Part shown: in pieces, positions 1 through 64,000 of the stretch
How the letters are laid out: each line of letters starts with the position of its first letter
Position numbering within the stretch: position 1 is the first letter of the stretch
Origin: Pseudochrobactrum asaccharolyticum
GTDB lineage: Bacteria > Pseudomonadota > Alphaproteobacteria > Rhizobiales > Rhizobiaceae
Direction of reading: 5' to 3'
Assembly: GCF_003314995.1 (NCBI RefSeq)
Contig: NZ_QNRH01000001.1
Span: 62,001-126,000, forward strand
Length of the DNA: 64,000 bases
Translations under genes and position numbers: made by a program
Notes under the pieces: model-generated
What the model was told of the DNA's origin: nothing
The model's database searches: none
What the model saw: the letters and a program-made list of their open reading frames with translations, nothing else

Positions 1-1
1 T

Positions 2-475
2 ATTCCGCCAATCAGTGTACGCGATCACAGTTGGGCAGCAACACCATTGCCGCCGCTTGTGTTCAGCGCGGCAGAGCAGAAATGTCTGGCTGAAGGTATT
101 TATTTTGAAGCACGCGGCGAGCCGGTTAAAGGGCAGGCGGCAGTTGGTCAGGTTATTCTCAATCGTGTGCGCAATCCGGCCTATCCGTCAACGATTTGCG
201 GCGTAGTCTATCAGAACAAAGACTGGCGCAATGCCTGTCAGTTTTCTTTCGCCTGTGACGGGCAGAAGCATCGTGTGACAGAAATGGGTCATTGGCGCAT
301 GGCGCAGCAGGTTGCAAAGGCTGTCACAGATGGCCAGATCTGGCTGCCGGAAGTGGGGTCAGCTACGCATTATCACGCGACTTATGTGCGTCCTCGCTGG
401 GCTTCAACGATGGAAAAAGTCAAGAAAATCGGGCTGCATGTTTTCTACCGTACTTATGGTGGCGGCTGGAGCTGA
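2..475 (+). CDS. Cell wall hydrolase, SleB/CwlJ family (5' end outside window)
   Basis: The reading frame is open from the first base of the window to the stop at 473-475, so the N-terminus is missing; the TTG at 47 is only an internal codon. The visible part is a Hydrolase_2 (SleB/CwlJ) domain. It shows the motif EGIYFEARGE, which carries the presumed catalytic Glu, then GQVILNRV, the QFSFACDG stretch and a C-terminal THYHA motif. Family members are lytic transglycosylase- or amidase-like enzymes that cut peptidoglycan, and in alphaproteobacteria they are exported cell-wall remodelling proteins. A signal peptide would lie upstream and cannot be seen. The gene ends about 210 bp before atpI and is probably a separate transcript. 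The family is fairly certain; the exact bond cleaved is not known. Confidence 0.85.
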   Translation: MPPISVRDHSWAATPLPPLVFSAAEQKCLAEGIYFEARGEPVKGQAAVGQVILNRVRNPAYPSTICGVVYQNKDWRNACQFSFACDGQKHRVTEMGHWRMAQQVAKAVTDGQIWLPEVGSATHYHATYVRPRWASTMEKVKKIGLHVFYRTYGGGWS

Positions 476-686
476 TCTCTCAGGGATTCGGTGCCTAAAA
501 ACAGAGGTCGAGGCGGGATTTAAGACCCGCTTCGCATTGTTGCCTGTTAAGTATATGATTTAAAAGTAGAAAAAACCTTCAACTTCTATGCAGACAGTGC
601 CTTGACGAATGACTTGGCTGTTAATATGTTGCGGCCGACTTCACAGTGGGGTGAAAACCTCAGTTTTCTTGCCAAAGGAGGCATGA

Positions 687-1112
687 ATGGCAGTCGGGAA
701 TATACCCGAAAAGCCTCAGCATTCCGATGATGTGGCGAGCAAAGCTGATGCTCCGGCGCAGGCCGGTATTCAGTCCGATACTGGGGCAAGTCTGGATGAT
801 CGTCTGCAAAAACTTGGAAGCCATCTGGCCGCCAAAGGTGTAGGTGAGAAATCTAAAAAAGACGAACAGGCTGAGAAAAACGCAACGTCTATGGCGCAGG
901 CCATGAAATTATCCAGCGAATTTATTGCTGGTATCGTGGTTGGTGCGGTTTTAGGTTGGTTTTTTGATCGTGTTTTGGGTACGAACCCGTGGGGATTGAT
1001 TATCTTTCTCTTTTTGGGATTCGGAGCCGGTACTCTGAATGTTTTACGTTCCGCAGGATATGTCGCAGAAAGCGGCATTAATGTGGAGAGAAAGCAACAG
1101 GACAAAAAATAA
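687..1112 (+). CDS. atpI: ATP synthase protein I (AtpI)
   Basis: A protein of 141 residues with a charged, probably disordered N-terminal half and two hydrophobic segments at about residues 75-95 and 100-122 (FIAGIVVGAVLGWFFDRVLG, then GLIIFLFLGFGAGTLNVLR). This layout and the position just before atpB fit AtpI, a non-essential assembly factor that helps build the c-ring of the F0 sector. The start is well supported by AAAGGAGG at 674-681, five bases before ATG 687. An ATG at 683 lies in another frame. The gene opens the F0 cluster and is separated from atpB by about 210 bp containing short imperfect direct repeats. Confidence 0.9.
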   Translation: MAVGNIPEKPQHSDDVASKADAPAQAGIQSDTGASLDDRLQKLGSHLAAKGVGEKSKKDEQAEKNATSMAQAMKLSSEFIAGIVVGAVLGWFFDRVLGTNPWGLIIFLFLGFGAGTLNVLRSAGYVAESGINVERKQQDKK

Positions 1113-1321
1113 TGTGCATAAGAGTTATCTCTGATATGCACAGTAGTGAATAAGCCTGTAAAGGCAACGGTACGGCTCAAACACATTTGTTTGATTGTGC
1201 TGAAAAGATCGTGAGCCGGTGTCTCATGATTTAAAGATTGTGAGCCGTTGGCATCACGGTTGCAAAGCGCCCTCGGGCATGAATGAAACGCCTTCGGGCA
1301 TGGGTTACAGGTGAGGTTAAG

Positions 1322-2074
1322 GTGGCAAACGATCCGATCCATCAGTTTCAGGTCTCCAGATGGATTCCTATCGATGTCGGCGGTGTTGATCTGTCGTTTA
1401 CGAATGTGTCCGCCTTTATGGTGTTGACTGTCGTAACCGCTTCCGCTTTTCTGTTTCTGACATCAGCTGGTCGTGGTCTTGTACCAACAAGATTGCAGTC
1501 GGTTTCTGAAATGGCTTACGAATTTGTTGCGTCCTCACTACGGGATTCAGCCGGTTCTAAGGGTATGAAGTTCTTCCCGTTTGTGTTCTCACTGTTCACA
1601 TTCATTCTTGTAGCAAACTTCATCGGCCTTTTCCCGTATTTCTATACCGTAACCAGTCAGATCATTGTTACTTTTGCGCTGGCGCTGCTGGTCATCGGTA
1701 CAGTGATTATCTATGGTTTCTTCAAGCATGGTGTGCGCTTCCTCAAGCTGTTCGTGCCAAATGGTGTTCCGCTGGCCATCATCCCGCTTGTGTCCGCAAT
1801 CGAAATCATTTCCTTCTTGTCTCGTCCGATCAGCCTTTCTGTGCGTCTTTTCGCTAGTATGCTGGCTGGCCACATCACCGTAAAGATTTTCGCAGGTTTC
1901 GTGGTATCCATGGCTGCGCTGGGTCCGATCGGTGTAGGCGGTGCAATTCTGCCTCTGTTTATGACCGTTGCTATCACCGGTCTGGAATTCCTGGTCGCAT
2001 TCCTGCAGGCCTACGTCTTCACTGTTCTGACCTGCATGTATATCAATGATGCAGTTCATCCGGACGGTCACTAA
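1322..2074 (+). CDS. atpB: F0F1 ATP synthase subunit a
   Basis: Subunit a of the membrane F0 sector, which forms the two proton half-channels beside the c-ring. The protein is 250 residues from the GTG at 1322 ([13 protein letters not shown]...). I chose this start because it gives the length and N-terminus usual in the Brucella group and follows a GTGAGG Shine-Dalgarno at about 1311. An in-frame ATG at 1283 would add 13 residues that look unlike the family. Five or more hydrophobic helices are visible. The conserved Arg lies in [19 protein letters not shown] and the last helix contains [15 protein letters not shown]. It is followed by two small hairpins before atpE. Confidence 0.95.
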
Positions 2075-2083
2075 CTGAAATTG

Positions 2084-2129
2084 CTGCTGTCCGGTTTCGG
2101 ACAGTAGCCTTGCCTATCCTGAAATCAGG
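2084..2129 (+). promoter_or_regulatory. Intercistronic hairpins between atpB and atpE
   Basis: A 10-bp near-perfect stem (CTGCTGTCCG at 2084-2093 with CGGACAGTAG at 2098-2107, GTTT loop) is followed by a smaller CCTGA/TCAGG hairpin at 2118-2129. There is no U-run, so a full terminator is unlikely. RNA processing or stabilisation that favours the many-copy c subunit is the inference. Confidence 0.5.
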
Positions 2130-2243
2130 CTCTGTATTGTCATTGTTAGTTTATCAATGTTTTACAGGTCGCTCTGAAATATCACCGGCGGGTTTCCGCC
2201 AGAACTGAAATCCGCATTTATATCAATCCAGAAGGAGCTTAAC

Positions 2244-2471
2244 ATGGAAGCGGAAGCAGCAAAGTACATCGGCGCAGGTCTCGCCTGTTTCGGTCTGGCC
2301 GGTACGGCTCTCGGCCTCGGCAACATTTTCGGTAGCTTTCTTTCGGGCGCACTGCGCAATCCGTCTGCCGCTGACAGCCAGTTCGGCCGTCTGGTATTCG
2401 GCTTCGCGGTAACTGAAGCTCTGGGCATCTTCTCGCTGCTCATCGCGCTTCTGCTCCTGTTCGCAGTTTAA
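2244..2471 (+). CDS. atpE: F0F1 ATP synthase subunit c
   Basis: Subunit c of the F0 rotor ring, 75 residues in two transmembrane hairpin helices. The first is the Gly/Ala-rich stretch at about residues 9-35 ([20 protein letters not shown]). The polar loop is ALRNPSA. The second helix, at about 50-74, carries the proton-binding carboxylate Glu58 in VTEALGIF. A strong AAGGAGC ribosome site lies at 2231-2237, seven bases before the ATG. Long structured spacers lie on both sides, which suits the need to make many more c subunits than a or b. Confidence 0.97.
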
Positions 2472-2495
2472 TATTTAAGCTGCCGGATTAAATCG

Positions 2496-2540
2496 GCCGC
2501 ATATGCAAATTTCCTTTTAAGGACTAAAAGCATATGCGGC
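2496..2540 (+). promoter_or_regulatory. Perfect 11-bp stem hairpin between atpE and atpF'
   Basis: GCCGCATATGC at 2496-2506 pairs perfectly with GCATATGCGGC at 2530-2540 across a 23-base loop. No T-run follows. It sits 25 bases after the atpE stop and about 40 before the next start, so it could mark an mRNA processing or 3'-end protection site. The structure is seen; the function is inferred. Confidence 0.55.
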
Positions 2541-2581
2541 TGGTTATCTTTTATTAAGCCTGAGTGATAAGGGGAAAATGG

Positions 2582-3193
2582 ATGTTCGTGTCCACGGCGT
2601 TTGCCCAAACCGCAACTGACTCTCAGCCGGCACCAGTGTCGGGAGCTGACAGTGGCAACTCTGTTGTGCACACTGAAACAGGTGTGGCGCATGATGCCGG
2701 TAAAGGCGTGTTTCCACCATTTGATTCCACCCATTTTGCATCGCAGCTGCTCTGGCTCGCGATTACCTTCGGGCTGTTCTATCTGTTCATGTCGCGCGTT
2801 GTACTGCCACGTATCGGTGGTGTGATCGAAACGCGTCGTGATCGTATTGCCCAGGATCTGGAACAGGCTGCACGTCTGAAAACCGATGCTGACAATGCAA
2901 TTGCTGCATACGAGCAGGAACTGGCTGAAGCCCGCAAAAGCGCGGCTGTCATCGGTCAGGAAGCCCGTGACAAGGCTAAAAATGATATTGATGCTGAACG
3001 CAAAGCCGTTGAAGCATCGCTTGAAAAGAAATTAGCTGAAGCTGAAAGCCGCATCGCTTCCATCAAGGAAAAAGCGATGAGTGATCTCGGTTCGATTGCT
3101 GAAGTAACAACTGCAGAAATCGTTGAAAAGCTGCTTGGCGGCAAGTCCGACAAGGCTGAGATTGCTGCTGCTGTTAAAGCTGTAAGAGCGTAA
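2582..3193 (+). CDS. atpF': F0F1 ATP synthase subunit b' (first of two b-type subunits)
   Basis: A protein of 203 residues, one of the two b-type stator subunits usual in alphaproteobacteria and chloroplasts. It has a polar N-terminal extension (to about residue 50), a single membrane helix ([21 protein letters not shown]), then a long Ala/Glu/Lys-rich coiled coil up to the C-terminus, which would bind F1 through the delta subunit. ATG 2582 is preferred: GGGG at 2571-2574 is seven bases upstream and the N-terminus MFVSTAFAQ matches relatives. The in-frame GTG at 2564 overlaps the ribosome site. It may be labelled atpF or atpG in databases. Confidence 0.92.
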
Positions 3194-3204
3194 GGGAGAC
3201 CGTT

Positions 3205-3684
3205 ATGGACGCAACATTTTGGGCCCTGATTGGTCTGGTCATTTTCCTCGCGATCTTAGTCTATCTCAAAGTTCCGGCTATGATGGGTCGTTCGCTTGAT
3301 GAGCGTGCCGCTAACATCGCCAAAGAACTGGACGAAGCACGCACACTGCGTGAAGAAGCTCAGGCTCTGCTTGCTGAATATCACCGCAAGCGCAAAGAAG
3401 CAGAAAAAGAAGCCAGCGAAATCGTTGCGAGCGCTCAGCGCGAAGCTGCTGCTCTCCTGACTGAAGCAAAAGAAAAGTCGGAAGATTACATTGTTCGCCG
3501 TAATAAGCTGGCTGAACAGAAAATCGCTCAGGCTGAAGCCGATGCTGTTAATCAGGTTCGTGCATCCGCAGTAGAAATTGCTGTTGCTGCTGCCGGTTCG
3601 CTCATCGCTGACAAGATGGATGCTAAAACTGCCGGTGAGATGTTCAAGTCTTCGCTGGAACAGGTTAAAAACAATCTGAATTAA
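3205..3684 (+). CDS. atpF: F0F1 ATP synthase subunit b
   Basis: The second b-type stator subunit, 159 residues, beginning 11 bases after the preceding stop. An N-terminal membrane helix (WALIGLVIFLAILVYLKV, residues about 6-23) is followed by a long charged helix rich in Glu, Lys and Ala to the end, as expected for a peripheral-stalk coiled coil. With the b' subunit it would form a heterodimer linking subunit a to F1. It is the last gene of the F0 cluster and ends 20 bases before a strong terminator. The F1 genes are not in this window, consistent with the split arrangement known in alphaproteobacteria. Confidence 0.93.
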   Translation: MDATFWALIGLVIFLAILVYLKVPAMMGRSLDERAANIAKELDEARTLREEAQALLAEYHRKRKEAEKEASEIVASAQREAAALLTEAKEKSEDYIVRRNKLAEQKIAQAEADAVNQVRASAVEIAVAAAGSLIADKMDAKTAGEMFKSSLEQVKNNLN

Positions 3685-3702
3685 GTATCTCATTGTATGA
3701 AT

Positions 3703-3733
3703 AAAAAACGCCGCTTTATGCGGCGTTTTTTGT
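3703..3733 (+). terminator. Rho-independent terminator of the atp F0 cluster
   Basis: Stem AACGCCGC/GCGGCGTT with a short loop, flanked by an A-run before and a T-run after. It lies 20 bases after the atpF stop. Confidence 0.9.
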
Positions 3734-3831
3734 TTGTCTTGAGCTTTGGCGTTGTGGGTGAGTATCAAAGTTTGAGAAAAAGCGGGAGTATGAGCTCCGC
3801 TTCAGGTGGCCGTTCATTCGTCGTGATTGCT

Positions 3832-3926
3832 AGAGCATGTTGCGTTTAATCGTACCCACTGCGCTCGCGTCTCAATTCTTTTAATTATCGCATGTTCGCG
3901 GTAGCTCAAATGAATACATTTGAGCG
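3832..3926. repeat. Palindromic intergenic element, second type
   Basis: The outer arms AGCATGTTGCG and CGCGACATGCT are near-inverted copies. Inside is a perfect 9-bp hairpin (GCTCAAATG, loop AATA, CATTTGAGC). It fills the gap between the atp terminator and the end of rnhB and could serve as the 3' structure of rnhB. It is related in style, though not closely in sequence, to the other palindromic elements in the window. Confidence 0.5.
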
Positions 3927-3935
3927 CGACATGCT

Positions 3936-4646
3936 TTAGCCGGAAATCCAGCGTCCTTTAATTGGTGCGAAGCTGTAACGGTGCAGCCCTGCGATAGGCC
4001 CTTGATCCTCAATTGCCTGCCGATGCGCTGCGGTGCCATAGCCCGCATGTTTCTCAAGCCCATAAACCGGATGAATAAGCCCTGCACGCTCCATCATCCG
4101 GTCACGGGTGACTTTGGCGATAATGGAAGCGGCGGCAATGGTCAGGGAGCGCTGATCGCCCTTTACCAGTGTCATGGCAGGGCAGGGCAAGCCGGATGGC
4201 GTTTTATTACCATCGATCAAAGCATAGTCAGGCTGCATGGTGAGCGCATCAACACAGCGCTTCATCGCCAGTAATGATGCGGCCAGAATGTTGCTTCGAT
4301 CAATCGTCTCGGCACTGAGGCTGCACAGACTGATAGCAACGGCTTTATCCATGATATTATCAAAGAGCAGATTACGTTTTGCTGCTGTCAGCCTTTTAGA
4401 GTCATCCAGACCTTCCGGAAGATTGTCCGGATCAAGGATAATGCAAGCGGCGACAACAGGGCCTGCAAGCGGGCCGCGCCCGACTTCATCAAGACCGGCA
4501 ATCAGCCGAAAACCTTGCGCCTGTAATTGTTGCTCATGGCTGTAATCAGGTGTGAAAACTACAGATTTATCAGCTGATGATTTGGACTGCTTTTTAGAAA
4601 AAAGCGGAGAATCAGATGGTGCTTTGCTCATAGGCTGAGATTGCAT
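3936..4646 (-). CDS. rnhB: Ribonuclease HII
   Basis: RNase HII cuts the RNA strand of RNA-DNA hybrids and starts removal of single ribonucleotides from DNA. From ATG 4646 it has 236 residues. The acidic metal-binding residues are visible: Asp53-Glu54 in [14 protein letters not shown], Asp in LDDSKRL, and Asp145 in ALIDGNK. Further conserved blocks are [17 protein letters not shown] and the C-terminal [11 protein letters not shown]. The start is uncertain. ATG 4646 has a GGAG 11 bases upstream, ATG 4631 ([11 protein letters not shown]) fits the family better in length but has no clear ribosome site, and a longer frame runs to 4676. Relatives place rnhB beside the atp F0 genes as here. Confidence 0.93.
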
Positions 4647-4748
4647 CCAAACTGAAACTCCGCAAGACCACATCACAAGAGGGGGCGAATGATGTGGCAG
4701 GCTGTCGGCAAAAGGAAAGACGACAGCACTTATCTGCTGGAGGGCAGA

Positions 4749-5933
4749 TCAGAAAAGCGAGAGCTGAACACCATTTGTCTGTGGTGGCGTGAACAGATCG
4801 CAGCGCAGACGGAACTTATGCACATTCAGTCCGTGCTTTTTACAGGCGATTTCAAAGCGGCGACCAATCTGCCATGCATAAGGGCCTTCGCCGCGCATAC
4901 GCTTGCCCCACTCGGCATCATAGTCCTTACCGCCGCGCATCGAGCGAAGCAGTGACATGACATGGCGGTAGCGATCGGGGAAATGCTGCAATAGCCAATC
5001 CTTGAATAAAGGAGCTACTTCATAAGGCAGGCGCAAAAGCACATAACCGGCCTCACGTGCACCCATCGCATAGGCGGAATCGAGGATACGCTCAATCTCA
5101 TGATCATTGATCCCCGGAATGACAGGGCCAAGCAGGACAGATACCGGAATACCCGCTTCACTTAACTGACGCACAGCCTGTAAGCGTAAGGTTGGTGTAG
5201 AGGCACGCGGCTCCATATTGCGTGCCAGTTTGGCATCCAGCGTCGTGACCGAGATGGCGACTTTGGCCAATCCACGCTCAGCCATTGAGCTGAGGATATC
5301 AATATCACGGGTGACCAGTGCAGATTTGGTGATGATGCCGGCCGGATGATTGGCGGCATCCAGAACGCCGAGAATATCGCGCATGATGCGCATTTTCTTC
5401 TCAACCGGCTGATAAGGGTCTGTATTGCTGCCAATGGCAATGGTTTTCGGTATATAGCCGGACTTGGACAGTTCTTTTTCCAGAAGCCGTGCGGCATCCG
5501 GTTTGGCAAATAATTTGGTTTCAAAGTCCAGACCGGCGGACAGCCCCATATAGCTGTGAGAAGGGCGGGCGAAACAATAGATGCAACCATGCTCACATCC
5601 GCGATACGGATTAACGGAGCGGTCGAAATTGATATCCGGTGAGTCATTGCGCGTAATAATGCTGCGCGGCTTTTCAATCTGGACTTCGGTTTTAAACGCT
5701 TCCATTTCTTCAAGAGAGTTCCAGCCGTCATCGCTGTCGATGCGTGTTTGGCTTTCAAAGCGACCGGAGGGATTGATCCCTGCGCCACGTCCGCGCCGAC
5801 GGCTGTGATCAATACGCAAGCCCGTACCATCAATGATGGCATTGGCATGATCTGTGCGCTCGGAACCGAAAACTGCTTTGCTGGAGAAAACAGCCTGATC
5901 AGCCGGTTCGAAAACCTCCTGTAAAATTGCCAT
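4749..5933 (-). CDS. PA0069-family radical SAM protein (SPL-related)
   Basis: A protein of 394 residues. A radical-SAM [4Fe-4S] motif is clear: Cys113, Cys117 and Cys120 in CEHGCIYCFARP, preceded by NPYRGC. This family resembles spore photoproduct lyase but occurs widely in non-sporulating proteobacteria, and its substrate is unknown to me; I do not assign a DNA-repair role. The N-terminal about 90 residues are variable and basic (RRRGRGAGINPSGRFE is a family signature). ATG 5933 is chosen because AAGGAGAAAGCT stands directly before it; the frame extends to 5975 but without a ribosome site. It lies about 100 bp upstream of rnhB on the same strand. Confidence 0.88.
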   Translation of the reverse strand: MAILQEVFEPADQAVFSSKAVFGSERTDHANAIIDGTGLRIDHSRRRGRGAGINPSGRFESQTRIDSDDGWNSLEEMEAFKTEVQIEKPRSIITRNDSPDINFDRSVNPYRGCEHGCIYCFARPSHSYMGLSAGLDFETKLFAKPDAARLLEKELSKSGYIPKTIAIGSNTDPYQPVEKKMRIMRDILGVLDAANHPAGIITKSALVTRDIDILSSMAERGLAKVAISVTTLDAKLARNMEPRASTPTLRLQAVRQLSEAGIPVSVLLGPVIPGINDHEIERILDSAYAMGAREAGYVLLRLPYEVAPLFKDWLLQHFPDRYRHVMSLLRSMRGGKDYDAEWGKRMRGEGPYAWQIGRRFEIACKKHGLNVHKFRLRCDLFTPPQTNGVQLSLF

Positions 5934-6086
5934 AGCTTTCTCCTTGCCGGAAATGCAGAGGCATAACCGGAGCAAAATAATCGGGATGTGGAATTTTATA
6001 CGGCGCGATATATGCGACTCTGTTACGCCGTTTGTACTTTAAAATTTAATCCGAAATAAGGAACAAAGCAAGAACTTATTTTATGG

Positions 6087-6635
6087 TCAGCTTTTACGCT
6101 TCAGGTGCTCATCAAGACGCGGCATGATTTCAACAAAATTACACGGGCGATGGCGATAGTCGAGTTGCTGGGCGAGAATACCTTCCCATGCGTCGCGGCA
6201 CGCCCCGCCGGAACCCGGCAATACAAATACAAAAGTCTGGTTGATCAGGCCTGCTGTGGCGCGGGACTGGATCGTCGATGTGCCGATTTTGGCATAGGAC
6301 ATCTGATGGAAGATGACGGAGAAGCCTTCCATCTTTTTATCAAAAACCGGTTCCAGCGCATCAGGGGTAACATCGCGACCGGTAAAGCCGGTGCCGCCGG
6401 TCGTGATCACGACATCTATTTCCGGATTTTTTGACCATTGCATAACCAGCGCGCGGATTTGCTCTGCATCATCGGTCACAATCTGACGGTCACGCAGCTG
6501 ATGACCTGCCTCCGTGATGCGGGATGCCAGATAGGCACCGGATGTATCGGTTTCCAAAGTGCGGCTGTCCGATACTGTGAGAACGGCAATACCAACCGGT
6601 ATGAATGGACGCTCAGTCTTAACAGTATCAGACAT
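6087..6635 (-). CDS. moaB: Molybdenum cofactor biosynthesis protein B (MoaB/Mog fold)
   Basis: A protein of 182 residues with the MoCF_biosynth fold. TTGGTGFTGRDVTPDA at about 78-93 is the molybdopterin-binding signature, and LPGSGGACRDAW near the C-terminus is the second conserved loop. E. coli MoaB is dispensable, and relatives of this fold adenylylate molybdopterin, so the precise step is not settled by sequence. No molybdenum-enzyme genes lie nearby. A good AAAGGAGCC ribosome site precedes the ATG at 6635. The start region abuts the repeat that forms the end of ispE. Confidence 0.88.
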   Translation of the reverse strand: MSDTVKTERPFIPVGIAVLTVSDSRTLETDTSGAYLASRITEAGHQLRDRQIVTDDAEQIRALVMQWSKNPEIDVVITTGGTGFTGRDVTPDALEPVFDKKMEGFSVIFHQMSYAKIGTSTIQSRATAGLINQTFVFVLPGSGGACRDAWEGILAQQLDYRHRPCNFVEIMPRLDEHLKRKS

Positions 6636-6655
6636 AGGCTGGCTCCTTTAAGCTC

Positions 6656-6750
6656 GAGCGGTTTCAGTTGATATTAAGTCGCAGAAACCGCTCTATTTTT
6701 GTTTTACGCGCATTTTATCCCGAAAACCGCTTACACTTTTCGGAATGCGC
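6656..6750 (-). repeat. Interspersed palindromic repeat, copy overlapping the 3' end of ispE
   Basis: Read on the minus strand, this segment matches the family consensus seen near 39.85 kb: a GCATTCCGAAAAGTG start, AGCGGTTTTCGG, then ATGCGCGTAAAA, then an AGCGGTTTC arm paired with GAAACCGCT. The left half is translated as the C-terminus of IspE, and the right half forms a hairpin (GAGCGGTTTC/GAAACCGCTC) after the stop. Confidence 0.75.
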
Positions 6751-7646
6751 TTTAAAGGCAAGGTCGTGCTGGCACAGATAAACCAATGCGGGTTTTGTTG
6801 CTGAAGCTGTTCAGCGGCCAGTTGCGCTTCGGATAATGTGGCATAAATTCCAAAGCAAGTCGCGCCTGATCCGGACATTTGCGCATATTCTGCGCCACTG
6901 TCCTGCAACAGTTTCACTATTTGTGGTAATTGCGGAGCGATTTCTGCGGCAGGCTGAAACAGATCATTACGGGTGGTTTTCAGATAATCGCACAGGTCTG
7001 TCTGGCTGTGTCGAGCACCAATATCCTGCAAGGCAGGATTATCGCGCTTACGCAGATGCTTGAAAATCTGTGGTGTTGAAATCGCCGTACCGTCATTGAC
7101 CAGAACCAGCGGCAGCACGGGCAGAGCGGAGAGAGTTTGCAGTTCTTCACCAATACCCTTAGCGATCAGAGTGCCGCCGTGCAGCTGACCATGCAGACAC
7201 ATCGGCACATCGGCGCCGAGTTGCAGACAAATCTGTTCAAGCAGTGCCTGTTCGGGCTGGATATTCCATAATTTGTGAAGCAGGGCCAACACCGTGGCCG
7301 CGTCACTTGAGCCACCGCCGATACCGGAAGCAACGGGGAGCTTTTTCTCCAGATGGATGGCAACAGGCGTATTATGCTGCGGAAAATGCGCACGCAGAAG
7401 ATCGCGCGCTTTTAAAACAAGATTGCCCCCGTCAACTGGTAAACCCGCACCAAAGCGGCCGGAGAGTGTGAAACTGTCTTGCTCTGCAATTGAGACGCTG
7501 AGTTCATCACCGTAATCGGCAAAGGCCACCAATGTATCCAGCAGATGATAGCCGTCATTACGCTGGCCGGTGACATGCAGCGCAAGATTGAGCTTGGCAT
7601 AAGCCGTAGCCGTCAGGGTACTATACAACATTGAAGTGTCGGGCAT
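6693..7646 (-). CDS. ispE: 4-diphosphocytidyl-2-C-methyl-D-erythritol kinase
   Basis: IspE phosphorylates CDP-methylerythritol in the non-mevalonate isoprenoid pathway, a GHMP-fold kinase acting in the cytosol. The protein is 317 residues. YAKLNLALHVTG (about 16-27) begins the fold, the ATP loop PVASGIGGGSSDAA lies at about 104-117, and a C-terminal glycine loop MSGSGATCFG is present. It starts 9 bases after the stop of the small membrane protein gene, so the two are probably co-transcribed. The ATG at 7646 has a weak ribosome site. The final 18-19 residues (KRIPKSVSGFRDKMRVKQK) are encoded by an interspersed repeat and are therefore probably not ancestral. Confidence 0.95.
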   Translation of the reverse strand: MPDTSMLYSTLTATAYAKLNLALHVTGQRNDGYHLLDTLVAFADYGDELSVSIAEQDSFTLSGRFGAGLPVDGGNLVLKARDLLRAHFPQHNTPVAIHLEKKLPVASGIGGGSSDAATVLALLHKLWNIQPEQALLEQICLQLGADVPMCLHGQLHGGTLIAKGIGEELQTLSALPVLPLVLVNDGTAISTPQIFKHLRKRDNPALQDIGARHSQTDLCDYLKTTRNDLFQPAAEIAPQLPQIVKLLQDSGAEYAQMSGSGATCFGIYATLSEAQLAAEQLQQQNPHWFICASTTLPLKRIPKSVSGFRDKMRVKQK

Positions 7647-7655
7647 GCTTTGAAA

Positions 7656-7844
7656 TCAGTCTTTATCAGCCGGACGATAAACACCGGTTTTCGGGTCGCG
7701 TACCAATGTTCCGCTCGCACCGGTGCGGGCTTCCTGCTCGGCCTGACGAACCTTTTGTGAAACGCGGGCAGCTTCCCGTTTAAAGGAGCGATAGCCATAG
7801 ATCGCAGCTGCAACCAGAAGGATCAGAAAAATCAGTTGTGGCAT
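7656..7844 (-). CDS. Small single-span membrane protein, unknown function
   Basis: A protein of 62 residues. An N-terminal hydrophobic helix (LIFLILLVAAAIYGY, residues about 4-18) is followed by a basic/Ala-rich amphipathic stretch with likely coiled-coil character and a polar tail ending VRDPKTGVYRPADKD. A strong AAAGGAGCCGGT ribosome site precedes the ATG. I do not recognise a named family; the tail pattern resembles short membrane-anchored proteins common in rhizobial genomes. It lies directly upstream of ispE with a 9-base gap, which suggests co-expression but does not show a shared role. Confidence 0.75.
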   Translation of the reverse strand: MPQLIFLILLVAAAIYGYRSFKREAARVSQKVRQAEQEARTGASGTLVRDPKTGVYRPADKD

Positions 7845-7944
7845 ACCGGCTCCTTTCCGGAGTGAGTTCAGAGTCCTGCTGATTTAAGCAGGATGTTTCC
7901 GTGTTTCAAGATAACACAGCACCATGATGCAATTATGATTGCAC

Positions 7945-8003
7945 TAGAGCGCATTCCGACAAGTGTGAAGCGGTTTTAATGGTTTAACATTAAAACCGCT
8001 CTA
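7945..8003. repeat. Interspersed palindromic repeat, short copy
   Basis: Begins TAGAGCGCATTCCGACAAGTGTGAAGC like the family. It then has a perfect arm pair (AGCGGTTTTAATG with CATTAAAACCGCT) and ends CGCTCTA, so the outer ends also pair. It directly follows the sppA stop and may act as its 3' structure. Confidence 0.7.
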
Positions 8004-8007
8004 GCTA

Positions 8008-8862
8008 TTACAGGCCGTAACGCGACCACAGGCTCTTTTCCTCAAGCACATTCATCAGGCTTTCGCCTGCCGCACCAAGCAAATGACCGTGAGAAATGCC
8101 GCCGGTATTCTTGCGTCCCAGTAATCCGCGGGATGGTTGTATCAGGTTGAGTTTGGTTTTCTCACCATAGGCGGCGCGTAAGTGTGAACGCATATCGCCC
8201 AATCCGTCTACCAGTCCCAGTTGCAGGCCGGTGATCGCAGTCCAGAACTGGCCAGTGAACAGGTCGTCATTGTCCTGAAGTTTGGCACCACGGCGCGCTT
8301 TTACCATATCAATAAAGGTCTGGTGAATTTCCAGCTGCAATGCTTTGATGTGGTCCACATCTGATGCTTTTTCCGGTTGGAACGGATCCATCGTTGCTTT
8401 GTTTTTTCCCGCCGTATGGACGCGGCGCTCCACGCCGATTTTTTTAATCAGTTCGGTAAAGCCGAAAGAGGCTGACACAACACCGATGGAGCCGACAATG
8501 GAAGACGGATCAGCGATGATTTCATCACCGGCAACAGCAATCATATAGCCGCCGGATGCTGCCACATCCTCAACGAAAATATGGACTTTCTTGTTGTTTT
8601 CCTCAGCAAGATCACGGATGCGCTTATAGATCAGCCGTGACTGTACGGGCGAACCGCCGGGAGAATTGATGCTCAGCGCCACCGCAGGACTGTGCTTTGC
8701 CGTGAAGGCTTTTTCCAACTGGTTAGCAATGCCCTCAAGAGACAGGTTTTGCCGTAACGGGCTGTTGCCGGTCATAATGGCACCGCTGAGCCGGACAACC
8801 GGAATTTCAACTTGAGACGATTTGAAACGGCGCGGAATAACACGGCTGATAAGTGACGGCAC
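8008..8862 (-). CDS. sppA: S49-family peptidase (short SppA type)
   Basis: A protein of about 284 residues from a GTG at 8862, preferred because CGGAG lies seven bases before it. The longer frame (to 8916) starts inside the hairpin after nhaA. The catalytic Ser is Ser103 in VAASGGYMIAV, and the general base is probably Lys155 in AGKNKATMDPF, the Ser/Lys dyad of signal-peptide peptidases. NSPGGS and SIVGSIGV are further family motifs. Members degrade cleaved signal peptides or membrane protein fragments. Unlike E. coli SppA it is a single-domain form with only a weakly hydrophobic N-terminus. Substrates are unknown. Confidence 0.88.
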   Translation of the reverse strand: MPSLISRVIPRRFKSSQVEIPVVRLSGAIMTGNSPLRQNLSLEGIANQLEKAFTAKHSPAVALSINSPGGSPVQSRLIYKRIRDLAEENNKKVHIFVEDVAASGGYMIAVAGDEIIADPSSIVGSIGVVSASFGFTELIKKIGVERRVHTAGKNKATMDPFQPEKASDVDHIKALQLEIHQTFIDMVKARRGAKLQDNDDLFTGQFWTAITGLQLGLVDGLGDMRSHLRAAYGEKTKLNLIQPSRGLLGRKNTGGISHGHLLGAAGESLMNVLEEKSLWSRYGL

Positions 8863-8903
8863 AGATAATCTCCGGTGCGAAAAGCAGATGAAGAAGTGAA
8901 GTT

Positions 8904-8930
8904 CACCCGCTGTCATTATAACAGCGGGTG
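8904..8930 (-). terminator. Hairpin after nhaA
   Basis: A 10-bp perfect stem (CACCCGCTGT / ACAGCGGGTG) with a 7-base loop, starting 14 bases after the nhaA stop. No clear T-run follows on the minus strand, so termination is only likely, not certain. Confidence 0.5.
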
Positions 8931-8943
8931 AAAACAGGGTTTG

Positions 8944-10125
8944 TTATTTGGCAGCGCGATTGCGCGTTGTCATACGCAGCAAGGCATAACCAAAGACGGC
9001 AGAAGTGATGGAGCCGAGCAGAACGCCGATTTTGGTTTCACTGTGCAGCAGGTCATTGTCGAAGGACAACAAACCGATAAACAGGCTCATGGTGAAACCG
9101 ATACCGCAGAGCAGGGCCACGCCGTAGAGCTGTGTCCAGCTGGCACCCATCGGCTTGGTTGCAATACCCGCACGGATAGCCAGCCATGCGGCACCAAAGA
9201 CACCGAATTGCTTGCCTAAGAAGAGACCAAGCGCAATGCCGAGTGTCAGCGTGTCGCCGAGGATGGACGGGCTCATGCCTGCAAAAGAAACACCGGCATT
9301 GGCAAAACCAAAAATCGGCACGATCACAAAACCGACCCATTTTGCCAGAGCATGTTCCAATGTGTGCAGCGGCGAGCTCATATCATCCGGTCGGCCAAGC
9401 GCAGGCTTGATCGGAATAGTCAGAGCCGTCAGCACACCGGCTACAGTGGCGTGAACGCCGGAACGCAGCACGAAGAACCACAGCACAAAGCCGAGGATCA
9501 GATAGGGGGTGAGACGCATCACGCCCATCTTGTTGAGGATGAACATCAGTACAAAAACACCGGCGGCGCCTGCAAGATAGAGCGTGGAAATATCAGCGGT
9601 GTAGAACACAGCGATAATCGCAACAGCTGCAAGGTCGTCGAGAATGGCGAGCGTTGCCAGAAACACTTTCAGGCTGGTCGGTACACGAGGCCCGAGCAGG
9701 GAGAGTACACCGAGTGCGAAGGCAATATCGGTCGCGGAAGGAATAGCCCAGCCGCGGATAGTTTCCGGATTAGACCAGTTGAAGCCGGCAAAAATCAGTG
9801 CCGGAACAATCACACCGCCAGCTGCGGCAATGCCGGGCAGAGCGCGATTCGACCAGCTGGCAAGCTGACCATCGAGAAATTCGCGTTTGATTTCGAGACC
9901 AACAAGCAGGAAGAACACGGCCATCAGCGCATCATTAATCCAATGCAATACGCTCAACGGGCCGAGCTTCGTCTCGAGGCCTTGGAAATAGAAGTTCGAA
10001 AGCGGCGAATTGGCAACGATGAGCGCAAGTGCTGCGGCAATCATCAGGGCAATACCGCTGGCGGATTCACTGTCGAGCCAATGGCGTAGCGTTGAAAAGG
10101 GGCGCTTGGTCTGGCTTTGTGTCAT
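8944..10125 (-). CDS. nhaA: Na+/H+ antiporter NhaA
   Basis: NhaA exports Na+ or Li+ in exchange for protons across the inner membrane. The protein is 393 residues from ATG 10125, with about twelve hydrophobic helices. With this start the key acidic residues fall at the same numbers as in E. coli: Asp133 in PSATDIAF and Asp163-Asp164 in [10 protein letters not shown]. This supports both the function and the chosen start. An upstream ATG at 10167 would add 14 residues without a better ribosome site (AAAGG lies about ten bases before 10125). It is transcribed toward the sppA-like gene, separated by a hairpin. Confidence 0.96.
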
Positions 10126-10272
10126 CCGGTATCGGCCTTTCTTTGCGGGCGGCATTGGCAAATGCACAACCCTTATCTGTCCGGCGGGCTTCGCACTGTA
10201 ATCAATGCGCCGACCGGTTCAGACAGTCATTGTTTGCGGAAGAATGCGCTTCGGCCTCCTGAACGCCAGCTC

Positions 10273-11094
10273 TTATAAGCTGTCGCAACCATTAATGAGG
10301 TTTTCTGCGCGTGGCGTAAATTCATGGCCGGAACTTTTATGCAAAATTATTGCCGGTGCAAGGAAAACCGGAGCGCGGCTGCCTTTTATGCCCGTAATCA
10401 CGACACGAATGGCCGGTTCTTCCGGTCTGGCATGGATCGGGGTGATGGCAATGCTGCCAAAACGGCGTTGCAGGGCTGTCAGCATTTCACTCAAATTTGC
10501 GGGGCGGGCAATAATCGCAATTTGCCCGCGCGGACGCAAAATGCCGGAGGCGGTACGTATCCAGCTTTCAAACATGCCTTCATGCATCACATGGGCTTGC
10601 GCCTTCAGAGTGTCCGGCGTGGCACGGTCATGGCTCTGGTTAAAAGGCGGGTTCATAATCACATAGTCAAAGCTGTTATCGCTTAAGCCCGCTTTATGAC
10701 GGGCAGGGCCCGACATCGTGACATCTGCCTGCAAACAAGTGAGGCGGCCATGCATGTGGGCGTTTTCAGGCAAAGCACAGGATTTGTCCGCATAGAGCAG
10801 CATTTCCGGTGAGCGCTCAATCAGTGTCACCTGTGTCGCTACGCAGCGCGATGCGACGGCCAGTCCCGCAGCACCGGCACCGGCACCGAGATCCGCCACC
10901 TCGCCTTTAAAGCCTGCAGGAAGCGCACTTGCCAAAATCATTGCATCAATACCCGACCGGTGACCTTTCATGGAAGGCTGCACCAGATAGAACGCACCGC
11001 GATGAAAAGCGTCCAATGTTTCGCCGTAAGGCAGGGAATGAAGCGAGGAAGACATAGAGGCAGTGGTTTCCTGTCTGGCTGATATTGAGTTCAT
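10273..11094 (-). CDS. N6-adenine methyltransferase, TrmN6/YfiC-like
   Basis: A SAM-dependent methyltransferase of about 273 residues from ATG 11094. Motif I is VADLGAGAGAAGL (about 66-78), and the NPPF catalytic motif in YVIMNPPFNQS (about 144-154) marks amino-group methylation of adenine. The closest known role is modification of A37 in tRNA-Val, but the family also holds protein and rRNA enzymes. The frame runs far upstream to 11334 into the ispB promoter region, which is not credible. ATG 11094 and ATG 11055 (MSSSLHSLPYGE) are the realistic starts, the latter nearer the family N-terminus. It is divergent from ispB. Confidence 0.8.
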   Translation of the reverse strand: MNSISARQETTASMSSSLHSLPYGETLDAFHRGAFYLVQPSMKGHRSGIDAMILASALPAGFKGEVADLGAGAGAAGLAVASRCVATQVTLIERSPEMLLYADKSCALPENAHMHGRLTCLQADVTMSGPARHKAGLSDNSFDYVIMNPPFNQSHDRATPDTLKAQAHVMHEGMFESWIRTASGILRPRGQIAIIARPANLSEMLTALQRRFGSIAITPIHARPEEPAIRVVITGIKGSRAPVFLAPAIILHKSSGHEFTPRAENLINGCDSL

Positions 11095-11333
11095 CAAACC
11101 GGCTTTAACCGATTCTGTATATGGGGCGTTCGGGACACAAATAGGTTTGCTGACAGGAATTTGACATCTTATATCAGCGGAATGTGCTTTATTGTGCTGT
11201 GTGGCAATAGGCAACTCTTGCCTTTGGCAGGGCTTTTGGTGCATTTGACTCTTGAGCATAAAGGCAGCGTTGAATAATGTGCTGCTATAAAAACGGGTCT
11301 CATTATCAGGCCGCGTGAACTGGAGATATGGCA

Positions 11334-12350
11334 TTGGGTGTGGTTCTCAATCTCGATGAGAAAAAAAATCAGCAGGCGTCCATTCAGAAGCTGGTTGATC
11401 TGACGAAAGCGGATATGGGACGTGTCAATGCGCTTATACTGTCCAAGGCCGGTTCTGATGTTGAGATGATACCGGAAGTGGCCAATCATCTGATTTCATC
11501 CGGTGGCAAACGTTTGCGTCCGATGATGACGCTCGCCGCCGCAGCCATGTTCGGCTATGAGGGTGAAGGTCATGTGCAGCTCGCAACAAGCGTCGAATTT
11601 ATGCACACGGCTACCCTGTTGCATGATGATGTGGTGGATGAAAGCGACCTGCGTCGCGGCAAAAGCACGGCACGGATGATCTGGGGTAATCAGGCCAGCG
11701 TTCTGGTCGGTGACTTCCTGCTTGGTCAGGCGTTTAAAATGATGGTTGATGTCGGCTCGCTCGATGCGCTTGATGTGCTGGCAACCTCGGCTTCCGTGAT
11801 TGCGGAAGGTGAGGTGATGCAGCTCGCCGCCGCTAAAAATATGGAAACCACGGAAGATGAATATCTGGCCGTGATTAAAGCCAAGACTGCTGCGCTGTTT
11901 TCTGCTGCTGCCGAAGTCGGCCCGATCATTGCTGATGCATCGCGTGCCCATCGTCTGGCACTGCGCTCCTATGGTCTCAATCTCGGTCTTGCTTTCCAGC
12001 TGATTGATGATGCGCTGGATTACGGCGGCACGGCTGCTGACCTCGGCAAGAATGTCGGTGATGATTTCCGTGAAGGGAAAATCACCATGCCATTGTTGCT
12101 CAGCTATCGCCGTGGTTCTGAAGACGAACGTGCTTTCTGGAAATCTTCCATTGAGCAGGGCAATAATGATGATGAGGCTTTGCAAAAAGCGATCGGCCTG
12201 ATGACCAAACATGGTTCCATTGCGGACACCGTTCAGCGTGCCCGCCATTTTGGTGAAATCGCCCGCGATGCCTTGGCTCCTTTGCCACAGACACCGCAAA
12301 AAGATGCTCTGATTGATGTTATTGATTTCTGCATCAGCCGCGTAAACTGA
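11334..12350 (+). CDS. ispB: Polyprenyl (octaprenyl-type) diphosphate synthase
   Basis: A trans-prenyltransferase of 338 residues that makes the side chain of ubiquinone. The two Asp-rich motifs are intact: LLHDDVVDESDLRRG near residues 96-109 and LIDDALDY near 223-230. SSGGKRLRP binds diphosphate. Chain length cannot be read safely from sequence; many alphaproteobacteria use C50 rather than C40. I prefer the TTG at 11334, since GGAG at 11322-11325 is eight bases away and relatives start with GVV; the ATG at 11328 would be only two bases from that site. It ends just before a clear terminator and is divergent from the methyltransferase. Confidence 0.92.
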   Translation: MGVVLNLDEKKNQQASIQKLVDLTKADMGRVNALILSKAGSDVEMIPEVANHLISSGGKRLRPMMTLAAAAMFGYEGEGHVQLATSVEFMHTATLLHDDVVDESDLRRGKSTARMIWGNQASVLVGDFLLGQAFKMMVDVGSLDALDVLATSASVIAEGEVMQLAAAKNMETTEDEYLAVIKAKTAALFSAAAEVGPIIADASRAHRLALRSYGLNLGLAFQLIDDALDYGGTAADLGKNVGDDFREGKITMPLLLSYRRGSEDERAFWKSSIEQGNNDDEALQKAIGLMTKHGSIADTVQRARHFGEIARDALAPLPQTPQKDALIDVIDFCISRVN

Positions 12351-12357
12351 TTATTGA

Positions 12358-12394
12358 TCACTACCGGAACATGGTTCCGGTAGTGATGTTTTTT
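12358..12394 (+). terminator. Rho-independent terminator after ispB
   Basis: A 13-bp perfect stem (TCACTACCGGAAC / GTTCCGGTAGTGA) with a 3-base loop, followed by TGTTTTTTG, eight bases after the stop. Confidence 0.92.
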
Positions 12395-12496
12395 GAGAAT
12401 ACCCTCTTTTCCGGTCACATAAAAACCATGCCAACGCCGGATAGTCTCTCTGTTTTAAAAACAGGCTGGAAATTAAGAATTTAAGGGGAAGTGCCG

Positions 12497-14344
12497 ATGC
12501 AGCGGAAGACAGTTAAAGCCCGTGCTCTGGTTCTCGCACTGATGGCGGGAGTGGCTTTCGCTGCGGGCATGTCAGGAGCAGCTCAGGCTGCAACACCGGC
12601 AAAGGCGCCGGAGCAGAATGAGCCGGTGATTATATCGCGTGCGGGTTCTTTCCCTGGGGCTTATCTGGCGGGGCGTATTGCCGAGATCGACAATAATCTT
12701 CCCGTGGCAATTGCCTATTATCGTCAGGCGCTGGTGTTTGACCCGTCAAACCAGCCGATGAAACGCGACCTGCTGCTCTCTTACCTGACCGACGGTCAGC
12801 TGGATGAGGCGCTGCCATTCGCGCGTGCATTGAAAAACGAGCCGGAAGTTGAACGTTTCTCCCGCGTTGTTTTGGCGATCAAATCATTTAACGACAAACA
12901 TTACCGTACAGCCCGTACCAATCTGAAGCTGACCCAGCAATCGGAAATGGATCGCTTAGCGACAGGTCTGATGACCGCATGGACATTCTTCGGCGAAGGT
13001 CGTCCGAAAGATGCATTGGCTGCTGTTACCAAGCTGGACGGGCCGGTCTGGTACGATCTTTTCAAGACCTACACTTCGGCGTTGATTGCCGACAGTGCCG
13101 GTCAGACCAAAGAAGCTGATAAATTCTACGCGCAGGCTGTTGCGGATAAAGAAGGCGGCAGTGCTGCGCCTGATACCTATGAGCGTATCATTTATTCCTA
13201 TGCAGATTTCAAGCAGCGTCAGGGCGATAAAGCCGGTGCGATTAAGCTCGTAGAAGATGCAGAGCAGATCCTCAGCGGTCGTGTCATTCTGCGTGAAGTA
13301 CGCCAGAAGCTGGAAGCCGGTGAGAAGCTGGACCCGCAGGTGCGTACACCGCAGCAGGGCGCTGCTGAAGTGCTCTATTCTCTGGGCACAGCGATTAATC
13401 GCGGCGGGGCGGAAGCCTTTGCAACGATCTATCTGCAAATGTCGAATGAACTTCGCGCCAATAATGACGCAACGCTGTTCCAGTTGGGCGATATTGCCGC
13501 CAAGCTGCGCCAGCCGGAAAAAGCTATTCAATATTATGGCCGTGTTGCTGAAAAATCGCCTTACAAGCGTGATGCAGAAATGCAGCAGGCGCTCAATTTG
13601 GCTGATACCGGCAAGCCGGATGAAGCAATTGAGCACCTGAAAAACAACCTGCGCAGCAATGATAAGGACAACCGTTCTTATCTCGCACTGGGCGGTGTTT
13701 ATGCGCAGAAAGAAGACTGGGCAAATGCGGCAAAGACCTATGATCAGGCTGTTGCAGAGCTGAAAGAGCCAACCCGTCAGGACTGGCCGGTATTCTATCA
13801 GCGCGGTATTGCCTATGAGCGTCTGAAAGAGTGGGATAAGGCCGAGCCGAATTTCCGCAAAGCGCTGGAACTGTTCCCGAACCAGCCGCAGGTGATGAAT
13901 TATCTCGGTTATTCCTGGGTTGATCGCGGTGAAAATCTCGAAGAAGCAATGCTGATGATCCGCAAAGCTGTCGAGATGCGCCCGCAGGACGGCTATATTG
14001 TCGATTCTCTCGGCTGGGCTTATTACAAGCTTGGTCGCTATAATGAGGCGGTTGTCGAGCTTGAGAAAGCTGTCAAACTGCGTCCTGAAGACCCGACGAT
14101 CAATGATCATCTGGGCGATGCCTATTGGCAGGCAGGGCGCGGGCTGGAAGCCACTTTCCAGTGGAACCATGCTATTGCCGGTAAGCCGGAACCGGCTGAA
14201 CTCGCCAAGATCGAGAAAAAGCTGAAACATGGTCTGACGCAGACTGCGGAAGCGGATGTTAAAGATATTACGCCGGTAAAATCTGACACTGCGCCTGAAG
14301 CCAAAGTTGATGCCAAGCCTGCTGATCCTGCAGCCAAGCCGTAA
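12497..14344 (+). CDS. Exported tetratricopeptide-repeat protein
   Basis: A protein of 615 residues. A signal peptide is clear (basic MQRKTVKAR, hydrophobic ALVLALMAGVAFAAG, then AQA-A cleavage near residue 31-33). The rest is almost entirely TPR-like helical repeats. The best are near the C-terminus, e.g. AIAYYRQALVFDPSNQP, AEPNFRKALELFPNQPQV and AVVELEKAVKLRPEDP. The tail is Lys/Asp/Pro-rich and disordered. TPR proteins act as periplasmic scaffolds; the partner is unknown. ATG 12497 is chosen: AGGGGAA at 12484-12490 is six bases upstream, while the GTG at 12491 touches that site. It lies between ispB and glyQ, as in related genomes to my knowledge. Confidence 0.85.
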   Translation: MQRKTVKARALVLALMAGVAFAAGMSGAAQAATPAKAPEQNEPVIISRAGSFPGAYLAGRIAEIDNNLPVAIAYYRQALVFDPSNQPMKRDLLLSYLTDGQLDEALPFARALKNEPEVERFSRVVLAIKSFNDKHYRTARTNLKLTQQSEMDRLATGLMTAWTFFGEGRPKDALAAVTKLDGPVWYDLFKTYTSALIADSAGQTKEADKFYAQAVADKEGGSAAPDTYERIIYSYADFKQRQGDKAGAIKLVEDAEQILSGRVILREVRQKLEAGEKLDPQVRTPQQGAAEVLYSLGTAINRGGAEAFATIYLQMSNELRANNDATLFQLGDIAAKLRQPEKAIQYYGRVAEKSPYKRDAEMQQALNLADTGKPDEAIEHLKNNLRSNDKDNRSYLALGGVYAQKEDWANAAKTYDQAVAELKEPTRQDWPVFYQRGIAYERLKEWDKAEPNFRKALELFPNQPQVMNYLGYSWVDRGENLEEAMLMIRKAVEMRPQDGYIVDSLGWAYYKLGRYNEAVVELEKAVKLRPEDPTINDHLGDAYWQAGRGLEATFQWNHAIAGKPEPAELAKIEKKLKHGLTQTAEADVKDITPVKSDTAPEAKVDAKPADPAAKP

Positions 14345-14552
14345 TTCCGGTGACCTTTCAAAAAGGTCATAATTATTGAGATCAGGCTTTAAGCCTTGAC
14401 CGTTTAACGCGGAATAATTAGGACAAACTATCTGTTTTTCGGCGGGGCTGAGCTGTTATGGCTCAGCTTTCACCGTTTTCACCACGCATGATTTGCAAGA
14501 AGATCAGCTTTGACAGCTGATCTCGCTAAGAATGCTCCAATGAGGCCTTCCC

Positions 14553-15524
14553 GTGACTCGTATCATGACCAGCACATTGCCTGAACACCTGCATCCGACC
14601 CGCTCTTTTCAGGGCTTTATCATGGCGCTCCAGCACTACTGGGCGCAGCATGGCTGCACAATTTTGCAGCCTTACGATATGGAAGTAGGGGCGGGTACGC
14701 TGCATCCGTCCACCACTTTGCGCGCTCTGGGGCCAAAGCCGTGGAATGTTGCCTATGTGCAGCCGTCACGCCGTCCGAAAGACGGCCGCTACGGTGAAAA
14801 CCCGAACCGTATGCAGCATTACTACCAGTATCAGGTATTGCTGAAGCCAAGCCCGCCGAACCTGCAGGAGCTGTATCTCGGCTCGCTGAAGGCGATTGGC
14901 ATTGATACCGACCTGCACGATATCCGCTTTGTTGAGGATGACTGGGAAAATCCGACCACCGGCTCTTGGGGCTTGGGTTGGGAGTGCTGGTGCGATGGTA
15001 TGGAAATCTCGCAGTTCACTTATTTCCAGCAGGTTTGCGGTATCGAATGTTCACCGGTTGCCGGTGAGCTGACCTATGGTCTGGAACGTCTTGCTATGTA
15101 TGTGCAGGGCGTGGACAATGTTTATGACCTGAACTTTAATGGTCTCGAAGGCGAGGACAAGGTAACTTACGGTGACGTGTTCCTTCAGACCGAGCAGGAA
15201 TATTCGCGCTACAATTTCGAAATCGCCAATACCGATATGCTGCACCAGCATTTCATTGATGCGGAAGCGGAATGTAAAGCGGTTCTCGCTGCAGGTGCAC
15301 CACAAGAAGGTGCAACAGGGAACTTACACAAATGCGTATTCCCTGCTTACGATCAGGCGATTAAAGCCTCGCATATTTTCAATCTGATGGATGCCCGTGG
15401 TGTTATTTCGGTAACCGAGCGCCAGAGCTATATCCTGCGTGTGCGCAATCTTGCGCGCCAATGCGGTGAAGCCTTCCTTCAGACCGATGCCGGTGGCGTC
15501 AACTACAAGAACGAGACACGCTGA
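14553..15524 (+). CDS. glyQ: Glycine-tRNA ligase alpha subunit
   Basis: The alpha subunit of the alpha2beta2 bacterial glycyl-tRNA synthetase, holding the class II catalytic core. It has 323 residues from GTG 14553, which has GAGG seven bases upstream; ATG 14565 is a possible alternative. Strongly conserved blocks include [51 protein letters not shown] and [13 protein letters not shown]. Its stop overlaps an ATG in TGATG, the usual translational coupling to glyS. Here, however, the coupled ATG opens a short duplicated fragment instead of the full glyS, which starts 113 bases later. Confidence 0.96.
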
Positions 15525-15680
15525 TGCCTGATTTACTGTTAGAATTGTTTTCGGAGGAAATTCCGGCACAGCCGTCCGCCCGCAACGAAGTGAGGACGGA
15601 CAATACAAAAAATAAGCATGCGGAGGGCGCACGCTGATGCCTGATTTACTGTTAGAGCTTTTTTCCGAGGAAATCCCAGC
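15518..15680 (+). repeat. 113-bp-offset microduplication of the glyS start
   Basis: A 50-bp segment beginning ACGCTGATGCCTGATTTACT occurs at 15518-15567 and again at 15631-15680, with six mismatches. All six are synonymous in the shared reading frame (15 codons). The 63-bp spacer contains an inverted repeat, CCGTCC...GGACGG, and ends with GGAGGG, which supplies a ribosome site for the second ATG. Confidence 0.9.
15524..15637 (+). CDS. 37-residue mini-ORF carrying the first 15 residues of GlyS
   Basis: The ATG at 15524 overlaps the glyQ stop (TGATG). It opens a frame of 37 codons whose first 15 residues, [15 protein letters not shown], equal those of GlyS; the other 22 residues are unrelated, polar and end HAEGAR. 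Its stop overlaps the true glyS ATG, again as TGATG. Two readings are possible: it is a decayed duplicate, or it is translated and passes ribosomes from glyQ to glyS. No independent ribosome site is evident for it. The sequence facts are certain; expression is unproven. Confidence 0.5.
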
Positions 15681-17808
15681 CCGCATGCAGCGTAAAGCTG
15701 CCGGTGATCTTAAAAAGATGATCACAGATGGTCTGGTTGAAGCTGGTCTGACCTATGAGGCGGCAACGCCTTACTGGACACCGCGTCGTCTGACTTTGGA
15801 TATTCGTGGTCTGACTGTGCGTTCAAAAGACGTGCATGAAGATATCAAAGGCCCGTCTGTTTCTGCGCCTGAGGCTGCAATTCAGGGCTTCCTGCGTAAA
15901 GCTGGCTTGAGCGATATTGCGCAGGCGCATGTGCATTCTGATCCGAAGAAGGGTGACTTCTACGTCGCCCATATCACCAAATCCGGACGTGCTGCGGAAG
16001 AAATTATCGCGGAACTGGTGCCGAATGTGGTGCAGAATTTCCCGTGGCCGAAATCCATGCGCTGGGGCAAGGCTTCGGCGCAGTCAGGTGCGATGCGCTG
16101 GGTACGTCCGCTGCAGTCGATCATTTGCCTGTTTGGTCCTGAAACCGAAGAAACTGTTGTGGTGGATTTTGAAGTCGGTGGCGTGCGCTCTGGCAACACC
16201 ACACATGGTCACCGTTTCATGAGCGATGGTCAGCCGATCACCGTGCGCCGCTTTGACGATTATGTCGAAAAGCTGGAAAAAGCGCATGTGGTGCTCGATG
16301 CTGAACGCCGTAAAGAAATCATTCTCACCGATGCCCGCAATCTGAGCTTTGCCTCCGGTCTGGAGCTGGTTGAAGACGAAGGCCTGCTGGAAGAAGTTTC
16401 CGGTCTGGTCGAGTGGCCGGTGGTATTGATGGGCGAATTTGAGGAAGAATTCCTCTCGATTCCGCCGGAAGTGATCCGTCTGACCATCCGTGCCAATCAG
16501 AAATGCTTTGTCACCCGCAAGCAGGGCGAGACAGATGCACTTTCCAACAAGTTCATTTTGATCTCCAATATTGCTGCCCGTGACGGTGGCAAAGAAATCG
16601 CTTTCGGTAACGGCAAGGTTGTGCGTGCACGCCTGTCCGATGCCTTGTATTTCTGGCATACCGATCAGGCAGATATGCCGGATATGGACAAGCTGAAAGC
16701 TTCCGCTGCGAAATTCGCGCTTGATCTGGCTAAGCCGCTTGATCAGCGCATGGCGCGTCTGGATTCGCTGAATGTGACCTTCCATGCCAAGCTCGGCACG
16801 CAGGGCGCGCGCGTGGCACGCATCAAGGCGCTTGCTGAGGCAATTGCACCGCTGGTCGGCGCAGATGTTACGCTGACTGCCCGTGCGGCAGTGTTGGCAA
16901 AAGCCGATTTGCAGACTGAAGTTGTCGGCGAGTTCCCTGAACTACAGGGTGCAATGGGCCACAAATATGCGCTTCTTCAGGGTGAAGATGCTGCTGTTGC
17001 AACCGCGCTTGAAGATCATTACAAGCCGCAGGGTCCGTCCGACCGCGTACCACGCGATCCGGTTTCGGTTGCCGTTGCGCTTGCGGATAAAATCGACACG
17101 CTTGTCGGTTTCTGGGCGATTGATGAAAAGCCGACAGGTTCGAAAGATCCTTATGCGCTGCGCCGTGCTGCCCTTGGTGTGATCCGCCTGATTTTGGAAA
17201 ATGATATCCGTGCGGAATTGAAAGCACTGATTGCACAGGCAGAAAAGCCGATGGCTTTGATTGAAGGTCTGGCATCAAAAGATGTTGGTGCTGACCTGCT
17301 GTCCTTCTTCCATGACCGTTTCAAAGTCTATCTGAAGGATGAAGGTGCACGCCACGATGCGATTGATGCAGTCCTGTCCGCCGATGCTGATAATCTGCTG
17401 CTGGTTGCCCGTCGTCTTGAAGCACTGATCGTTTTCATCAATGAGGAAGACGGCAAGAACCTGCTGGCAGGCACCAAGCGTGCAGCCAATATTCTCGGGG
17501 CAGAAGAGAAAAAAGGCACTGTCATTGCTGACAGTGTGGATGCCGCACTCTTCAACAATGAAGAAGAAAAAGCATTGTTTGCTGCGGTGCAGTCGGCAGA
17601 AACCAAAGCTGCTGCGGCCATTGCCAAGGAAGATTTCTCGGCAGCTATGTCGGCAATGGCCGAGCTGCGTGCACCGGTTGATGCCTTCTTTGACAAGGTG
17701 ATGGTCAATGATGAGAATGAAGCCATCCGCGCTAATCGCTTGGCATTGCTGGCTAAAATCCGTGTCGTAACCGGTCAGGTTGCTGATTTCTCAAAGATCA
17801 GCGGCTAA
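15637..17808 (+). CDS. glyS: Glycine-tRNA ligase beta subunit
   Basis: The beta subunit of the tetrameric glycyl-tRNA synthetase, 723 residues. It binds tRNA and includes a C-terminal anticodon-binding-like region. Family blocks are [18 protein letters not shown] at the N-terminus, [41 protein letters not shown] and [17 protein letters not shown]. The ATG has GGAGGG nine bases upstream, within the inserted spacer. It follows glyQ, but the two are separated by a 113-bp duplication rather than joined directly. It ends close to an interspersed repeat and a bidirectional terminator. Confidence 0.96.
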
Positions 17809-17811
17809 TTA

Positions 17812-17913
17812 TAGCATTTCCAGCAAAAGTGCGAAGCGGTTTTGCGTTGGATAATGCGTAAAAACAAACAGTTACAGCGGTTCCAACGATTCAGTCTTAA
17901 CTGGAACCGCTGT
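17812..17913. repeat. Interspersed palindromic repeat, full copy
   Basis: About 102 bp from TAGCATTTCCAGCAAAAGTG to CTGGAACCGCTGT. The right half is a hairpin: ACAGCGGTTCCA pairs with TGGAACCGCTGT. It is nearly identical to the copy at 34052-34153 and close to those at 20182 and 39847. Confidence 0.85.
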
Positions 17914-17928
17914 CAACACATTGATAAG

Positions 17929-17964
17929 AAAAAGCCGGAGTGGTGAGAACCGCTCCGGCTTTTT
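17929..17964. terminator. Bidirectional terminator between glyS and pyrD
   Basis: AAAAGCCGGAG pairs with CTCCGGCTTTT across a 12-base loop, giving an A-run on one side and a T-run on the other. It serves convergent glyS and pyrD. Confidence 0.88.
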
Positions 17965-17985
17965 GATATTCAGCTTTTAAAAAAA

Positions 17986-19086
17986 TCAGGCCGGAATATC
18001 TTTGGCTGCCCAAGCCGCAGTTTCCATATCGCGCAGCTCGGAGATATTGGCGACGCCTGCCTGTTTCACCAATGCGGAAAGCTCTTTGACGATCTCTTTC
18101 GGCACTGTCGGGCCGCGATAGATCATACCGGTATAAAGCTGTACCAGATCGGCACCGGCTTTAATTTTGGTGAGTGCGGTTGCGCCGCTGTCTACACCGC
18201 CGACGCCGATAAGCGGCATGGTTTTACCGATGCGTTGGCGCATTTTAGCAAGCACAATAGTCGAGCGTTCAAAAATCGGAGCGCCGGAAAGGCCGCCTGT
18301 CTCTTTTGCTTCAACCTGATTGAGCAAATTGGTGCGTGACAGCGTGGTATTGGAGATAATCAAACCATCAAGCGGATGAGCGAGAGCCACTTCGGCAATA
18401 TCATCCAGCCCTTCTTCTGTGAGATCCGGTGCGATTTTCAGGAATACAGGGCGTTTCAGGGTGCATTTTTCAGCTTCCTGATCGCGTGCTTCTAGCACTT
18501 TTTCCAGCAGAATATGCAGACTGTCTTTGGCTTGCAGATCACGCAGACCCGGTGTGTTCGGGGAAGAAATATTTGCAGTGAAATATTTGGCAACGCTATA
18601 GAAGCGATGAATACCGGCGACATAATCAGCCACACGGTCTTCGCTGTCTTTATTGGCGCCGATATTCACACCAACAATACCGCATGTGGTGCAGCTGTTA
18701 CGCTGGCTGAGGCGTTTATAAGCGGCTTCATGGCCTTCATTGTTGAAGCCGAGGCGATTGATCACTGCACGGTCTTCAACCAGACGGAAAATACGTGGTT
18801 TCGGATTGCCGGCCTGCGCGCGCGGCGTGATGGTGCCGACTTCTGCAAAACCAAAGCCGAGTTTCAAAAGCGCATCAGGCACTTCGGCATTCTTATCGAA
18901 GCCCGCAGCCATACCCAGCGGATTGGTAAATTTAAGACCAGCAATCGTCTGTTGCAAAGCAGGGTCAAGCGGGGCAGGGCTGGAGAGGACGCCGGTTTTT
19001 AATGCGGCAATAGACAGGCCGTGTGCCTGTTCTCCGTCCATCGCAAAAAGTGCGCGACGGGCAATGTTTTCAAAGAAACCGCTCAT
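17986..19086 (-). CDS. pyrD: Dihydroorotate dehydrogenase (quinone), class 2
   Basis: Oxidises dihydroorotate to orotate in pyrimidine synthesis, passing electrons to the quinone pool at the inner membrane. The protein is 366 residues. The catalytic Ser of class 2 enzymes is Ser175 in NISSPNTPGLRDLQ. FMN contacts are NPLGMAAGFDKN, ISNTT and IGVGGVDSG. The N-terminal amphipathic helices typical of membrane-bound class 2 enzymes (FFENIARRALFAMDGEQAH) are present. The start codon overlaps the stop of the upstream DUF952 gene (ATGA), so translation is coupled. Confidence 0.95.
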   Translation of the reverse strand: MSGFFENIARRALFAMDGEQAHGLSIAALKTGVLSSPAPLDPALQQTIAGLKFTNPLGMAAGFDKNAEVPDALLKLGFGFAEVGTITPRAQAGNPKPRIFRLVEDRAVINRLGFNNEGHEAAYKRLSQRNSCTTCGIVGVNIGANKDSEDRVADYVAGIHRFYSVAKYFTANISSPNTPGLRDLQAKDSLHILLEKVLEARDQEAEKCTLKRPVFLKIAPDLTEEGLDDIAEVALAHPLDGLIISNTTLSRTNLLNQVEAKETGGLSGAPIFERSTIVLAKMRQRIGKTMPLIGVGGVDSGATALTKIKAGADLVQLYTGMIYRGPTVPKEIVKELSALVKQAGVANISELRDMETAAWAAKDIPA

Positions 19087-19448
19087 TGTTCAAGCTCCGG
19101 AAACTGATGCTTGCCGTCACTGTTGAGCGGCAGGTCTTTCACCCAGCGCACCGCAGTGAGCTGGAGATTGGCGTAAAGATGCGGGAAGGCTTTGCCGCCG
19201 CGGGAAATTTCATAGCGAAGAGCATCACCCAGTGCAGAGGCATCAACTGCCACCAGCAGCAGATCATTCTGACCGGCAAAATGCTTGGCCGCAGTCTCGG
19301 CAACCGTGTCAGCGGTAGAAAAGTGAATATACCCATCCTGAAGATCGACAGGAGCGCCGGTAAAATATCCGGTCTGTTCTGCAGCTGCCCATTGGGCGCG
19401 CGTGGCTATCTTGTAGATGGTTGTATGTGACAGATCACTGTGTGACAT
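19083..19448 (-). CDS. DUF952 family protein
   Basis: A protein of 121 residues with the DUF952 pattern: an early IYKIATRAQWAAAE, then DGYIHFSTADTVAETAAKHF, LLLVAVDASALG, and the late FPHLYANL. The family is related to the ADP-ribosyltransferase-like fold but has no defined activity, so I give none. The gene overlaps pyrD by four bases and is first in the two-gene unit. Conserved pairing of DUF952 with pyrD is known from rhizobial relatives to my recollection. Confidence 0.85.
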   Translation of the reverse strand: MSHSDLSHTTIYKIATRAQWAAAEQTGYFTGAPVDLQDGYIHFSTADTVAETAAKHFAGQNDLLLVAVDASALGDALRYEISRGGKAFPHLYANLQLTAVRWVKDLPLNSDGKHQFPELEQ

Positions 19449-19563
19449 GAAAAACGCTATTGTTGTGAACGGAAATGTTGTTCAGACATCGTTATATATC
19501 TGGCCGGTTTGGCGCATCCGGCAGCTTTTAGGACAAAATTAAGTCACAAGCTACCACTAAATT

Positions 19564-19578
19564 TTAATAAAGAGTTAA
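19564..19578. promoter_or_regulatory. CtrA-type box (TTAA-N7-TTAA)
   Basis: TTAATAAAGAGTTAA matches the full CtrA consensus exactly. It lies in the divergent region between DUF952-pyrD (116 bp from that start) and the coiled-coil gene (121 bp from its start). Binding is inferred from the motif only. Confidence 0.45.
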
Positions 19579-19698
19579 TGCTGCTTTTGCAAATTTTCAA
19601 ATGCAGATTGGGGGATGCTTGTTTTTTGCGCTTTTTGGTCTGGAAAACAGTGCCGCATCCTCCCATATTAAAACTATAGTTCCCAAAGGAGATGGCAG

Positions 19699-20175
19699 AT
19701 GAAAAACCGTTCCGGTCGTGCGATTGCTGTGGCGAGAGAGAATAAATCGAAACTCATCCTGCGCAGTGCGATAATCTCCGCTCTTACCGGTTTAGCTCTG
19801 GTTTGGGGAATGAGCCCGTCTCCGGCGCAGGATATGCAGCGCTACTCGATGGAGAAAACTGATTCCGGTATTATCCGTCTGGATCGTCAGACCGGTGAAT
19901 TTGCTTTGTGTAAAGAGCAGGCAGGTAAAGTTGAATGTGCGGAAACCAAACCGGCACAGCTGAGCAATGACGAACGCACACTTCTGCTGGAAAAGCAGGT
20001 CGCCGATCTGACCGCACGTATCGCCCAGCTTGAAAAAACAGGCGTTGCGAACAGCACATTGCCGAGTGAAGAAGAATTTGAAAAAGGTCTGGGCTATATG
20101 GAGCGCTTCATGCGTTCTTTTATGGGCGTGGCCAAGAGCCTTGATGAGCCTGCCACAACACCAAACCGCACTTGA
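19699..20175 (+). CDS. Exported or membrane-anchored coiled-coil protein, unknown
   Basis: A protein of 158 residues with a strong AAAGGAG site nine bases upstream of the ATG. A basic N-terminus (about 1-20) precedes a hydrophobic segment (LILRSAIISALTGLALVWGM) that could be a signal anchor or an uncleaved signal; AQ-D near residue 45 is a possible cleavage site. A short conserved-looking stretch with two Cys (GEFALCKEQAGKVECAE) follows, then a heptad region (LLLEKQVADLTARIAQLEK, about 95-113) predicted to coil. No family recognised. The two Cys in an exported protein could form a disulfide. A CtrA-type box lies upstream. Confidence 0.75.
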   Translation: MKNRSGRAIAVARENKSKLILRSAIISALTGLALVWGMSPSPAQDMQRYSMEKTDSGIIRLDRQTGEFALCKEQAGKVECAETKPAQLSNDERTLLLEKQVADLTARIAQLEKTGVANSTLPSEEEFEKGLGYMERFMRSFMGVAKSLDEPATTPNRT

Positions 20176-20181
20176 TCCTTA

Positions 20182-20286
20182 TAGCATTTGCGAGCCAAAA
20201 GTAGGAACCGGTTTTGGCAATAGATAATGCGTAAAAACAAATAGTTACAGCGGTTCCAACGATTCAGATTTGACTGGAACCGTTGT
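20182..20286. repeat. Interspersed palindromic repeat, full copy
   Basis: About 105 bp. The left arm differs from the other copies (TAGCATTTGCGAGCCAAAAGTAGG), while the middle (GATAATGCGTAAAAACAAA) and the right hairpin (CAGCGGTTCCA / TGGAACCGTTG) are conserved. It starts six bases after the coiled-coil gene stop. Confidence 0.82.
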
Positions 20287-20290
20287 AAAT

Positions 20291-20320
20291 AAAAAAAGCG
20301 CCGGAAACGGCGCTTTTTTA
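20291..20320. terminator. Bidirectional terminator before pip
   Basis: AAAAAGCGCCG pairs with CGGCGCTTTTT around a GAAA tetraloop, with A- and T-runs. It lies between the convergent coiled-coil gene and pip. Confidence 0.92.
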
Positions 20321-20336
20321 TGGTTATAAATTGAGT

Positions 20337-21293
20337 TTAGCGAATATTCGCAAAGCGGCGTGTTGCCTCAATCAGCTCATGTGTGATGCCTGGTTCTGAA
20401 ACCGCATGACCGCCATCTTCAACAATACGCAGGTCAGCCTCCGGCCATACCTTCTTCAGGTGCCATGCGTTGATGAACGGCGTGCACATATCATAGCGGC
20501 CGTGAATGATAACGCCCGGAATATGACGGATACGGTCAGCAAGACGCAGCAGCTGATCGTCAGTGTCGAAGAAGCCGCGGTTCTGGAAATAGTGGCATTC
20601 GATACGGGCAAATGCGATGGCAAAATGATCCTGTCCGAAAGCAGCTTCACGTTCCGGATCCGGCAGCAGGGAAATCGCAGAGCCTTCCCAGCGCGCCCAG
20701 CGACGGGCAGCTTCAATCTGCACCTGCGGGTTAGGATCGGTCAGGCGGCGGTAATAGGCAGCGACCATGTCACCACGCTCAGCTTCCGGAATATGCAGCT
20801 GATAGGCTTCAAAGCGATCCGGATAGATAATGCTGGCACCATTGCTGTAGAGCCAGTCAATCTCGAAGCGGCGTGCCATGAAGATGCCACGCAGAACCAG
20901 TTCGGTCACGCGTTCCGGATGGGTCTGGGCATAAGCGAGGCCAAGTGTGGAGCCCCATGAGCCGCCGAAGACCTGCCATTTCTCAACGCCGAGATGGGTG
21001 CGCAGACGCTCCATATCCGCAACCAGATCCCATGTGGTGTTTTCACGCAATTCCGCATGGGGTGTTGAACGGCCGCAACCACGCTGATCAAACAGGATAA
21101 TGCGATAGGCTGACGGATCGTGCAGACGACGCATGGTCGGCGAAATGCCGCCGCCCGGGCCACCGTGGATCATAATGACCGGCTTGCCGTTCGGATTTCC
21201 GCATTCCTCAAAATAAATCCGGTGCAGTGCTGAGACCTGCAACATCTCTTCCCGATAGGGTTTGATTTCCGGATAGAGGGTGTGGCGTGTCAT
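20337..21293 (-). CDS. pip: Proline iminopeptidase
   Basis: An alpha/beta-hydrolase of 318 residues, peptidase family S33, which removes N-terminal proline from peptides in the cytosol. The oxyanion loop HGGPGGG (about 43-49), the nucleophile Ser112 in GGSWGSTLG, and the late Asp/His pair (GRYDMCTP and DGGHAVSEPG) form the catalytic set. FDQRGCGRSTPHA is the family signature. It lies alone on the minus strand, with about 440 bp of gene-free DNA upstream. Confidence 0.94.
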   Translation of the reverse strand: MTRHTLYPEIKPYREEMLQVSALHRIYFEECGNPNGKPVIMIHGGPGGGISPTMRRLHDPSAYRIILFDQRGCGRSTPHAELRENTTWDLVADMERLRTHLGVEKWQVFGGSWGSTLGLAYAQTHPERVTELVLRGIFMARRFEIDWLYSNGASIIYPDRFEAYQLHIPEAERGDMVAAYYRRLTDPNPQVQIEAARRWARWEGSAISLLPDPEREAAFGQDHFAIAFARIECHYFQNRGFFDTDDQLLRLADRIRHIPGVIIHGRYDMCTPFINAWHLKKVWPEADLRIVEDGGHAVSEPGITHELIEATRRFANIR

Positions 21294-21732
21294 GGGTCGT
21301 CCTTTTGCGTTATTTTATCTGCGATCAGATCCGGCTATTAGCTGGCCGGCTTTTCTCTTACCTATAGAGCAGGCATCACCCTAGCGGACAATGCGGCACG
21401 ATCACGGCAAAAGCCGAAAACAGACGGTAAAATCTTTATTTCTCAGACAATATAGACTGTGAAAATTAACAGGGTCTGCGAGAAAGACAAATTTATCGTA
21501 ATTTACTTATCCCTATTTTATTTTTCGATGCGCGATACAGCGCGTACAAAACTAAAAGGCATTGAGATGGTTTCAAGTTGCGATAAGAACAATGAAATGT
21601 CATTTCGTGTGTAAAGCATGATGAATTCATGTAATTTCTAACTTTATCTTTGGTTGTATATAGAGATAAGGTGCGTTCGGGAGAATAGTTGCGTGGACGC
21701 TGCTGAGGGGGCAGGCAAGGGGTAAGAAATTT
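21294..21732. other. Gene-free, AT-rich spacer between pip and the response regulator
   Basis: No convincing gene. The region holds the divergent promoters of pip and the regulator, and small palindromes such as GAAATGTCATTTC (about 21595-21607) and TGAATTCA. A 90-codon minus-strand frame here has no ribosome site or family features. Confidence 0.5.
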
Positions 21733-22383
21733 ATGAATTTGAATTTTATCATTGCAGATGACCATCCTTTATTTCGCGGCGCTTTGCGTCAGATATTGCA
21801 GGATAGCTTTCGGCCGGAGAGTGTGACCGAAGCAGAAAACTATCAACAATTGGAATTGGTTGCGGAAGAAGCGCAGGATGTTGATCTGCTGTTTCTTGAT
21901 CTGACCATGCCCGGTGTGAGCGGTCTGTCCGGTCTGATTAATCTTAAAGCACAATATCCGCAGTTACCTGTGATGATTGTCTCCGCCACGGATGATGTGG
22001 CAACAATCCGTCGTGCGATGGATCTTGGTGCCTCCGGCTTTGTTTCAAAATCGGCAAGTCTGGAAGAAATCGGCGAGGCCGTGCGCACCGTACTGGATGG
22101 CGGGGAGTGGGTCTCCGGTGATATGGAACTTGGTGCGGAAAATGATGCGGAAATTGCTGATCTGATTGCCCGTATCCGCGCATTAACCCCGCAGCAGACC
22201 CGTGTGCTTTCCATGCTCGGGCAGGGGCTATTAAACAAGCAACTGGCCTATGAGTTGAAAATCTCTGAAGCCACAGTTAAAGCGCATGTTTCCGCAGTTT
22301 TGCAAAAGCTGGGCGTGGACAGTCGCACACAGGCGGTGATTTTGCTGTCCAAACTCGGTCCCGGTTTCACACTGCTCGACTAG
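21733..22383 (+). CDS. LuxR-family response regulator, CrbR/ErdR-like
   Basis: A protein of 216 residues. A receiver domain (about 4-120) has acidic pocket IIADDHP, phospho-acceptor Asp56 in LLFLDLTMPG, and Ser/Lys later (IVSATDD, FVSKSA). A LuxR-type helix-turn-helix follows (about 148-210: LTPQQTRVLSMLGQGLLNKQLAYEL, SEATVKAHVSAVLQKLGV). It faces the symporter-kinase gene tail to tail. That pairing equals the CrbS/CrbR and MxtR/ErdR systems, which in other proteobacteria activate acetyl-CoA synthetase and C2 use. The pairing is inferred from context and family. Confidence 0.88.
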   Translation: MNLNFIIADDHPLFRGALRQILQDSFRPESVTEAENYQQLELVAEEAQDVDLLFLDLTMPGVSGLSGLINLKAQYPQLPVMIVSATDDVATIRRAMDLGASGFVSKSASLEEIGEAVRTVLDGGEWVSGDMELGAENDAEIADLIARIRALTPQQTRVLSMLGQGLLNKQLAYELKISEATVKAHVSAVLQKLGVDSRTQAVILLSKLGPGFTLLD

Positions 22384-22386
22384 CGC

Positions 22387-22434
22387 GTTGAGCACATTCC
22401 GAAAATTGTAAAACGGTTTTCGCAATGTGCTTCA
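22387..22434. repeat. Half copy of the interspersed repeat / shared 3' structure
   Basis: GAGCACATT...AATGTGCTTC forms an inverted repeat around ACGGTTTTCG. It resembles the left half of the repeat family and lies between the convergent regulator and kinase stops. Confidence 0.5.
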
Positions 22435-22442
22435 GAATAGTT

Positions 22443-25400
22443 TTAGCGCAAATGATAATGTGCCAGCAGAGCCCGCAAAGCTGCGGGTTTCAGCGGCTTG
22501 TTCAGTACGTGAACATTCTCTTCTTTCGCCTGTAATTTGACTTCCTTGGAACGGTCTGCGGTCACCAGTACCGCAGGGATGCTGTGTCCCAGCGTTTCAC
22601 GGATATAGCCGATCATATCCAGACCATTCTCACGATTGAGGTGATAATCCGCGAGGATGATATCCGGCAAGATCCGCACTGTGGTTTGTTTGCGGGCGAC
22701 CTGCTGGCACCAGTCTTTCAGTTGCGCACCGTCACGGATCAGCGTCATATCACAACCCCAGCCACCGAGCAGCGTGTGCATGCCATCAAGGATCAGCGGG
22801 TCATTATCGATACACAGCACGCGCATACCTTGCAGCGCATTACTCCTGCGTCTGGCAGGCAGCTGATCATTTGCAGTTTCCGTTGCCGGTTCCTGTGACT
22901 TTGGAATGATAACGCTGAAGCAAGTGCCTTTGCCATGTTCCGAGCGTAAATGAATCGACAAATTGAGGACGCGAACAATACGGTCGACGATAGAGAGACC
23001 AAGCCCGAGCCCGTCAGCCTGAGAAATGCCTTCATCAAGCCGGTAGAATTCACGGAAAACCAATTGTTGCTTGTCGGGGGCGATGCCGATGCCGGTATCC
23101 GCAACTTTAATTTCAAGATTATCGCCGCGACGACGCACACCAATCAGAATTTTACCGGAGCGACTATATTTGATCGAGTTTGAGATCAGGTTCTGCAAAA
23201 GGCGGCGTAACAGATTGCGGTCGCTGAAAACGCTGAGCGAACAGGGAACAACCCGTAATTGCAGGTCTTTACTGGTTGCAAGCGGGGTAAAGTCGGTGAC
23301 CACTTGCTGAAGCAGCCTGTCCAGCCTGAACAATGACAGCTCCGGCTTGAGTGCGCCGGTATCAAGACGGGAAATATCCAAAAGCGCACTGAGAATACCC
23401 TCGACTGCTTCCAGTGAGGAATCAATATTGCGAGCCAGTTGCGCTTCGGTTTCTTGCAATCTTTCGCTGAGGGCTGTGCTGTAGAGACGTGCGGCATTGA
23501 GTGGTTGCAGAATGTCATGCCCCGCTGCTGCCAGAAAGCGGGTTTTGCCGAAATTGGCTTCTTCTGCCAGTTTTTGTGCCTGTATGAGCTGTTTATTGAC
23601 GTCCAGCAATTCGGTGGTGCGATCGGCCACGCGCTGTTCCAGCGATTCATTGAGGCGTTTCATAGCGTTATCCGCTTCAACCGAGGCGGTGATGTCGGTA
23701 TAACTGGCAACAATTCCGCCATCGGGCATCGGATTGGCGGCAATCTCGATAATACGGCCAGTGGAGCGTAATAAAATGCGACTTGGCTCATGGGCGCGCT
23801 CTAAGGTGCGCATCAACATATTGGCGTCGCTTTCGTGGATTTCTCCGTGATGCAGCAGCCGGTCAAGTACTTCTGAAATCGGTTTTCCGACCTGTGCCAG
23901 ACCTTCAGGCAATTGCAGCAGGTGTCGGAAACGTCGGTTCCAGCATGTCAGGCGAAAATCCTTATCGAGAACCGTTATGCCCTGTTCCATCTGATCCAGC
24001 GCAGTTTGCAACAGATCACGGTTGTGTTGCAGAGCTTCTGAAGCATCGTCCAGCAGGCGTAGCGTATCAGGTGCGGTATTATCTTTGCGTTGCAGCAGCA
24101 ATGACAGCACCAGTCGCGCAGAGGAGGAGCCGATGGCACTCCCTAATATCTGCTCGGCAAAGCGGATCAATGGGACGTCAGCAACGGCTTTATCATCGAG
24201 TGGCAGGTCGCCGCCATGATCATAGCGGCTGAAGGCGAGAGCAACGCGGTCTTCGCCCAGATAGCGGGCGATGGTGTTTTTAATCTCGCCGACTGTAACG
24301 CTGGTACGGAAACGGCGCAAAACCGGTACGGTTTTCAGATTGCGCGGCATGAAAGTGCTGGCCTGAATCCGCTCCAGCGGTGTGGATTGGCGCGAGAGCG
24401 AGCCGATCACAAAGAACAGCGTATTAATTGCAAGACTCCACAATGCACCATGGGTAAGCGGCAGAGCCTCAGTGCCGAACAGCGCTTGCGGACGCAAATA
24501 AGATAGCCCCCATAGGCCATTTTGTAAAATCGGTGCATCCGGATTAGCGAGTGTTGGCAATAATAATGTATAGCCCCAGACTGCGAAGCCGCAGACCATG
24601 CCTAAGACTGCGCCGCGGGCATTGGCATTACGCCAGACCAGCCCGCCGATCAGTGGTGGTGCAAATTGAGCAATAGCAGCAAAAGAAACGAGACCAATCG
24701 ATGCCAAACCAAAAGTGCTGGAGCTGGCGCGGTAATAGCTGAAAGTTACCGCCAGAATAATCACGATAGTGGCGCGACGGGTATAGAGAATGAGCCGTGT
24801 CAGATCCCGCTGCTGATATTTGTTACGCCGGTAAACATAGCGGATCAGCAATGGCAGCAGCAGATGGTTGGAGATCATAATCGACAGGGCAACACAGGCC
24901 ACAATAACCATTGCTGTGGCTGCAGAAAGCCCGCCGACAAATGCCAGCAGAGTCAGAATATGTGAACCTGCAGCGAGTGGCAAAGCCAGCACATAGAGAT
25001 CGGCATTGGTTGAAGCGTCGAGATTAATCAGTCCCTGCAATGCAATCGGCAGTACAAACAGATTGATCAGGATCAGGTAGACCGGAAACAGCCAGCGTGC
25101 AGTACGCAATTCTTTTTCGCTGCGGTTTTCAACCACTGTGACATGAAACTGACGGGGCAGCATCAATATTGCGGCAGCACTCAATAAGGTATGTACCAGC
25201 CATGTGCTGACACTGGTTTGCGAGAGCATACTGCCTAAATCAATATTTTTTTGCTGGAGCTGCTGCGATAATTCTAACGGCGAGCCGAACAGAAAGAAGG
25301 TAGTGGCAATGCCGACAATCAGAAATGCTGTAATCTTGATTGCAGATTCCAATGCTACAGCAAGGATCAGGCCGTCCTGATGCTCTGTAGCATCGGTATG

Positions 25401-25940
25401 TCTGGTGCCAAAGAGAATAGCAAAGATTGCAAGCAGTGCTGTTACAAACAGGGAAATATCACCGAAGACATAGACAATCGGGTCATAGGAAGCCTGATAT
25501 TCAGCCAGTACCATGCCGACGCTACCGGAAACCGCTTTGAGCTGTAGCGCTATATAGGGCATGGAGCCTACCACAGCAATACAGGTGCCGATGGTGGCAA
25601 CGCTGGTGCTTTTTCCATAGCGGGCTGCGAGAAAGTCAGCGATAGATGTAATGCGCTCTGCTTTTGCCAGCCGCACTACATGACGTAAAAATTTATTGCC
25701 GAATGTAAAGACCAGTATCGGGCCTATATAAATACCTAAGAATTCAAGCCCGCGATCAGCGGCCAGCCCGACAGAGCCGAAAAATGTCCAGGAAGTACAA
25801 TAGACTGCAAGGCTGAAAGCATAGATATAAGGTCGGGGCTTAGCCATCCTGCGAGATGCTTTGCGATCACCTATGCTTGCGACCGCAAATAAAAGAATCA
25901 GATAAAGAAATGCTATGCCGATAATGATCCAACCGTGCAT
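22443..25940 (-). CDS. Hybrid histidine kinase fused to a sodium/solute symporter domain (CrbS/MxtR/CbrA-like)
   Basis: A protein of 1165 residues. Residues about 1-490 form a PutP/SSS-type transporter with about 13 hydrophobic helices. A linker follows, then a PAS domain (about 640-735, ALDQMEQGITVLDKDFRL), a coiled coil, a HisKA domain with His in AAAGHDILQPLNAARL, an ATPase domain (NLISNSIKY, VADTGIGIAPD, GLGLGLSIV), and a C-terminal receiver with Asp in DIILADYHL. Known relatives control acetate or amino-acid use and may sense transported solute. Whether this copy still transports cannot be read from sequence. It is encoded tail to tail with its likely partner regulator, and the long hybrid makes a phosphorelay possible. 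Confidence 0.9.
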   Translation of the reverse strand: MHGWIIIGIAFLYLILLFAVASIGDRKASRRMAKPRPYIYAFSLAVYCTSWTFFGSVGLAADRGLEFLGIYIGPILVFTFGNKFLRHVVRLAKAERITSIADFLAARYGKSTSVATIGTCIAVVGSMPYIALQLKAVSGSVGMVLAEYQASYDPIVYVFGDISLFVTALLAIFAILFGTRHTDATEHQDGLILAVALESAIKITAFLIVGIATTFFLFGSPLELSQQLQQKNIDLGSMLSQTSVSTWLVHTLLSAAAILMLPRQFHVTVVENRSEKELRTARWLFPVYLILINLFVLPIALQGLINLDASTNADLYVLALPLAAGSHILTLLAFVGGLSAATAMVIVACVALSIMISNHLLLPLLIRYVYRRNKYQQRDLTRLILYTRRATIVIILAVTFSYYRASSSTFGLASIGLVSFAAIAQFAPPLIGGLVWRNANARGAVLGMVCGFAVWGYTLLLPTLANPDAPILQNGLWGLSYLRPQALFGTEALPLTHGALWSLAINTLFFVIGSLSRQSTPLERIQASTFMPRNLKTVPVLRRFRTSVTVGEIKNTIARYLGEDRVALAFSRYDHGGDLPLDDKAVADVPLIRFAEQILGSAIGSSSARLVLSLLLQRKDNTAPDTLRLLDDASEALQHNRDLLQTALDQMEQGITVLDKDFRLTCWNRRFRHLLQLPEGLAQVGKPISEVLDRLLHHGEIHESDANMLMRTLERAHEPSRILLRSTGRIIEIAANPMPDGGIVASYTDITASVEADNAMKRLNESLEQRVADRTTELLDVNKQLIQAQKLAEEANFGKTRFLAAAGHDILQPLNAARLYSTALSERLQETEAQLARNIDSSLEAVEGILSALLDISRLDTGALKPELSLFRLDRLLQQVVTDFTPLATSKDLQLRVVPCSLSVFSDRNLLRRLLQNLISNSIKYSRSGKILIGVRRRGDNLEIKVADTGIGIAPDKQQLVFREFYRLDEGISQADGLGLGLSIVDRIVRVLNLSIHLRSEHGKGTCFSVIIPKSQEPATETANDQLPARRRSNALQGMRVLCIDNDPLILDGMHTLLGGWGCDMTLIRDGAQLKDWCQQVARKQTTVRILPDIILADYHLNRENGLDMIGYIRETLGHSIPAVLVTADRSKEVKLQAKEENVHVLNKPLKPAALRALLAHYHLR

Positions 25941-26181
25941 TCTTTCCCCTTTCTGATCTGTTTATTACAGCGTTACAGACATAGCATGCTTACAGATACT
26001 GTATAGGGTTGCAAATCTTTGTCTTTTTGAGACGCAGAGGCTGTATTCTTGATGCCTATAGGCAAGAATTAACGATATTCAAGGGAATAGCAGCATTATT
26101 ATCTTTAAAAGATAACAATATTCTTTATTTCTAGTATTCATAATATATTAGAAGAAGCCCCCGTATCGAAAAGGACAGTCT
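25941..26181. other. Divergent promoter region, no gene
   Basis: 241 bp between the kinase and mscL. It is AT-rich with a GCCTATAGGC palindrome near 26055. No gene or known motif was recognised. Confidence 0.4.
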
Positions 26182-26598
26182 ATGTTAAAAGAGTTTCGCG
26201 AGTTCGCCCTGAAGGGGAACATGGTTGATCTGGCTATCGGTGTTATCATCGGTGGTGCATTTGGTGGTCTGGTGAATTCCATTGTGAATGATATCATCAT
26301 GCCAATTATCGGTTTGGTCACCGGTGGTATCGATTTCTCGAACATGTTTATCCAGCTGGCCGGTGAGCCAAAGGGTACTCTTGCTGCTGCGCGTGAAGCC
26401 GGTGCGACAATCGCTTATGGTAACTTCGTGACCTTGCTGATCAACTTCATGATCATCGCATGGGTTCTGTTCCTTGTCGTTAAAGGCATGAACAAAATGA
26501 AGAAGAAGGAAGAAGCTGCACCGGTTGCTGAGGCAGAAATTCCTGCTGATCAGGTTCTGCTGACAGAAATCCGCGATCTTCTGGCGAAAAAAGCCTGA
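26182..26598 (+). CDS. mscL: Large-conductance mechanosensitive channel
   Basis: MscL opens under membrane tension and releases solutes on osmotic downshock; it forms a pentamer in the inner membrane. The protein is 138 residues. The N-terminal helix [31 protein letters not shown] is the pore signature, a second helix is [20 protein letters not shown], and a charged C-terminal bundle follows ([14 protein letters not shown]...[12 protein letters not shown]). AAGGA lies about eight bases before the ATG. It is monocistronic with its own terminator. Confidence 0.97.
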
Positions 26599-26619
26599 TA
26601 TTTGCGATGAAGTATAATA

Positions 26620-26652
26620 GGCCCGGTATCAGCGATGATGCCGGGCTTTATT
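26620..26652 (+). terminator. Terminator of mscL
   Basis: GCCCGGTATCA pairs with TGATGCCGGGC around a short loop, followed by TTTATTTTT. Confidence 0.88.
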
Positions 26653-26778
26653 TTTGGTGGCGTGTTTTGCGGTAAAGAAAAAGTGAGGCGCTTTACACTG
26701 CTTGCTTTGTGGCTAAAATGCGGCAACGGATGTTTGTATATCCGTTTTATATGGCTCTTTCAGAATAAGAATAATCAC

Positions 26779-27855
26779 ATGCCTCGCCCGCTTTTGCTGA
26801 AGAATATCATTGCGCTGTTTCTGACATTTTTAATCGCAGGTGGCGGAGCCGGAGTTGCATGGTTCATCGGGTTGCCAATCCCGTTTTTGCTTGGCTCCAT
26901 GTGCACTGTGATGATCGCGTCCTTGAGTGGCGTACATATTTATTTGCCGGTTTGGCTGCGCAATCTGGTGTTCATCATGCTGGGCGTGCAGGCGGGTTCC
27001 GGTGTGCGCCCTGAGACACTGAACCAAATTGGTGAGTGGCCGCTGAGTTTCATGCTGCTGTTTGTGATGCTGGTCTCGGTCACGGGCTTTACTTTTATGC
27101 TGTTACGCTACGTATTCCGCTGGGATGCGCAAACCGCATTTTTCTCCTCATTGCCGGGTGCGTTGTCTTTTGTGATGGCAGCGGCAAGTGAGACCCGCGC
27201 TGATCTGATCCGCATCAGTATGATCCAGACCGTACGCCTGTTACTGCTGATTGGTTTGCTGGCTCCTGTGCTCAATGTTTTGGGGCAGTCCGCACCGCAT
27301 GTTGATCTGACTGAACTGGCCGCAGCTGACCCGCAGGAATGGCTATGGTTGTTTATGGCGGGCGCTGCCGGTGCTTTGCTTGGACATTACAGCCGTTTAC
27401 CCGGTGGTATGATGCTGGGCGCATTGCTCGCCAGTGCGCTGGTTTATGTAACGGGCTTTGTTACTGTGCGGGTGCCGCCGGAATTGGCCGATTTCGGTAT
27501 GGTTATTCTCGGCGTGCTGATCGGCTCGCGAGTAAATAAGCAGCATCGCGGAATTATTGTTGAATTATTGCCGGTTGCTCTGATGGCGTTTCTGGTGGGG
27601 GCTGCAAGTGCCGGAGCGGTGTGTGCACTGGCATGGCTGGTGACCGGCCTGCATCCTGCGCAGATTGCATTGGCCTTTGCGCCGGGAGCATTGGAGGCTC
27701 TGACGGTTATTGCCTTTTCACTGGGCGTTGATCCGGCCTATGTGGCCTCGCATCATGTGGTGCGGTTTATGCTGATTGCCCTTGTTGTGCCGTTTCTCGC
27801 TAAGTCTTTGCGGCGGATGGATGAAAAACAAACAGCCGCTCAAGCGGAAACTTAA
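26779..27855 (+). CDS. AbrB-family integral membrane protein (putative transporter or regulator)
   Basis: A protein of 358 residues, almost wholly hydrophobic with about ten helices. It has the internally duplicated Gneg_AbrB organisation: each half has a Gly-rich GLPIPFLLGSM / RLPGGMMLGALLAS-type motif. Proteins of this family have been called ammonia monooxygenase-like or AbrB regulators in databases; neither label is supported by chemistry visible here, so I leave the substrate open. ATG 26779 (MPRPLLLKN) is chosen. The frame extends back to 26635, but that part covers the mscL terminator. The ribosome site is weak. Confidence 0.78.
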   Translation: MPRPLLLKNIIALFLTFLIAGGGAGVAWFIGLPIPFLLGSMCTVMIASLSGVHIYLPVWLRNLVFIMLGVQAGSGVRPETLNQIGEWPLSFMLLFVMLVSVTGFTFMLLRYVFRWDAQTAFFSSLPGALSFVMAAASETRADLIRISMIQTVRLLLLIGLLAPVLNVLGQSAPHVDLTELAAADPQEWLWLFMAGAAGALLGHYSRLPGGMMLGALLASALVYVTGFVTVRVPPELADFGMVILGVLIGSRVNKQHRGIIVELLPVALMAFLVGAASAGAVCALAWLVTGLHPAQIALAFAPGALEALTVIAFSLGVDPAYVASHHVVRFMLIALVVPFLAKSLRRMDEKQTAAQAET

Positions 27856-27862
27856 GCGGCTG
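27833..27862. terminator. Hairpin at the AbrB-like stop, convergent with hemA
   Basis: ACAGCCGCTCAAG and CTTAAGCGGCTGT pair around the stop codon, followed by CAAAATTT. It probably serves both convergent genes. Confidence 0.7.
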
Positions 27863-27885
27863 TCAAAATTTCAATCCAAACCTGA

Positions 27886-29130
27886 TCAGGCGGTCTGTTT
27901 CAGCGGCTGACCTGTGAAATCTGTTGCATAGGGAATGTCCAGCGTCTGCCAGACTTCCAGCAGTGCATCTTTCAGATGAATAATGAGGTCTTCCCCATGG
28001 GCAGGTGTCGCTGTAACGCGCAGTCGTTCTGTGCCGCGTGGTACTGTCGGGAAGTTGATCGGCTGGATATAAATACCATGCACTTCCATCAGGCGGTCAG
28101 ACGCTTTTTTGCAAAGATCTGAATTACCAACAAAAAGTGGAATAATATGTGTTTCTGTCGCCATAACCGGCAGACCTGCGCGTTTCAGGAGGTCTTTGGT
28201 CATATGTACGTTTTTCTGTTGCAGGTCGCGCTCAAGATCTGATGATTTAAGGTGACGGATTGCTGCAACAGTAGCATTGGCAATTGCCGGTGGCAGCGCG
28301 GATGTGAAGATGAAGCCCGGCGCATAAGAGCGCACAGCGTCTACTACCACTTTCGAGCCGGTTATATAGCCGCCAAGCGTGCCAAAAGATTTAGCCAGTG
28401 TGCCTTCGATAATATCAATGCGATGGCTCAGGCCCTCGCGCTCGGAGATGCCGCCGCCGCGTGCGCCATACATACCAACCGCATGGACTTCATCCAGATA
28501 GGTCATGGCATTGTATTTTTCTGCCAGCTCGACGATCTCTTTCAGTGGTGCCACATCGCCATCCATAGAATAGATGGATTCAAAGACTATCAGTTTAGCG
28601 CGGTCTTTACCTGCGGCTTTCAGCAGTTCTTCCAGATGACGTACGTCATTATGGCGGAAAATCTGCTTATCTGCACCTGAGTGACGAATGCCGGCGATCA
28701 TGGAGGCGTGATTAAGCTCATCCGAGAGGATCAGGCAATCCGGCAGCAATTTGGCAATGGTGGAAATCGAAGCATCATTGGACACGAAACCGGATGTAAA
28801 AACCAGACCGGCTTCTTTGCCATGAAGGTCAGCAAGCTCATGTTCCAGCTCAACCAGAGGGTGGTTGTTGCCAGAGATGTTGCGGGTGCCACCTGCACCG
28901 GTACCTTGGCGGGTAGCGGCATCCGTCATGGCTTTCAGGACGTCCGGATGATGACCCATGCCGAGATAATCGTTGGAGCACCATACGGTGACCTCTTTGG
29001 TCTGGCCGTTATGGCGCCAAAGAGCCTGCGGGAAGCGACCAACAATACGCTCCAGATCAGCAAACACACGGTAACGATTTTCATTGTGAAGGCGGTCAAT
29101 GGCCGCCTCAAAAACCCGGCTATAGTCCAT
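27886..29130 (-). CDS. hemA: 5-aminolevulinate synthase
   Basis: A PLP enzyme condensing glycine and succinyl-CoA to 5-aminolevulinate, the first step of haem synthesis by the Shemin route, a hallmark of alphaproteobacteria. The protein is 414 residues. The PLP lysine is Lys247 in [14 protein letters not shown]; Asp213 and His216 in [12 protein letters not shown] contact the cofactor, and the glycine/CoA region has [28 protein letters not shown] precedes the ATG. An FNR-type palindrome lies 98 bp upstream of the start, suggesting oxygen control as described for rhizobial and Rhodobacter hemA. Confidence 0.96.
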
Positions 29131-29227
29131 GAGGCATCATCCTTTTCTTCACAGTTACCTAATCCTTTAGACGCGCTCCGTCTATAACATGATGTGCGAT
29201 AAATAGCCCTAGGCCGGTTTCATGGCA

Positions 29228-29241
29228 TTGATTTCAGTCAA
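29228..29241. promoter_or_regulatory. FNR/FixK-type box upstream of hemA
   Basis: TTGATTTCAGTCAA matches TTGAT-N4-ATCAA with one mismatch. It is 98 bp upstream of the hemA ATG and 172 bp before the TetR gene. Confidence 0.5.
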
Positions 29242-29412
29242 TTCAGCCGGTGATGAAGCCTTTGATACAAAAAATCCGGTTGATAAGAAAAATCAGAGGC
29301 ATGGAGTTAGTTACAGGTTGTTGCAAACGAAGAAATAGAGCGCTAGAAGACTTTGCAACAGATTGTTTTATTTTGCAGTAAAAATGCAGGCGCAATACGG
29401 GTTGGGGCAGAC

Positions 29413-30126
29413 ATGAAAAAAGATCTGACGGCAAAAAAATGTATCACAGTGGGCGCCCGTATCGGCCGGCCGGCGCGAATTTCTCTTGAGGAAATTGCTC
29501 GTATTACACTAAAAATCGGGCTGGATGATGTGACGATGATTGCGGTCGGGCAGGCGCTTGGTGTTGATCATTCTTCGCTCTATCGTTATGTCAAAGGTCG
29601 TAAAGATCTGCTTTTGGCCGCAGCTGATCTGGCGATCGCAGAGCTGGACTGGCGCGGTAATCCTGCCAATTGGCATGAGTTTGCCCAGAATGTTGCGAAT
29701 TCTTCCTGGGAGCTGTTTGACCGCTATCCGGGACTGGCGGATGCCATGCGCGAGCTTGAGGTTTCACCGCCGTCGGGCATCCGTGCTTTTGGTGAAATTG
29801 CCAATCGTTTTGTAGAATATGGTTTCTCCGCTGAAGAGGCCGTGGTGGTGCTCGACAGTATCTTTGATATGACGATGGATTGCTTCACCGGCTGGCGCAG
29901 GGCTTATAAACCTGCGCGTATCGGTGATAATAGCATTGAGAAGGTTGTGAAGTCCTGGGAGGCTGAGGCTGCCCGTAATCCGGATACCGCGCGGCCGATC
30001 CTGATCATGAGCCGCATGATGACCGATCCGCCTAAAGAATGGTGGAACCGGAAACTGCACCTGATTTTGGAAGGCGCAGAAGCTGTTTTCAACAAGCGTC
30101 AGCTGATCTATGAGGCTGCAGAATAA
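29413..30126 (+). CDS. TetR/AcrR-family transcriptional regulator
   Basis: A protein of 237 residues from ATG 29413 (GGGGCAG just upstream). The frame reaches back to 29353, but that part lacks a ribosome site. The N-terminal helix-turn-helix (about 24-66) reads ISLEEIARITLKIGLDDVTMIAVGQALGVDHSSLYRYVKGRKDLL, here given as a span with the recognition helix HSSLYRYV. The remainder is a ligand-binding helical domain with no recognisable inducer signature. Divergent from hemA across 280 bp and convergent with the FAD/NAD(P) gene, so its target may be itself or a distant gene. Confidence 0.85.
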   Translation: MKKDLTAKKCITVGARIGRPARISLEEIARITLKIGLDDVTMIAVGQALGVDHSSLYRYVKGRKDLLLAAADLAIAELDWRGNPANWHEFAQNVANSSWELFDRYPGLADAMRELEVSPPSGIRAFGEIANRFVEYGFSAEEAVVVLDSIFDMTMDCFTGWRRAYKPARIGDNSIEKVVKSWEAEAARNPDTARPILIMSRMMTDPPKEWWNRKLHLILEGAEAVFNKRQLIYEAAE

Positions 30127-30150
30127 ATCCCTCCCTCTGACAGGTGGCTA

Positions 30151-31650
30151 TTATTGCGCTGCCTGTCGGATGACCACTGCTAGTGCCTGCGTATAGCGTG
30201 CGACCTCAGGTGCACCCATTAGCTCGCCGAAAGTACCGCGTGCCAGAGGGCCTGCAATAAACAGATTATCGGTGATTGTGCCATCCTTGCTGATGGCACG
30301 CATGGTTTCAGATACTTCTTCACTGCGGCTGGTATGCAGACCGAGACCAGTCGGGTCCATTTCAATCAGGCCATCCTGATGCAGCATCGCTAATGGCGGA
30401 CACTGGCCGATAATGTCGCCATGTGCAGGGCCTGTGGTGATGATGATCGCATCGAAAAGCTGCTCGATTGTTTCATCGCTGCCACGGGGACGGTAAGTAA
30501 TCACAAAACCTTTGCTATTCTCAGCATAGCGGGCACCGGTTACATGGGCGCTGAGATAATTGAGCATGTCGGCCTGACTGCGCTGCTCAAGAACATCGTC
30601 TGTCTGGGTCGCAAGGCGGAAGCGATGGGCATCCCAATAGGTGCGCAGATGCCGGACAATACGCTGGCGCTCGCTTAACGGCAAAGCATGCCAGATTTCA
30701 CTGCCCTGATCACGCAGGGCATCAATAACCGATTGCCACGGTATGGATTGCAGTGCTGCTTCATGAATTGTCTTGCGGATTTTATGCAGTAATTGTGTTG
30801 CGGATATTTCCGGCGGGTTGATGAAGTCCCCAAACAGACGCGGTGGCTTCGGTTCTCCCGCTTTTAGCCGCAGATTAGGACGTGAGCGCAGGCCGTGACG
30901 GGACAGAACCGTAATCTTGCCGCTGTGGCCATGCTGGGACAGTCCGGCAACCATGTCTGCGGAGGTTAGACCTGCACCGATAATCAGCACAGAACTATTC
31001 GTTCCGGTTTCTTCAAGCAGCTGTTTGAGGGCGCCGCCTTGATAAGGATTGGCGATCAGTCCCGCTATGTGGCTTTGTCCTGATGGGACAAGTGCGCGCA
31101 AAGGCGCAGGCAGCGCGGGCAGGGGATGCGAGGCGGCGATCACCAGATAATCGGCCTCAAGTGTCGTGCCGTTATTCATACTGACTGTGTAAGTGCCGTC
31201 ATTGTTGCGGCTGGCGCCGGTGGCGCTCGCAATCAGGTGCTGTACTTGTCCGCTGGCAAGCAAAGGCGCGATCTGATCCGCCATATAGCTGCCAAACAGG
31301 CTGCGGCGTGCATAAATCTGTCCATTCGCCGTTGTCGCTTCCGGATCGTTGCTCAGACTGTGTGTTTCTTCCATCCAGCGGGCAAAATGCGGCTTGTCAT
31401 CATAGAAAATGCTCATCCGGTCGGAGAGTACATTCAGGCGAAACGCTTCTTCTTCAGTGGAATAGGCCAGCCCCGCACCGAGATGTTGACGGGGTTCAAT
31501 GATGATGATTTTAAGCTGTGCCGGATCAGTGATTGCGGCCAGATGATAGGCCAGTGTAGCACCGGAAAAGCCCCCGCCTATGATGATAACGGATTTTTGC
31601 GGGGCGTGGTCATGCAATTGGTCGGTGCTGGCAGAAGGCAATACAGTCAA
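30151..31650 (-). CDS. FAD/NAD(P)-binding protein (NAD_binding_9 / YdhS-like)
   Basis: A protein of 499 residues. The N-terminal dinucleotide fold is clear (SVIIIGGGFSGATLAYHLA, about 20-38), and a second one lies near 218 (VLIIGAGLTSADMVAGL). Family features include GAGLAYST, ARRSLFGSYM and the late RGTFGELMGAPEV. Such proteins resemble hydroxyacylglutathione- or sulfur-related oxidoreductases and lysine/ornithine monooxygenase-like folds, but substrates are unknown. The start is unclear: the frame begins with TTG 31650 and has no ATG nearby, only a weak GGAT. The last residues lie 24 bp from the TetR stop, convergent. Confidence 0.8.
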   Translation of the reverse strand: MTVLPSASTDQLHDHAPQKSVIIIGGGFSGATLAYHLAAITDPAQLKIIIIEPRQHLGAGLAYSTEEEAFRLNVLSDRMSIFYDDKPHFARWMEETHSLSNDPEATTANGQIYARRSLFGSYMADQIAPLLASGQVQHLIASATGASRNNDGTYTVSMNNGTTLEADYLVIAASHPLPALPAPLRALVPSGQSHIAGLIANPYQGGALKQLLEETGTNSSVLIIGAGLTSADMVAGLSQHGHSGKITVLSRHGLRSRPNLRLKAGEPKPPRLFGDFINPPEISATQLLHKIRKTIHEAALQSIPWQSVIDALRDQGSEIWHALPLSERQRIVRHLRTYWDAHRFRLATQTDDVLEQRSQADMLNYLSAHVTGARYAENSKGFVITYRPRGSDETIEQLFDAIIITTGPAHGDIIGQCPPLAMLHQDGLIEMDPTGLGLHTSRSEEVSETMRAISKDGTITDNLFIAGPLARGTFGELMGAPEVARYTQALAVVIRQAAQ

Positions 31651-31781
31651 AACATATATCCGGCTTCAGATAAGCGTGCCGTGATCGGGCACAAGACGGC
31701 ACATGTATAGCAATAAAATCTTCGACTGCCAGCAATATGATAAAATAATTCTCTGTTCCGCCTGTCGGACGATGTGTTTTG

Positions 31782-32492
31782 TCAAAGGCTGATGAGTCTC
31801 TTCAGGAAGAGCAAGCCACCATCAGTCCGGCGGATATAGCGGCGTGGCAGGCCAAAAGGATCGTCCGTTGCTCTGGCATGGCCGCGTTTTGTGGTCGTTG
31901 CATAGGTATAACCGGCCTTGCGGGTGATATCACGGATAGCCTGCGTTTCACCGCCGTAAGGGTAGCAGAAATTGGTCACTTCACTGCCCAGAATATCTTC
32001 CAGAACTTTCTTGGAGCCTGCAATCTGGCGCTCTGCTTCGGCTAAATCAGCACCCGGCAAATAGATGTGGTCAAGCGTATGCGCACCGACTTCATGCCCT
32101 TGTGCTGCCCAGTCACGCAATTGCTCGGCATTCATGCATGGAATTTCAATCGCGCCTTTCGGGATATCCCATTCATTGCGGCCAGCGATCTGATTGGCCA
32201 CAAAATAATTGGTCGCAGTAAAGCCGAACTCTTTCAGTGCCGGCATGGCATGCTGATAGACGTTGAGAAAACCGTCGTCGAAGGTAATGACCGCAACCTT
32301 GCCCTGCTTCTTGCCTTCGAGATAAGGCTGGGCATCACGCATCGATAATCCCTGATAACCCAGTCTTTTCAGCCAGCGCATCTGACTGCGAAACCGATCC
32401 GGATGCACATGCAGACTGCGGAACGGCTTGTCAGACGCAGGCGGCACATCAATCGAATGATAAAGCAGGATCGGAATGGCAGAAGGTTTCAT
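31782..32492 (-). CDS. Polysaccharide deacetylase family protein
   Basis: A protein of 236 residues of the NodB-homology fold (carbohydrate esterase 4). Motif 1 is TFDDG (about 70-74), which contains the catalytic base and a metal Asp; motif 2 is HTLDH (138-142), the metal histidines. The later YPYGG and ATTTKRGHA match motifs 3-4. No signal peptide is visible, so it may act in the cytoplasm on lipid-linked or nucleotide-linked sugar, or be exported differently. Its start overlaps the stop of the GT25 gene (TGATG), so the two are translationally coupled and probably act on the same glycan. Confidence 0.88.
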   Translation of the reverse strand: MKPSAIPILLYHSIDVPPASDKPFRSLHVHPDRFRSQMRWLKRLGYQGLSMRDAQPYLEGKKQGKVAVITFDDGFLNVYQHAMPALKEFGFTATNYFVANQIAGRNEWDIPKGAIEIPCMNAEQLRDWAAQGHEVGAHTLDHIYLPGADLAEAERQIAGSKKVLEDILGSEVTNFCYPYGGETQAIRDITRKAGYTYATTTKRGHARATDDPFGLPRRYIRRTDGGLLFLKRLISL

Positions 32493-33235
32493 CAGTTTCG
32501 TCCGGATTTACGGGAATAAATTTTGACACTGCGCCGGTAAATCGGCCGCATCAGTTCTCTGTGTAGTTTATGCGCCAGAGAGCGTGGTTGTTTCAAGGTG
32601 CTGCCACCCAGATTTGATGATATTTCCTGTACTCCTCCGGGAACAACAGAGAGCGGCTGCAATTTTGTCACCCAATTCATTTGGGCAAAAGTATCAACCG
32701 GTCGGTCAAATTTCTCTGTTAATTCAAGTAAGATTTTTGCAGCACTGCGACTAATAATTTGAGCTACCATGCCTAGCCCTACAGGAACTGGATGGATGAC
32801 TTTTATCGACGTATTCGTACCGGTAATAACCGCTCCTGTCTCCCGATCTGAACGAAATGGCAGGCGAACCAGACCTCCTTGAGCGGTAACGGAGACTGCC
32901 GCCGCAAAAGCTGCGGGGAAGTCCGGCGTCAGAGCCACATCATCTTCCAGCACGAGTGCGGCATCCAGATTTTGATCAATGATGGCCTGCCATGTTTTAC
33001 GATGCGACAGGAAGCAGGCAACTTCATTGCGGCTCAGACGAAACGGATAATAAGGTTTGTGCAGACGTGGCTGATAGACCTGTGAAACCTGCTCATCGCT
33101 CAGTTGTTTTGAATCAACTGCAATAATGATCTCAGCCGGTATCGGGAGTTGTGCCATCAGTTCAGTTACTTGCGCACGGCGTTCGGTCGCGCGTTCAAGA
33201 TGAACGATGAAGGCTTTAATCTGCGGGTTTTCCAT
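32492..33235 (-). CDS. Glycosyltransferase family 25 protein
   Basis: A protein of 247 residues. Family signs are FIVHLERATERRAQV near the N-terminus, RNEVACFLSHRKTWQ, and the EDD motif at about 97-99 (LVLEDDVAL), which binds the metal and sugar nucleotide. GT25 enzymes add galactose or related sugars during lipo-oligosaccharide synthesis. ATG 33235 has AAAGG six bases upstream; the frame extends to 33289 without support. It is first in a coupled pair with a polysaccharide deacetylase, suggesting a surface-glycan modification unit. Donor and acceptor are unknown. Confidence 0.85.
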   Translation of the reverse strand: MENPQIKAFIVHLERATERRAQVTELMAQLPIPAEIIIAVDSKQLSDEQVSQVYQPRLHKPYYPFRLSRNEVACFLSHRKTWQAIIDQNLDAALVLEDDVALTPDFPAAFAAAVSVTAQGGLVRLPFRSDRETGAVITGTNTSIKVIHPVPVGLGMVAQIISRSAAKILLELTEKFDRPVDTFAQMNWVTKLQPLSVVPGGVQEISSNLGGSTLKQPRSLAHKLHRELMRPIYRRSVKIYSRKSGRN

Positions 33236-33444
33236 GAATAACCTTTGGCCGGAACGGTTCGTTTTACTGGCTGAATGCAGGCCGATCACAGTCCCGTGAT
33301 CGGATATAAGCGTCTTCTATAGCAGCTGAAAGGTCATGCTGGAAACTGTTAAACATTTCGAGGCAAAAATTGATTGTTTATAATATTTAGGTGCGAAGCT
33401 GACAGAACAATCATGAAATGCTGACAATCCCAAAAGATAGAGCA

Positions 33445-33476
33445 GAGGCGGACAAATCTGCTGATCTGTCCGCCTC
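33445..33476 (-). terminator. Terminator of the 115-residue orphan gene
   Basis: A 10-bp stem GAGGCGGACA / TGTCCGCCTC. On the minus strand it is followed by TGCTCTATCTTTT. It begins 24 bases after the stop. Confidence 0.75.
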
Positions 33477-33500
33477 CGGTGCTGGATTGTGAGTTCCGTG

Positions 33501-33848
33501 TTAATTGTAAATTGTTGCGGTAACCGGACGCCGCACATAATTGCTTAGTGCCTGACGCAGCAGGCCTGAGGCATCCGCATAGGTCGCCGGAAAATCAATC
33601 GGCTGATGTTGCATAATATGCGGTATCGCGGCTTTCAGAGATTCCAGCACATGCTCCGGAAGTTTGTCGGAACATTGTGTTAACCGGCGAAAAATCACGC
33701 TGATACGTACGGTTTTCCCGTAAACCGCAACTTGCGGTTCCTGATCGGTCATGTCCCAGTCTTCATAGGCGTGAACAGCTTCAAGGAAGCCGTTCAGTAA
33801 ATAAATTGAAGCATGTCCGTTGTGGAGCGGTGGCAGCAAACTTGACAT
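33501..33848 (-). CDS. Orphan protein of 115 residues, unknown
   Basis: ATG 33848 has an excellent AAGGAGACAG site upstream, and a terminator follows the stop, so this is very probably a real, monocistronic gene. The frame extends to 33983, but that part is not needed. The sequence (MSSLLPPLHNGHASIYLLNG, later TVRISVIFRRL and a C-terminal ALSNYVRRPVTATIYN) is soluble, with no signal peptide, membrane helix or motif that I know. Two Leu-rich amphipathic helices lie at about 70-100. No function is proposed. Confidence 0.75.
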   Translation of the reverse strand: MSSLLPPLHNGHASIYLLNGFLEAVHAYEDWDMTDQEPQVAVYGKTVRISVIFRRLTQCSDKLPEHVLESLKAAIPHIMQHQPIDFPATYADASGLLRQALSNYVRRPVTATIYN

Positions 33849-34051
33849 TCCTGTCTCCTTTTTCGGGCTGCTTACTGCGATCAAATCCTTGCATAGAGCT
33901 CGCAGTAATCTTTTAATATTATTTGTATTTCCGTGTATGCCTGCCTGTAGAGGGCAGGAATTGTGAGAACTGTGGTGAGGCAAGTATCGCCTGAATATGT
34001 GACAGTTCTATAATGCCGGATAATTTTGCCAATGTGTTTGGCGGTATTTCA
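33849..34051. other. Gene-free stretch with no motif recognised
   Basis: No gene is supported here; a repeat and the proC terminator follow. A long minus-strand frame in this stretch runs through the repeat and lacks coding signs. Confidence 0.4.
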
Positions 34052-34153
34052 TAGCATTTCCAGCAAAAGTGCGAAGCGGTTTTGCGTCGGATAATGCGTA
34101 AAAATAAAAAGTTACAGCGGTTCCAACGATTCAGTATTAACTGGAACCGCTGT
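34052..34153. repeat. Interspersed palindromic repeat, full copy
   Basis: Nearly identical to 17812-17913 (same TAGCATTTCCAGCAAAAGTG start, CAGCGGTTCCA hairpin and CTGGAACCGCTGT end), differing at only a few positions. Confidence 0.88.
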
Positions 34154-34280
34154 AATTCGTTGGTACAGCCATAAAAATAGAGCTGACGGTATAAGATTAA
34201 CCAAAAATCAGTGCGGGTAAATCCCGATTTTATTGTACTTTCGGATAGGGCAGTAGAAAAAGAAATATTTTTCAAGATAA

Positions 34281-34311
34281 GAAAAGGGAGGGGGTGTTCA
34301 TCCTCTCCCTC
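34281..34311 (-). terminator. Terminator of proC
   Basis: On the minus strand AGGGAGAGG pairs with CCCCCTCCCT (near-perfect), followed by TTTTC, about 20 bases after the proC stop. Confidence 0.7.
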
Positions 34312-34333
34312 TTTATTGCAGCGGTAATCTGTT

Positions 34334-35146
34334 TCAGCTCTTGCCAAGTTCCACAGAGCGTTGGCGGGCGGCTTCAACCGCTTCTGTCAACAGATTTTGC
34401 AACCGGCTATCACCCATCAGAACATCAAGTGCGGCAGCTGTGGTGCCGTTCGGGCTGGTGACATTGATGCGCAGTTGTGACGGCGTATCTGTGCTGGTTG
34501 CTGCCAGCGCACCGGCTCCATAGACGGTCTGCATGGCTAGCATACCGGCAATATCCTGCGGCAGTCCGGCAGTGATACCTGCCTGCGTCAGACATTCGAT
34601 AAAGTGAAAAATATAAGCAGGGCCTGAGCCTGAAACCGCGGTAACGGCATCCATCAGGCTTTCATCGTTGACCTGTGCAACCTGACCGCTGGTCGCCAGC
34701 AGTTCTTCAGTAAACTGCACCATATCCGGCTGCACATTGCTATTGGCAAATGTGACCATCATGCCTTTGCCGATGGCGGCTGGTGTATTCGGCATGCAGC
34801 GAATGACGGCACTCTGGCTGCCTAAAATCTGCTCAAACAATGCAACAGGTGTTCCTGCGGCAACGCTCAGAAAAGTTGCGGAGGCGGCATAGGGCTTATA
34901 GTCAGGCAAAATATTCTGAATAACCTGCGGTTTGACGGCAATGATCACGAGACGCGGTGTGTCTAAAATCTCGGCACTGTTTTTGACGGCTTTAACACCG
35001 AGTTTTCCGGCGCGTTCACGTAAACTATCTGCCGGTTCAATTACAGTCACATCGGAAGGCTGCAATTTTCCGCTGGCGAGCCAGCCTTGCAGCATCGCAT
35101 AGCCCATATTTCCGCAGCCGACCAAAACAGTGTTCTTATTCGTCAT
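34334..35146 (-). CDS. proC: Pyrroline-5-carboxylate reductase
   Basis: Reduces pyrroline-5-carboxylate to proline with NAD(P)H, the last step of proline synthesis. The protein is 270 residues from ATG 35146, which has GGGAGAGG upstream. The Rossmann loop is VLVGCGNMGYAML (about 7-19); AVKPQ, RCMPNTPAAIGKG and the C-terminal DAVTAVSGSGPAYIF and VTSPNGTTAAAL are the P5CR signatures. It lies alone on the minus strand with its own terminator. Confidence 0.95.
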   Translation of the reverse strand: MTNKNTVLVGCGNMGYAMLQGWLASGKLQPSDVTVIEPADSLRERAGKLGVKAVKNSAEILDTPRLVIIAVKPQVIQNILPDYKPYAASATFLSVAAGTPVALFEQILGSQSAVIRCMPNTPAAIGKGMMVTFANSNVQPDMVQFTEELLATSGQVAQVNDESLMDAVTAVSGSGPAYIFHFIECLTQAGITAGLPQDIAGMLAMQTVYGAGALAATSTDTPSQLRINVTSPNGTTAAALDVLMGDSRLQNLLTEAVEAARQRSVELGKS

Positions 35147-35360
35147 CCTTGCCTCTCCCGCTTGATCACACATTTGCATATGCCAAATATTTTGATGATT
35201 TAATTGATAGATAGACCATTCTGCGGGGGAAGGGGAATAGCTTCCCAGTAATAATATTCATCGCAGGTCATTGCCCGCTGAAGTGAGGGGTGTGAGACGC
35301 TTGCGCCGCTAAAGATCATAAAAATATGAAATTTATTTCTCTGAGTGGTTGCCAGAGACG

Positions 35361-35375
35361 TTAAGGTTTTGTTAA
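35361..35375. promoter_or_regulatory. CtrA-type box (TTAA-N7-TTAA)
   Basis: TTAAGGTTTTGTTAA is an exact match to the consensus, 215 bp from the proC start and 257 bp before the orphan gene. Confidence 0.45.
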
Positions 35376-35529
35376 CCATAGGGCAGAGTGATTTGCACCG
35401 GTCTTACCGCGCTGCAAAAGCGTAACGGGTCTACGTGATTTACATCGTAAAATGCGTTGCTTCTGGCGTATTGCTTATCTGCGAACAGTTTTGAAGAATG
35501 AATGATCAGTCGGAAAATACCGATTGGTC

Positions 35530-35557
35530 AATTTCAAACGAGTCTTTGTTTGAAATT
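35530..35557. promoter_or_regulatory. Perfect 10-bp inverted repeat upstream of the disordered orphan
   Basis: AATTTCAAAC and GTTTGAAATT are separated by eight bases (GAGTCTTT), 75 bp before the ATG at 35632. It could be an operator or a leader hairpin. Confidence 0.5.
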
Positions 35558-35631
35558 GCGAATTTTTCACAATTTGTCTGCGGCTTATTATGAATTACTA
35601 TGTGAAATAAATTTTAAAACGGGGCGGCATT

Positions 35632-36249
35632 ATGGATCGTGATAATAAATTTTCCGGCACATTACCGCTATTGGCCTATACCCCTCAGGATTTTGGCCTC
35701 AATGCGCAGCGTTCCCGTGCTTATCGTGCACGTGCAGCTATGGGGCGTACTGGTGTGCAGCCTGTGCGCAGCCATGCACAGGCTCCGGCAATGGCCGTTA
35801 AAGCACCAGTTGCAGAGCGCGCAGAGGAAGCTGCTCCTTCTTCAATGTTTAAAAAAATCTGGCAGCGCGTTGCAGGGCGTTTGAAACCTGCAAAGAATAC
35901 TGAAGAAAAGCCATCACAGGTTGTTGCCCCCGTTATCGAGCAAACTGTTGAACAGCGACTGCCTGTCCGTCGTCCGGTTACAGCCCCTCAGCCTGCGGCC
36001 ATACAGGATACACAGGTGGAAACAGCTGCAGCGGCACTTGTAACAGAGGATGTGGTGATTGCTGAAGCCCGTCAGACTGTTTCAAAAACCTATGCTGCAA
36101 TGCGCAAGGGTTCGCTCAGTAACGCTGCAGAAGATCAGTCCATTCCGCAGGCGCCTGATCTTTCCCATGCACTGGCCGAAATCCGGCAGGCATTGAGCGA
36201 ACATGAAAAACTGGCCAATGCCAGACAAAACGAAAATTCGTCACGTTGA
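35632..36249 (+). CDS. Disordered, Ala/Pro/Gln-rich protein, unknown
   Basis: A protein of 205 residues; GGGG lies seven bases before the ATG. The N-terminus has a short ordered-looking stretch (GTLPLLAYTPQDFGLNAQRSR), the middle is rich in Ala, Pro, Val and Arg and probably unstructured, a basic amphipathic motif SMFKKIWQRVAGRLKPAK lies at about 71-88, and a C-terminal helix (LSHALAEIRQALSEHEKLANA) could coil. No signal peptide. The layout suggests an adaptor or linker protein, but I recognise no family. A full CtrA-type box and an inverted repeat lie upstream. Confidence 0.7.
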   Translation: MDRDNKFSGTLPLLAYTPQDFGLNAQRSRAYRARAAMGRTGVQPVRSHAQAPAMAVKAPVAERAEEAAPSSMFKKIWQRVAGRLKPAKNTEEKPSQVVAPVIEQTVEQRLPVRRPVTAPQPAAIQDTQVETAAAALVTEDVVIAEARQTVSKTYAAMRKGSLSNAAEDQSIPQAPDLSHALAEIRQALSEHEKLANARQNENSSR

Positions 36250-36387
36250 TGCCGTTATTCAGATAGCGGAACCGTTTTTTGATTGTCATCATCCCTCAGG
36301 CAGATTATGCGAAGGCAGGATGTAAGCACGGCTTGTAATCTCAGGTCTCAGCGCTTGCATTATTTTTTGGTCTGACGGAGTTGTGAG

Positions 36388-37305
36388 ATGACGACTGAAG
36401 CGAGCGGCGCAAAAGTAATCGACGGTAAATTACTGGCGGAAGATGTGGTGGCAGCGGTTAAAACCGCAACCGGTGAACTGGTATCCGCCACCGGCGTACA
36501 GCCAGGGATTGCCGTGGTTATTGTCGGGGAAGATCCGGCCAGTCAGGTTTATGTCGCTTCCAAAGGTCGTAAAGCCCGTGAATGCGGCTTTCACTCCGTT
36601 CAGCATACATTAACTGAAGATACATCCGAAGCGGATTTGCTGGCTGTTATCGATGGCCTCAATAATGATCCTGCCATTCACGGTATTCTGGTGCAGTTGC
36701 CGCTACCGAAACATATCGACGAAGGCCGCGTTATTCAGACAATCGCACCGGACAAAGATGTGGACGGTTTCCATTATATCAATGTGGGCAAGCTTGGCAC
36801 CGGTGCTGTGGACAGCGCTTTTGTGCCATGCACACCGGCTGGCAGCATGATTATGATTGAGCGTCAGCTTAGCCGCGATCTGTCCGGTCTGAATGCTGTT
36901 GTAATCGGTCGCTCCAATATTGTCGGCAAGCCGATGGCCAATCTGTTGCTTGCAGCCAATGCGACAGTCACTGTTGCTCATAGCCGTACTAAAGATTTGC
37001 CTGCTTTGGCGCGTACTGCTGACATTCTGGTGGCAGCTGTTGGTCGTCCGCAGATGGTGAAAGGCGACTGGATCAAACCGGGCGCGACAGTGATTGATGT
37101 GGGTATCAACCGCATTGATGCGCCGGAAAAAGGCGAGGGTAAAACCCGACTGGTCGGCGATGTGGATTATGAAGAAGCCGCAAAAGTGGCGGGCGCGATC
37201 ACGCCGGTTCCGGGTGGTGTAGGTCCTATGACTATTGCCATGCTGATGGCGAATACACTGGTCGCTGCTTGCCGCGCTGCCGGTGCGAAAGCACCAAAAT
37301 TCTGA
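36388..37305 (+). CDS. folD: Bifunctional methylenetetrahydrofolate dehydrogenase/cyclohydrolase
   Basis: FolD interconverts methylene-, methenyl- and formyl-tetrahydrofolate with NADP+. The protein is 305 residues. Catalytic residues are visible: Tyr55 and Lys59 in [12 protein letters not shown], and Asp near 125 in [17 protein letters not shown] and [14 protein letters not shown] are the FolD signatures, and the end carries [15 protein letters not shown]. The N-terminus has about ten extra residues compared with short forms. A GNAT gene follows after 94 bp on the same strand. Confidence 0.96.
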
Positions 37306-37399
37306 CGTTGTACTGAAGTACACAAATTCTGATTAGTTATATGACTGAAGCGGGCGTAGCAAAATATTGTTGCGCCCGTAATCATGAGGAGCAGATGGA

Positions 37400-37837
37400 A
37401 TGCTGAAAATTCTGCCTTTCATCCCGCTTCGTGATGATTACACTGCCTTGCTCAATGAGAGCTTGGCACAGGGGCAGCGCATGCTGCAACGCCTGCATGA
37501 TAACTGGGAAAATGGCGCGAACAGGTTTGATCAGAATGGCGAAATCTTAATTGCCGGATTTATCAATGGTGAGCTGGCTGTGGTGTGCGGACGTAATATT
37601 GACCCCTATGGTGCTGATGCGGCGCAGGGACGCGTACGCCATCTTTATGTGGCGCAGCGTTTTCGCCGGAGCGGCATTGGCTCTGCTCTTGTCCGCTCTG
37701 CCATGGATGACGCCTCAGAGTATTTTTCTTGCCTGAACACCAATGCACCGGAAAGTGCGTTCCTGTTTTATCAGGAGCTTGGTTTTGTGCGGGTCACAGA
37801 CAATGTGACTGTGACCCATTGTTATCGCTTCGGTTAA
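37400..37837 (+). CDS. GNAT-family N-acetyltransferase
   Basis: A protein of 145 residues. The acetyl-CoA-binding motif A is visible as RHLYVAQRFRRSGIGSALVRSAM (about 75-97, with R/QxxGxG as RRSGIG), followed by LNTNAPESAFLFYQELGF, the usual motif B. The acceptor is unknown. The stop codon (37835-37837) directly abuts the stop of edd on the other strand with no base between and no terminator. A GAGGAGCAG site lies a few bases before the ATG. Confidence 0.85.
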   Translation: MLKILPFIPLRDDYTALLNESLAQGQRMLQRLHDNWENGANRFDQNGEILIAGFINGELAVVCGRNIDPYGADAAQGRVRHLYVAQRFRRSGIGSALVRSAMDDASEYFSCLNTNAPESAFLFYQELGFVRVTDNVTVTHCYRFG

Positions 37838-39652
37838 TCAGAATACGGATGCGCCCTGATCCGCATGACCGGTTATGTGCCGGAAGGCAGTGAACAATTC
37901 ACGCCCCATGCCAAATTGATTATGGCTGAGATCAGGTGTCTGAATGGTGCGGGATTGCAGTTCTGTGTCATTCACTAACACAGTCAATGTGCCTTGTGCT
38001 GCATCAAGGCGAATGATGTCGCCTTCCTGAATTTTCGCGATCATGCCGTTGTCCAGCGCTTCCGGCGTGACATGAATGGCAGAAGGTACTTTACCCGACG
38101 CACCAGACAGGCGGCCATCGGTTACCAGTGCTACGCGCTGTCCGCGATCCTGCAAAATGCCAAGCACAGTCATCAGCTTGTGCAGTTCCGGCATGCCGTT
38201 AGCCTTTGGGCCCTGATAGCGGACAACGGCAATGAAGTCGCCTTCCAGCTTACCTGCCTTGAAGGCATCCTGCATTTCCGCCTGATCATGGAAGATTTTC
38301 GCCGGAGCTTCAATCACATGGCGATCCGGCTTGACGGCAGATATTTTGATAATTGCACTGCCGATATTACCGCTCAGCACTTTGATGCCGCCGTCCGGCT
38401 GGAAAGGTGCTTCAGCTTTTGCCAGAACTTTGGCATCTGCACTCACTTCAGGTGCAGGGGTGCGGGCAATCGTACCGTCTGCATTGAGCGCCGGTTCAAT
38501 AGTATAATCGCGTAAGGTTTCACCCCAGACAGTACGTACATCTTCATGGAGCAGTCTGGCATCCAGCAATTCGCGGATCAGGTAGCCCATGCCGCCTGCA
38601 GCATGGAAATGGTTTACATCGGCCAGACCGTTCGGATAAACGCGGGCAAGCAGTGGTACTGCGGCGGAAATATCGGAAATATCTTGCCATGTCAGCTTGA
38701 TACCTGCCGCCGCTGCCATAGCGATGAGGTGAATTGTGTGATTGGTCGAGCCGCCGGTGGCATTCAGGCCGACAACGCCATTGACGAAGGAACGCTCGTC
38801 GAGCATTGCGCCGACCGGCGTGTAATTATTGCCGCAAGCGGTGATTTCCAGTGCGCGTTTGGCGGCCTCTTTGGTCATGGCATCACGCAAAGGCGTGTTC
38901 GGATTGATGAAAGAGGAACCTGGAATATGCAGCCCCATAATTTCCATCAGCATCTGATTGGAATTGGCCGTGCCGTAGAAAGTGCAGGTGCCGGGGCCGT
39001 GATAGGATTTGGATTCCGATTCAAGCAGTTCCGCACGACCGACTTTACCTTCGGCGTAGAGCTGGCGGATGCGGGCTTTTTCATCATTCGGCAGGCCGGA
39101 TGTCATCGGCCCCGCCGGAATAAAAATTGCTGGCAGATGGCCGAAGGTCAGTGCACCGATCACCAGTCCCGGAACAATCTTGTCACAAACGCCGAGATAA
39201 ACAGCCGCATCAAACATATCATGAGACAGGCCGACAGCGGTCGCCATGGCAATCACATCGCGTGAAAACAGCGACAGTTCCATGCCTGCAAAACCTTGGG
39301 TCACACCGTCGCACATTGCCGGTACACCACCGGCAACCTGCGCGACACCACCTGCTTCGCGCGCCGCCTGTTTGATCAGTTGCGGAAAGGTTTCAAACGG
39401 CTGATGGGCAGAAAGCATATCATTATAGGCAGTGATAATGCCGATATTCAGCAGTTCATCACCGGCAAGCCCCGCTTTGTCGGATGGGCCACAGGCAGCA
39501 AAACCATGAGCAAGATTGGCGCAACCCAGCGCAGAGCGCATTGGCTTGCGGCTGGCTGCTGCATTGATCCGTGCCAGATAGGCCTCGCGGGTCGGACGCG
39601 AACGCTCGATAATCCGGTTGGTAATGGCCTGCAGGGTGTGGTTCACGGTCAT
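37838..39652 (-). CDS. edd: Phosphogluconate dehydratase
   Basis: Edd dehydrates 6-phosphogluconate to KDPG, the first dedicated Entner-Doudoroff step; an IlvD/Edd-family iron-sulfur enzyme. The protein is 604 residues from ATG 39652, which has GGGAGATTGAG upstream. Cluster-binding Cys residues lie in [22 protein letters not shown] and the ACG near ITACGNNY; the late motif [21 protein letters not shown] is typical. The KDPG aldolase gene is not nearby. A palindromic operator copy lies at 39694-39709, 42 bp upstream, matching the one before zwf. Confidence 0.95.
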
Positions 39653-39693
39653 CTCAATCTCCCATGGCTGCAATGCAGCGCATATCACTTGCC

Positions 39694-39709
39694 TTTAAAC
39701 CGATTTAAT
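39694..39709. promoter_or_regulatory. Palindromic operator upstream of edd
   Basis: TTTAAACCGATTTAAT differs at two positions from the perfect palindrome before zwf, with the same downstream AAATACTA. The centre CG and arms are typical of LacI-family operators. Confidence 0.6.
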
Positions 39710-39846
39710 ATACGGAAAAATACTATAGCGAAAGAGTGGAAATTGGCTGATGCGTCTATAGGGCGCAGAGATTGTAAGCCGGATAAATTATTGTTCTGCC
39801 TTGGTGTTTTACACGGCAACCAAGGCAGAAGAGGGTAGCGGGCTTA

Positions 39847-39949
39847 TAGCGCATCCCGAAAAGTGCGAAGCGGTTTTCGGAATAAGATGCGCGTAAAAAT
39901 AAAGAAATAGAGCGGTTTCAATGATTCAGTATTAGCTGGAACCGCTCTA
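39847..39949. repeat. Interspersed palindromic repeat, full copy
   Basis: About 103 bp: TAGCGCATCCCGAAAAGTGCG, then AGCGGTTTTCGGAATAAGATG, then an AGCGGTTTCA / TGGAACCGCT hairpin ending CTCT. It lies directly after the pgl stop. Confidence 0.85.
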
Positions 39950-40672
39950 TGGTGCCCAGTAGAGCTGTACCGGTTGTTTTGCATAAGCAAAAATGGCGCG
40001 TACCGGCATAAGATTGATGTCTTCTTCATTGTAATCGCTGGCCAGCGCTTCTTCAAGAACGGCAAGTTTTTTCTCGCCTTCAATATGCAGGATCAGCAGA
40101 TCAGCATTGGTGAGAACCGGCAAGGTTAGTGTCAGGCGTGGTTCACCGGCACCTTCTGCCTGCATCGGTACAACGACTGCACGTGTTTGCGGGTCGAGTG
40201 CCTGATCCAGTCTGCTGCCGCCACGGAAGAATGAAGCCGTATGGCCGTCATTGCCCATGCCCAGCACAACCACATCAAAAGGTTTTGGCAGGGCATCAAT
40301 GCGATTGGCGGCGGTGACAGCGGCAACGCTTGCGGTTTGTGCAGGACCATAGAGACTGACAAACTGCGCATTGGCTGCTTTGTTTTGCAGCAGATGATCG
40401 CGTGCCAGCTTTTCGTTGGAGCGCTCATTATCCGGCGCTACAAAACGTTCATCGACGAGAGTGATCGTAACCTGTTTCCATGCCACATCCTGCATGGAAA
40501 GCGCCTCAAACAATTGTACCGGCGTGGTGCCGCCGGATACAGCAAGCACGGCATGTCCTTTGGCCGTGACTGCTTTATTCAGTTGATCCGCGATTGTTCC
40601 GGCTAATTGCAGCACCAAAGCGGATGGCTCTGCAAAATCATGCCTTTCAATATTGGTTATGTCAGTCTCCAT
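39947..40672 (-). CDS. pgl: 6-phosphogluconolactonase
   Basis: Hydrolyses 6-phosphogluconolactone between Zwf and Edd. The protein is 241 residues from ATG 40672, with AGGAA six bases upstream; the frame to 40708 lacks a site. Motifs AVSGGTTPVQLFEAL, TLVDERFVAPDNERSNEK and VVLGMGNDGHTASFFRG are those of the DevB/SOL-type enzyme. It lies between zwf and edd on the same strand, but with a 200-bp spacer to zwf and about 300 bp to edd, so a simple tight operon is not evident. Its last three bases touch the interspersed repeat. Confidence 0.93.
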   Translation of the reverse strand: METDITNIERHDFAEPSALVLQLAGTIADQLNKAVTAKGHAVLAVSGGTTPVQLFEALSMQDVAWKQVTITLVDERFVAPDNERSNEKLARDHLLQNKAANAQFVSLYGPAQTASVAAVTAANRIDALPKPFDVVVLGMGNDGHTASFFRGGSRLDQALDPQTRAVVVPMQAEGAGEPRLTLTLPVLTNADLLILHIEGEKKLAVLEEALASDYNEEDINLMPVRAIFAYAKQPVQLYWAP

Positions 40673-40814
40673 CAATGTTCCTGCGCTTGAGCGCTGTTGT
40701 AAGCGCACTGCGCAGGTATTTATATCTTTTCACAGAATACCATATCAGATGGGTATTCTTGCCATGCCTTTTGAGGGGGGCAAACCTTTGTTTTGTTTAG
40801 GGCGATGATGTTCT

Positions 40815-40890
40815 GTCTTGGCAGAGACTATCGTGCCCCGTCTCGTGAGAGACAAAGTATATACGATGTCTCGTCAGAGACTATCATGCC
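40815..40890. repeat. Three tandem small hairpins derived from the zwf end
   Basis: GTCTNNNNNAGAGAC-type hairpins occur at 40815-40828, 40840-40853 and 40868-40881 (spacings 25 and 28). The first and last share extended flanks (ACTATCGTGCC / ACTATCATGCC); the last one includes the zwf stop. Confidence 0.7.
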
Positions 40891-42349
40891 ATGTGCGGCC
40901 GTCACGCTCGATCAGGGCGATTGAGCCGGAAGGCCCCCATGTGCCGGATGTATAGCCCTGAACTTTCTGTTCATTGCTTTCCCAGCCTTCAAGGATCGGA
41001 TCAACCCAACGCCATGCGGCTTCCACTTCATCGCGACGCATAAACAGGGTCTGATTGCCGCGCACAACATCCATAATCAGGCGTTCATAGGCATCCGGAT
41101 TACGCTCATCAAAAGAAGCGGCGAAGCTCATATCCAGCGGAATCTGGCGCAGACGCATACCGCCCGGACCCGGATCTTTGATCATGATCCATTGTTTTAC
41201 ACCTTCATCCGGCTGCAGGCGGATCACCAACTGATTGGCTGTAATATGACCGGCACTGCTCTCAAATATCGAGTGGGGGATAGGTTTGAATGTCACCACA
41301 ATTTCTGAAACGCGCTCGGCAAGCCTTTTGCCGGTGCGCAGATAGAAAGGTACATTTGCCCAGCGCCAGTTACCGATTTCGGCTTTCAGCGCGACAAAAG
41401 TTTCTGTGTTGCTGGTATTGTTTTCCAGATCATCGAGATAGGATTTCACAGGGCCGCCCGCAGAGGCACCGGCGCGATACTGGCCGCGCACAGTATTTTC
41501 CTGCACATTGTCTGCGGTAATCGGCACGAGTGAGCGCAGGACTTTGACCTTCTCATCATGGACAGCATCGGCTTCCAGCGATGCCGGTGGTTCCATCGCC
41601 ACAAGGCAGAGCAATTGCAGCATATGGTTTTGCACCATATCGCGAAGCGCACCGGCGGTGTCGTAATAGCCTGCACGACCTTCAAGGCCGACAGATTCCG
41701 CAACCGTGATCTGCACATGATCAATATGGGCGGAGTTCCACAGCGGTTCATACAGTGCATTGGCAAAGCGCAGCGCCATCAGGTTCTGCACGGTTTCTTT
41801 GCCGAGATAATGGTCGATACGGAAAATCTGGTCTTCGCGGAAAACGCTGCCGATTGTGTCGTTGAGAATTTGTGCGGAAGCCAGATCGCGGCCGATCGGT
41901 TTTTCAACGACGATACGGGTCTGATCGGTAATCAGGTCATTGCTTTTCAGCTGTTTGGCGATATCGCCGAACAGGCTCGGGCTGACGGCCAAATAGAAGG
42001 CACGAATATCAGCAGGCTTATTTTTGATCAGCTTTTTGAGCTCCGGCCAGCCCTGATCGGACTTGGCATCAATCGCGACATAGGAAATGCGCTGCAAAAA
42101 CTGTTCGATCTGCTCTTCGTCAATCTCGTCTTTTTTGACGTGTTCATGAATCGCATTGCGGGCAAAGGTTTTATAATCCTCGACGCTCATTTCACTGCGC
42201 GATGCACCGATAATACGGGTCGGATCGCTGAATTGTCCGGCACGCTGACGCTGGTAAAGGGCAGGGATCAGTTTGCGCTCGGCAAGGTCGCCCGAGCCGC
42301 CGAAAACGATGCAGTCAAAGGGCTCTACCGGAATTGTCTGGCTGGTCAT
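40874..42349 (-). CDS. zwf: Glucose-6-phosphate dehydrogenase
   Basis: Oxidises glucose-6-phosphate to the lactone with NAD(P)+. The protein is 491 residues. The nucleotide loop is GGSGDLAERKLIPAL (about 17-31), and the substrate motif RIDHYLGKE lies at 177-185 with the catalytic His-Lys. VEKPIGRDL and GYYDTAGALRDMVQNHMLQLL are further family blocks. It is first of zwf-pgl-edd, the upper Entner-Doudoroff route used by rhizobia and relatives. A perfect 16-bp palindrome lies about 155 bp upstream. Confidence 0.96.
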   Translation of the reverse strand: MTSQTIPVEPFDCIVFGGSGDLAERKLIPALYQRQRAGQFSDPTRIIGASRSEMSVEDYKTFARNAIHEHVKKDEIDEEQIEQFLQRISYVAIDAKSDQGWPELKKLIKNKPADIRAFYLAVSPSLFGDIAKQLKSNDLITDQTRIVVEKPIGRDLASAQILNDTIGSVFREDQIFRIDHYLGKETVQNLMALRFANALYEPLWNSAHIDHVQITVAESVGLEGRAGYYDTAGALRDMVQNHMLQLLCLVAMEPPASLEADAVHDEKVKVLRSLVPITADNVQENTVRGQYRAGASAGGPVKSYLDDLENNTSNTETFVALKAEIGNWRWANVPFYLRTGKRLAERVSEIVVTFKPIPHSIFESSAGHITANQLVIRLQPDEGVKQWIMIKDPGPGGMRLRQIPLDMSFAASFDERNPDAYERLIMDVVRGNQTLFMRRDEVEAAWRWVDPILEGWESNEQKVQGYTSGTWGPSGSIALIERDGRTWHDSL

Positions 42350-42504
42350 GAACCTGTCTCTTTATTCGCTTGTGTCTGGTCGCCTGCGAGGGCGTATTCA
42401 GGATATGGAGAGAAAGTGGTGGGATTGGGTCGGAGCGTGGTTTTCAACGAAGCAGTGATTTGCATTATAATCTAGCGAAATATCGCAGTTTACAATAGTG
42501 GTTT

Positions 42505-42520
42505 TTTAAATCGATTTAAA
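42505..42520. promoter_or_regulatory. Palindromic operator upstream of zwf
   Basis: TTTAAATCGATTTAAA is a perfect 16-bp palindrome of LacI-family type with a near-identical partner before edd. A PckR-like regulator is a candidate from rhizobial knowledge; none is encoded in this window. Confidence 0.6.
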
Positions 42521-42578
42521 ATTCATGCAAAATACTACAGCGTAGAGAGGGCGCGTAAACATATCTGTGAGCGGGCTC

Positions 42579-42684
42579 GAGCATTTCACAGTCCAGTTGG
42601 CTCAACTTGGACAGTCCGTGATAATGCGACCAAACTAAGAATTAGAGCGAGCGCTGTGATCCAATTTGAACGCAAACCGCTCTA
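42579..42684. repeat. Divergent palindromic element
   Basis: Starts GAGCATTTCAC, contains a GTCCAGTTG/CAACTTGGAC hairpin and a TAATGCG core, then TAGAGCG paired with CGCTCTA. The architecture equals the interspersed repeat, but the sequence is diverged. Confidence 0.5.
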
Positions 42685-42802
42685 AGATTCCCTTCGCTGC
42701 GGAAATGCTCTATGCATGAGGGTAACTGATTTGCAGAACAGTCTCAGCAGGCCGAAAACCGGTTTTCTGCGGAGATTGTTCGATGAAGGCATGGAGAGAA
42801 TT

Positions 42803-43552
42803 ATGGCACGTTTGAAGGATAAGGTCGCAATTGTTACCGGCGCCGGTTCGGGTTTTGGTGAGGCGATTGCCCGCCGTTTTGCGCAGGAAGGTGCAAAAGT
42901 AACCGTTGCCGACATTAATCCGAAACGCGCCAATGATGTTGCAAGCTCTATCGGCAAAAATGCTGTGCCACTTGCCGTGGACGTGTCGCGCAAAGACGAT
43001 GTTGAGCGGTTGATCGGTACGACTTTGCAGCAATTCGGTCGTCTGGATATTATGGTCAATAATGCCGGTTTTGCTTATAAAAATATGCTGCTGACTGACG
43101 TGCCGGAAGATAGTTTCGACCTCATCACTGCAGTGAATATGAAGGCGCTGTATCTCTCCACGCTGGCTGTAGTGCCGGTGATGCGTAAATTCGGCGGCGG
43201 TTCAATCATCAATACTGCGTCGATCACTGCGAAACATCCGCGTAAAGGTTTAACCTGGTATAATGCCTCAAAAGGCTGGGTACTGAGCGCGACTAAATCA
43301 ATGGCACTTGAACTGGCTGAGTATAAAATCCGCGTTAATGCTATCTGCCCTGCAGAAAGTGAAACGGACACTCTGAAAATGATCCTCGGCATGGACAGCG
43401 ATGAAGTCCGTGCGGAAATGAAAGCTTCAATTCCGCTTGGCCGTTTCTCCCTGCCGGAAGATATTGCCAATGCCGCGCTGTGGCTGGGCAGCGATGAGGC
43501 TTCTTTTGTCACCGGCACATCTGTTGATGTGGATGGCGGCTACAGCCTGTAA
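42803..43552 (+). CDS. SDR-family oxidoreductase
   Basis: A protein of 249 residues, classical short-chain dehydrogenase/reductase. NAD(P) loop VTGAGSGFGEAIA (about 11-23), NNAG (86-89), catalytic Ser140 in INTASITAK, and Tyr153-xxx-Lys157 in TWYNASKGW. The C-terminus ends with the typical GTSVDVDGGYSL. Such enzymes include 3-ketoacyl and many sugar- or alcohol-type reductases; the substrate is not evident. ATG 42803 has GGAGAG four bases upstream. Longer frames from 42716 are not supported. It is monocistronic and ends at a strong terminator. Confidence 0.9.
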   Translation: MARLKDKVAIVTGAGSGFGEAIARRFAQEGAKVTVADINPKRANDVASSIGKNAVPLAVDVSRKDDVERLIGTTLQQFGRLDIMVNNAGFAYKNMLLTDVPEDSFDLITAVNMKALYLSTLAVVPVMRKFGGGSIINTASITAKHPRKGLTWYNASKGWVLSATKSMALELAEYKIRVNAICPAESETDTLKMILGMDSDEVRAEMKASIPLGRFSLPEDIANAALWLGSDEASFVTGTSVDVDGGYSL

Positions 43553-43570
43553 AAACATTTTCTGAAATAT

Positions 43571-43611
43571 AAAAAGCCCCGCCGGTTATAGTAACCGGCG
43601 GGGCTTTTTAT
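43571..43611. terminator. Strong bidirectional terminator
   Basis: An 18-bp perfect stem (AAAAAGCCCCGCCGGTTA with its complement) around TAG, flanked by A- and T-runs. It separates the convergent SDR and PuuB-like genes. Confidence 0.95.
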
Positions 43612-43619
43612 ATATGGGA

Positions 43620-44918
43620 TTATACCCGATCCATCATGGCAAACCATGAGAGCGCCAGAAACAGCAACGGCGCACGGAAGGTGCGGCCACCCGGAAATGC
43701 CGGAATTTTTAGTATTTCAAACTGGTGCAGGCGCTCGCGGTTACCGGTTACAGTCTCGGCATAGAGTTTGCCCATGAAATTGGCGAGCATAACGCCATGG
43801 CCGGAATAGCCGCCAGCGCTGATCACATTCGGCATTACTTCGCGCACGAATGGCTGACGAGGCATGGTAATGCCCACGGAGCCGCCCCAGCTATGGGTAA
43901 TCTCAATATCTTTGAGCTGTGGATAGATTTCTGTGATCTGGCGGCGGATATGGGTGGTAATGTCGCGCGGATTATCGGCCGTATAGGCTTCACGCCCGCC
44001 GAAAAGCAGGCGGCCGTCTTTGGAGCGGCGGAAATAACGCACGACAAAACGGGAGTCATCAACGGATTCTCCGCCGTTTAAGACATTATAGGAAGCATCA
44101 AGCGGAACTGTTGCCCCCATGAATGAGCGGATTGGCATGACATGCGCTGCGCTGGTCGGCTCCAGATTGCCACCATAGGCATTGACCGCAATCAGTGCTT
44201 TTTCCGCATTGATGATGCCACGTGCAGTTTTAACGATGACGCGGCCATTGGATGAGGTGATGCCGGTGGCTTTGCTGTTTTCATAGAGCTTTGCACCCGC
44301 TTGTGCAGCGGTCTTCGCCAGTCCGATCAGCAATTTCATCGGGTGGATATGGCCGGTGCCCTTGTCATAGGTGCCGCCGAAATAACGGCTGGAGCCAAGT
44401 TTTGCTGCAACTTCATCGCGCTCCATATAGCGCAGATGCGGATAGTTGAAGCGCTCTGCCATAATTTCGCTATGAGCTTTATACTGCTTGTCATAGCGTT
44501 GTTTATGCGTCACAGACATGTGCCCCTGCACATATTCCATGTCGATATTATGCTGCACAGCAAAGCTTAAAAGATGATGTTTGGCTTCCTCCGCCAGATC
44601 AAAAAGCGCTTTGGCATGGTCAAAACCATACTGCTTTTCAAGATCCTCCGCGCCGCAGCGCTGGCCGGTATTCAGCTGTCCGCCATTGCGCCCCGATGCG
44701 CCATCACCAAAACGGGCTTCATCAAGCAGCACGACCTGAATACCCTGACTTGCCAGATGATAAGCAGCAGACAGGCCGGTATAACCGCCGCCGATAATGA
44801 CGACATCGGTTTGTTGCGAGCCGTCAAATTGCGGATATTGCGGTCGCTCACTGATACTTGCCTCATACCATGACAGTCCGGGAGAAATCGGGCTCTGATA
44901 TTGCTGTGACTGTTGCAT
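43620..44918 (-). CDS. puuB: FAD-dependent oxidoreductase, gamma-glutamylputrescine oxidase-like
   Basis: A DAO-fold flavoprotein of 432 residues from ATG 44918 (AGG six bases upstream). The FAD loop is DVVIIGGGYTGLSAAYHLASQG (about 39-60 region), followed by GDGASGRNGGQLNTGQR, typical of the PuuB/ORDL group; the C-terminus has ISAGGYSGHGVMLANFMGK. PuuB oxidises gamma-glutamylputrescine with release of ammonia and peroxide. It lies downstream of a PuuA-like ligase and near a putrescine importer, which supports the assignment over other amine oxidases of the same group. It ends in a hydrophobic tail APLLFLALSWFAMM. Confidence 0.82.
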   Translation of the reverse strand: MQQSQQYQSPISPGLSWYEASISERPQYPQFDGSQQTDVVIIGGGYTGLSAAYHLASQGIQVVLLDEARFGDGASGRNGGQLNTGQRCGAEDLEKQYGFDHAKALFDLAEEAKHHLLSFAVQHNIDMEYVQGHMSVTHKQRYDKQYKAHSEIMAERFNYPHLRYMERDEVAAKLGSSRYFGGTYDKGTGHIHPMKLLIGLAKTAAQAGAKLYENSKATGITSSNGRVIVKTARGIINAEKALIAVNAYGGNLEPTSAAHVMPIRSFMGATVPLDASYNVLNGGESVDDSRFVVRYFRRSKDGRLLFGGREAYTADNPRDITTHIRRQITEIYPQLKDIEITHSWGGSVGITMPRQPFVREVMPNVISAGGYSGHGVMLANFMGKLYAETVTGNRERLHQFEILKIPAFPGGRTFRAPLLFLALSWFAMMDRV

Positions 44919-44989
44919 GAAATGCCTATACGTCGGAGGGCAAAATGTGTCTGATTTAAAAGTCACCATGCCGGTCTGCAAACGGCGAC

Positions 44990-45065
44990 TTCTCCGCTTC
45001 CGGTGCTCACGTACTTTTATGTACGTTGCGCGCCGGCTCTCGAAATTACCGTTTTCGCCACGGCC
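44990..45065. repeat. Palindrome-containing intergenic element between puuA and puuB
   Basis: Contains GTGCTCACGTAC, TTTTAT, GTACGTTGCGC as an imperfect hairpin within CTTCTCCGCTTCCGG. It looks like a dispersed intergenic element, but only one copy is in the window. Confidence 0.35.
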
Positions 45066-45110
45066 TGCCGCTTTTCATGCAGACACGAGTCTATAGTCCG
45101 GCAAAACATG

Positions 45111-45144
45111 CTCCGGCACATTGATCAAAAACAATATGCCGGAG
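45111..45144 (-). terminator. Hairpin after puuA
   Basis: CTCCGGCA pairs with TGCCGGAG over an 18-base AT-rich loop. On the minus strand CATGTTTTG follows. Possible terminator or processing site. Confidence 0.45.
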
Positions 45145-45150
45145 TGTTAT

Positions 45151-46584
45151 TTATACGTTGAGCAGCAGATATTCCCGCTCCCAAGGGCTGATCACTTCCA
45201 TGAAGGTCTCAAATTCTGCCCGCTTGATCGCTGCAAAAGTGGTTGCAAAACTCTCGCCGAGCAATGCTTTGAGCTCGCTATCCTGCTCAAACAGGCTGAC
45301 GGCCTCAATCAAACCGCGTGGAAGTTCCACCTCGTTGCGGTTGACCGATGTGGCAACCGGCGCATCCGGCATGATCTTGTTTTTCAGGCCGATCAGACCA
45401 CAGGCAAGCGATGCCGCAAGTGCCAGATAAGGATTGGCATCGGAAGACGGGATACGGTTTTCCACGCGCCGCGCCTGCGGATCAGAGCGCGGTACGCGCA
45501 ATGCGGTGGTACGGTTGTCGTAACCCCATTTCACATTGACCGGTGCCGATGCGTCCGGTGTCAGACGGCGATAGGAGTTCACGTAAGGCGCGAACATCAC
45601 CAGAGCATTCGGAATATGACGCTGCATACCACCGATGAAATGATAAAAAGCCTCGCTCTCGGTGCCGTCTTCATTACTGAAAATATTATGGCCGGTCTTT
45701 TTGTCGATGATCGACTGATGGATATGCATTGCCGATCCCGGCTGCCCCTGAATAGGCTTGGCCATGAAGGTTGCATACATATCGTGTTTCAGTGCAGCTT
45801 CGCGGATGGTGCGTTTGAACATGAAAGCCTGATCAGCCAGTTCAATCGGATCACCGTGACGCAGGTTGATTTCCAGCTGACCTGCACCTTCTTCGTGGAT
45901 CAGCGTATCAATTTCCAGCCCCTGTGCCTCGGAGAAGTGGTAAATATCATCGATCAATTCGTCGAATTCGTTGACACCGGCGATGGAGTAACCCTGACCG
46001 CCGCCAATAGCGCGGCCTGAACGGCCGACCGGTGGTGTCAGCGGATAATCGGGATCGGGATTTTTGCGCACCAGATAGAATTCGATTTCCGGCGCAACAA
46101 CCGGCTTGAGGCCGAGTTTGGCATATTCATCCACCACGCGCTTCAGTACGTTGCGCGGAGTGAATTCTGCCACGCGCCCGTCCTGATAAACGAGATCGCA
46201 GAGAACCTGTGCGGTCGGGTCAGATTCCCAAGGCACAACAGTCAATGTGGAAAGATCAGCGACAAGACGCAGATCGCCGTCATCTTCCGGATAGACAAAG
46301 CCGTGGCCGTCATCAGGATAATCACCGGAAATGGTGACCATGAAAACAGCGGATGGCAATGCCAGCGTGGAATTGGAAATGAACTTCTTAGACGGCATCA
46401 TCTTGCCGCGTGCAACGCCCGCCTGATCGGGGGTGATGCATTCAATATCTTCGATATCGCGCCATGCCAGCCATTCAGAAGCTTCTTTCCAGTTTTTGAC
46501 GCCGCGCAGCGACTTGACATAGGCTGGTGTACCGCGACGTACAGCTTTGCGCGGTTTTTTCTTCTCAGTAGGTGTGACAGGCAT
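45151..46584 (-). CDS. puuA: Glutamine synthetase-family protein, gamma-glutamylputrescine synthetase-like
   Basis: A protein of 477 residues with the GS catalytic fold. Active-site blocks: VVAPEIEFYLV (metal Glu), EEGAGQLEINL, GSAMHIHQSI (His of the ammonia/amine site) and NRTTALRVPRS (ATP/phosphate Arg). The N-terminal beta-grasp region is short and preceded by a Lys/Arg-rich stretch (KKKPRKAVRRG). Class III-like GS relatives join glutamate to polyamines. With the PuuB-like gene downstream and a putrescine importer near 51 kb, putrescine is the best substrate, though a different amine cannot be excluded. A housekeeping GlnA is less likely, because the adenylylation loop is absent. Confidence 0.85.
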   Translation of the reverse strand: MPVTPTEKKKPRKAVRRGTPAYVKSLRGVKNWKEASEWLAWRDIEDIECITPDQAGVARGKMMPSKKFISNSTLALPSAVFMVTISGDYPDDGHGFVYPEDDGDLRLVADLSTLTVVPWESDPTAQVLCDLVYQDGRVAEFTPRNVLKRVVDEYAKLGLKPVVAPEIEFYLVRKNPDPDYPLTPPVGRSGRAIGGGQGYSIAGVNEFDELIDDIYHFSEAQGLEIDTLIHEEGAGQLEINLRHGDPIELADQAFMFKRTIREAALKHDMYATFMAKPIQGQPGSAMHIHQSIIDKKTGHNIFSNEDGTESEAFYHFIGGMQRHIPNALVMFAPYVNSYRRLTPDASAPVNVKWGYDNRTTALRVPRSDPQARRVENRIPSSDANPYLALAASLACGLIGLKNKIMPDAPVATSVNRNEVELPRGLIEAVSLFEQDSELKALLGESFATTFAAIKRAEFETFMEVISPWEREYLLLNV

Positions 46585-46717
46585 TGTTCACCGAATATCT
46601 GTTTACGATGTGGCCACCATAGCTTTTGCGGCGGCTTTTGACAAACAGAGTAGCATTTGTACGCAGAAGCGTAAGTCCTGCTGTTAAAAATATTTTTTGC
46701 TTGTGAGAGTGGTGCGG

Positions 46718-46910
46718 GACGCAGGCTGCCCGAAACTGTCCGGTATGATTTGAGGATAATACAAGACAGTCAGTCATGATATCCGGACAGCCTGCGATTG
46801 TGCGGCTCCACCAGAAATAACGACCCCGAGAATGCGGGAGGGGAAGTTGGGGGATGGAGCCGAACCTGAGGGGATCGTGCTGTCCTGCATTGCGAAAATG
46901 GCAGGACAGC
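46718..46910. ncRNA. Structured intergenic region, possible non-coding RNA
   Basis: Three stems follow each other: CTGTCCGG/CCGGACAG (46736-46743 with 46783-46790), extended by CGCAGG/CCTGCG; GGCTCCA/TGGAGCC (46804-46861) enclosing CCCG/CGGG; and a 10-bp perfect GCTGTCCTGC/GCAGGACAGC (46879-46910). The minus strand shows CCTCCC motifs in unpaired parts, as in trans-acting small RNAs of alphaproteobacteria. No clear promoter or U-run is seen, so transcription is unproven. Confidence 0.35.
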
Positions 46911-46951
46911 AGGGAGGATGCTAGAGTTGAGTGGTAGGCGAAGGCGTGCAG

Positions 46952-47150
46952 TTTAGTTTCGTGTCAGAACGACCGGTGTCAGCAGATCACCCCACTGGCC
47001 TGCGCCATGCCCGCATTGCGTAGCATGCAAACTGAAAAGCGCATTGCGTAGCATGCAAATGGAAAAAGCATGGTGGTGCAGGCCAGAGGAAGCTTAATTT
47101 CGTGTCAGAACGACCGGTGTCAGCAGATCGCCCCACTGGCCTGCGCCACC
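46952..47150. repeat. Duplicated 3' end of the 77-residue gene, with tandem repeat
   Basis: The last about 50 bp of the gene at 47094-47327 recur 141 bp downstream (TTTCGTGTCAGAACGACCGG at 46957 and 47098). Between them lies a tandem repeat of GCATTGCGTAGCATGCAAA (47013-47031 and 47041-47059). In frame, the differences in the duplicated coding part are synonymous (GGC/GGT and AAT/AAC). Confidence 0.85.
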
Positions 47151-47327
47151 ATGATGGCGGGCGGAGCGCACCAGCTCAACGGATACGCCGGCTTCAACTG
47201 CTTTCATAACAGCGTGGTTGAGGCGGTGAAGATCATTGGCCAGCATACGGATCGCAGCCTTCTGGTCTTCTGTCATAGCCGAAGCTTGTTCTTCGGCTCG
47301 TTCTTTAACCTGTGGTTTGGTCATCAT
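47094..47327 (-). CDS. Small soluble protein downstream of aceA, unknown
   Basis: A protein of 77 residues. A charged N-terminal helix (KPQVKERAEEQASAMTEDQKA) is followed by AAIRMLANDLHRLNHAVMKAVEAGVSVELVRSARHH and a C-terminal GQWGDLLTPVVLTRN; given as spans, the middle is one long amphipathic helix (about 24-45). No membrane segment. AAGGA lies eight bases before the ATG. It follows aceA on the same strand after about 160 bp, which could reflect co-transcription and a role in C2 metabolism, but I know no function. A second copy of its last about 50 bp lies downstream. Confidence 0.75.
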   Translation of the reverse strand: MMTKPQVKERAEEQASAMTEDQKAAIRMLANDLHRLNHAVMKAVEAGVSVELVRSARHHGGAGQWGDLLTPVVLTRN

Positions 47328-47491
47328 GGTCTTTGTCCTTGGGTTAGAGCGAGATGGTGAGCTGAAGTTGGGGTTGAGATAAAATCCGTAACCGGAAGAG
47401 AGCCATATGGCCGGGTGAAGGAGAGTATCCGGTTACGGATGGCTGTATGCAGAGTGTGACTGGAGTCCGGCTCTGCTGATCCGCCTTTTGC

Positions 47492-48781
47492 TTATTCGGC
47501 AGCAGGACGGAACTGGTCATGTTCGGTCGATTCACTCATGGCCGTTGTCGAAGACTGGCCGCCGGTGATCGCCATGGAGACGGCATCGAAATAGCCGGTG
47601 CCAACCTCGCGCTGGTGTTTGGTTGCTGTGTAGCCATTAACTTCGGCTGCAAATTCAGCCTCCTGCAATTCCGAATAGGCCGCCATCTGACGATCTTTGT
47701 AGCCGCGAGCCAGTTCGAACATGCCGAAATTGAGCTGGTGGAAACCGGCCAGAGTGATGAACTGGAACTTGTAGCCCATTGCTCCCAGTTCGCGCTGGAA
47801 CTTGGCAATCGTGGCGTCGTCGAGGTTCTTCTTCCAGTTGAACGACGGTGAACAATTGTATGCCAGCAGTTTGCCCGGATGTGCTTTATGTACGCCTTCG
47901 GCAAATTTACGCGCCTGTTCCAGATCGGGTTTCGAGGTTTCGCACCAGATCAGATCGCAATGCGGAGCATAGGCCACAGCACGGGCAATACATGGTTCAA
48001 GGCCGTTCTTCACATGGTAGAAACCTTCAACAGTACGTCCCTTGTCATAATCAACAAATGGCTGATCGCGTTCATCAATATCCGAGGTCAGCAGCTTGGC
48101 GGCTTCCGCATCAGTACGGGCGATAACCAGTGTCGGCGTGCCCATAATGTCCGCTGCAAGACGCGCGGCATTCAGGTTGCGGATATGGGCTGCCGTCGGG
48201 ATCAGAACCTTGCCGCCGAGATGGCCGCATTTCTTTTCCGAAGCCAGCTGGTCTTCAAAGTGAACACCGGCAGCGCCAGCCTCAATGAAAGCCTTCATGA
48301 TTTCGAAAGCGTTCAGCGGGCCGCCAAAACCTGCTTCCGCATCAGCAACAATCGGCGCAAACCATGTGTCTACGGAAAGGCCGTTGCCTTCAGCGGTTTC
48401 AATCTGGTCGGCGCGTTGCAAAGTGCGGTTGATGCGCTTGGCCAGTTCCGGTGCAGCATTGGCCGGATAGAGTGACTGATCCGGATACATCGCGGAAGCC
48501 GTATTGGCATCAGCAGCAACCTGCCAGCCGGAGAGGTAAATGGCCTGCAAGCCTGCACGAACCATCTGCATCGCCTGATTGCCGGAGAGGGCGCCCAGTG
48601 CATTGACGAAGTTTTCCTCATGAATGAGTTTCCACAGGCGGTTGGCACCCATTTCAGCCAGACTGTAGCGGATTTCAACCGAACCGCGCAGGCGCTTTAC
48701 ATCTTCAGCAGTATGCGAGCGCTGCAAGCCGTCGAAGCGGCCTTTTGGTGCGGATGGTACCAGATTGTAAAAATCAGTCAT
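47492..48781 (-). CDS. aceA: Isocitrate lyase
   Basis: Splits isocitrate to glyoxylate and succinate, the first step of the glyoxylate shunt for growth on acetate or fatty acids. The protein is 429 residues, the length of the short bacterial type. The catalytic loop KKCGH is at 183-187, with HFEDQLASE before it and [13 protein letters not shown] later. The C-terminal lid region is present. It is transcribed away from an ScfR/RamB-type regulator across a 254-bp region with AT-rich direct repeats. Malate synthase is not in the window. Confidence 0.97.
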
Positions 48782-48935
48782 GATCAGATATCCTGTAAAA
48801 CTATATCATCAAATTTTGTGTTGAGTGGTCGTTTTGTCTGTGACCAGATTTACAGACGCTGAGTTCATTGGCTAGAAAAATGCGTAATTTCAGTATTTTA
48901 TTCGGGTTATGCTGTGTGTGTTGTGACAAGGTGAG

Positions 48936-48969
48936 TTTGTAAATTTGTAAGTTTTGTAAATTTGACAAA
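48936..48969. promoter_or_regulatory. Putative ScfR/RamB operator in the aceA-regulator region
   Basis: Repeated TTTGTAAATTTG motifs (48936-48947 and 48953-48964), the second continuing into TTTGACAAAT. RamB sites known from actinobacteria are similar AAA..TTTGCAAA elements. A TTGACA hexamer at 48962 could be the -35 of the regulator gene, giving autoregulation. Confidence 0.5.
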
Positions 48970-49035
48970 TCGCAAAAATTAGTCACATTCTTTACAGATC
49001 GGATAAATCCGGTTGTTTCTTGGAGGGGCAGACCT

Positions 49036-50463
49036 GTGGCAGAACGTAAAATATTTGCCGGTGCACGCATCCGGCGTATCCGCAATGAGCGGGCGCTGAC
49101 ACAGGTTGCGATGGCTGAGGATTTGGGAATTTCGCCATCCTATCTCAATTTGATTGAGCGCAATCAGCGGCCGTTAACGGTACAGCTGCTGCTGAAACTG
49201 GCTTCGGTTTATAAAGTTGATCTGGATCAGTTGCAGGAAGAAACCGGCTCTGTACTGGCCGGATTAAAAGAAGTGTTTTCCGAGCCGCTTTTGGCCGGTG
49301 AATTGCCGGGCGATCAGGAGCTGATCGATATTTGCGAAGCGGCACCGAATGCTGCCGCGGGGGTGCTGAAATTATTCCGCGCTTATCGTGAACAGCAAAA
49401 GCGCCTCACAGACCTGTCCGATATGATGGTGCGTGAGGGGAAAGCGCTGACGCTTGCCCCGACACGCCTGCCATTGGACGAAGTGCGCGAAGTGCTGGCG
49501 CGCAGACCCAATTATTTTGAGCGGATTGAAGCGGAGGCCGACAGTTTCAGTCGCTTACTGAAATCGGATGACGGGCTGGCTGTTGCATTGAAGCAATGGC
49601 TGAAACGCGAACAGTCGATCACCGTACGCACATTACCTGCCGCAACTATGCCAAACTGGCGGCGGCGCTATGACCGCCACTCGTTGCGCTTGTTTATCTC
49701 CGAGCGCCTGTCGGCTTTCGATCAGTTGCGCGAAATCGCTATGGAGGCTGTTTCCATCCGTATGCAGGTGGTGATCGGAGCCGAGCTGGAAGACCTGAAG
49801 CTGAGTTCAGCGGAGGCAAAGCGCATCGCGCGGTTTGAACTGCTGCGCTATGCAGCCCATGCTTTGATGATACCATATACGCCGTTTCGCGAGGCGGCAC
49901 AGCGTGCAAAATATGACATTGATGTGCTGCGCTCGCGTTTCAATGTGTCTTTCGAGCAGGTGGCTTGTCGTCTGACGACACTGCAAAAACAGGGTGCTTC
50001 CGGAATTCCGTTCTTTTTGCAGGAGATTGATCAGGCGGGCAATCGTCTGCGTCATTTCGGGGCGCAAGGCTTTCCGCAGGCGCGATTTGGTGGTGCATGC
50101 CCGAAGTTGCAAATATATAACGCCTTTTCTCAACCACAGCATTATCTGGCTGAGCAGGTCGAGATGCCGGATAAGTTGCAATATCTGACCATCAGCCGCA
50201 CAGTTGAAGGCCCGATGACCGGTTTTGGCGAGCAACCGCGCCGGACTGCATTGATGCTGGGCTGCGAGGCATCCTTTGCGCAGGAGACAGTCTATGCGGC
50301 CTATCTGGCTGGTATGTCTTCCGGCAGTGCGGTCAGTCCGGTTGGAACCGCTTGCCGCCTGTGTGAAAGGCAGGCTTGTCTGGCACGGGCTGAGCCGCCG
50401 CTGACGCGCCCACTGGCGCTGGATGAAATGGTCTCCGGTTTCTCTGCCTATGACTTTCAGTAA
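49036..50463 (+). CDS. Short-chain fatty acyl transcriptional regulator (ScfR/RamB family)
   Basis: A protein of 475 residues from GTG 49036, with GGAGGGG about nine bases upstream. An XRE helix-turn-helix lies at about 8-62 (RIRRIRNERALTQVAMAEDLGISPSYL, recognition region PSYLNLIERNQRP). Then a DUF955/IrrE-like region lacking an obvious HEXXH motif, and a C-terminal DUF2083 domain with Cys clusters (GTACRLCERQACLAR). Relatives include RamB, which controls isocitrate lyase and acetate genes. Its divergent position to aceA strongly suggests that aceA is the target. The two C-terminal Cys pairs could bind metal. Confidence 0.88.
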   Translation: MAERKIFAGARIRRIRNERALTQVAMAEDLGISPSYLNLIERNQRPLTVQLLLKLASVYKVDLDQLQEETGSVLAGLKEVFSEPLLAGELPGDQELIDICEAAPNAAAGVLKLFRAYREQQKRLTDLSDMMVREGKALTLAPTRLPLDEVREVLARRPNYFERIEAEADSFSRLLKSDDGLAVALKQWLKREQSITVRTLPAATMPNWRRRYDRHSLRLFISERLSAFDQLREIAMEAVSIRMQVVIGAELEDLKLSSAEAKRIARFELLRYAAHALMIPYTPFREAAQRAKYDIDVLRSRFNVSFEQVACRLTTLQKQGASGIPFFLQEIDQAGNRLRHFGAQGFPQARFGGACPKLQIYNAFSQPQHYLAEQVEMPDKLQYLTISRTVEGPMTGFGEQPRRTALMLGCEASFAQETVYAAYLAGMSSGSAVSPVGTACRLCERQACLARAEPPLTRPLALDEMVSGFSAYDFQ

Positions 50464-50466
50464 GGG

Positions 50467-50575
50467 TAGAGCATTTGCGAGCCAAAAGTGTGTAGCGCCT
50501 TCGCAGGAAAATCAGTTCGCCGGACTGATTTCTTTTCCCGCTACGATGCGTAGGATAATGCGTAAAATTAAAATT
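50467..50575. repeat. Interspersed repeat with a replaced, hairpin-rich centre
   Basis: The left arm (TAGAGCATTTGCGAGCCAAAAG) and core (GGATAATGCGTAAAA) match the family. Between them lies an about 59-bp insert with nested pairs GTAGCG/CGCTAC and AAATCAGT/ACTGATTT. The right hairpin arm of the family is missing. Confidence 0.75.
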
Positions 50576-50903
50576 TAAAAGCACAGAAGATTCGGGTGTT
50601 TTGCCTGTCATGGTTTCTGTGTGGCATATCTTTGAAAGATAAGGCTTATATCCCTGTTCTCTGGCACTCGTTTTCACCAGAGGAAACGCCTCTTTGTGCG
50701 CTCTTGAGGTCACACAAAGCTTAAAATTGTGTTTATTAAATTCAAATAACCGGCGCTGCGGGTTTTAAGTGTCATCTTCCCGTTGACGAAAGCGAATTAA
50801 TCTCAAAAGGTAACGGAGAATGCACATTGAAGGGCAATGTGCGGGGGACATTTTTTGCCTGTCAGGCGGTTGGCCCCGTTAAGCTTTCTGGACGGAGTGA
50901 CTG
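50576..50903. promoter_or_regulatory. Leader region of the putrescine transporter
   Basis: About 330 bp without a gene. Hairpins CTTTGTG/CACAAAG (about 50692-50719) and GCACATT/AATGTGC (about 50822-50842) could regulate potF. No promoter hexamers are certain. Confidence 0.4.
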
Positions 50904-52016
50904 ATGAAGATCAAAGCCCATTTGCTTTCCTATGTATCGGCCAGTTGCGTGGCGCTTGCTGCCCTGCTGCCGGCACTTCCTGCGGCAGCACAGGAGCGGG
51001 TGCTGAACATCTATAATTGGTCTGATTATATTGATGATTCCATCCTGAAAGACTTTACCAAGGAAACCGGCATCAAGATTGTTTACGATGTCTATGATTC
51101 CAACGAAATCCTTGAAACCAAACTGCTGGCAGGTGGTAGCGGTTACGATATCGTTGTGCCTTCCGCTGAATTTATGGGACGTCAGATCCCTGCAGGTGTT
51201 TTCCAGAAACTGGACAAAGACAAACTGCCAAATCTGAAAAATATGTGGGACGAGATTTCAAGCCGCACCACAGTCTATGATCCAGGCAATGAATATTCGA
51301 TCAACTATATGTGGGGCACCACAGGGATCGGCTTTAACAAAGCTAAGATCAAAGAAGCGCTTGGCACCGATGAAATCGACAGCTGGGATGTGCTGTTCAA
51401 ACCGGAAAATTCTGCAAAGCTGAAAGATTGCGGTATTTACCTGCTGGATTCAGGCAGTGAAATGCTGCGTCCGGCGCTGCATTATCTGGGCTTTGATACC
51501 AATAATCCGACCGCCGAAAGCTTTGCCAAGGCAGAAGAACTTTACCTGAGCATTCGACCGAATATCCGTAAATTCCATTCTTCCGAATATATCAATGCGC
51601 TGGCCAATGGCGATATTTGTATGGCTGTCGGCTATTCCGGTGATATTTTTCAGGCACGTGACCGTGCTGAAGAAGCCAAGAATGGTGTAGAAATCGGTTA
51701 TTCAATCCCGAAAGAAGGCGCTCTGATGTGGTTTGACCAGATGGTGATTCCGGCTGATGCCAAGCATGTGGAAGAAGCCCATGAGTTCATCAACTATATC
51801 ATGCGCCCGGAAGTGATCGCCAAGGCTTCGGACTATGTGTTCTATGCCAATGGTAACAAGGCGTCTCAGGAATTCATCGATAAAGAACTGTTGAATGATC
51901 CGGCAGTTTATCCGAGCGAAGAAGTGATGAAACAGCTCTTCGTGCCGATGCCTTATCCGCCAAAAATCAATCAGATGGCAACCCGTACCTGGACCAAGAT
52001 TGTAACAGGGCACTAA
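50904..52016 (+). CDS. potF: Putrescine/polyamine-binding periplasmic protein
   Basis: The substrate-binding protein of a polyamine ABC importer, 370 residues. A signal peptide is clear (MKIKAHLLSYVSASCVALAA to AQE near residue 30). The mature start VLNIYNWSDYIDDSILKDF is typical of PotD/PotF, followed by YDVYDSNEILETKLLAGGSGYDIVVPS. Binding-site acids and Trp are spread as in PotF, e.g. YMWGTTGIGFN, and WFDQMVIPADAKH. PotF-type specificity for putrescine over spermidine is inferred from the gene order and the adjacent puuA/puuB-like genes. A terminator-like hairpin follows at once. Confidence 0.92.
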   Translation: MKIKAHLLSYVSASCVALAALLPALPAAAQERVLNIYNWSDYIDDSILKDFTKETGIKIVYDVYDSNEILETKLLAGGSGYDIVVPSAEFMGRQIPAGVFQKLDKDKLPNLKNMWDEISSRTTVYDPGNEYSINYMWGTTGIGFNKAKIKEALGTDEIDSWDVLFKPENSAKLKDCGIYLLDSGSEMLRPALHYLGFDTNNPTAESFAKAEELYLSIRPNIRKFHSSEYINALANGDICMAVGYSGDIFQARDRAEEAKNGVEIGYSIPKEGALMWFDQMVIPADAKHVEEAHEFINYIMRPEVIAKASDYVFYANGNKASQEFIDKELLNDPAVYPSEEVMKQLFVPMPYPPKINQMATRTWTKIVTGH

Positions 52017-52023
52017 AATTAAG

Positions 52024-52054
52024 GAACAAACGGGGCATTTGCCCCGTTTGTTTT
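52024..52054 (+). terminator. Hairpin/terminator after potF
   Basis: AACAAACGGGGCA pairs with TGCCCCGTTTGTT, followed by a TTTTATTG run. It probably lowers transcription into the ATPase gene so that binding protein is in excess. Confidence 0.85.
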
Positions 52055-52154
52055 ATTGTCTGAGAGACGTAACAACAGATCGTTTCTGATACATTCTTGT
52101 TGATATTTAAAATTAGCTTCGAGACCGGTAAGCCCCGCAATAAGAGGGAACAGC

Positions 52155-53300
52155 ATGAAATCTTTTGGTAGTTTTCGCCGTAAGTTCGCACCATGGAACG
52201 ATCCGGCTGCCAAACCCTATATTTCCTTCGAGAATATCGTCAAAAAATTCGATGATGTGACAGTGATTGATGATCTGTCGCTGAATATTTTTAATCGCGA
52301 GTTTTTTGCACTGCTCGGGGCCTCCGGTAGCGGTAAGTCGACTTTGATGCGTATGCTGGCGGGTTTTGAGGAGCCGACCTCCGGACGTATCATGCTGGAC
52401 GGGCAGGATTTGCGCGGTATTCCGCCTTATAAGCGCCCTGTGAATATGATGTTCCAGTCCTATGCTTTGTTTCCGCATATGACCGTTGAGCAGAATATTG
52501 CTTTCGGCTTGAAGCAGGATGGCATGGCCAAATCTGAAATAACTGATCGTGTGAATGATATGCTGAAACTGGTAAAGCTGGAGAAGTTCTCCAAGCGCAA
52601 ACCGCATCAGCTTTCCGGTGGTCAGCGCCAGCGTGTGGCTCTGGCACGTGCAGTTGCCAAGCGCCCGAAAGTCTTGCTGCTGGACGAGCCTTTGGGTGCG
52701 CTGGATAAAAAACTACGCGAAGAAACTCAGTTCGAGCTGATGGATTTGCAGATGAATCTCGGCCTGACTTTCTTGATCGTGACCCATGATCAGGAAGAGG
52801 CAATGACTATGGCTGACCGTATCGCTGTGCTCGATAAAGGCCAGATCATGCAGGTTGCGACACCGGCAGAAGTCTATGAAGCGCCAAGCAGCAAATTCGT
52901 TGCGGACTTCATCGGTAATATCAACATTATTGAGGGCGAAGTCAGCCATTTTGCTAATGGTGAAGCGGAGATTGAAAGCGCGGCGAATAGTGTGACGATC
53001 CGCACCAAAACCGCCAAACAGCTGAGTAAAGGGCAAAAGGTCTGGTATGCGATCCGCCCTGAGAAAATCACCCTCAGCCGTGAAAAGCCGGAAGATGCGT
53101 CCATCAATGCCTTGCAGGGTGAGTTGTGGGACATTGCTTATTTCGGCGACATGAACGTATTCCATGTGCGTCTTGCCAATGGCCGTACCATCAAAGCTTC
53201 CAGCATGAACTCTGTGCGTCGCACCGATGATCCGCTGGGTTATGACGAGCAGGTCTGGGTGTCGTTTGAAGATGACGCCGGTATGGTTCTGGTTTCCTGA
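52155..53300 (+). CDS. potG: Polyamine ABC transporter ATP-binding protein
   Basis: A protein of 381 residues. Walker A GASGSGKST, Q-loop MMFQSYALFPHMTV, signature LSGGQRQR, Walker B VLLLDEPLGALD and switch His in IVTHDQEEA are all intact. A C-terminal TOBE-type domain follows (about 285-381). It energises import by the two permeases encoded next. The N-terminus has an extension of about 20 residues before the usual YISFENIVKKF start. A half copy of the interspersed repeat separates it from potH. Confidence 0.94.
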   Translation: MKSFGSFRRKFAPWNDPAAKPYISFENIVKKFDDVTVIDDLSLNIFNREFFALLGASGSGKSTLMRMLAGFEEPTSGRIMLDGQDLRGIPPYKRPVNMMFQSYALFPHMTVEQNIAFGLKQDGMAKSEITDRVNDMLKLVKLEKFSKRKPHQLSGGQRQRVALARAVAKRPKVLLLDEPLGALDKKLREETQFELMDLQMNLGLTFLIVTHDQEEAMTMADRIAVLDKGQIMQVATPAEVYEAPSSKFVADFIGNINIIEGEVSHFANGEAEIESAANSVTIRTKTAKQLSKGQKVWYAIRPEKITLSREKPEDASINALQGELWDIAYFGDMNVFHVRLANGRTIKASSMNSVRRTDDPLGYDEQVWVSFEDDAGMVLVS

Positions 53301-53309
53301 TCACCCAAA

Positions 53310-53349
53310 GCGCATTCCGAAAAGTGTGAGCGGCTTTCGGAATACGCGT
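53310..53349. repeat. Half copy of the interspersed repeat inside the pot operon
   Basis: GCGCATTCCGAAAAGTGTGAGCGGCTTTCGGAATACGCG: the inverted pair ATTCCGAAAG-type arms correspond to the left half of the family; given here as a span. It lies between potG and potH. Confidence 0.75.
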
Positions 53350-53373
53350 CATGAAAGAATTGAGGAGTAGTCC

Positions 53374-54285
53374 ATGCAAAAAATCATTGCAGCTATTGCT
53401 TCCAGAGCGGTGATCGCCGTGCCTTATATCTGGCTCGGTCTGTTTTTTCTGATCCCGTTCTTCATTGTCTTCAAGATTTCTCTGTCGCAGGTGGCGATGG
53501 CGATACCGGCCTATGATCCGCGCTTTTTCTGGAGTGATGGTCTGAGTGTCATCTGGCAGAAAATTCAGCAGTTTTCTTTCGAGAACTATATCTGGCTGAC
53601 GCAGGATTCGCTCTATTACAAAGCCTATTTGTCGAGCGTAAAGATTGCTGCCGTTTCGACCTTTTTGGCGCTGCTGATCGGTTTTCCACTGGCCTATGGC
53701 ATGGCGCGTGCACCGCTGACATTACGCCCGACACTGCTGATGCTGGTGATCCTGCCATTTTGGACATCCTTCCTGATCCGTGTTTATGCGTGGATTGCGA
53801 TTTTGAAACCGGAAGGTTTGCTCAATCAGTTTCTGATGTCGCTGAATATTATCGATACGCCGTTGACCATCCTGAATACGGATACGGCAATCTATATCGG
53901 TATTGTCTATTCCTATCTGCCGTTCATGGTGCTGCCGATCTATTCGGCACTGGAAAAGATGGATTATTCGCTGATCGAGGCGGCGCAGGATTTGGGCTGC
54001 ACACCGCTGAAAGCCTTCTGGAAAATTACATTTCCGCTGGCTTTGCCGGGTGTAATTGCCGGTTCGATGCTGGTTTTCATTCCGGCCATTGGTGAGTTCG
54101 TTATCCCTGATTTGCTTGGTGGTTCTAGCACATTGATGATCGGTAAAACCCTGTGGAGCGAGTTCTTCTCCAACCGTGACTGGCCGGTATCGGCTGCTGT
54201 GGCGGTGGTGCTGCTGGTTATTCTGGTCATTCCGATTGTGCTGTTCCAGAAGATGCAGACCCGTGCCGATGGGAGTGGCAAATAA
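53374..54285 (+). CDS. potH: Polyamine ABC transporter permease (PotH type)
   Basis: An inner-membrane permease of 303 residues with about six helices. The EAA loop that meets the ATPase is EAAQDLGCTPLKAFWKITFPLALPG (about 205-229; core EAAQDLGCTP). The N-terminus begins in the cytoplasm with a first helix AVPYIWLGLFFLIPFFIVFK. AGGAG lies ahead of the ATG. Its stop overlaps the potI start by one base, so the two permeases are coupled. Confidence 0.93.
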   Translation: MQKIIAAIASRAVIAVPYIWLGLFFLIPFFIVFKISLSQVAMAIPAYDPRFFWSDGLSVIWQKIQQFSFENYIWLTQDSLYYKAYLSSVKIAAVSTFLALLIGFPLAYGMARAPLTLRPTLLMLVILPFWTSFLIRVYAWIAILKPEGLLNQFLMSLNIIDTPLTILNTDTAIYIGIVYSYLPFMVLPIYSALEKMDYSLIEAAQDLGCTPLKAFWKITFPLALPGVIAGSMLVFIPAIGEFVIPDLLGGSSTLMIGKTLWSEFFSNRDWPVSAAVAVVLLVILVIPIVLFQKMQTRADGSGK

Positions 54286-55109
54286 TGAATACAACATCCT
54301 GGTCTCGTTTTAACATTGTTTCCGTGGTGCTGGGCTTTGCCTTTCTCTATCTGCCGATTGTGTTGCTGGTGGTGTATTCCTTCAATGAATCGCGACTGGT
54401 GACCGTCTGGTCCGGTTTTTCGGTGAAGTGGTATGTCGAGCTTTTCAAAAATCAGGGTCTGAAAGATGCTGCGTGGGTGACACTGCGCGTCGGCGTCTTG
54501 TCAGCCACGATTGCCACGGTGCTGGGCACTCTGGGTGCACTGGCTTTAACCCGCTATACGCGCTTCCGTGGCCGTACCCTGTTTTCGGGCATGATTTACG
54601 CACCGCTGGTGATGCCGGAAGTGATTACCGGCCTGTCGCTGTTGCTGCTGTTCGTGGCTGTCGGTTTTGATCGCGGTTTCTGGACAGTGACACTGGCACA
54701 TATCACCTTTGCCATGTGTTTTGTTGCCGTTGTCGTGCAGTCACGTCTGGTGAGTTTTGATCGCTCGCTGGAAGAAGCTGCGATGGATTTGGGCGCGCCG
54801 CCGGTAACAACCTTTATGAAAATCACTTTGCCGATTATCCTGCCTGCGGTGGTTTCCGGCTGGATGCTGGCTTTCACACTGTCGCTGGATGATCTGGTGA
54901 TTGCAAGCTTCACTTCCGGGCCAGGCGCGACCACTCTGCCGATGAAAATCTACAGTCAGGTGCGTCTGGGCGTAACACCGGAGATCAATGCGGTTTGTAC
55001 CTTGCTGATCGGACTGGTGGCGACCGGCGTGATTATCGCCTCGGTTGTCAATAAGCGCCGTGTCGTACAGCGCCAACGCGATGAGCAGGCGGCATTCCGT
55101 CTCGGCTAA
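54285..55109 (+). CDS. potI: Polyamine ABC transporter permease (PotI type)
   Basis: The second permease, 274 residues, six predicted helices. The EAA loop reads EEAAMDLGAPPVTTFMKITLP (core EAAMDLGAPP). LDDLVIASFTSGPGATTLP near the end is typical of PotI/PotC. It pairs with PotH as the heterodimeric channel. Translation starts at the overlapping ATG in TAATG. It is the last gene of the potFGHI-like operon and ends before a bidirectional terminator shared with the AsmA-like gene. Confidence 0.94.
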   Translation: MNTTSWSRFNIVSVVLGFAFLYLPIVLLVVYSFNESRLVTVWSGFSVKWYVELFKNQGLKDAAWVTLRVGVLSATIATVLGTLGALALTRYTRFRGRTLFSGMIYAPLVMPEVITGLSLLLLFVAVGFDRGFWTVTLAHITFAMCFVAVVVQSRLVSFDRSLEEAAMDLGAPPVTTFMKITLPIILPAVVSGWMLAFTLSLDDLVIASFTSGPGATTLPMKIYSQVRLGVTPEINAVCTLLIGLVATGVIIASVVNKRRVVQRQRDEQAAFRLG

Positions 55110-55130
55110 TTGCAAGTAGAACTAAAACTT

Positions 55131-55163
55131 AAAAAGCCGGTGCATTCGATGCACCGGCTTTTT
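55131..55163. terminator. Bidirectional terminator between potI and the AsmA-like gene
   Basis: AAAAAGCCGGTGCAT pairs with ATGCACCGGCTTTTT around TCG, with A- and T-runs on the two sides. Confidence 0.93.
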
Positions 55164-55165
55164 GT

Positions 55166-57148
55166 TTATTTGGATGGTGAGATAAACGGTCTGTCCCAAG
55201 AGCCGCCGACAAAGAAATGCAGATTTTCTGTTTCGGGCTTTTGTGGTTCCGTTACTGCCGGATCAGGCACCGGTGTTTCACCTGTCTGATCTGTCGCGTC
55301 AGTATTCTCAGCCGGTTTTTCTGCGGGTTCTTTGGCCGCTTGTGGCAGCGAGAGCGTACCGGAAAGGGCGAGGCTGCGATCCGTCAGCGGAATAATACCA
55401 GTGAGCGATAGAGCGCCCTGTACAGTTTCGACCTTCGTGGTTTCCAGTGTGGCCACACCATCGCCAAGCGAGGCTTTGACATCAAGCCGTTTGAAATCAA
55501 GGCTGACTTTGTCGCGGCGTTGCAGCGCGAAGAAACCTTCGCTCTTCATTCTGGCGATAAAATCATTGAGATCAAAACCGAGCATCCGGCCATTATTCAG
55601 CGTAAAGCTGATCTGTCCACGGGCATTCTGCAACATGCTGTGCAGGCTTTGCGGTGAGGTTTCGGCCGTTACCGAGAGATTGCCCTGACCGCTCAAAATA
55701 GGATCGCTCAAGCCGAGAGCCGTCAGAAATGCGGCACTGTCGATATTCGCAGCATTGAGACGGATGCCGACATTGTCCTGTCCGTTTTCGGTTTGCGACA
55801 GTTTGATACTGGTCTGGATAGAGCCTTTGAATGCCTTGGCATCACCAATATCAAAAATGGCCTGACCATCACGGATCTGCAAGGCTGCAGCAAGACCGGT
55901 CATCTGCGCTGCGCCGATTGTGGCGTTCTGCGAGGAGAGGCGGATATCCAGATCGGCACTGTTCAGCAGTCGCGTATCAATCATGCGCGGCGGGGCATAA
56001 TAATACCGGTAGGTATCATAGAGTTTGCTCTGTTCATCCTCACTGACTTTGGTGACCAGAGTGGTCACCGTGTGAAAGAATGAGACAGCATTGAGGGTCT
56101 GGAAAGCCAGTGTACCGGTGACAACCGGTCTTTGTTTGCCAAATCCGATTTCAGCAGCACCTTTGGCAGGCATATTATTGAGGTTCAGCGCAATATCAGC
56201 GAGTTTAATTCGCAGCGGTGTGGCGCTGATATTCGTCTCAATGCTAAAGGCATCTTCCTCAGTCGTACGTAAAGTATAGCTGGCATCCGAGGACAGGCCG
56301 AGCCAGTGCAGGCTCTCACTCAGCGAAGGACTGGTGAGGCTGAAGGCACCTTCGGTAAAGATATTCTCTGAAATATTGCTGCGCCCGTCAAAGCTGACCG
56401 ACAGCGGCTTGCTGGAAATTTGTGCTGTAATCTGGCTCATACCACGCGCCAGCAGCAGCAATGGCTGGGCAACGCTCAGATTATATTCAGCTGTTTCTTC
56501 CTGCCAAACCGCTTTGCCTTTAACTGTCGCAGCGCTGGTGGTCTGCGGCCAGTTGATGGTGGCGTTGATCGCGGTGATTTCTTTTTGTTGCTCGGTGTTG
56601 CGGGTGGTAAAACCGATGCTGCTGTCTTCCAGAACCAAACGGCCGAAAGGCATGGTTTGCAACTGCTTATCAGCGTTCTGCTCGCTATCCGACTTTTTCG
56701 CTGCCAGACTGCGTGCCTGACGAATAGCAAGGCCGAGACGACCGGAGGATGAAGCGAGAATATTCACAAATTGCGGCAGATCTTCCACCGGCTCGCTCAG
56801 GTTGAAATGTGCATTGATCAGACGGGTCTCTGAAAATGCGACACGACCGAACAGGGCATCCAGCGGCGACATTTCCACTTCAATCCGCTCTGCGGTCATA
56901 AATGGTGCGCTGGTGTCGCCCATCTTACTCAAGGTGACGTCGCTTAATGATGCGCGAAATACCGGAAAGAAACTCATGCGCGGCGGCTGGCGGATCTCGA
57001 CGCTATAGCCGGTCCATGCGCTGATATTTTGTGCCAGATGTAAGCGGATTGCATCGGACGAGACAATATAAGGCAGGGCAGCCAGAGCTCCGACAACCAG
57101 AACTGCCAGCAGGATGATAACAGCCAGAACGGGGCGTATCAGTTTCAT
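55166..57148 (-). CDS. AsmA-family protein
   Basis: A protein of 660 residues from ATG 57148 (GGAA about eight bases upstream). An N-terminal signal anchor (LIRPVLAVIILLAVLVVGALAALPYIV) is followed by a periplasmic part made of beta-rich repeats and the AsmA C-terminal pattern (GQISFTLNNGRMLGFDLNDF, then KRLDVKASLGDGVATLET). The tail is Pro/Glu/Thr-rich. AsmA-like proteins are thought to help lipid movement or outer-membrane assembly between the two membranes. Specific partners are unknown. It follows pdhS on the same strand after a hairpin. Confidence 0.85.
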   Translation of the reverse strand: MKLIRPVLAVIILLAVLVVGALAALPYIVSSDAIRLHLAQNISAWTGYSVEIRQPPRMSFFPVFRASLSDVTLSKMGDTSAPFMTAERIEVEMSPLDALFGRVAFSETRLINAHFNLSEPVEDLPQFVNILASSSGRLGLAIRQARSLAAKKSDSEQNADKQLQTMPFGRLVLEDSSIGFTTRNTEQQKEITAINATINWPQTTSAATVKGKAVWQEETAEYNLSVAQPLLLLARGMSQITAQISSKPLSVSFDGRSNISENIFTEGAFSLTSPSLSESLHWLGLSSDASYTLRTTEEDAFSIETNISATPLRIKLADIALNLNNMPAKGAAEIGFGKQRPVVTGTLAFQTLNAVSFFHTVTTLVTKVSEDEQSKLYDTYRYYYAPPRMIDTRLLNSADLDIRLSSQNATIGAAQMTGLAAALQIRDGQAIFDIGDAKAFKGSIQTSIKLSQTENGQDNVGIRLNAANIDSAAFLTALGLSDPILSGQGNLSVTAETSPQSLHSMLQNARGQISFTLNNGRMLGFDLNDFIARMKSEGFFALQRRDKVSLDFKRLDVKASLGDGVATLETTKVETVQGALSLTGIIPLTDRSLALSGTLSLPQAAKEPAEKPAENTDATDQTGETPVPDPAVTEPQKPETENLHFFVGGSWDRPFISPSK

Positions 57149-57238
57149 TGTGTTCCGATCACGTAACAAATTATATCAGGCTGTATCTGATTTAAACCAG
57201 GTGCAGTCTGTTGCAAAGAGCGGAGACGCAAGAAAGCA

Positions 57239-57261
57239 CGGCAGCATGAGCGTTGCTGCCG
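57239..57261 (-). terminator. Hairpin after pdhS
   Basis: CGGCAGC pairs with GCTGCCG; on the minus strand TGCTTTCTTG follows. Moderate terminator. Confidence 0.6.
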
Positions 57262-57270
57262 TTTCAAGGC

Positions 57271-60200
57271 CTATTCAGCCAGAACACGGGTTGGCGGAAA
57301 GGTAATTTCCACAGTTGTGCCCTGTTCCGGTGCGGATTCAATGGTGAATTGCGCACGATTGGCTTCCACCATGGCTTTGGTTAGCGGCAGGCCCAGTCCC
57401 GTTCCCTGCTGACGCCAGTCTTTGGTATCTGGGTTTTTAACCTGTGTCTGGCTGTTGTGATTGCTGACCTGACGGAACGGTTTGAGCGCCTGCTCAAGCT
57501 CGCTCTGGTTCATGCCGACACCCGTATCACGAACGCGCATCACCACATGGCCGTCAGGCTCGTAGCTGGTTGAAACAATCACCTGACCACCCTGACCGGT
57601 AAAGCGGATCGCGTTGGACAGAAGATTGAGAGCGACCTGACGAATGGAGCGCGCATCGGCAACAATATCCGGCAGGAAGGCTGAGAAGCTGGAGCGAATG
57701 ATCACGCGCTCACGGTTTGCCTGCGGCTGCATCAGCGCCACAGCTTCAGCCAATGCATCATTGAGAGCAACCGCTTCAAATTCCAGATCAAGCGCACCGG
57801 CTTCAATCTTGGAAATATCCAGAAGATCATTCACAAGTGCCAGCACATGGTTGCCGGAGCGGTGAATGTCGCGCAGATATTCACGATAGCGGTCATTCCC
57901 GATAGGGCCGAATTTTTCTTCGGCCATCAGTTCGGAGAAGCCGATAATTGCATTGAGCGGTGTGCGGATTTCATGGCTGATCCGTGCCAGAAATTCGGTT
58001 TTATGGGTCGAAGCGCGTTCGGCTTCCTGACGCGCAGAGGTCAGTTCTTCCTCAGCGCGCTTCCACTGTGTAATATCGCGCATGACCGCACAATAGCCTT
58101 TGGAGGCAGGCAGTTTACCAATGGTCATGAACAGCGGAATGAAGCGCCCCTGTGCTTCGCGACCGATCACTTCTCGGCCATCATTGAGCAGGCTGGCAAC
58201 GCCGTCACCGGAAAGGCCGTGGATATAATCAATCGCAGCACGCTGGCTTTCAATCGCGAACAGGACTGCAAAAGACTTGCCGGAGAGTTCATTGATGTCA
58301 TAGCCGAACAGCGCTGCCGCAGACTGGTTGAGCGAGCGGATTTTTCCGTCCTGCCCGATGATAACCACACCATCTGTAGCCGTATCCAGAATGGAGGTCA
58401 GCTCATCAACCTGTGTCTGCAACGCCTGAAAATCGGGTTGGGCACGGTAATCGACCGAAGTTGTGGTTTCAGCCTTCGCGTCATCCAGCGATGTTTGTTC
58501 AGCCGACTGCAAGGCCAGCTCGGATTGCAACTGATGCACAGGGTTATCCTGTGGTGCAGCATCAATATCCGTGTTGGTTACCAGTTTCGGGCGGTTAGGT
58601 TTTGTGTCTGCATGATCGTCATTGTCAGCTTTCAGCACCAGCTCCGGCAGCAGGCTGAGCATCAGTGCGCGGGCACCTTGCCATGGAACAGACTGCAAAT
58701 GCGCTTCAACAATTTTGTGGCCGCCATCAGCAAGGCACAGGATCATGCCGCTGAGATTGCTGTCATCAGCCTGTGCGAAAAGTGCATCTATGCCACCGGC
58801 ATGACGAAGATCGTCCAGTGACGCATAGCCGGTCATGTCGAAAAAGGCCTGATTGGCAAAATGCAGCCGGTCAGCACTGTGGATCAGCACCGGAACAGGC
58901 AAGCCGCTCAGCACATGCAAATCTTCATCTTCCTGCGATGTGGTTTCGATCACAGGAGCAGGTTTTTCTGCATTCCGGTTTACATTGGCTGGCTCTACAT
59001 CATGCGGATAAGGGATCTCAGTCGCTTTGACCGGTTCAGCAGCGGGCACAATCTTCTCGGCAGGAGTAGAGGCCGGTTCATCTGCCTTGGCTTTCGGTGT
59101 CTTCTGCAAAACTTCACGGCGCAGGCGGTCAGCAATCTCACGAAATGCACTGCGTTCGGTTGGCGACAGACCGTTTTCCGGACGGGCAGGGCGGATTTCC
59201 GTAATATTATTGGCTGTCTGAACTTCCGGTTCAGCAGGTTTGGTCTCGGCCTCACTGTCCGTTGGCTGCTTGCGCGCCTGCGTTGCACGCAGCGCTTCCA
59301 TCAGAATAATTTTTTCGCTGCTCAGCGGCGCTGGAGCGGCTTCACCCGCAGGCGCTCCCGATGCGGTTTCCTGTTTGGCAACTGGACCGGAAATCAGGGC
59401 GATGCCAATAGACTCTGGATCGTTTTCCGCCAAGGCCGGATACAAAACGCCAAAGCCGCTGAAACCTGAAAATGCTTTATCACGACCAAATGCTGGCAGC
59501 GCGGCCAGATCAACCGGAATACGCTGGTCTGTACCTTCTACCGGCCAGAAAATGCGTTTGCCTGACCATGTTTCCTGTTGCTTCAGCAGAGCTGTAATCA
59601 CACCGTCATTATCAAAGCCGAAGACTTGTCCGACATCTGAGAATTTACGGCCAATAATATCGGCAGCATTTTTGCCAACGATTTCAGCAAATTCCGGTGA
59701 GATTTCAGTGAAGACACTATCAGCGTCGACTTTCCAGATAAAACGCGCTGGTGCGGCTTCTTCAATCACTGGTTCAGCAGTCGTGTTTTCCTGTGATACA
59801 GGAACTTCAACGATCTCTTCAATAACAGGTGCGGCATCTGCGATCGCAGCAGCATCAACCATTTTCTGGACGATGAAGAGATAGGGCGCATCCTGATCAT
59901 CGAGACGGATTATCATCGCAGGTAATGTGGTTTGTCCGGCACGAACACGGCGGCGCACAATACCATCAGTTTCATCTTGTGTTTCAATAATCAGATCGGC
60001 CAGCGTGTTGCTGTTAATCTGCAATGCATCAAATTGGGCATCACTGTTCAGCACTGTGCCGTCAGCCAGAAGCTGCACCGCATGATGATGCGGCAGAAAA
60101 GGTGCCGCATTGCTTGTCGCAGATTGCTGCGGAGCGCTGATCAGAATAACCGGCCTGTCTGCCCCTTTGAGCAATAAGGATGTGACAGTGCAATGTTGCA

Positions 60201-60483
60201 AGGCACTATGCAAACCACCGCCCAATCGCAACATAGCCGGTTGCGCAATCGTTTGCTGCAAATCCAGAGCTAAAATCTGACGGCGTGTTTGCGGGCTGAG
60301 GCCGGTATCATTACCGATTGCGGAAACGGCATTCTGCTCACCGAGAAGCCGTGCGCCACTATCATTCGCCCAGAGAATTATATGCAGATCATCGGACAGC
60401 ACCAGCATTGCATCGCCCCTTGCGAGCGCCGCACGGATGCCGGAAAGAGGGATCAGCTCCATGAAATCCAGATGCTGTTGCAT
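57271..60483 (-). CDS. pdhS: PAS-domain sensor histidine kinase, PdhS/PleC/DivJ type
   Basis: A protein of 1070 residues from ATG 60483 (GGAA eight bases upstream; frame open to 60579). No membrane helix, so cytoplasmic. The N-terminal 100-150 residues match the PdhS-type sensor region. A long acidic, Pro/Glu-rich linker spans about 370-520. Several PAS-like domains follow, the clearest at about 690-790 (ILDTATDGVVIIGQDGKIRS). HisKA has His in ARISHEIRTPLNAIIGFSEL, and the ATPase domain ends GTGLGLPLTKAMVEA. In Brucella, PdhS is an essential old-pole kinase acting with DivK in asymmetric division. A CtrA-type box upstream fits a cell-cycle role. Confidence 0.85.
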   Translation of the reverse strand: MQQHLDFMELIPLSGIRAALARGDAMLVLSDDLHIILWANDSGARLLGEQNAVSAIGNDTGLSPQTRRQILALDLQQTIAQPAMLRLGGGLHSALQHCTVTSLLLKGADRPVILISAPQQSATSNAAPFLPHHHAVQLLADGTVLNSDAQFDALQINSNTLADLIIETQDETDGIVRRRVRAGQTTLPAMIIRLDDQDAPYLFIVQKMVDAAAIADAAPVIEEIVEVPVSQENTTAEPVIEEAAPARFIWKVDADSVFTEISPEFAEIVGKNAADIIGRKFSDVGQVFGFDNDGVITALLKQQETWSGKRIFWPVEGTDQRIPVDLAALPAFGRDKAFSGFSGFGVLYPALAENDPESIGIALISGPVAKQETASGAPAGEAAPAPLSSEKIILMEALRATQARKQPTDSEAETKPAEPEVQTANNITEIRPARPENGLSPTERSAFREIADRLRREVLQKTPKAKADEPASTPAEKIVPAAEPVKATEIPYPHDVEPANVNRNAEKPAPVIETTSQEDEDLHVLSGLPVPVLIHSADRLHFANQAFFDMTGYASLDDLRHAGGIDALFAQADDSNLSGMILCLADGGHKIVEAHLQSVPWQGARALMLSLLPELVLKADNDDHADTKPNRPKLVTNTDIDAAPQDNPVHQLQSELALQSAEQTSLDDAKAETTTSVDYRAQPDFQALQTQVDELTSILDTATDGVVIIGQDGKIRSLNQSAAALFGYDINELSGKSFAVLFAIESQRAAIDYIHGLSGDGVASLLNDGREVIGREAQGRFIPLFMTIGKLPASKGYCAVMRDITQWKRAEEELTSARQEAERASTHKTEFLARISHEIRTPLNAIIGFSELMAEEKFGPIGNDRYREYLRDIHRSGNHVLALVNDLLDISKIEAGALDLEFEAVALNDALAEAVALMQPQANRERVIIRSSFSAFLPDIVADARSIRQVALNLLSNAIRFTGQGGQVIVSTSYEPDGHVVMRVRDTGVGMNQSELEQALKPFRQVSNHNSQTQVKNPDTKDWRQQGTGLGLPLTKAMVEANRAQFTIESAPEQGTTVEITFPPTRVLAE

Positions 60484-60620
60484 ATATTTAGTTCCGTACC
60501 CGATCACCGACGAAAGTCTGATCTGTCTTAAGCTGTTGTCTGTTATCGGAAATTGATGCTTCCGATATGAAATATCCAAACATTATCACCATAAAAGGCA
60601 CAGTGCTGACAAACACTTTC

Positions 60621-60635
60621 TTAACACTTAGTTAA
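60621..60635. promoter_or_regulatory. CtrA-type box upstream of pdhS
   Basis: TTAACACTTAGTTAA is an exact TTAA-N7-TTAA. It is 138 bp before the preferred pdhS start. A weaker TTAA-N7-TAAA follows at 60716-60730. Confidence 0.55.
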
Positions 60636-60870
60636 TGTCCCCAGCCTTGGTGCTGATCTGTTCATAGAGCGATAAAATTCAGAATCCGATGCTGCAGAGT
60701 TTGTGGTCACTATGGTTAACTGCTGGTAAATACAGGCTTTCCATGGCATAATCATGTCAGGCAGATCGGTTCCCGCAATGGAATTCCGGCTTTTTCGGAG
60801 GTCGTGGCGTAAATTTTGTAAATTAATCCGCTAAAGCATCATATTTTCACAAAGTTTTTTTGTTAGGTGC

Positions 60871-60899
60871 TTGCAATGTGCGGGGAATTTCCGTATCTG
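60871..60899 (+). promoter_or_regulatory. Likely promoter of tRNA-His
   Basis: TTGCAA (60871-60876), 17-base spacer, TATCTG (60894-60899), ending 42 bases before the tRNA. It resembles sigma-70 promoters of stable RNAs in alphaproteobacteria. Confidence 0.5.
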
Positions 60900-60941
60900 A
60901 CCCCTATCGGCGGTTTGATTGATTCACCGCCGGATTGGTAC

Positions 60942-61018
60942 GCGGTCGTAGCTCAGTTGGTTAGAGCGCAGGATTGTGGCTCCTGAGGTCGGTGGTTCAA
61001 CTCCACTCGACCGTACCA
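60942..61018 (+). tRNA. tRNA-His (anticodon GTG), CCA encoded
   Basis: A full cloverleaf of 77 bases: acceptor GCGGTCG with CGACCGT, D arm GCTCAGTTGGTTAGAGC, anticodon arm CAGGA-TTGTGGC-TCCTG with GTG at 60976-60978, T arm GGTGGTTCAACTCCACT, then ACCA. The base before position 1 is C and the discriminator is A, so the near-universal G-1:C73 pair of tRNA-His is absent. This is a known trait of one alphaproteobacterial clade. Position 1 pairs with U72 as a G:U wobble. Confidence 0.97.
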
Positions 61019-61160
61019 TTCTCTCTTATCTCATAATAATATCGAATATTCTGTGGTTTCAGTTTTAATTCGCTGAAAACAATATGTTTTTTATGCTTTT
61101 ACGCGCAGGAAGATGCGCGTGGTTCAGGCGCAGCTATTCTGGCTTGCTGTCGGGATGAGT

Positions 61161-62771
61161 CTAAAACAGCGTGCCCTGATTGTCAGCTTTAGGCTTTGAG
61201 GGTTTGCTTTTCTTTTTAACTGCCGGGGCTTGTACACTCGCGCCGGTAGCAATCGCAGAAATATCGCCATCCTGAAAGCGTACAGTCAGGTTTTCTCCGG
61301 AGTGTATTGCCGCTGCTGCCTTAACCGGCTGCCCCTGATCATTCATCACAATCGCAAATCCGCGCTTGAGAACACTGGTATGAGACAGAGTCTCCATCAG
61401 GCGCGATAATTCCTGACTGCGCGTACGATATTTCTCAAGCCTGTGGCGCATTGCCTGATCACTGCGCCTTTGCAAGGTGGCAAGATTGAGTGCCGTCTGA
61501 TTTGTGCGGCGCAAAATCAGATCGCCATTCAGTCGTGCTGCAATCTGTTGCAGCAGATTACGGCTGTGGCGGGCCTTGAGTGACAGGCCTCTCGGCAGGC
61601 GCTGATTAAGCTGCTGTAATTGCAGCTTGCGCTCGCGGATCTGCTGATTGAGCAGGCGCGGGGAGAGGTGGCGCTTGAGGCCGTCAAAATGTGCACGTTT
61701 TTGCGCTGTTCCGGCTAGCAAGGCACGACCAAGCCGTGAGCTTGCCTCATCAAAGCGCCGTCTTGGCAGTGCGAGCAGTTGGTCTGTGGATGGCAGTGCC
61801 CGTTGTAATGCGCGGTAGGATTCGCGACGTCTGCCGATCAGGCGCGTCATGGCTGCGGCCAGCCGGGCGCCATGCGATGCAATATGTGCCTGCAAATCCG
61901 CTCGCACCGGCACAGCCATTTCTGCGGCACCGGTCGGAGTTGGTGCGCGTATATCTGCGGCCAGATCAATCAGTGTCCAGTCGGTCTCATGACCAACCGC
62001 CGAAATAACCGGAATATGGGAGTTCGCTACCGCTCTGACGACGCTTTCATCGTTAAAGCCCCAGAGGTCCTCCAGACTGCCGCCACCACGGGCAACAATA
62101 ATGACATCAGGCTTTGGCAATCGGAGGCCGAAATAGTCCGAATTAAAGCCATTGACTGCGCGGGAGACTTCCTCACCTGTTGTCTCGCCTTGCACCCGCA
62201 CCGGCCAGACCAGCACATGCAGCGGAAAGCGGTCGGTAATCCTGTGAATAATATCGCGGATAACCGCGCCGGTAGGCGAGGTTACAACACCAATGGTGCG
62301 CGGCATAAACGGCAAGAGCTGTTTGCGGTCAGCATCAAACAGACCTTCACGGCCAAGCCTTTGTTTGCGCTCCTCAAGCAAAGCCATCAAGGCGCCTGCA
62401 CCGGCAGGTTCCATCTGCTCAATCACGATCTGATATTTGGATGAGCCCGGATAGGTTGTGAGCTTGCCGGTGGCAATCACCTCCATGCCTTCTTCAGGAC
62501 GGAATTTAATCCGGCTCATGGAGCCGCGCCAGATCACTGCTTCGATGCGTGCGCGCTCATCCTTGAGTGCAAAATAAGCGTGGCCTGAAGAGTGGGGACC
62601 GCGATAGCCGGAGATTTCGCCACGCACGCGCACATGGCTGAACGTATCCTCAACGGTACGTTTCAGCGCGCCGGATATTTCCGAGACAGAATATTCCGCA
62701 ACATTGGATGCGGTCCTTTCTGTCGGTTGTGCGGGCGAATCTGCAAAAAAACTCATTGCTCTATTGGCCAT
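61161..62771 (-). CDS. xseA: Exodeoxyribonuclease VII large subunit
   Basis: A protein of 536 residues. It has an N-terminal OB-fold ([26 protein letters not shown], about 30-100), the catalytic domain with [28 protein letters not shown] and [14 protein letters not shown], then a long coiled-coil arm (about 310-450), and a short C-terminal domain with VLKRGFAIV. With XseB (not in the window) it degrades single-stranded DNA from both ends and acts in mismatch repair. The tail after about 505 is Lys/Pro-rich. ATG 62771 is uncertain, as ATG 62756 (MSFFADS) also has no clear ribosome site. Confidence 0.95.
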
Positions 62772-62858
62772 TTTATCGGCTTAACGGTCAAGCCACTTTG
62801 CCTTCAGATCGGGCAAAGGGGCAGCAATGCAAAAGATTTTTACCGGAAAGCAGTGTCG

Positions 62859-63731
62859 TTAATTTGAAATTCGTATCGTTTTCCGGAAGCTTGCTTTGAT
62901 CGCTGCGGCAATCAGATCAATGGCAGGTGCATGAATGCCCTGAGCGCGAATAAGGGACAGCGAGCCGGAAGGCAGTTTCGGAAAGCCTTCTTCTTCAGTC
63001 AGGATACGCATACCGCTGCTAACCATATTTTCGGGCAGAATGGTAATGGCACTGCCTGAGCGCACAGCCATGACTATTGAGCGTGTCGAAGATGTGGAGA
63101 GCACGATACGATAATCCCGCTGTATCGTGTTGAGTGCATCGGTCAGGAGTTTGCGCCAGCTGCAATTAGGGCGGTTGAGAGCCAGCGGCAGGGCGGCTTG
63201 TTCATGCGGCGAGTTTTCGGCGGAGGTAACCCAGACGAAGCGGCTGGAATTCAGGACTTCCGAGCGTTTCTGTCCCGCAGGTTGCAAAATAAGTGCAAGA
63301 TCAAGCAGGCCACGCCGGATATTATCAATCAGGGCATCTGTCGGTTCACACTGAATAATGGTCTCAATCGCCGGATAGTCCTGAAAGATCGGCTGCAGCG
63401 CATCTTCAACCATATGTTCGAGATATATATCCGGCAGCCCGACGCGGATATTGGCCTGTATCTTTTCCGTGCGGAACGAGGTTACCGTTTCATGATTCAG
63501 TTCCAGCAGACGACGCGCATAAGTCAGTAATTTTTCACCATGCGGTGTGAGCTGAAGTGTACGGCCGTCGCGGGTAAAAAGCGGGTTGCCGATACGCTCT
63601 TCAAGGCGCCGGATTTGCATGGAAATAGCAGACTGAGTTCTGAAGACACTATCGGCTGTTTTGGTGAAGCTTCCAGTTTCGGCAATCAGCAGAAAAGTAC
63701 GCAACTGATCCAGGTCAAGAAGTGTCTGCAT
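62859..63731 (-). CDS. LysR-family transcriptional regulator
   Basis: A protein of 290 residues. The N-terminal winged helix-turn-helix (about 5-64) reads LDQLRTFLLIAETGSFTKTADSVFRTQSAISMQIRRLEE, here given as a span; its core AISMQIRRLEERIGNPLF is diagnostic. A LysR substrate domain (about 92-285) follows, with IRVGLPD and SAITILPENMV. It is not next to an obvious target: xseA lies downstream and the window end is near. The inducer is unknown. Confidence 0.88.
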   Translation of the reverse strand: MQTLLDLDQLRTFLLIAETGSFTKTADSVFRTQSAISMQIRRLEERIGNPLFTRDGRTLQLTPHGEKLLTYARRLLELNHETVTSFRTEKIQANIRVGLPDIYLEHMVEDALQPIFQDYPAIETIIQCEPTDALIDNIRRGLLDLALILQPAGQKRSEVLNSSRFVWVTSAENSPHEQAALPLALNRPNCSWRKLLTDALNTIQRDYRIVLSTSSTRSIVMAVRSGSAITILPENMVSSGMRILTEEEGFPKLPSGSLSLIRAQGIHAPAIDLIAAAIKASFRKTIRISN

Positions 63732-63944
63732 GCCATGCTCCGGTTGAACTTTGATAAATATATGAATTAACCCGATGAAGGTAAATGACTATATTGTATA
63801 TATTTATATGTTTCTACTAGCTGAAATGTGCAATTAGCAAACAATAATGCGTCAATACTGATGCCTGAGTTGCTTCGTAGACCGATAAACATGGTGAAAA
63901 CGAAAACGCTTCGCAACCTGAGGGTCGCGAAGCGCTCAATTATT
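63732..63944. other. AT-rich intergenic region upstream of the LysR gene
   Basis: About 210 bp without a gene. It is AT-rich near 63790-63815 (TATATTGTATATATTTATAT) and includes the terminator given next. Confidence 0.4.
63908..63935 (-). terminator. Minus-strand terminator near the window end
   Basis: CGCTTCGC pairs with GCGAAGCG around a loop with ACC/GGT pairs. On the minus strand GTTTTCGTTTT follows. It ends a gene entering from the right. Confidence 0.7.
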
Positions 63945-64000
63945 CTAATTTTTCAAAACTGCTCTTATGATGCTGTCCGGCATCTCAGATACGATTATTT
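63945..64000 (-). CDS. C-terminal fragment of a minus-strand gene (rest outside window)
   Basis: An open frame from the window edge encodes VSEMPDSIIRAVLKN before TAG (63945-63947), and a good terminator follows about ten bases later. Too short to name a family; the terminator is the main support. Confidence 0.4.
   Translation of the reverse strand, partial: IIVSEMPDSIIRAVLKN

What the first reader, a model, noticed from the sequence alone, without database searches (positions are those of the whole stretch)
15518..15680. Microduplicated glyS start with only synonymous differences, making a TGATG-to-TGATG relay
The glyQ stop overlaps an ATG that opens a 37-codon frame starting with the first 15 residues of GlyS. 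The same 50 bp recurs 113 bp later as the real glyS start. The copies differ at six of 50 bases, and all six are synonymous. A simple recent duplication would give no differences, and decay would give random ones. So either the first copy comes from a diverged allele by recombination, or the short peptide is under selection. Both junctions keep the coupled TGATG, and the insert brings a GGAGGG site for the second start. It may regulate the alpha/beta balance.
Basis: partly seen in the sequence, partly recalled or inferred. Interest (0 to 1): 0.7.

Follow-up and report, generated by a model that had tools for sequence, protein, structure and literature searches.

The report
Hairpin element that duplicates gene ends
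The doubled start of this tRNA-charging gene is one copy of a tiny, apparently undescribed hairpin element found at the ends of several core genes in rhizobia-like bacteria, usually with a spare copy of the gene's end, and at gene starts with a short reading frame that stops at the real start.

Summary
In detail: a 51-bp copy of the glyS start lies 113 bp upstream of the real one, with 6 base differences and identical amino acids. It is neither unique nor an artefact. The insert holds a covarying hairpin (H) found in 120 of 394 genomes of the family (E<=1e-4). H sits at the starts of glyS, hisF, hisA and cimA, the 3' ends of mmsA, ilvC and sdhB, and at some tRNA genes, as T1-H-T2-gene body (T = ~47-bp terminus copy). 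T1/T2 exceeds all shuffled controls in 148 of 173 units. Inserts often carry an antisense stretch to their own insertion junction (80 of 138 score >=8; control 4 of 138).

Synonymous-only differences do not prove a selected peptide: they dominate also at mmsA 3' ends, where T1 is no start (63 same-residue, 19 changed codons; glyS 173, 28). Exchange with functional alleles fits. The relay is supported: the T1 frame ends within -12..+6 nt of the real start in 71 of 74 start-type units, against 9 of 148 control frames.

Best reading: a site-specific mini-element that preserves gene termini. Its mobility and recombinase are inferred.

The parts
14553..15524 (+). glyQ (context); its stop TGA overlaps the first ATG. 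The listed GTG start is only the longest-ORF choice
15517..15567 (+). T1: outer copy of the glyS start
   Evidence: homologous to the single glyS start of same-genus relatives
15524..15637 (+). T1 reading frame (37 codons) that ends in TGATG at the real glyS start
   Evidence: comparative support
15570..15606 (+). H: covarying hairpin with conserved internal loop (core of the element)
   Evidence: R2 hit 49.2 bits, E 2.8e-11; covariation
15616..15623 (+). rcD: GCATGCGG, reverse complement of the stretch next to the T2/body junction
   Evidence: statistics
15622..15627 (+). GGAGGG, Shine-Dalgarno-like site 9 nt before the real glyS ATG
   Evidence: role inferred
15630..15680 (+). T2: inner copy of the terminus, continuous with the functional gene
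15681..15688 (+). D: CCGCATGC, complementary to rcD
15637..17808 (+). glyS, functional gene body

Best explanation
The locus is one insertion of a small element, H (about 43-nt hairpin core within a roughly 50-75 bp insert), at a fixed point about 45 nt inside glyS. Architecture: T1 (outer gene-terminus copy) - H - rcD (antisense to the junction) - T2 (terminus copy attached to the gene body). Shown by comparison: the element is a structured family, it sits at termini of several conserved genes in one orientation, the gene is kept intact by T2, and empty sites exist. Inferred: it inserts site-specifically, carrying or creating a replacement gene terminus, through an unknown recombinase acting in trans, and is lost cleanly by recombination between T1 and T2. 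Differences between T1 and T2 are mostly synonymous because both have been functional gene ends, kept so by exchange with intact alleles. At gene starts the insertion is tolerated because ribosomes entering at the native start (T1) translate through H and stop at the real start, where they can reinitiate (TGATG or ATGA overlap plus the insert's GGAG). That last step is inferred from strong frame conservation, not measured.
For: Structure: RNAalifold finds the hairpin unprompted; 34 cells with changes on both sides against 7.6 in shuffles. Family: 120 of 394 family genomes, 56 of 109 genera. Terminus copies: 148 of 173 units above the maximum of 519 shuffles; T1 ends within -2..+3 nt of H in 137 of 148; none inverted; T median 47 bp. 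Targets: 149 of 173 classified to seven genes, names confirmed for one example each. Empty sites in the same genus. Allele exchange. Junction antisense: median score 8 against 4-5 in three controls; 80 of 138 at >=8 against 4 of 138. Relay: 71 of 74 against 9 of 148 control frames; 44 of 45 target-by-genus groups; glyS codon 2 ends in T, supplying TGA, in 13 of 14 units with length 1 mod 3 but 9 of 32 with length 2 mod 3; two loci without T1 in which glyQ runs to the glyS ATG.
Against: No recombinase, no excised form and no dated insertion was found; the site is the same across genera for each target, and H clusters by target (mean distance 0.283 against 0.323), which ancient single insertions plus loss would also give. 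25 of 173 units lack T1/T2 above threshold, among them all tRNA-Ile/Ala units. rcD is weak at mmsA, hisA and cimA (median 6). 9 of 148 control frames also end near the start, and units are not independent. ilvC shows no synonymous bias worth the name (16:16).
Confidence: 0.6

Rival explanations
1. Ancient fixed insertions: one insertion per target gene early in the family, then vertical descent, transfer of the whole locus by homologous recombination, loss by T1 x T2 recombination and tandem expansion. No present mobility.
For: Same junction in nearly all glyS units and H more alike within a target than between targets. Tandem expansions explain arrays, e.g. near-identical units of period 104, 122 and 123. 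T1-T2 exchange is seen directly.
Against: 17 of 125 non-array units have identical T1 and T2, and identity stops at the start codon: 176 of 396 positions match just upstream in 33 nearly identical start-type units. One glyS unit has its junction shifted (T of 53 bp, L261). Patchy presence: 18 of 80 named glyS loci.
Confidence: 0.3
2. A glyS-specific cis-regulatory leader (uORF plus RNA structure) that sets GlyS level or alpha/beta balance.
For: Covarying hairpin just upstream of the glyS start and conserved coupling of the T1 frame to the start.
Against: The same H lies at 3' ends of mmsA, ilvC, sdhB and at tRNA genes, in the opposite orientation to transcription at 3' ends; four of six same-genus genomes with a match lack it at glyS.
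Confidence: 0.08
3. The T1 peptide itself ([15 protein letters not shown]...) is selected, e.g. as a decoy subunit fragment.
For: First 15 residues kept; the share of residue-changing codon differences is somewhat lower at glyS (28 of 201) than at mmsA (19 of 82).
Against: Strong same-residue bias where T1 is not a start (mmsA 63:19, sdhB 16:4); downstream half of the peptide changes frame between genera; T1 is absent in two loci that keep H.
Confidence: 0.05

Closest known systems
Genomic islands / IMEs / prophages integrated by site-specific integrases at gene ends (recalled; review PMC5704250 seen only in a search listing)
   Same: Direct repeats made of a conserved gene's terminus, gene restored by the element, tRNA genes among the targets, clean empty sites.
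   Different: The whole unit is about 100-130 bp and encodes no integrase; it carries a conserved hairpin and an antisense of its own junction.
Small non-autonomous repeats / MITEs such as Correia, ERIC, RUP, RPE, CIR, YPAL (passages of PMC2229807)
   Same: Under 200 bp, non-coding, hairpin-forming; YPAL is described with internal inverted repeats, target duplications of 3-26 bp and targets near dyad symmetry.
   Different: Terminus copies of about 47 bp, fixed sites at conserved gene ends, 1 to a few copies per genome, no terminal inverted repeats bounding the insert.
IS110 bridge-RNA and group I/II intron guides (recalled; PMC11208160 seen only in a listing)
   Same: A short stretch complementary to the target across the insertion junction.
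   Different: No recombinase gene, no intron core, no transcript shown; resemblance only.
Integron attC cassettes (recalled)
   Same: Tandem units, hairpin-forming DNA, cassette size in the same range.
   Different: No attC consensus examined or seen, no integron integrase, sites inside housekeeping genes.
Translational coupling / termination-reinitiation at TGATG (recalled)
   Same: Stop of the leader frame overlaps the next start.
   Different: Here the leader is a duplicated gene start interrupted by an inserted element.

Membership tests
Gene-end-restoring integrative element | Direct repeats formed by the target gene's terminus, gene kept intact | tested here: met
   148 of 173 units; T2 continuous with the gene body in the 149 classified units
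Gene-end-restoring integrative element | Element encodes an integrase | tested here: not met
   Insert of about 50-80 bp between T1 and T2 in the examples printed; in the window 62 bp
Gene-end-restoring integrative element | Excision and integration at the junction | not testable with these tools
   Only empty and filled sites seen
MITE / small palindromic repeat | Terminal inverted repeats with short target duplication | tested here: not met
   T is 44-49 bp (interquartile); hairpin is internal; the repeat finder saw no inverted repeat >=12 in the window region
MITE / small palindromic repeat | Related full-length transposon | not tested
   One pattern scan of viral contigs gave two chance coding matches; cellular transposons not screened
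Known structured RNA (Rfam 15) | Match to a family | tested here: not met
   None for the window region; only three sub-threshold matches elsewhere in five loci
RNA-guided insertion (bridge RNA-like, intron-like) | Guide complementary to target across the junction | tested here: inconclusive
   Complementarity is significant and tracks the own genome's target in 74 of 101 units, 24 against, 3 ties; no RNA or protein shown
Translationally coupled leader | Leader stop at the next start, conserved between lineages | tested here: met
   71 of 74 units, control frames 9 of 148
Translationally coupled leader | Leader is translated and drives the next gene | not testable with these tools
   No expression data

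The most novel reading that the evidence does not exclude
A self-targeting mini-element: hairpin scaffold plus a short guide (rcD) that pairs with the intact gene end across the insertion point directs an unknown trans-acting enzyme to insert a cassette (H-rcD-T2) into core genes, and the cassette brings its own replacement terminus and, at gene starts, an in-frame relay, so that insertion into essential genes is harmless. That would be a new way of parasitising conserved genes.
Probability: 0.25. Interest if true: 0.92.

Novelty: new variant of a known kind. Interest (0 to 1): 0.78.

Why it matters
If right, core genes such as glyS, hisF, ilvC and tRNA genes in a large bacterial family are recurrent landing sites of an element so small that annotation misses it, and that keeps its host gene working by bringing or sparing a gene terminus. 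It offers a natural set of replicated tests of reinitiation (frame, stop position and even a synonymous codon of the real gene adjust to each other) and poses a concrete question: which enzyme moves a 100-130 bp unit, and does the antisense stretch guide it? It also warns that 'synonymous-only' duplicate starts need not mean a selected peptide.

Tried and rejected
Assembly artefact: rejected. Selected peptide from synonymous pattern: rejected as an inference by the mmsA 3'-end comparison; a first count by single bases (glyS 184:54, mmsA 68:19) misframed a few units and scored two-base leucine changes as nonsynonymous, so it was redone by codon with a frame signature (glyS 173:28, mmsA 63:19, ilvC 16:16, hisF 60:32, hisA 24:7, sdhB 16:4, cimA 11:8; 9 classified units without T and 4... 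for the units dropped: 10 without T, 4 without the frame signature).

glyS-only leader: rejected after the model found H at other genes. Phage or plasmid source: whole unit no match in phages and one weak match in plasmids; H alone gave seven weak phage matches of 22-24 nt (E 0.9) and two plasmid matches, of which the Paroceanicella one is a tRNA-Ile unit; viral pattern matches are coding coincidences. T1 copies further than 260 bp from glyS, as larger elements would leave: none in the glyS loci then held. H outside the family: 5 of 384 other genomes in a class sample and 5 of 292 others in a phylum sample reach E<=1e-3; of those inspected, G516 shows the architecture at a tRNA-Met gene, G1002 is a 46-bp tandem hairpin array without terminus copies, and G538, G637, G667, G744 show only a similar hairpin core; G952 and G965 were not inspected. 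3'-end frame coupling: none (mmsA 27 of 31 open against 56 of 62 control frames; ilvC 11 of 15 against 25 of 30; sdhB 2 of 3 against 3 of 6). Literature: ten full-text searches listed nothing that describes this; only passages of PMC2229807 and PMC2267715 were read. Subscription journals are not in that library.

Selection to bear in mind: A1 used 28 of 32 distinct inserts (by hand); A2 used 42 of 51 cores, and those cores had been required to pair at 4 of 5 outer-stem positions, so A2's outer stem is not independent evidence; A1 was not so filtered. The catalogue took 100 regions picked from the visible best rows (lists capped) plus 33 glyS loci.

Full report
1. The observation. The window holds glyQ (14553-15524 as the longest ORF) and glyS (15637-17808). 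The glyS start occurs twice, at 15517-15567 and 15630-15680: 51 nt, 88% identity, six base differences, same 15 residues. The frame from the first ATG (15524) has 37 codons and stops in the TGATG of the real start.

2. Not unique. In the same genus G002 has the same arrangement; G001, G003, G004 and G006 have one start and no insert; G005, 61% complete, gave no match. In the family many genomes have an extra start 112-134 bp upstream; G163, G181 and Rhizobium lemnae have two extra copies. Of 80 named glyS loci returned by one capped scan, 18 carry an extra copy.

3. The insert is a structured element. 28 of the 32 distinct inserts were aligned. RNAalifold found a hairpin with changes on both sides in 6 of 9 pairs. 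For the full 13-pair helix 97.9% of cells pair, with 34 double changes against 7.6 in shuffles; sliding the partner destroys the signal. Rfam has no match. Conserved are an internal loop (CCGCA / GAGGA) and a following CAAAC-like, A-rich stretch. The peptide frame after the start copy is not conserved between genera.

4. It is at other genes. Model R1 found a second strong site in the window's own genome (C6:17109-17181, E 7.5e-12) and 139 of 394 family genomes at E<=0.01; core model R2 120 of 394 at E<=1e-4, 56 of 109 genera. I fetched 100 regions and, with 33 glyS loci, catalogued 173 R2 hits. By peptide signature 149 fall to seven genes: glyS 56, mmsA 33, hisF 23, ilvC 20, cimA 7, hisA 6, sdhB 4; 24 unclassified. 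One example of each gene was checked against NCBIfam (the cimA example is below that family's curated cut-off, being partial). ARAGORN finds tRNA-Ile, tRNA-Ala and tRNA-Met genes beside further units, including units outside the family: G516 and a Paroceanicella plasmid.

5. Anatomy. 148 of 173 units have a direct repeat T1/T2 scoring above the maximum of 519 shuffled controls. T1 ends within -2..+3 nt of the hairpin model start in 137 of 148; median T is 47 bp (109 non-array units); no unit had a gene body on the wrong side. So the order is always T1-H-T2-body: along transcription at gene starts, against it at gene ends, which argues for a DNA-level event. The 25 units without T1/T2 include tRNA-Ile/Ala sites, masked stretches, array edges and two glyS loci that have lost T1. 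Identity between T1 and T2 is confined to the gene: in 33 start-type units nearly identical inside, only 176 of 396 positions match in the 12 nt upstream of the ATG. Several loci hold tandem arrays, periods 104, 122, 123 and others.

6. Junction antisense. The insert stretch between H and T2 is often complementary to the window around the T2/body junction: median score 8 in 138 units against 4-5 for shuffled inserts, junctions of other genes and other windows of the same gene; 80 of 138 score at least 8 against 4 of 138 in a repeat of the other-gene control. Medians are lower at mmsA, hisA and cimA (6). Within a target the insert fits its own genome's junction better than other genomes' in 74 of 101 units, worse in 24, equal in 3. 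Whether this is a guide, a cruciform arm or a by-product is unknown.

7. Why the differences are synonymous. G000 and G002 share the insert (2 of 68 differences) and the glyQ tail (4 of 120), but T1 differs at 8 of 45 positions and T2 at 6 of 45 without a residue change, and the body at 31 of 300. Alleles have been exchanged at the copies. Codon counts by target: glyS 173 same-residue to 28 changed, mmsA 63:19, sdhB 16:4, ilvC 16:16, hisF 60:32, hisA 24:7, cimA 11:8. mmsA and sdhB copies are C-termini without their own start, so translation of a leader peptide cannot cause their bias. The somewhat stronger bias at glyS leaves room for a small additional constraint; ilvC shows none.

8. The relay. 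Of 92 start-type units 74 could be evaluated (6 duplicates, 4 without T, 8 start not located). The T1 frame's first stop lies within -12..+6 nt of the real start in 71 of 74, against 9 of 148 in the two other frames; T1 keeps an ATG, GTG or TTG in 71 of 74. Collapsed to target by genus or named group it is 44 of 45, against 7 and 0. Units of length 2 mod 3 mostly end in TGATG or ATGA; units of length 1 mod 3 use a TGA made by codons 2-3 of the real gene. At glyS codon 2 ends in T in 13 of 14 units of the latter kind and in 9 of 32 of the former (p 6e-5; one per genus or group 11 of 12 and 7 of 19, p 0.003). Two loci that lost T1 (L022, L216) have glyQ running through H and stopping two bases before the glyS A. 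At 3' ends no frame constraint is seen. Shared ancestry inflates these counts, but unit length, frame and stop vary together across groups.

9. Mechanism. Shown: a structured element, its fixed geometry, empty sites, allele exchange, frame conservation. Inferred: site-specific insertion by an unknown trans-acting enzyme and clean loss by T1 x T2 recombination; reinitiation at the real start. The rival of ancient insertions without present mobility is serious, because junctions are the same across genera and H is more alike within a target (0.283 against 0.323 between targets, different genera). In favour of continuing activity are 17 of 125 units with identical copies, a shifted junction in L261 and patchiness.

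10. Known families. It resembles gene-end-restoring integrative elements in layout and MITE-like repeats in size, but lacks an integrase and terminal inverted repeats with short duplications. Ten searches of an open-access library listed no description.

Noticed in passing
L160 (G000 C6:16100-18200), L161, L162, L163: The mmsA 3'-end unit varies in number within the genus: one in G000 and G001, two in G006, four in G002 (period 104), a natural variable-number repeat.
   Followed up: partly
window ~15295-15330 compared with L004, L005, L006, L007: glyQ of the single-copy relatives carries extra in-frame codons (around KDIQEAGSAGG) that the window's glyQ lacks.
   Followed up: no
L219 and L220 (G109): The same unit occurs in two apparently identical copies at two tRNA-Met genes of one genome.
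   Followed up: no
L279 / L280 (G1002, another family of the order): A tandem array of a 46-bp hairpin unit resembling H lies just after a gene end, without terminus copies; the degenerating units follow the intact ones.
   Followed up: partly
L022 (G124), L216 (G263): glyS loci that keep H but not T1; glyQ is extended through H and ends at the glyS start.
   Followed up: yes
L189, L200, L218: Stretches beside hairpin units near rRNA-operon-like tRNA sequences read as N in the held genomes, so those units could not be fully examined.
   Followed up: no
L031, L034 just upstream of T1: A different palindromic intergenic repeat (CCCTCCCC..GGGGAGGG) abuts the glyS unit; it looks like rhizobial mosaic repeats recalled from the literature.
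   Followed up: no
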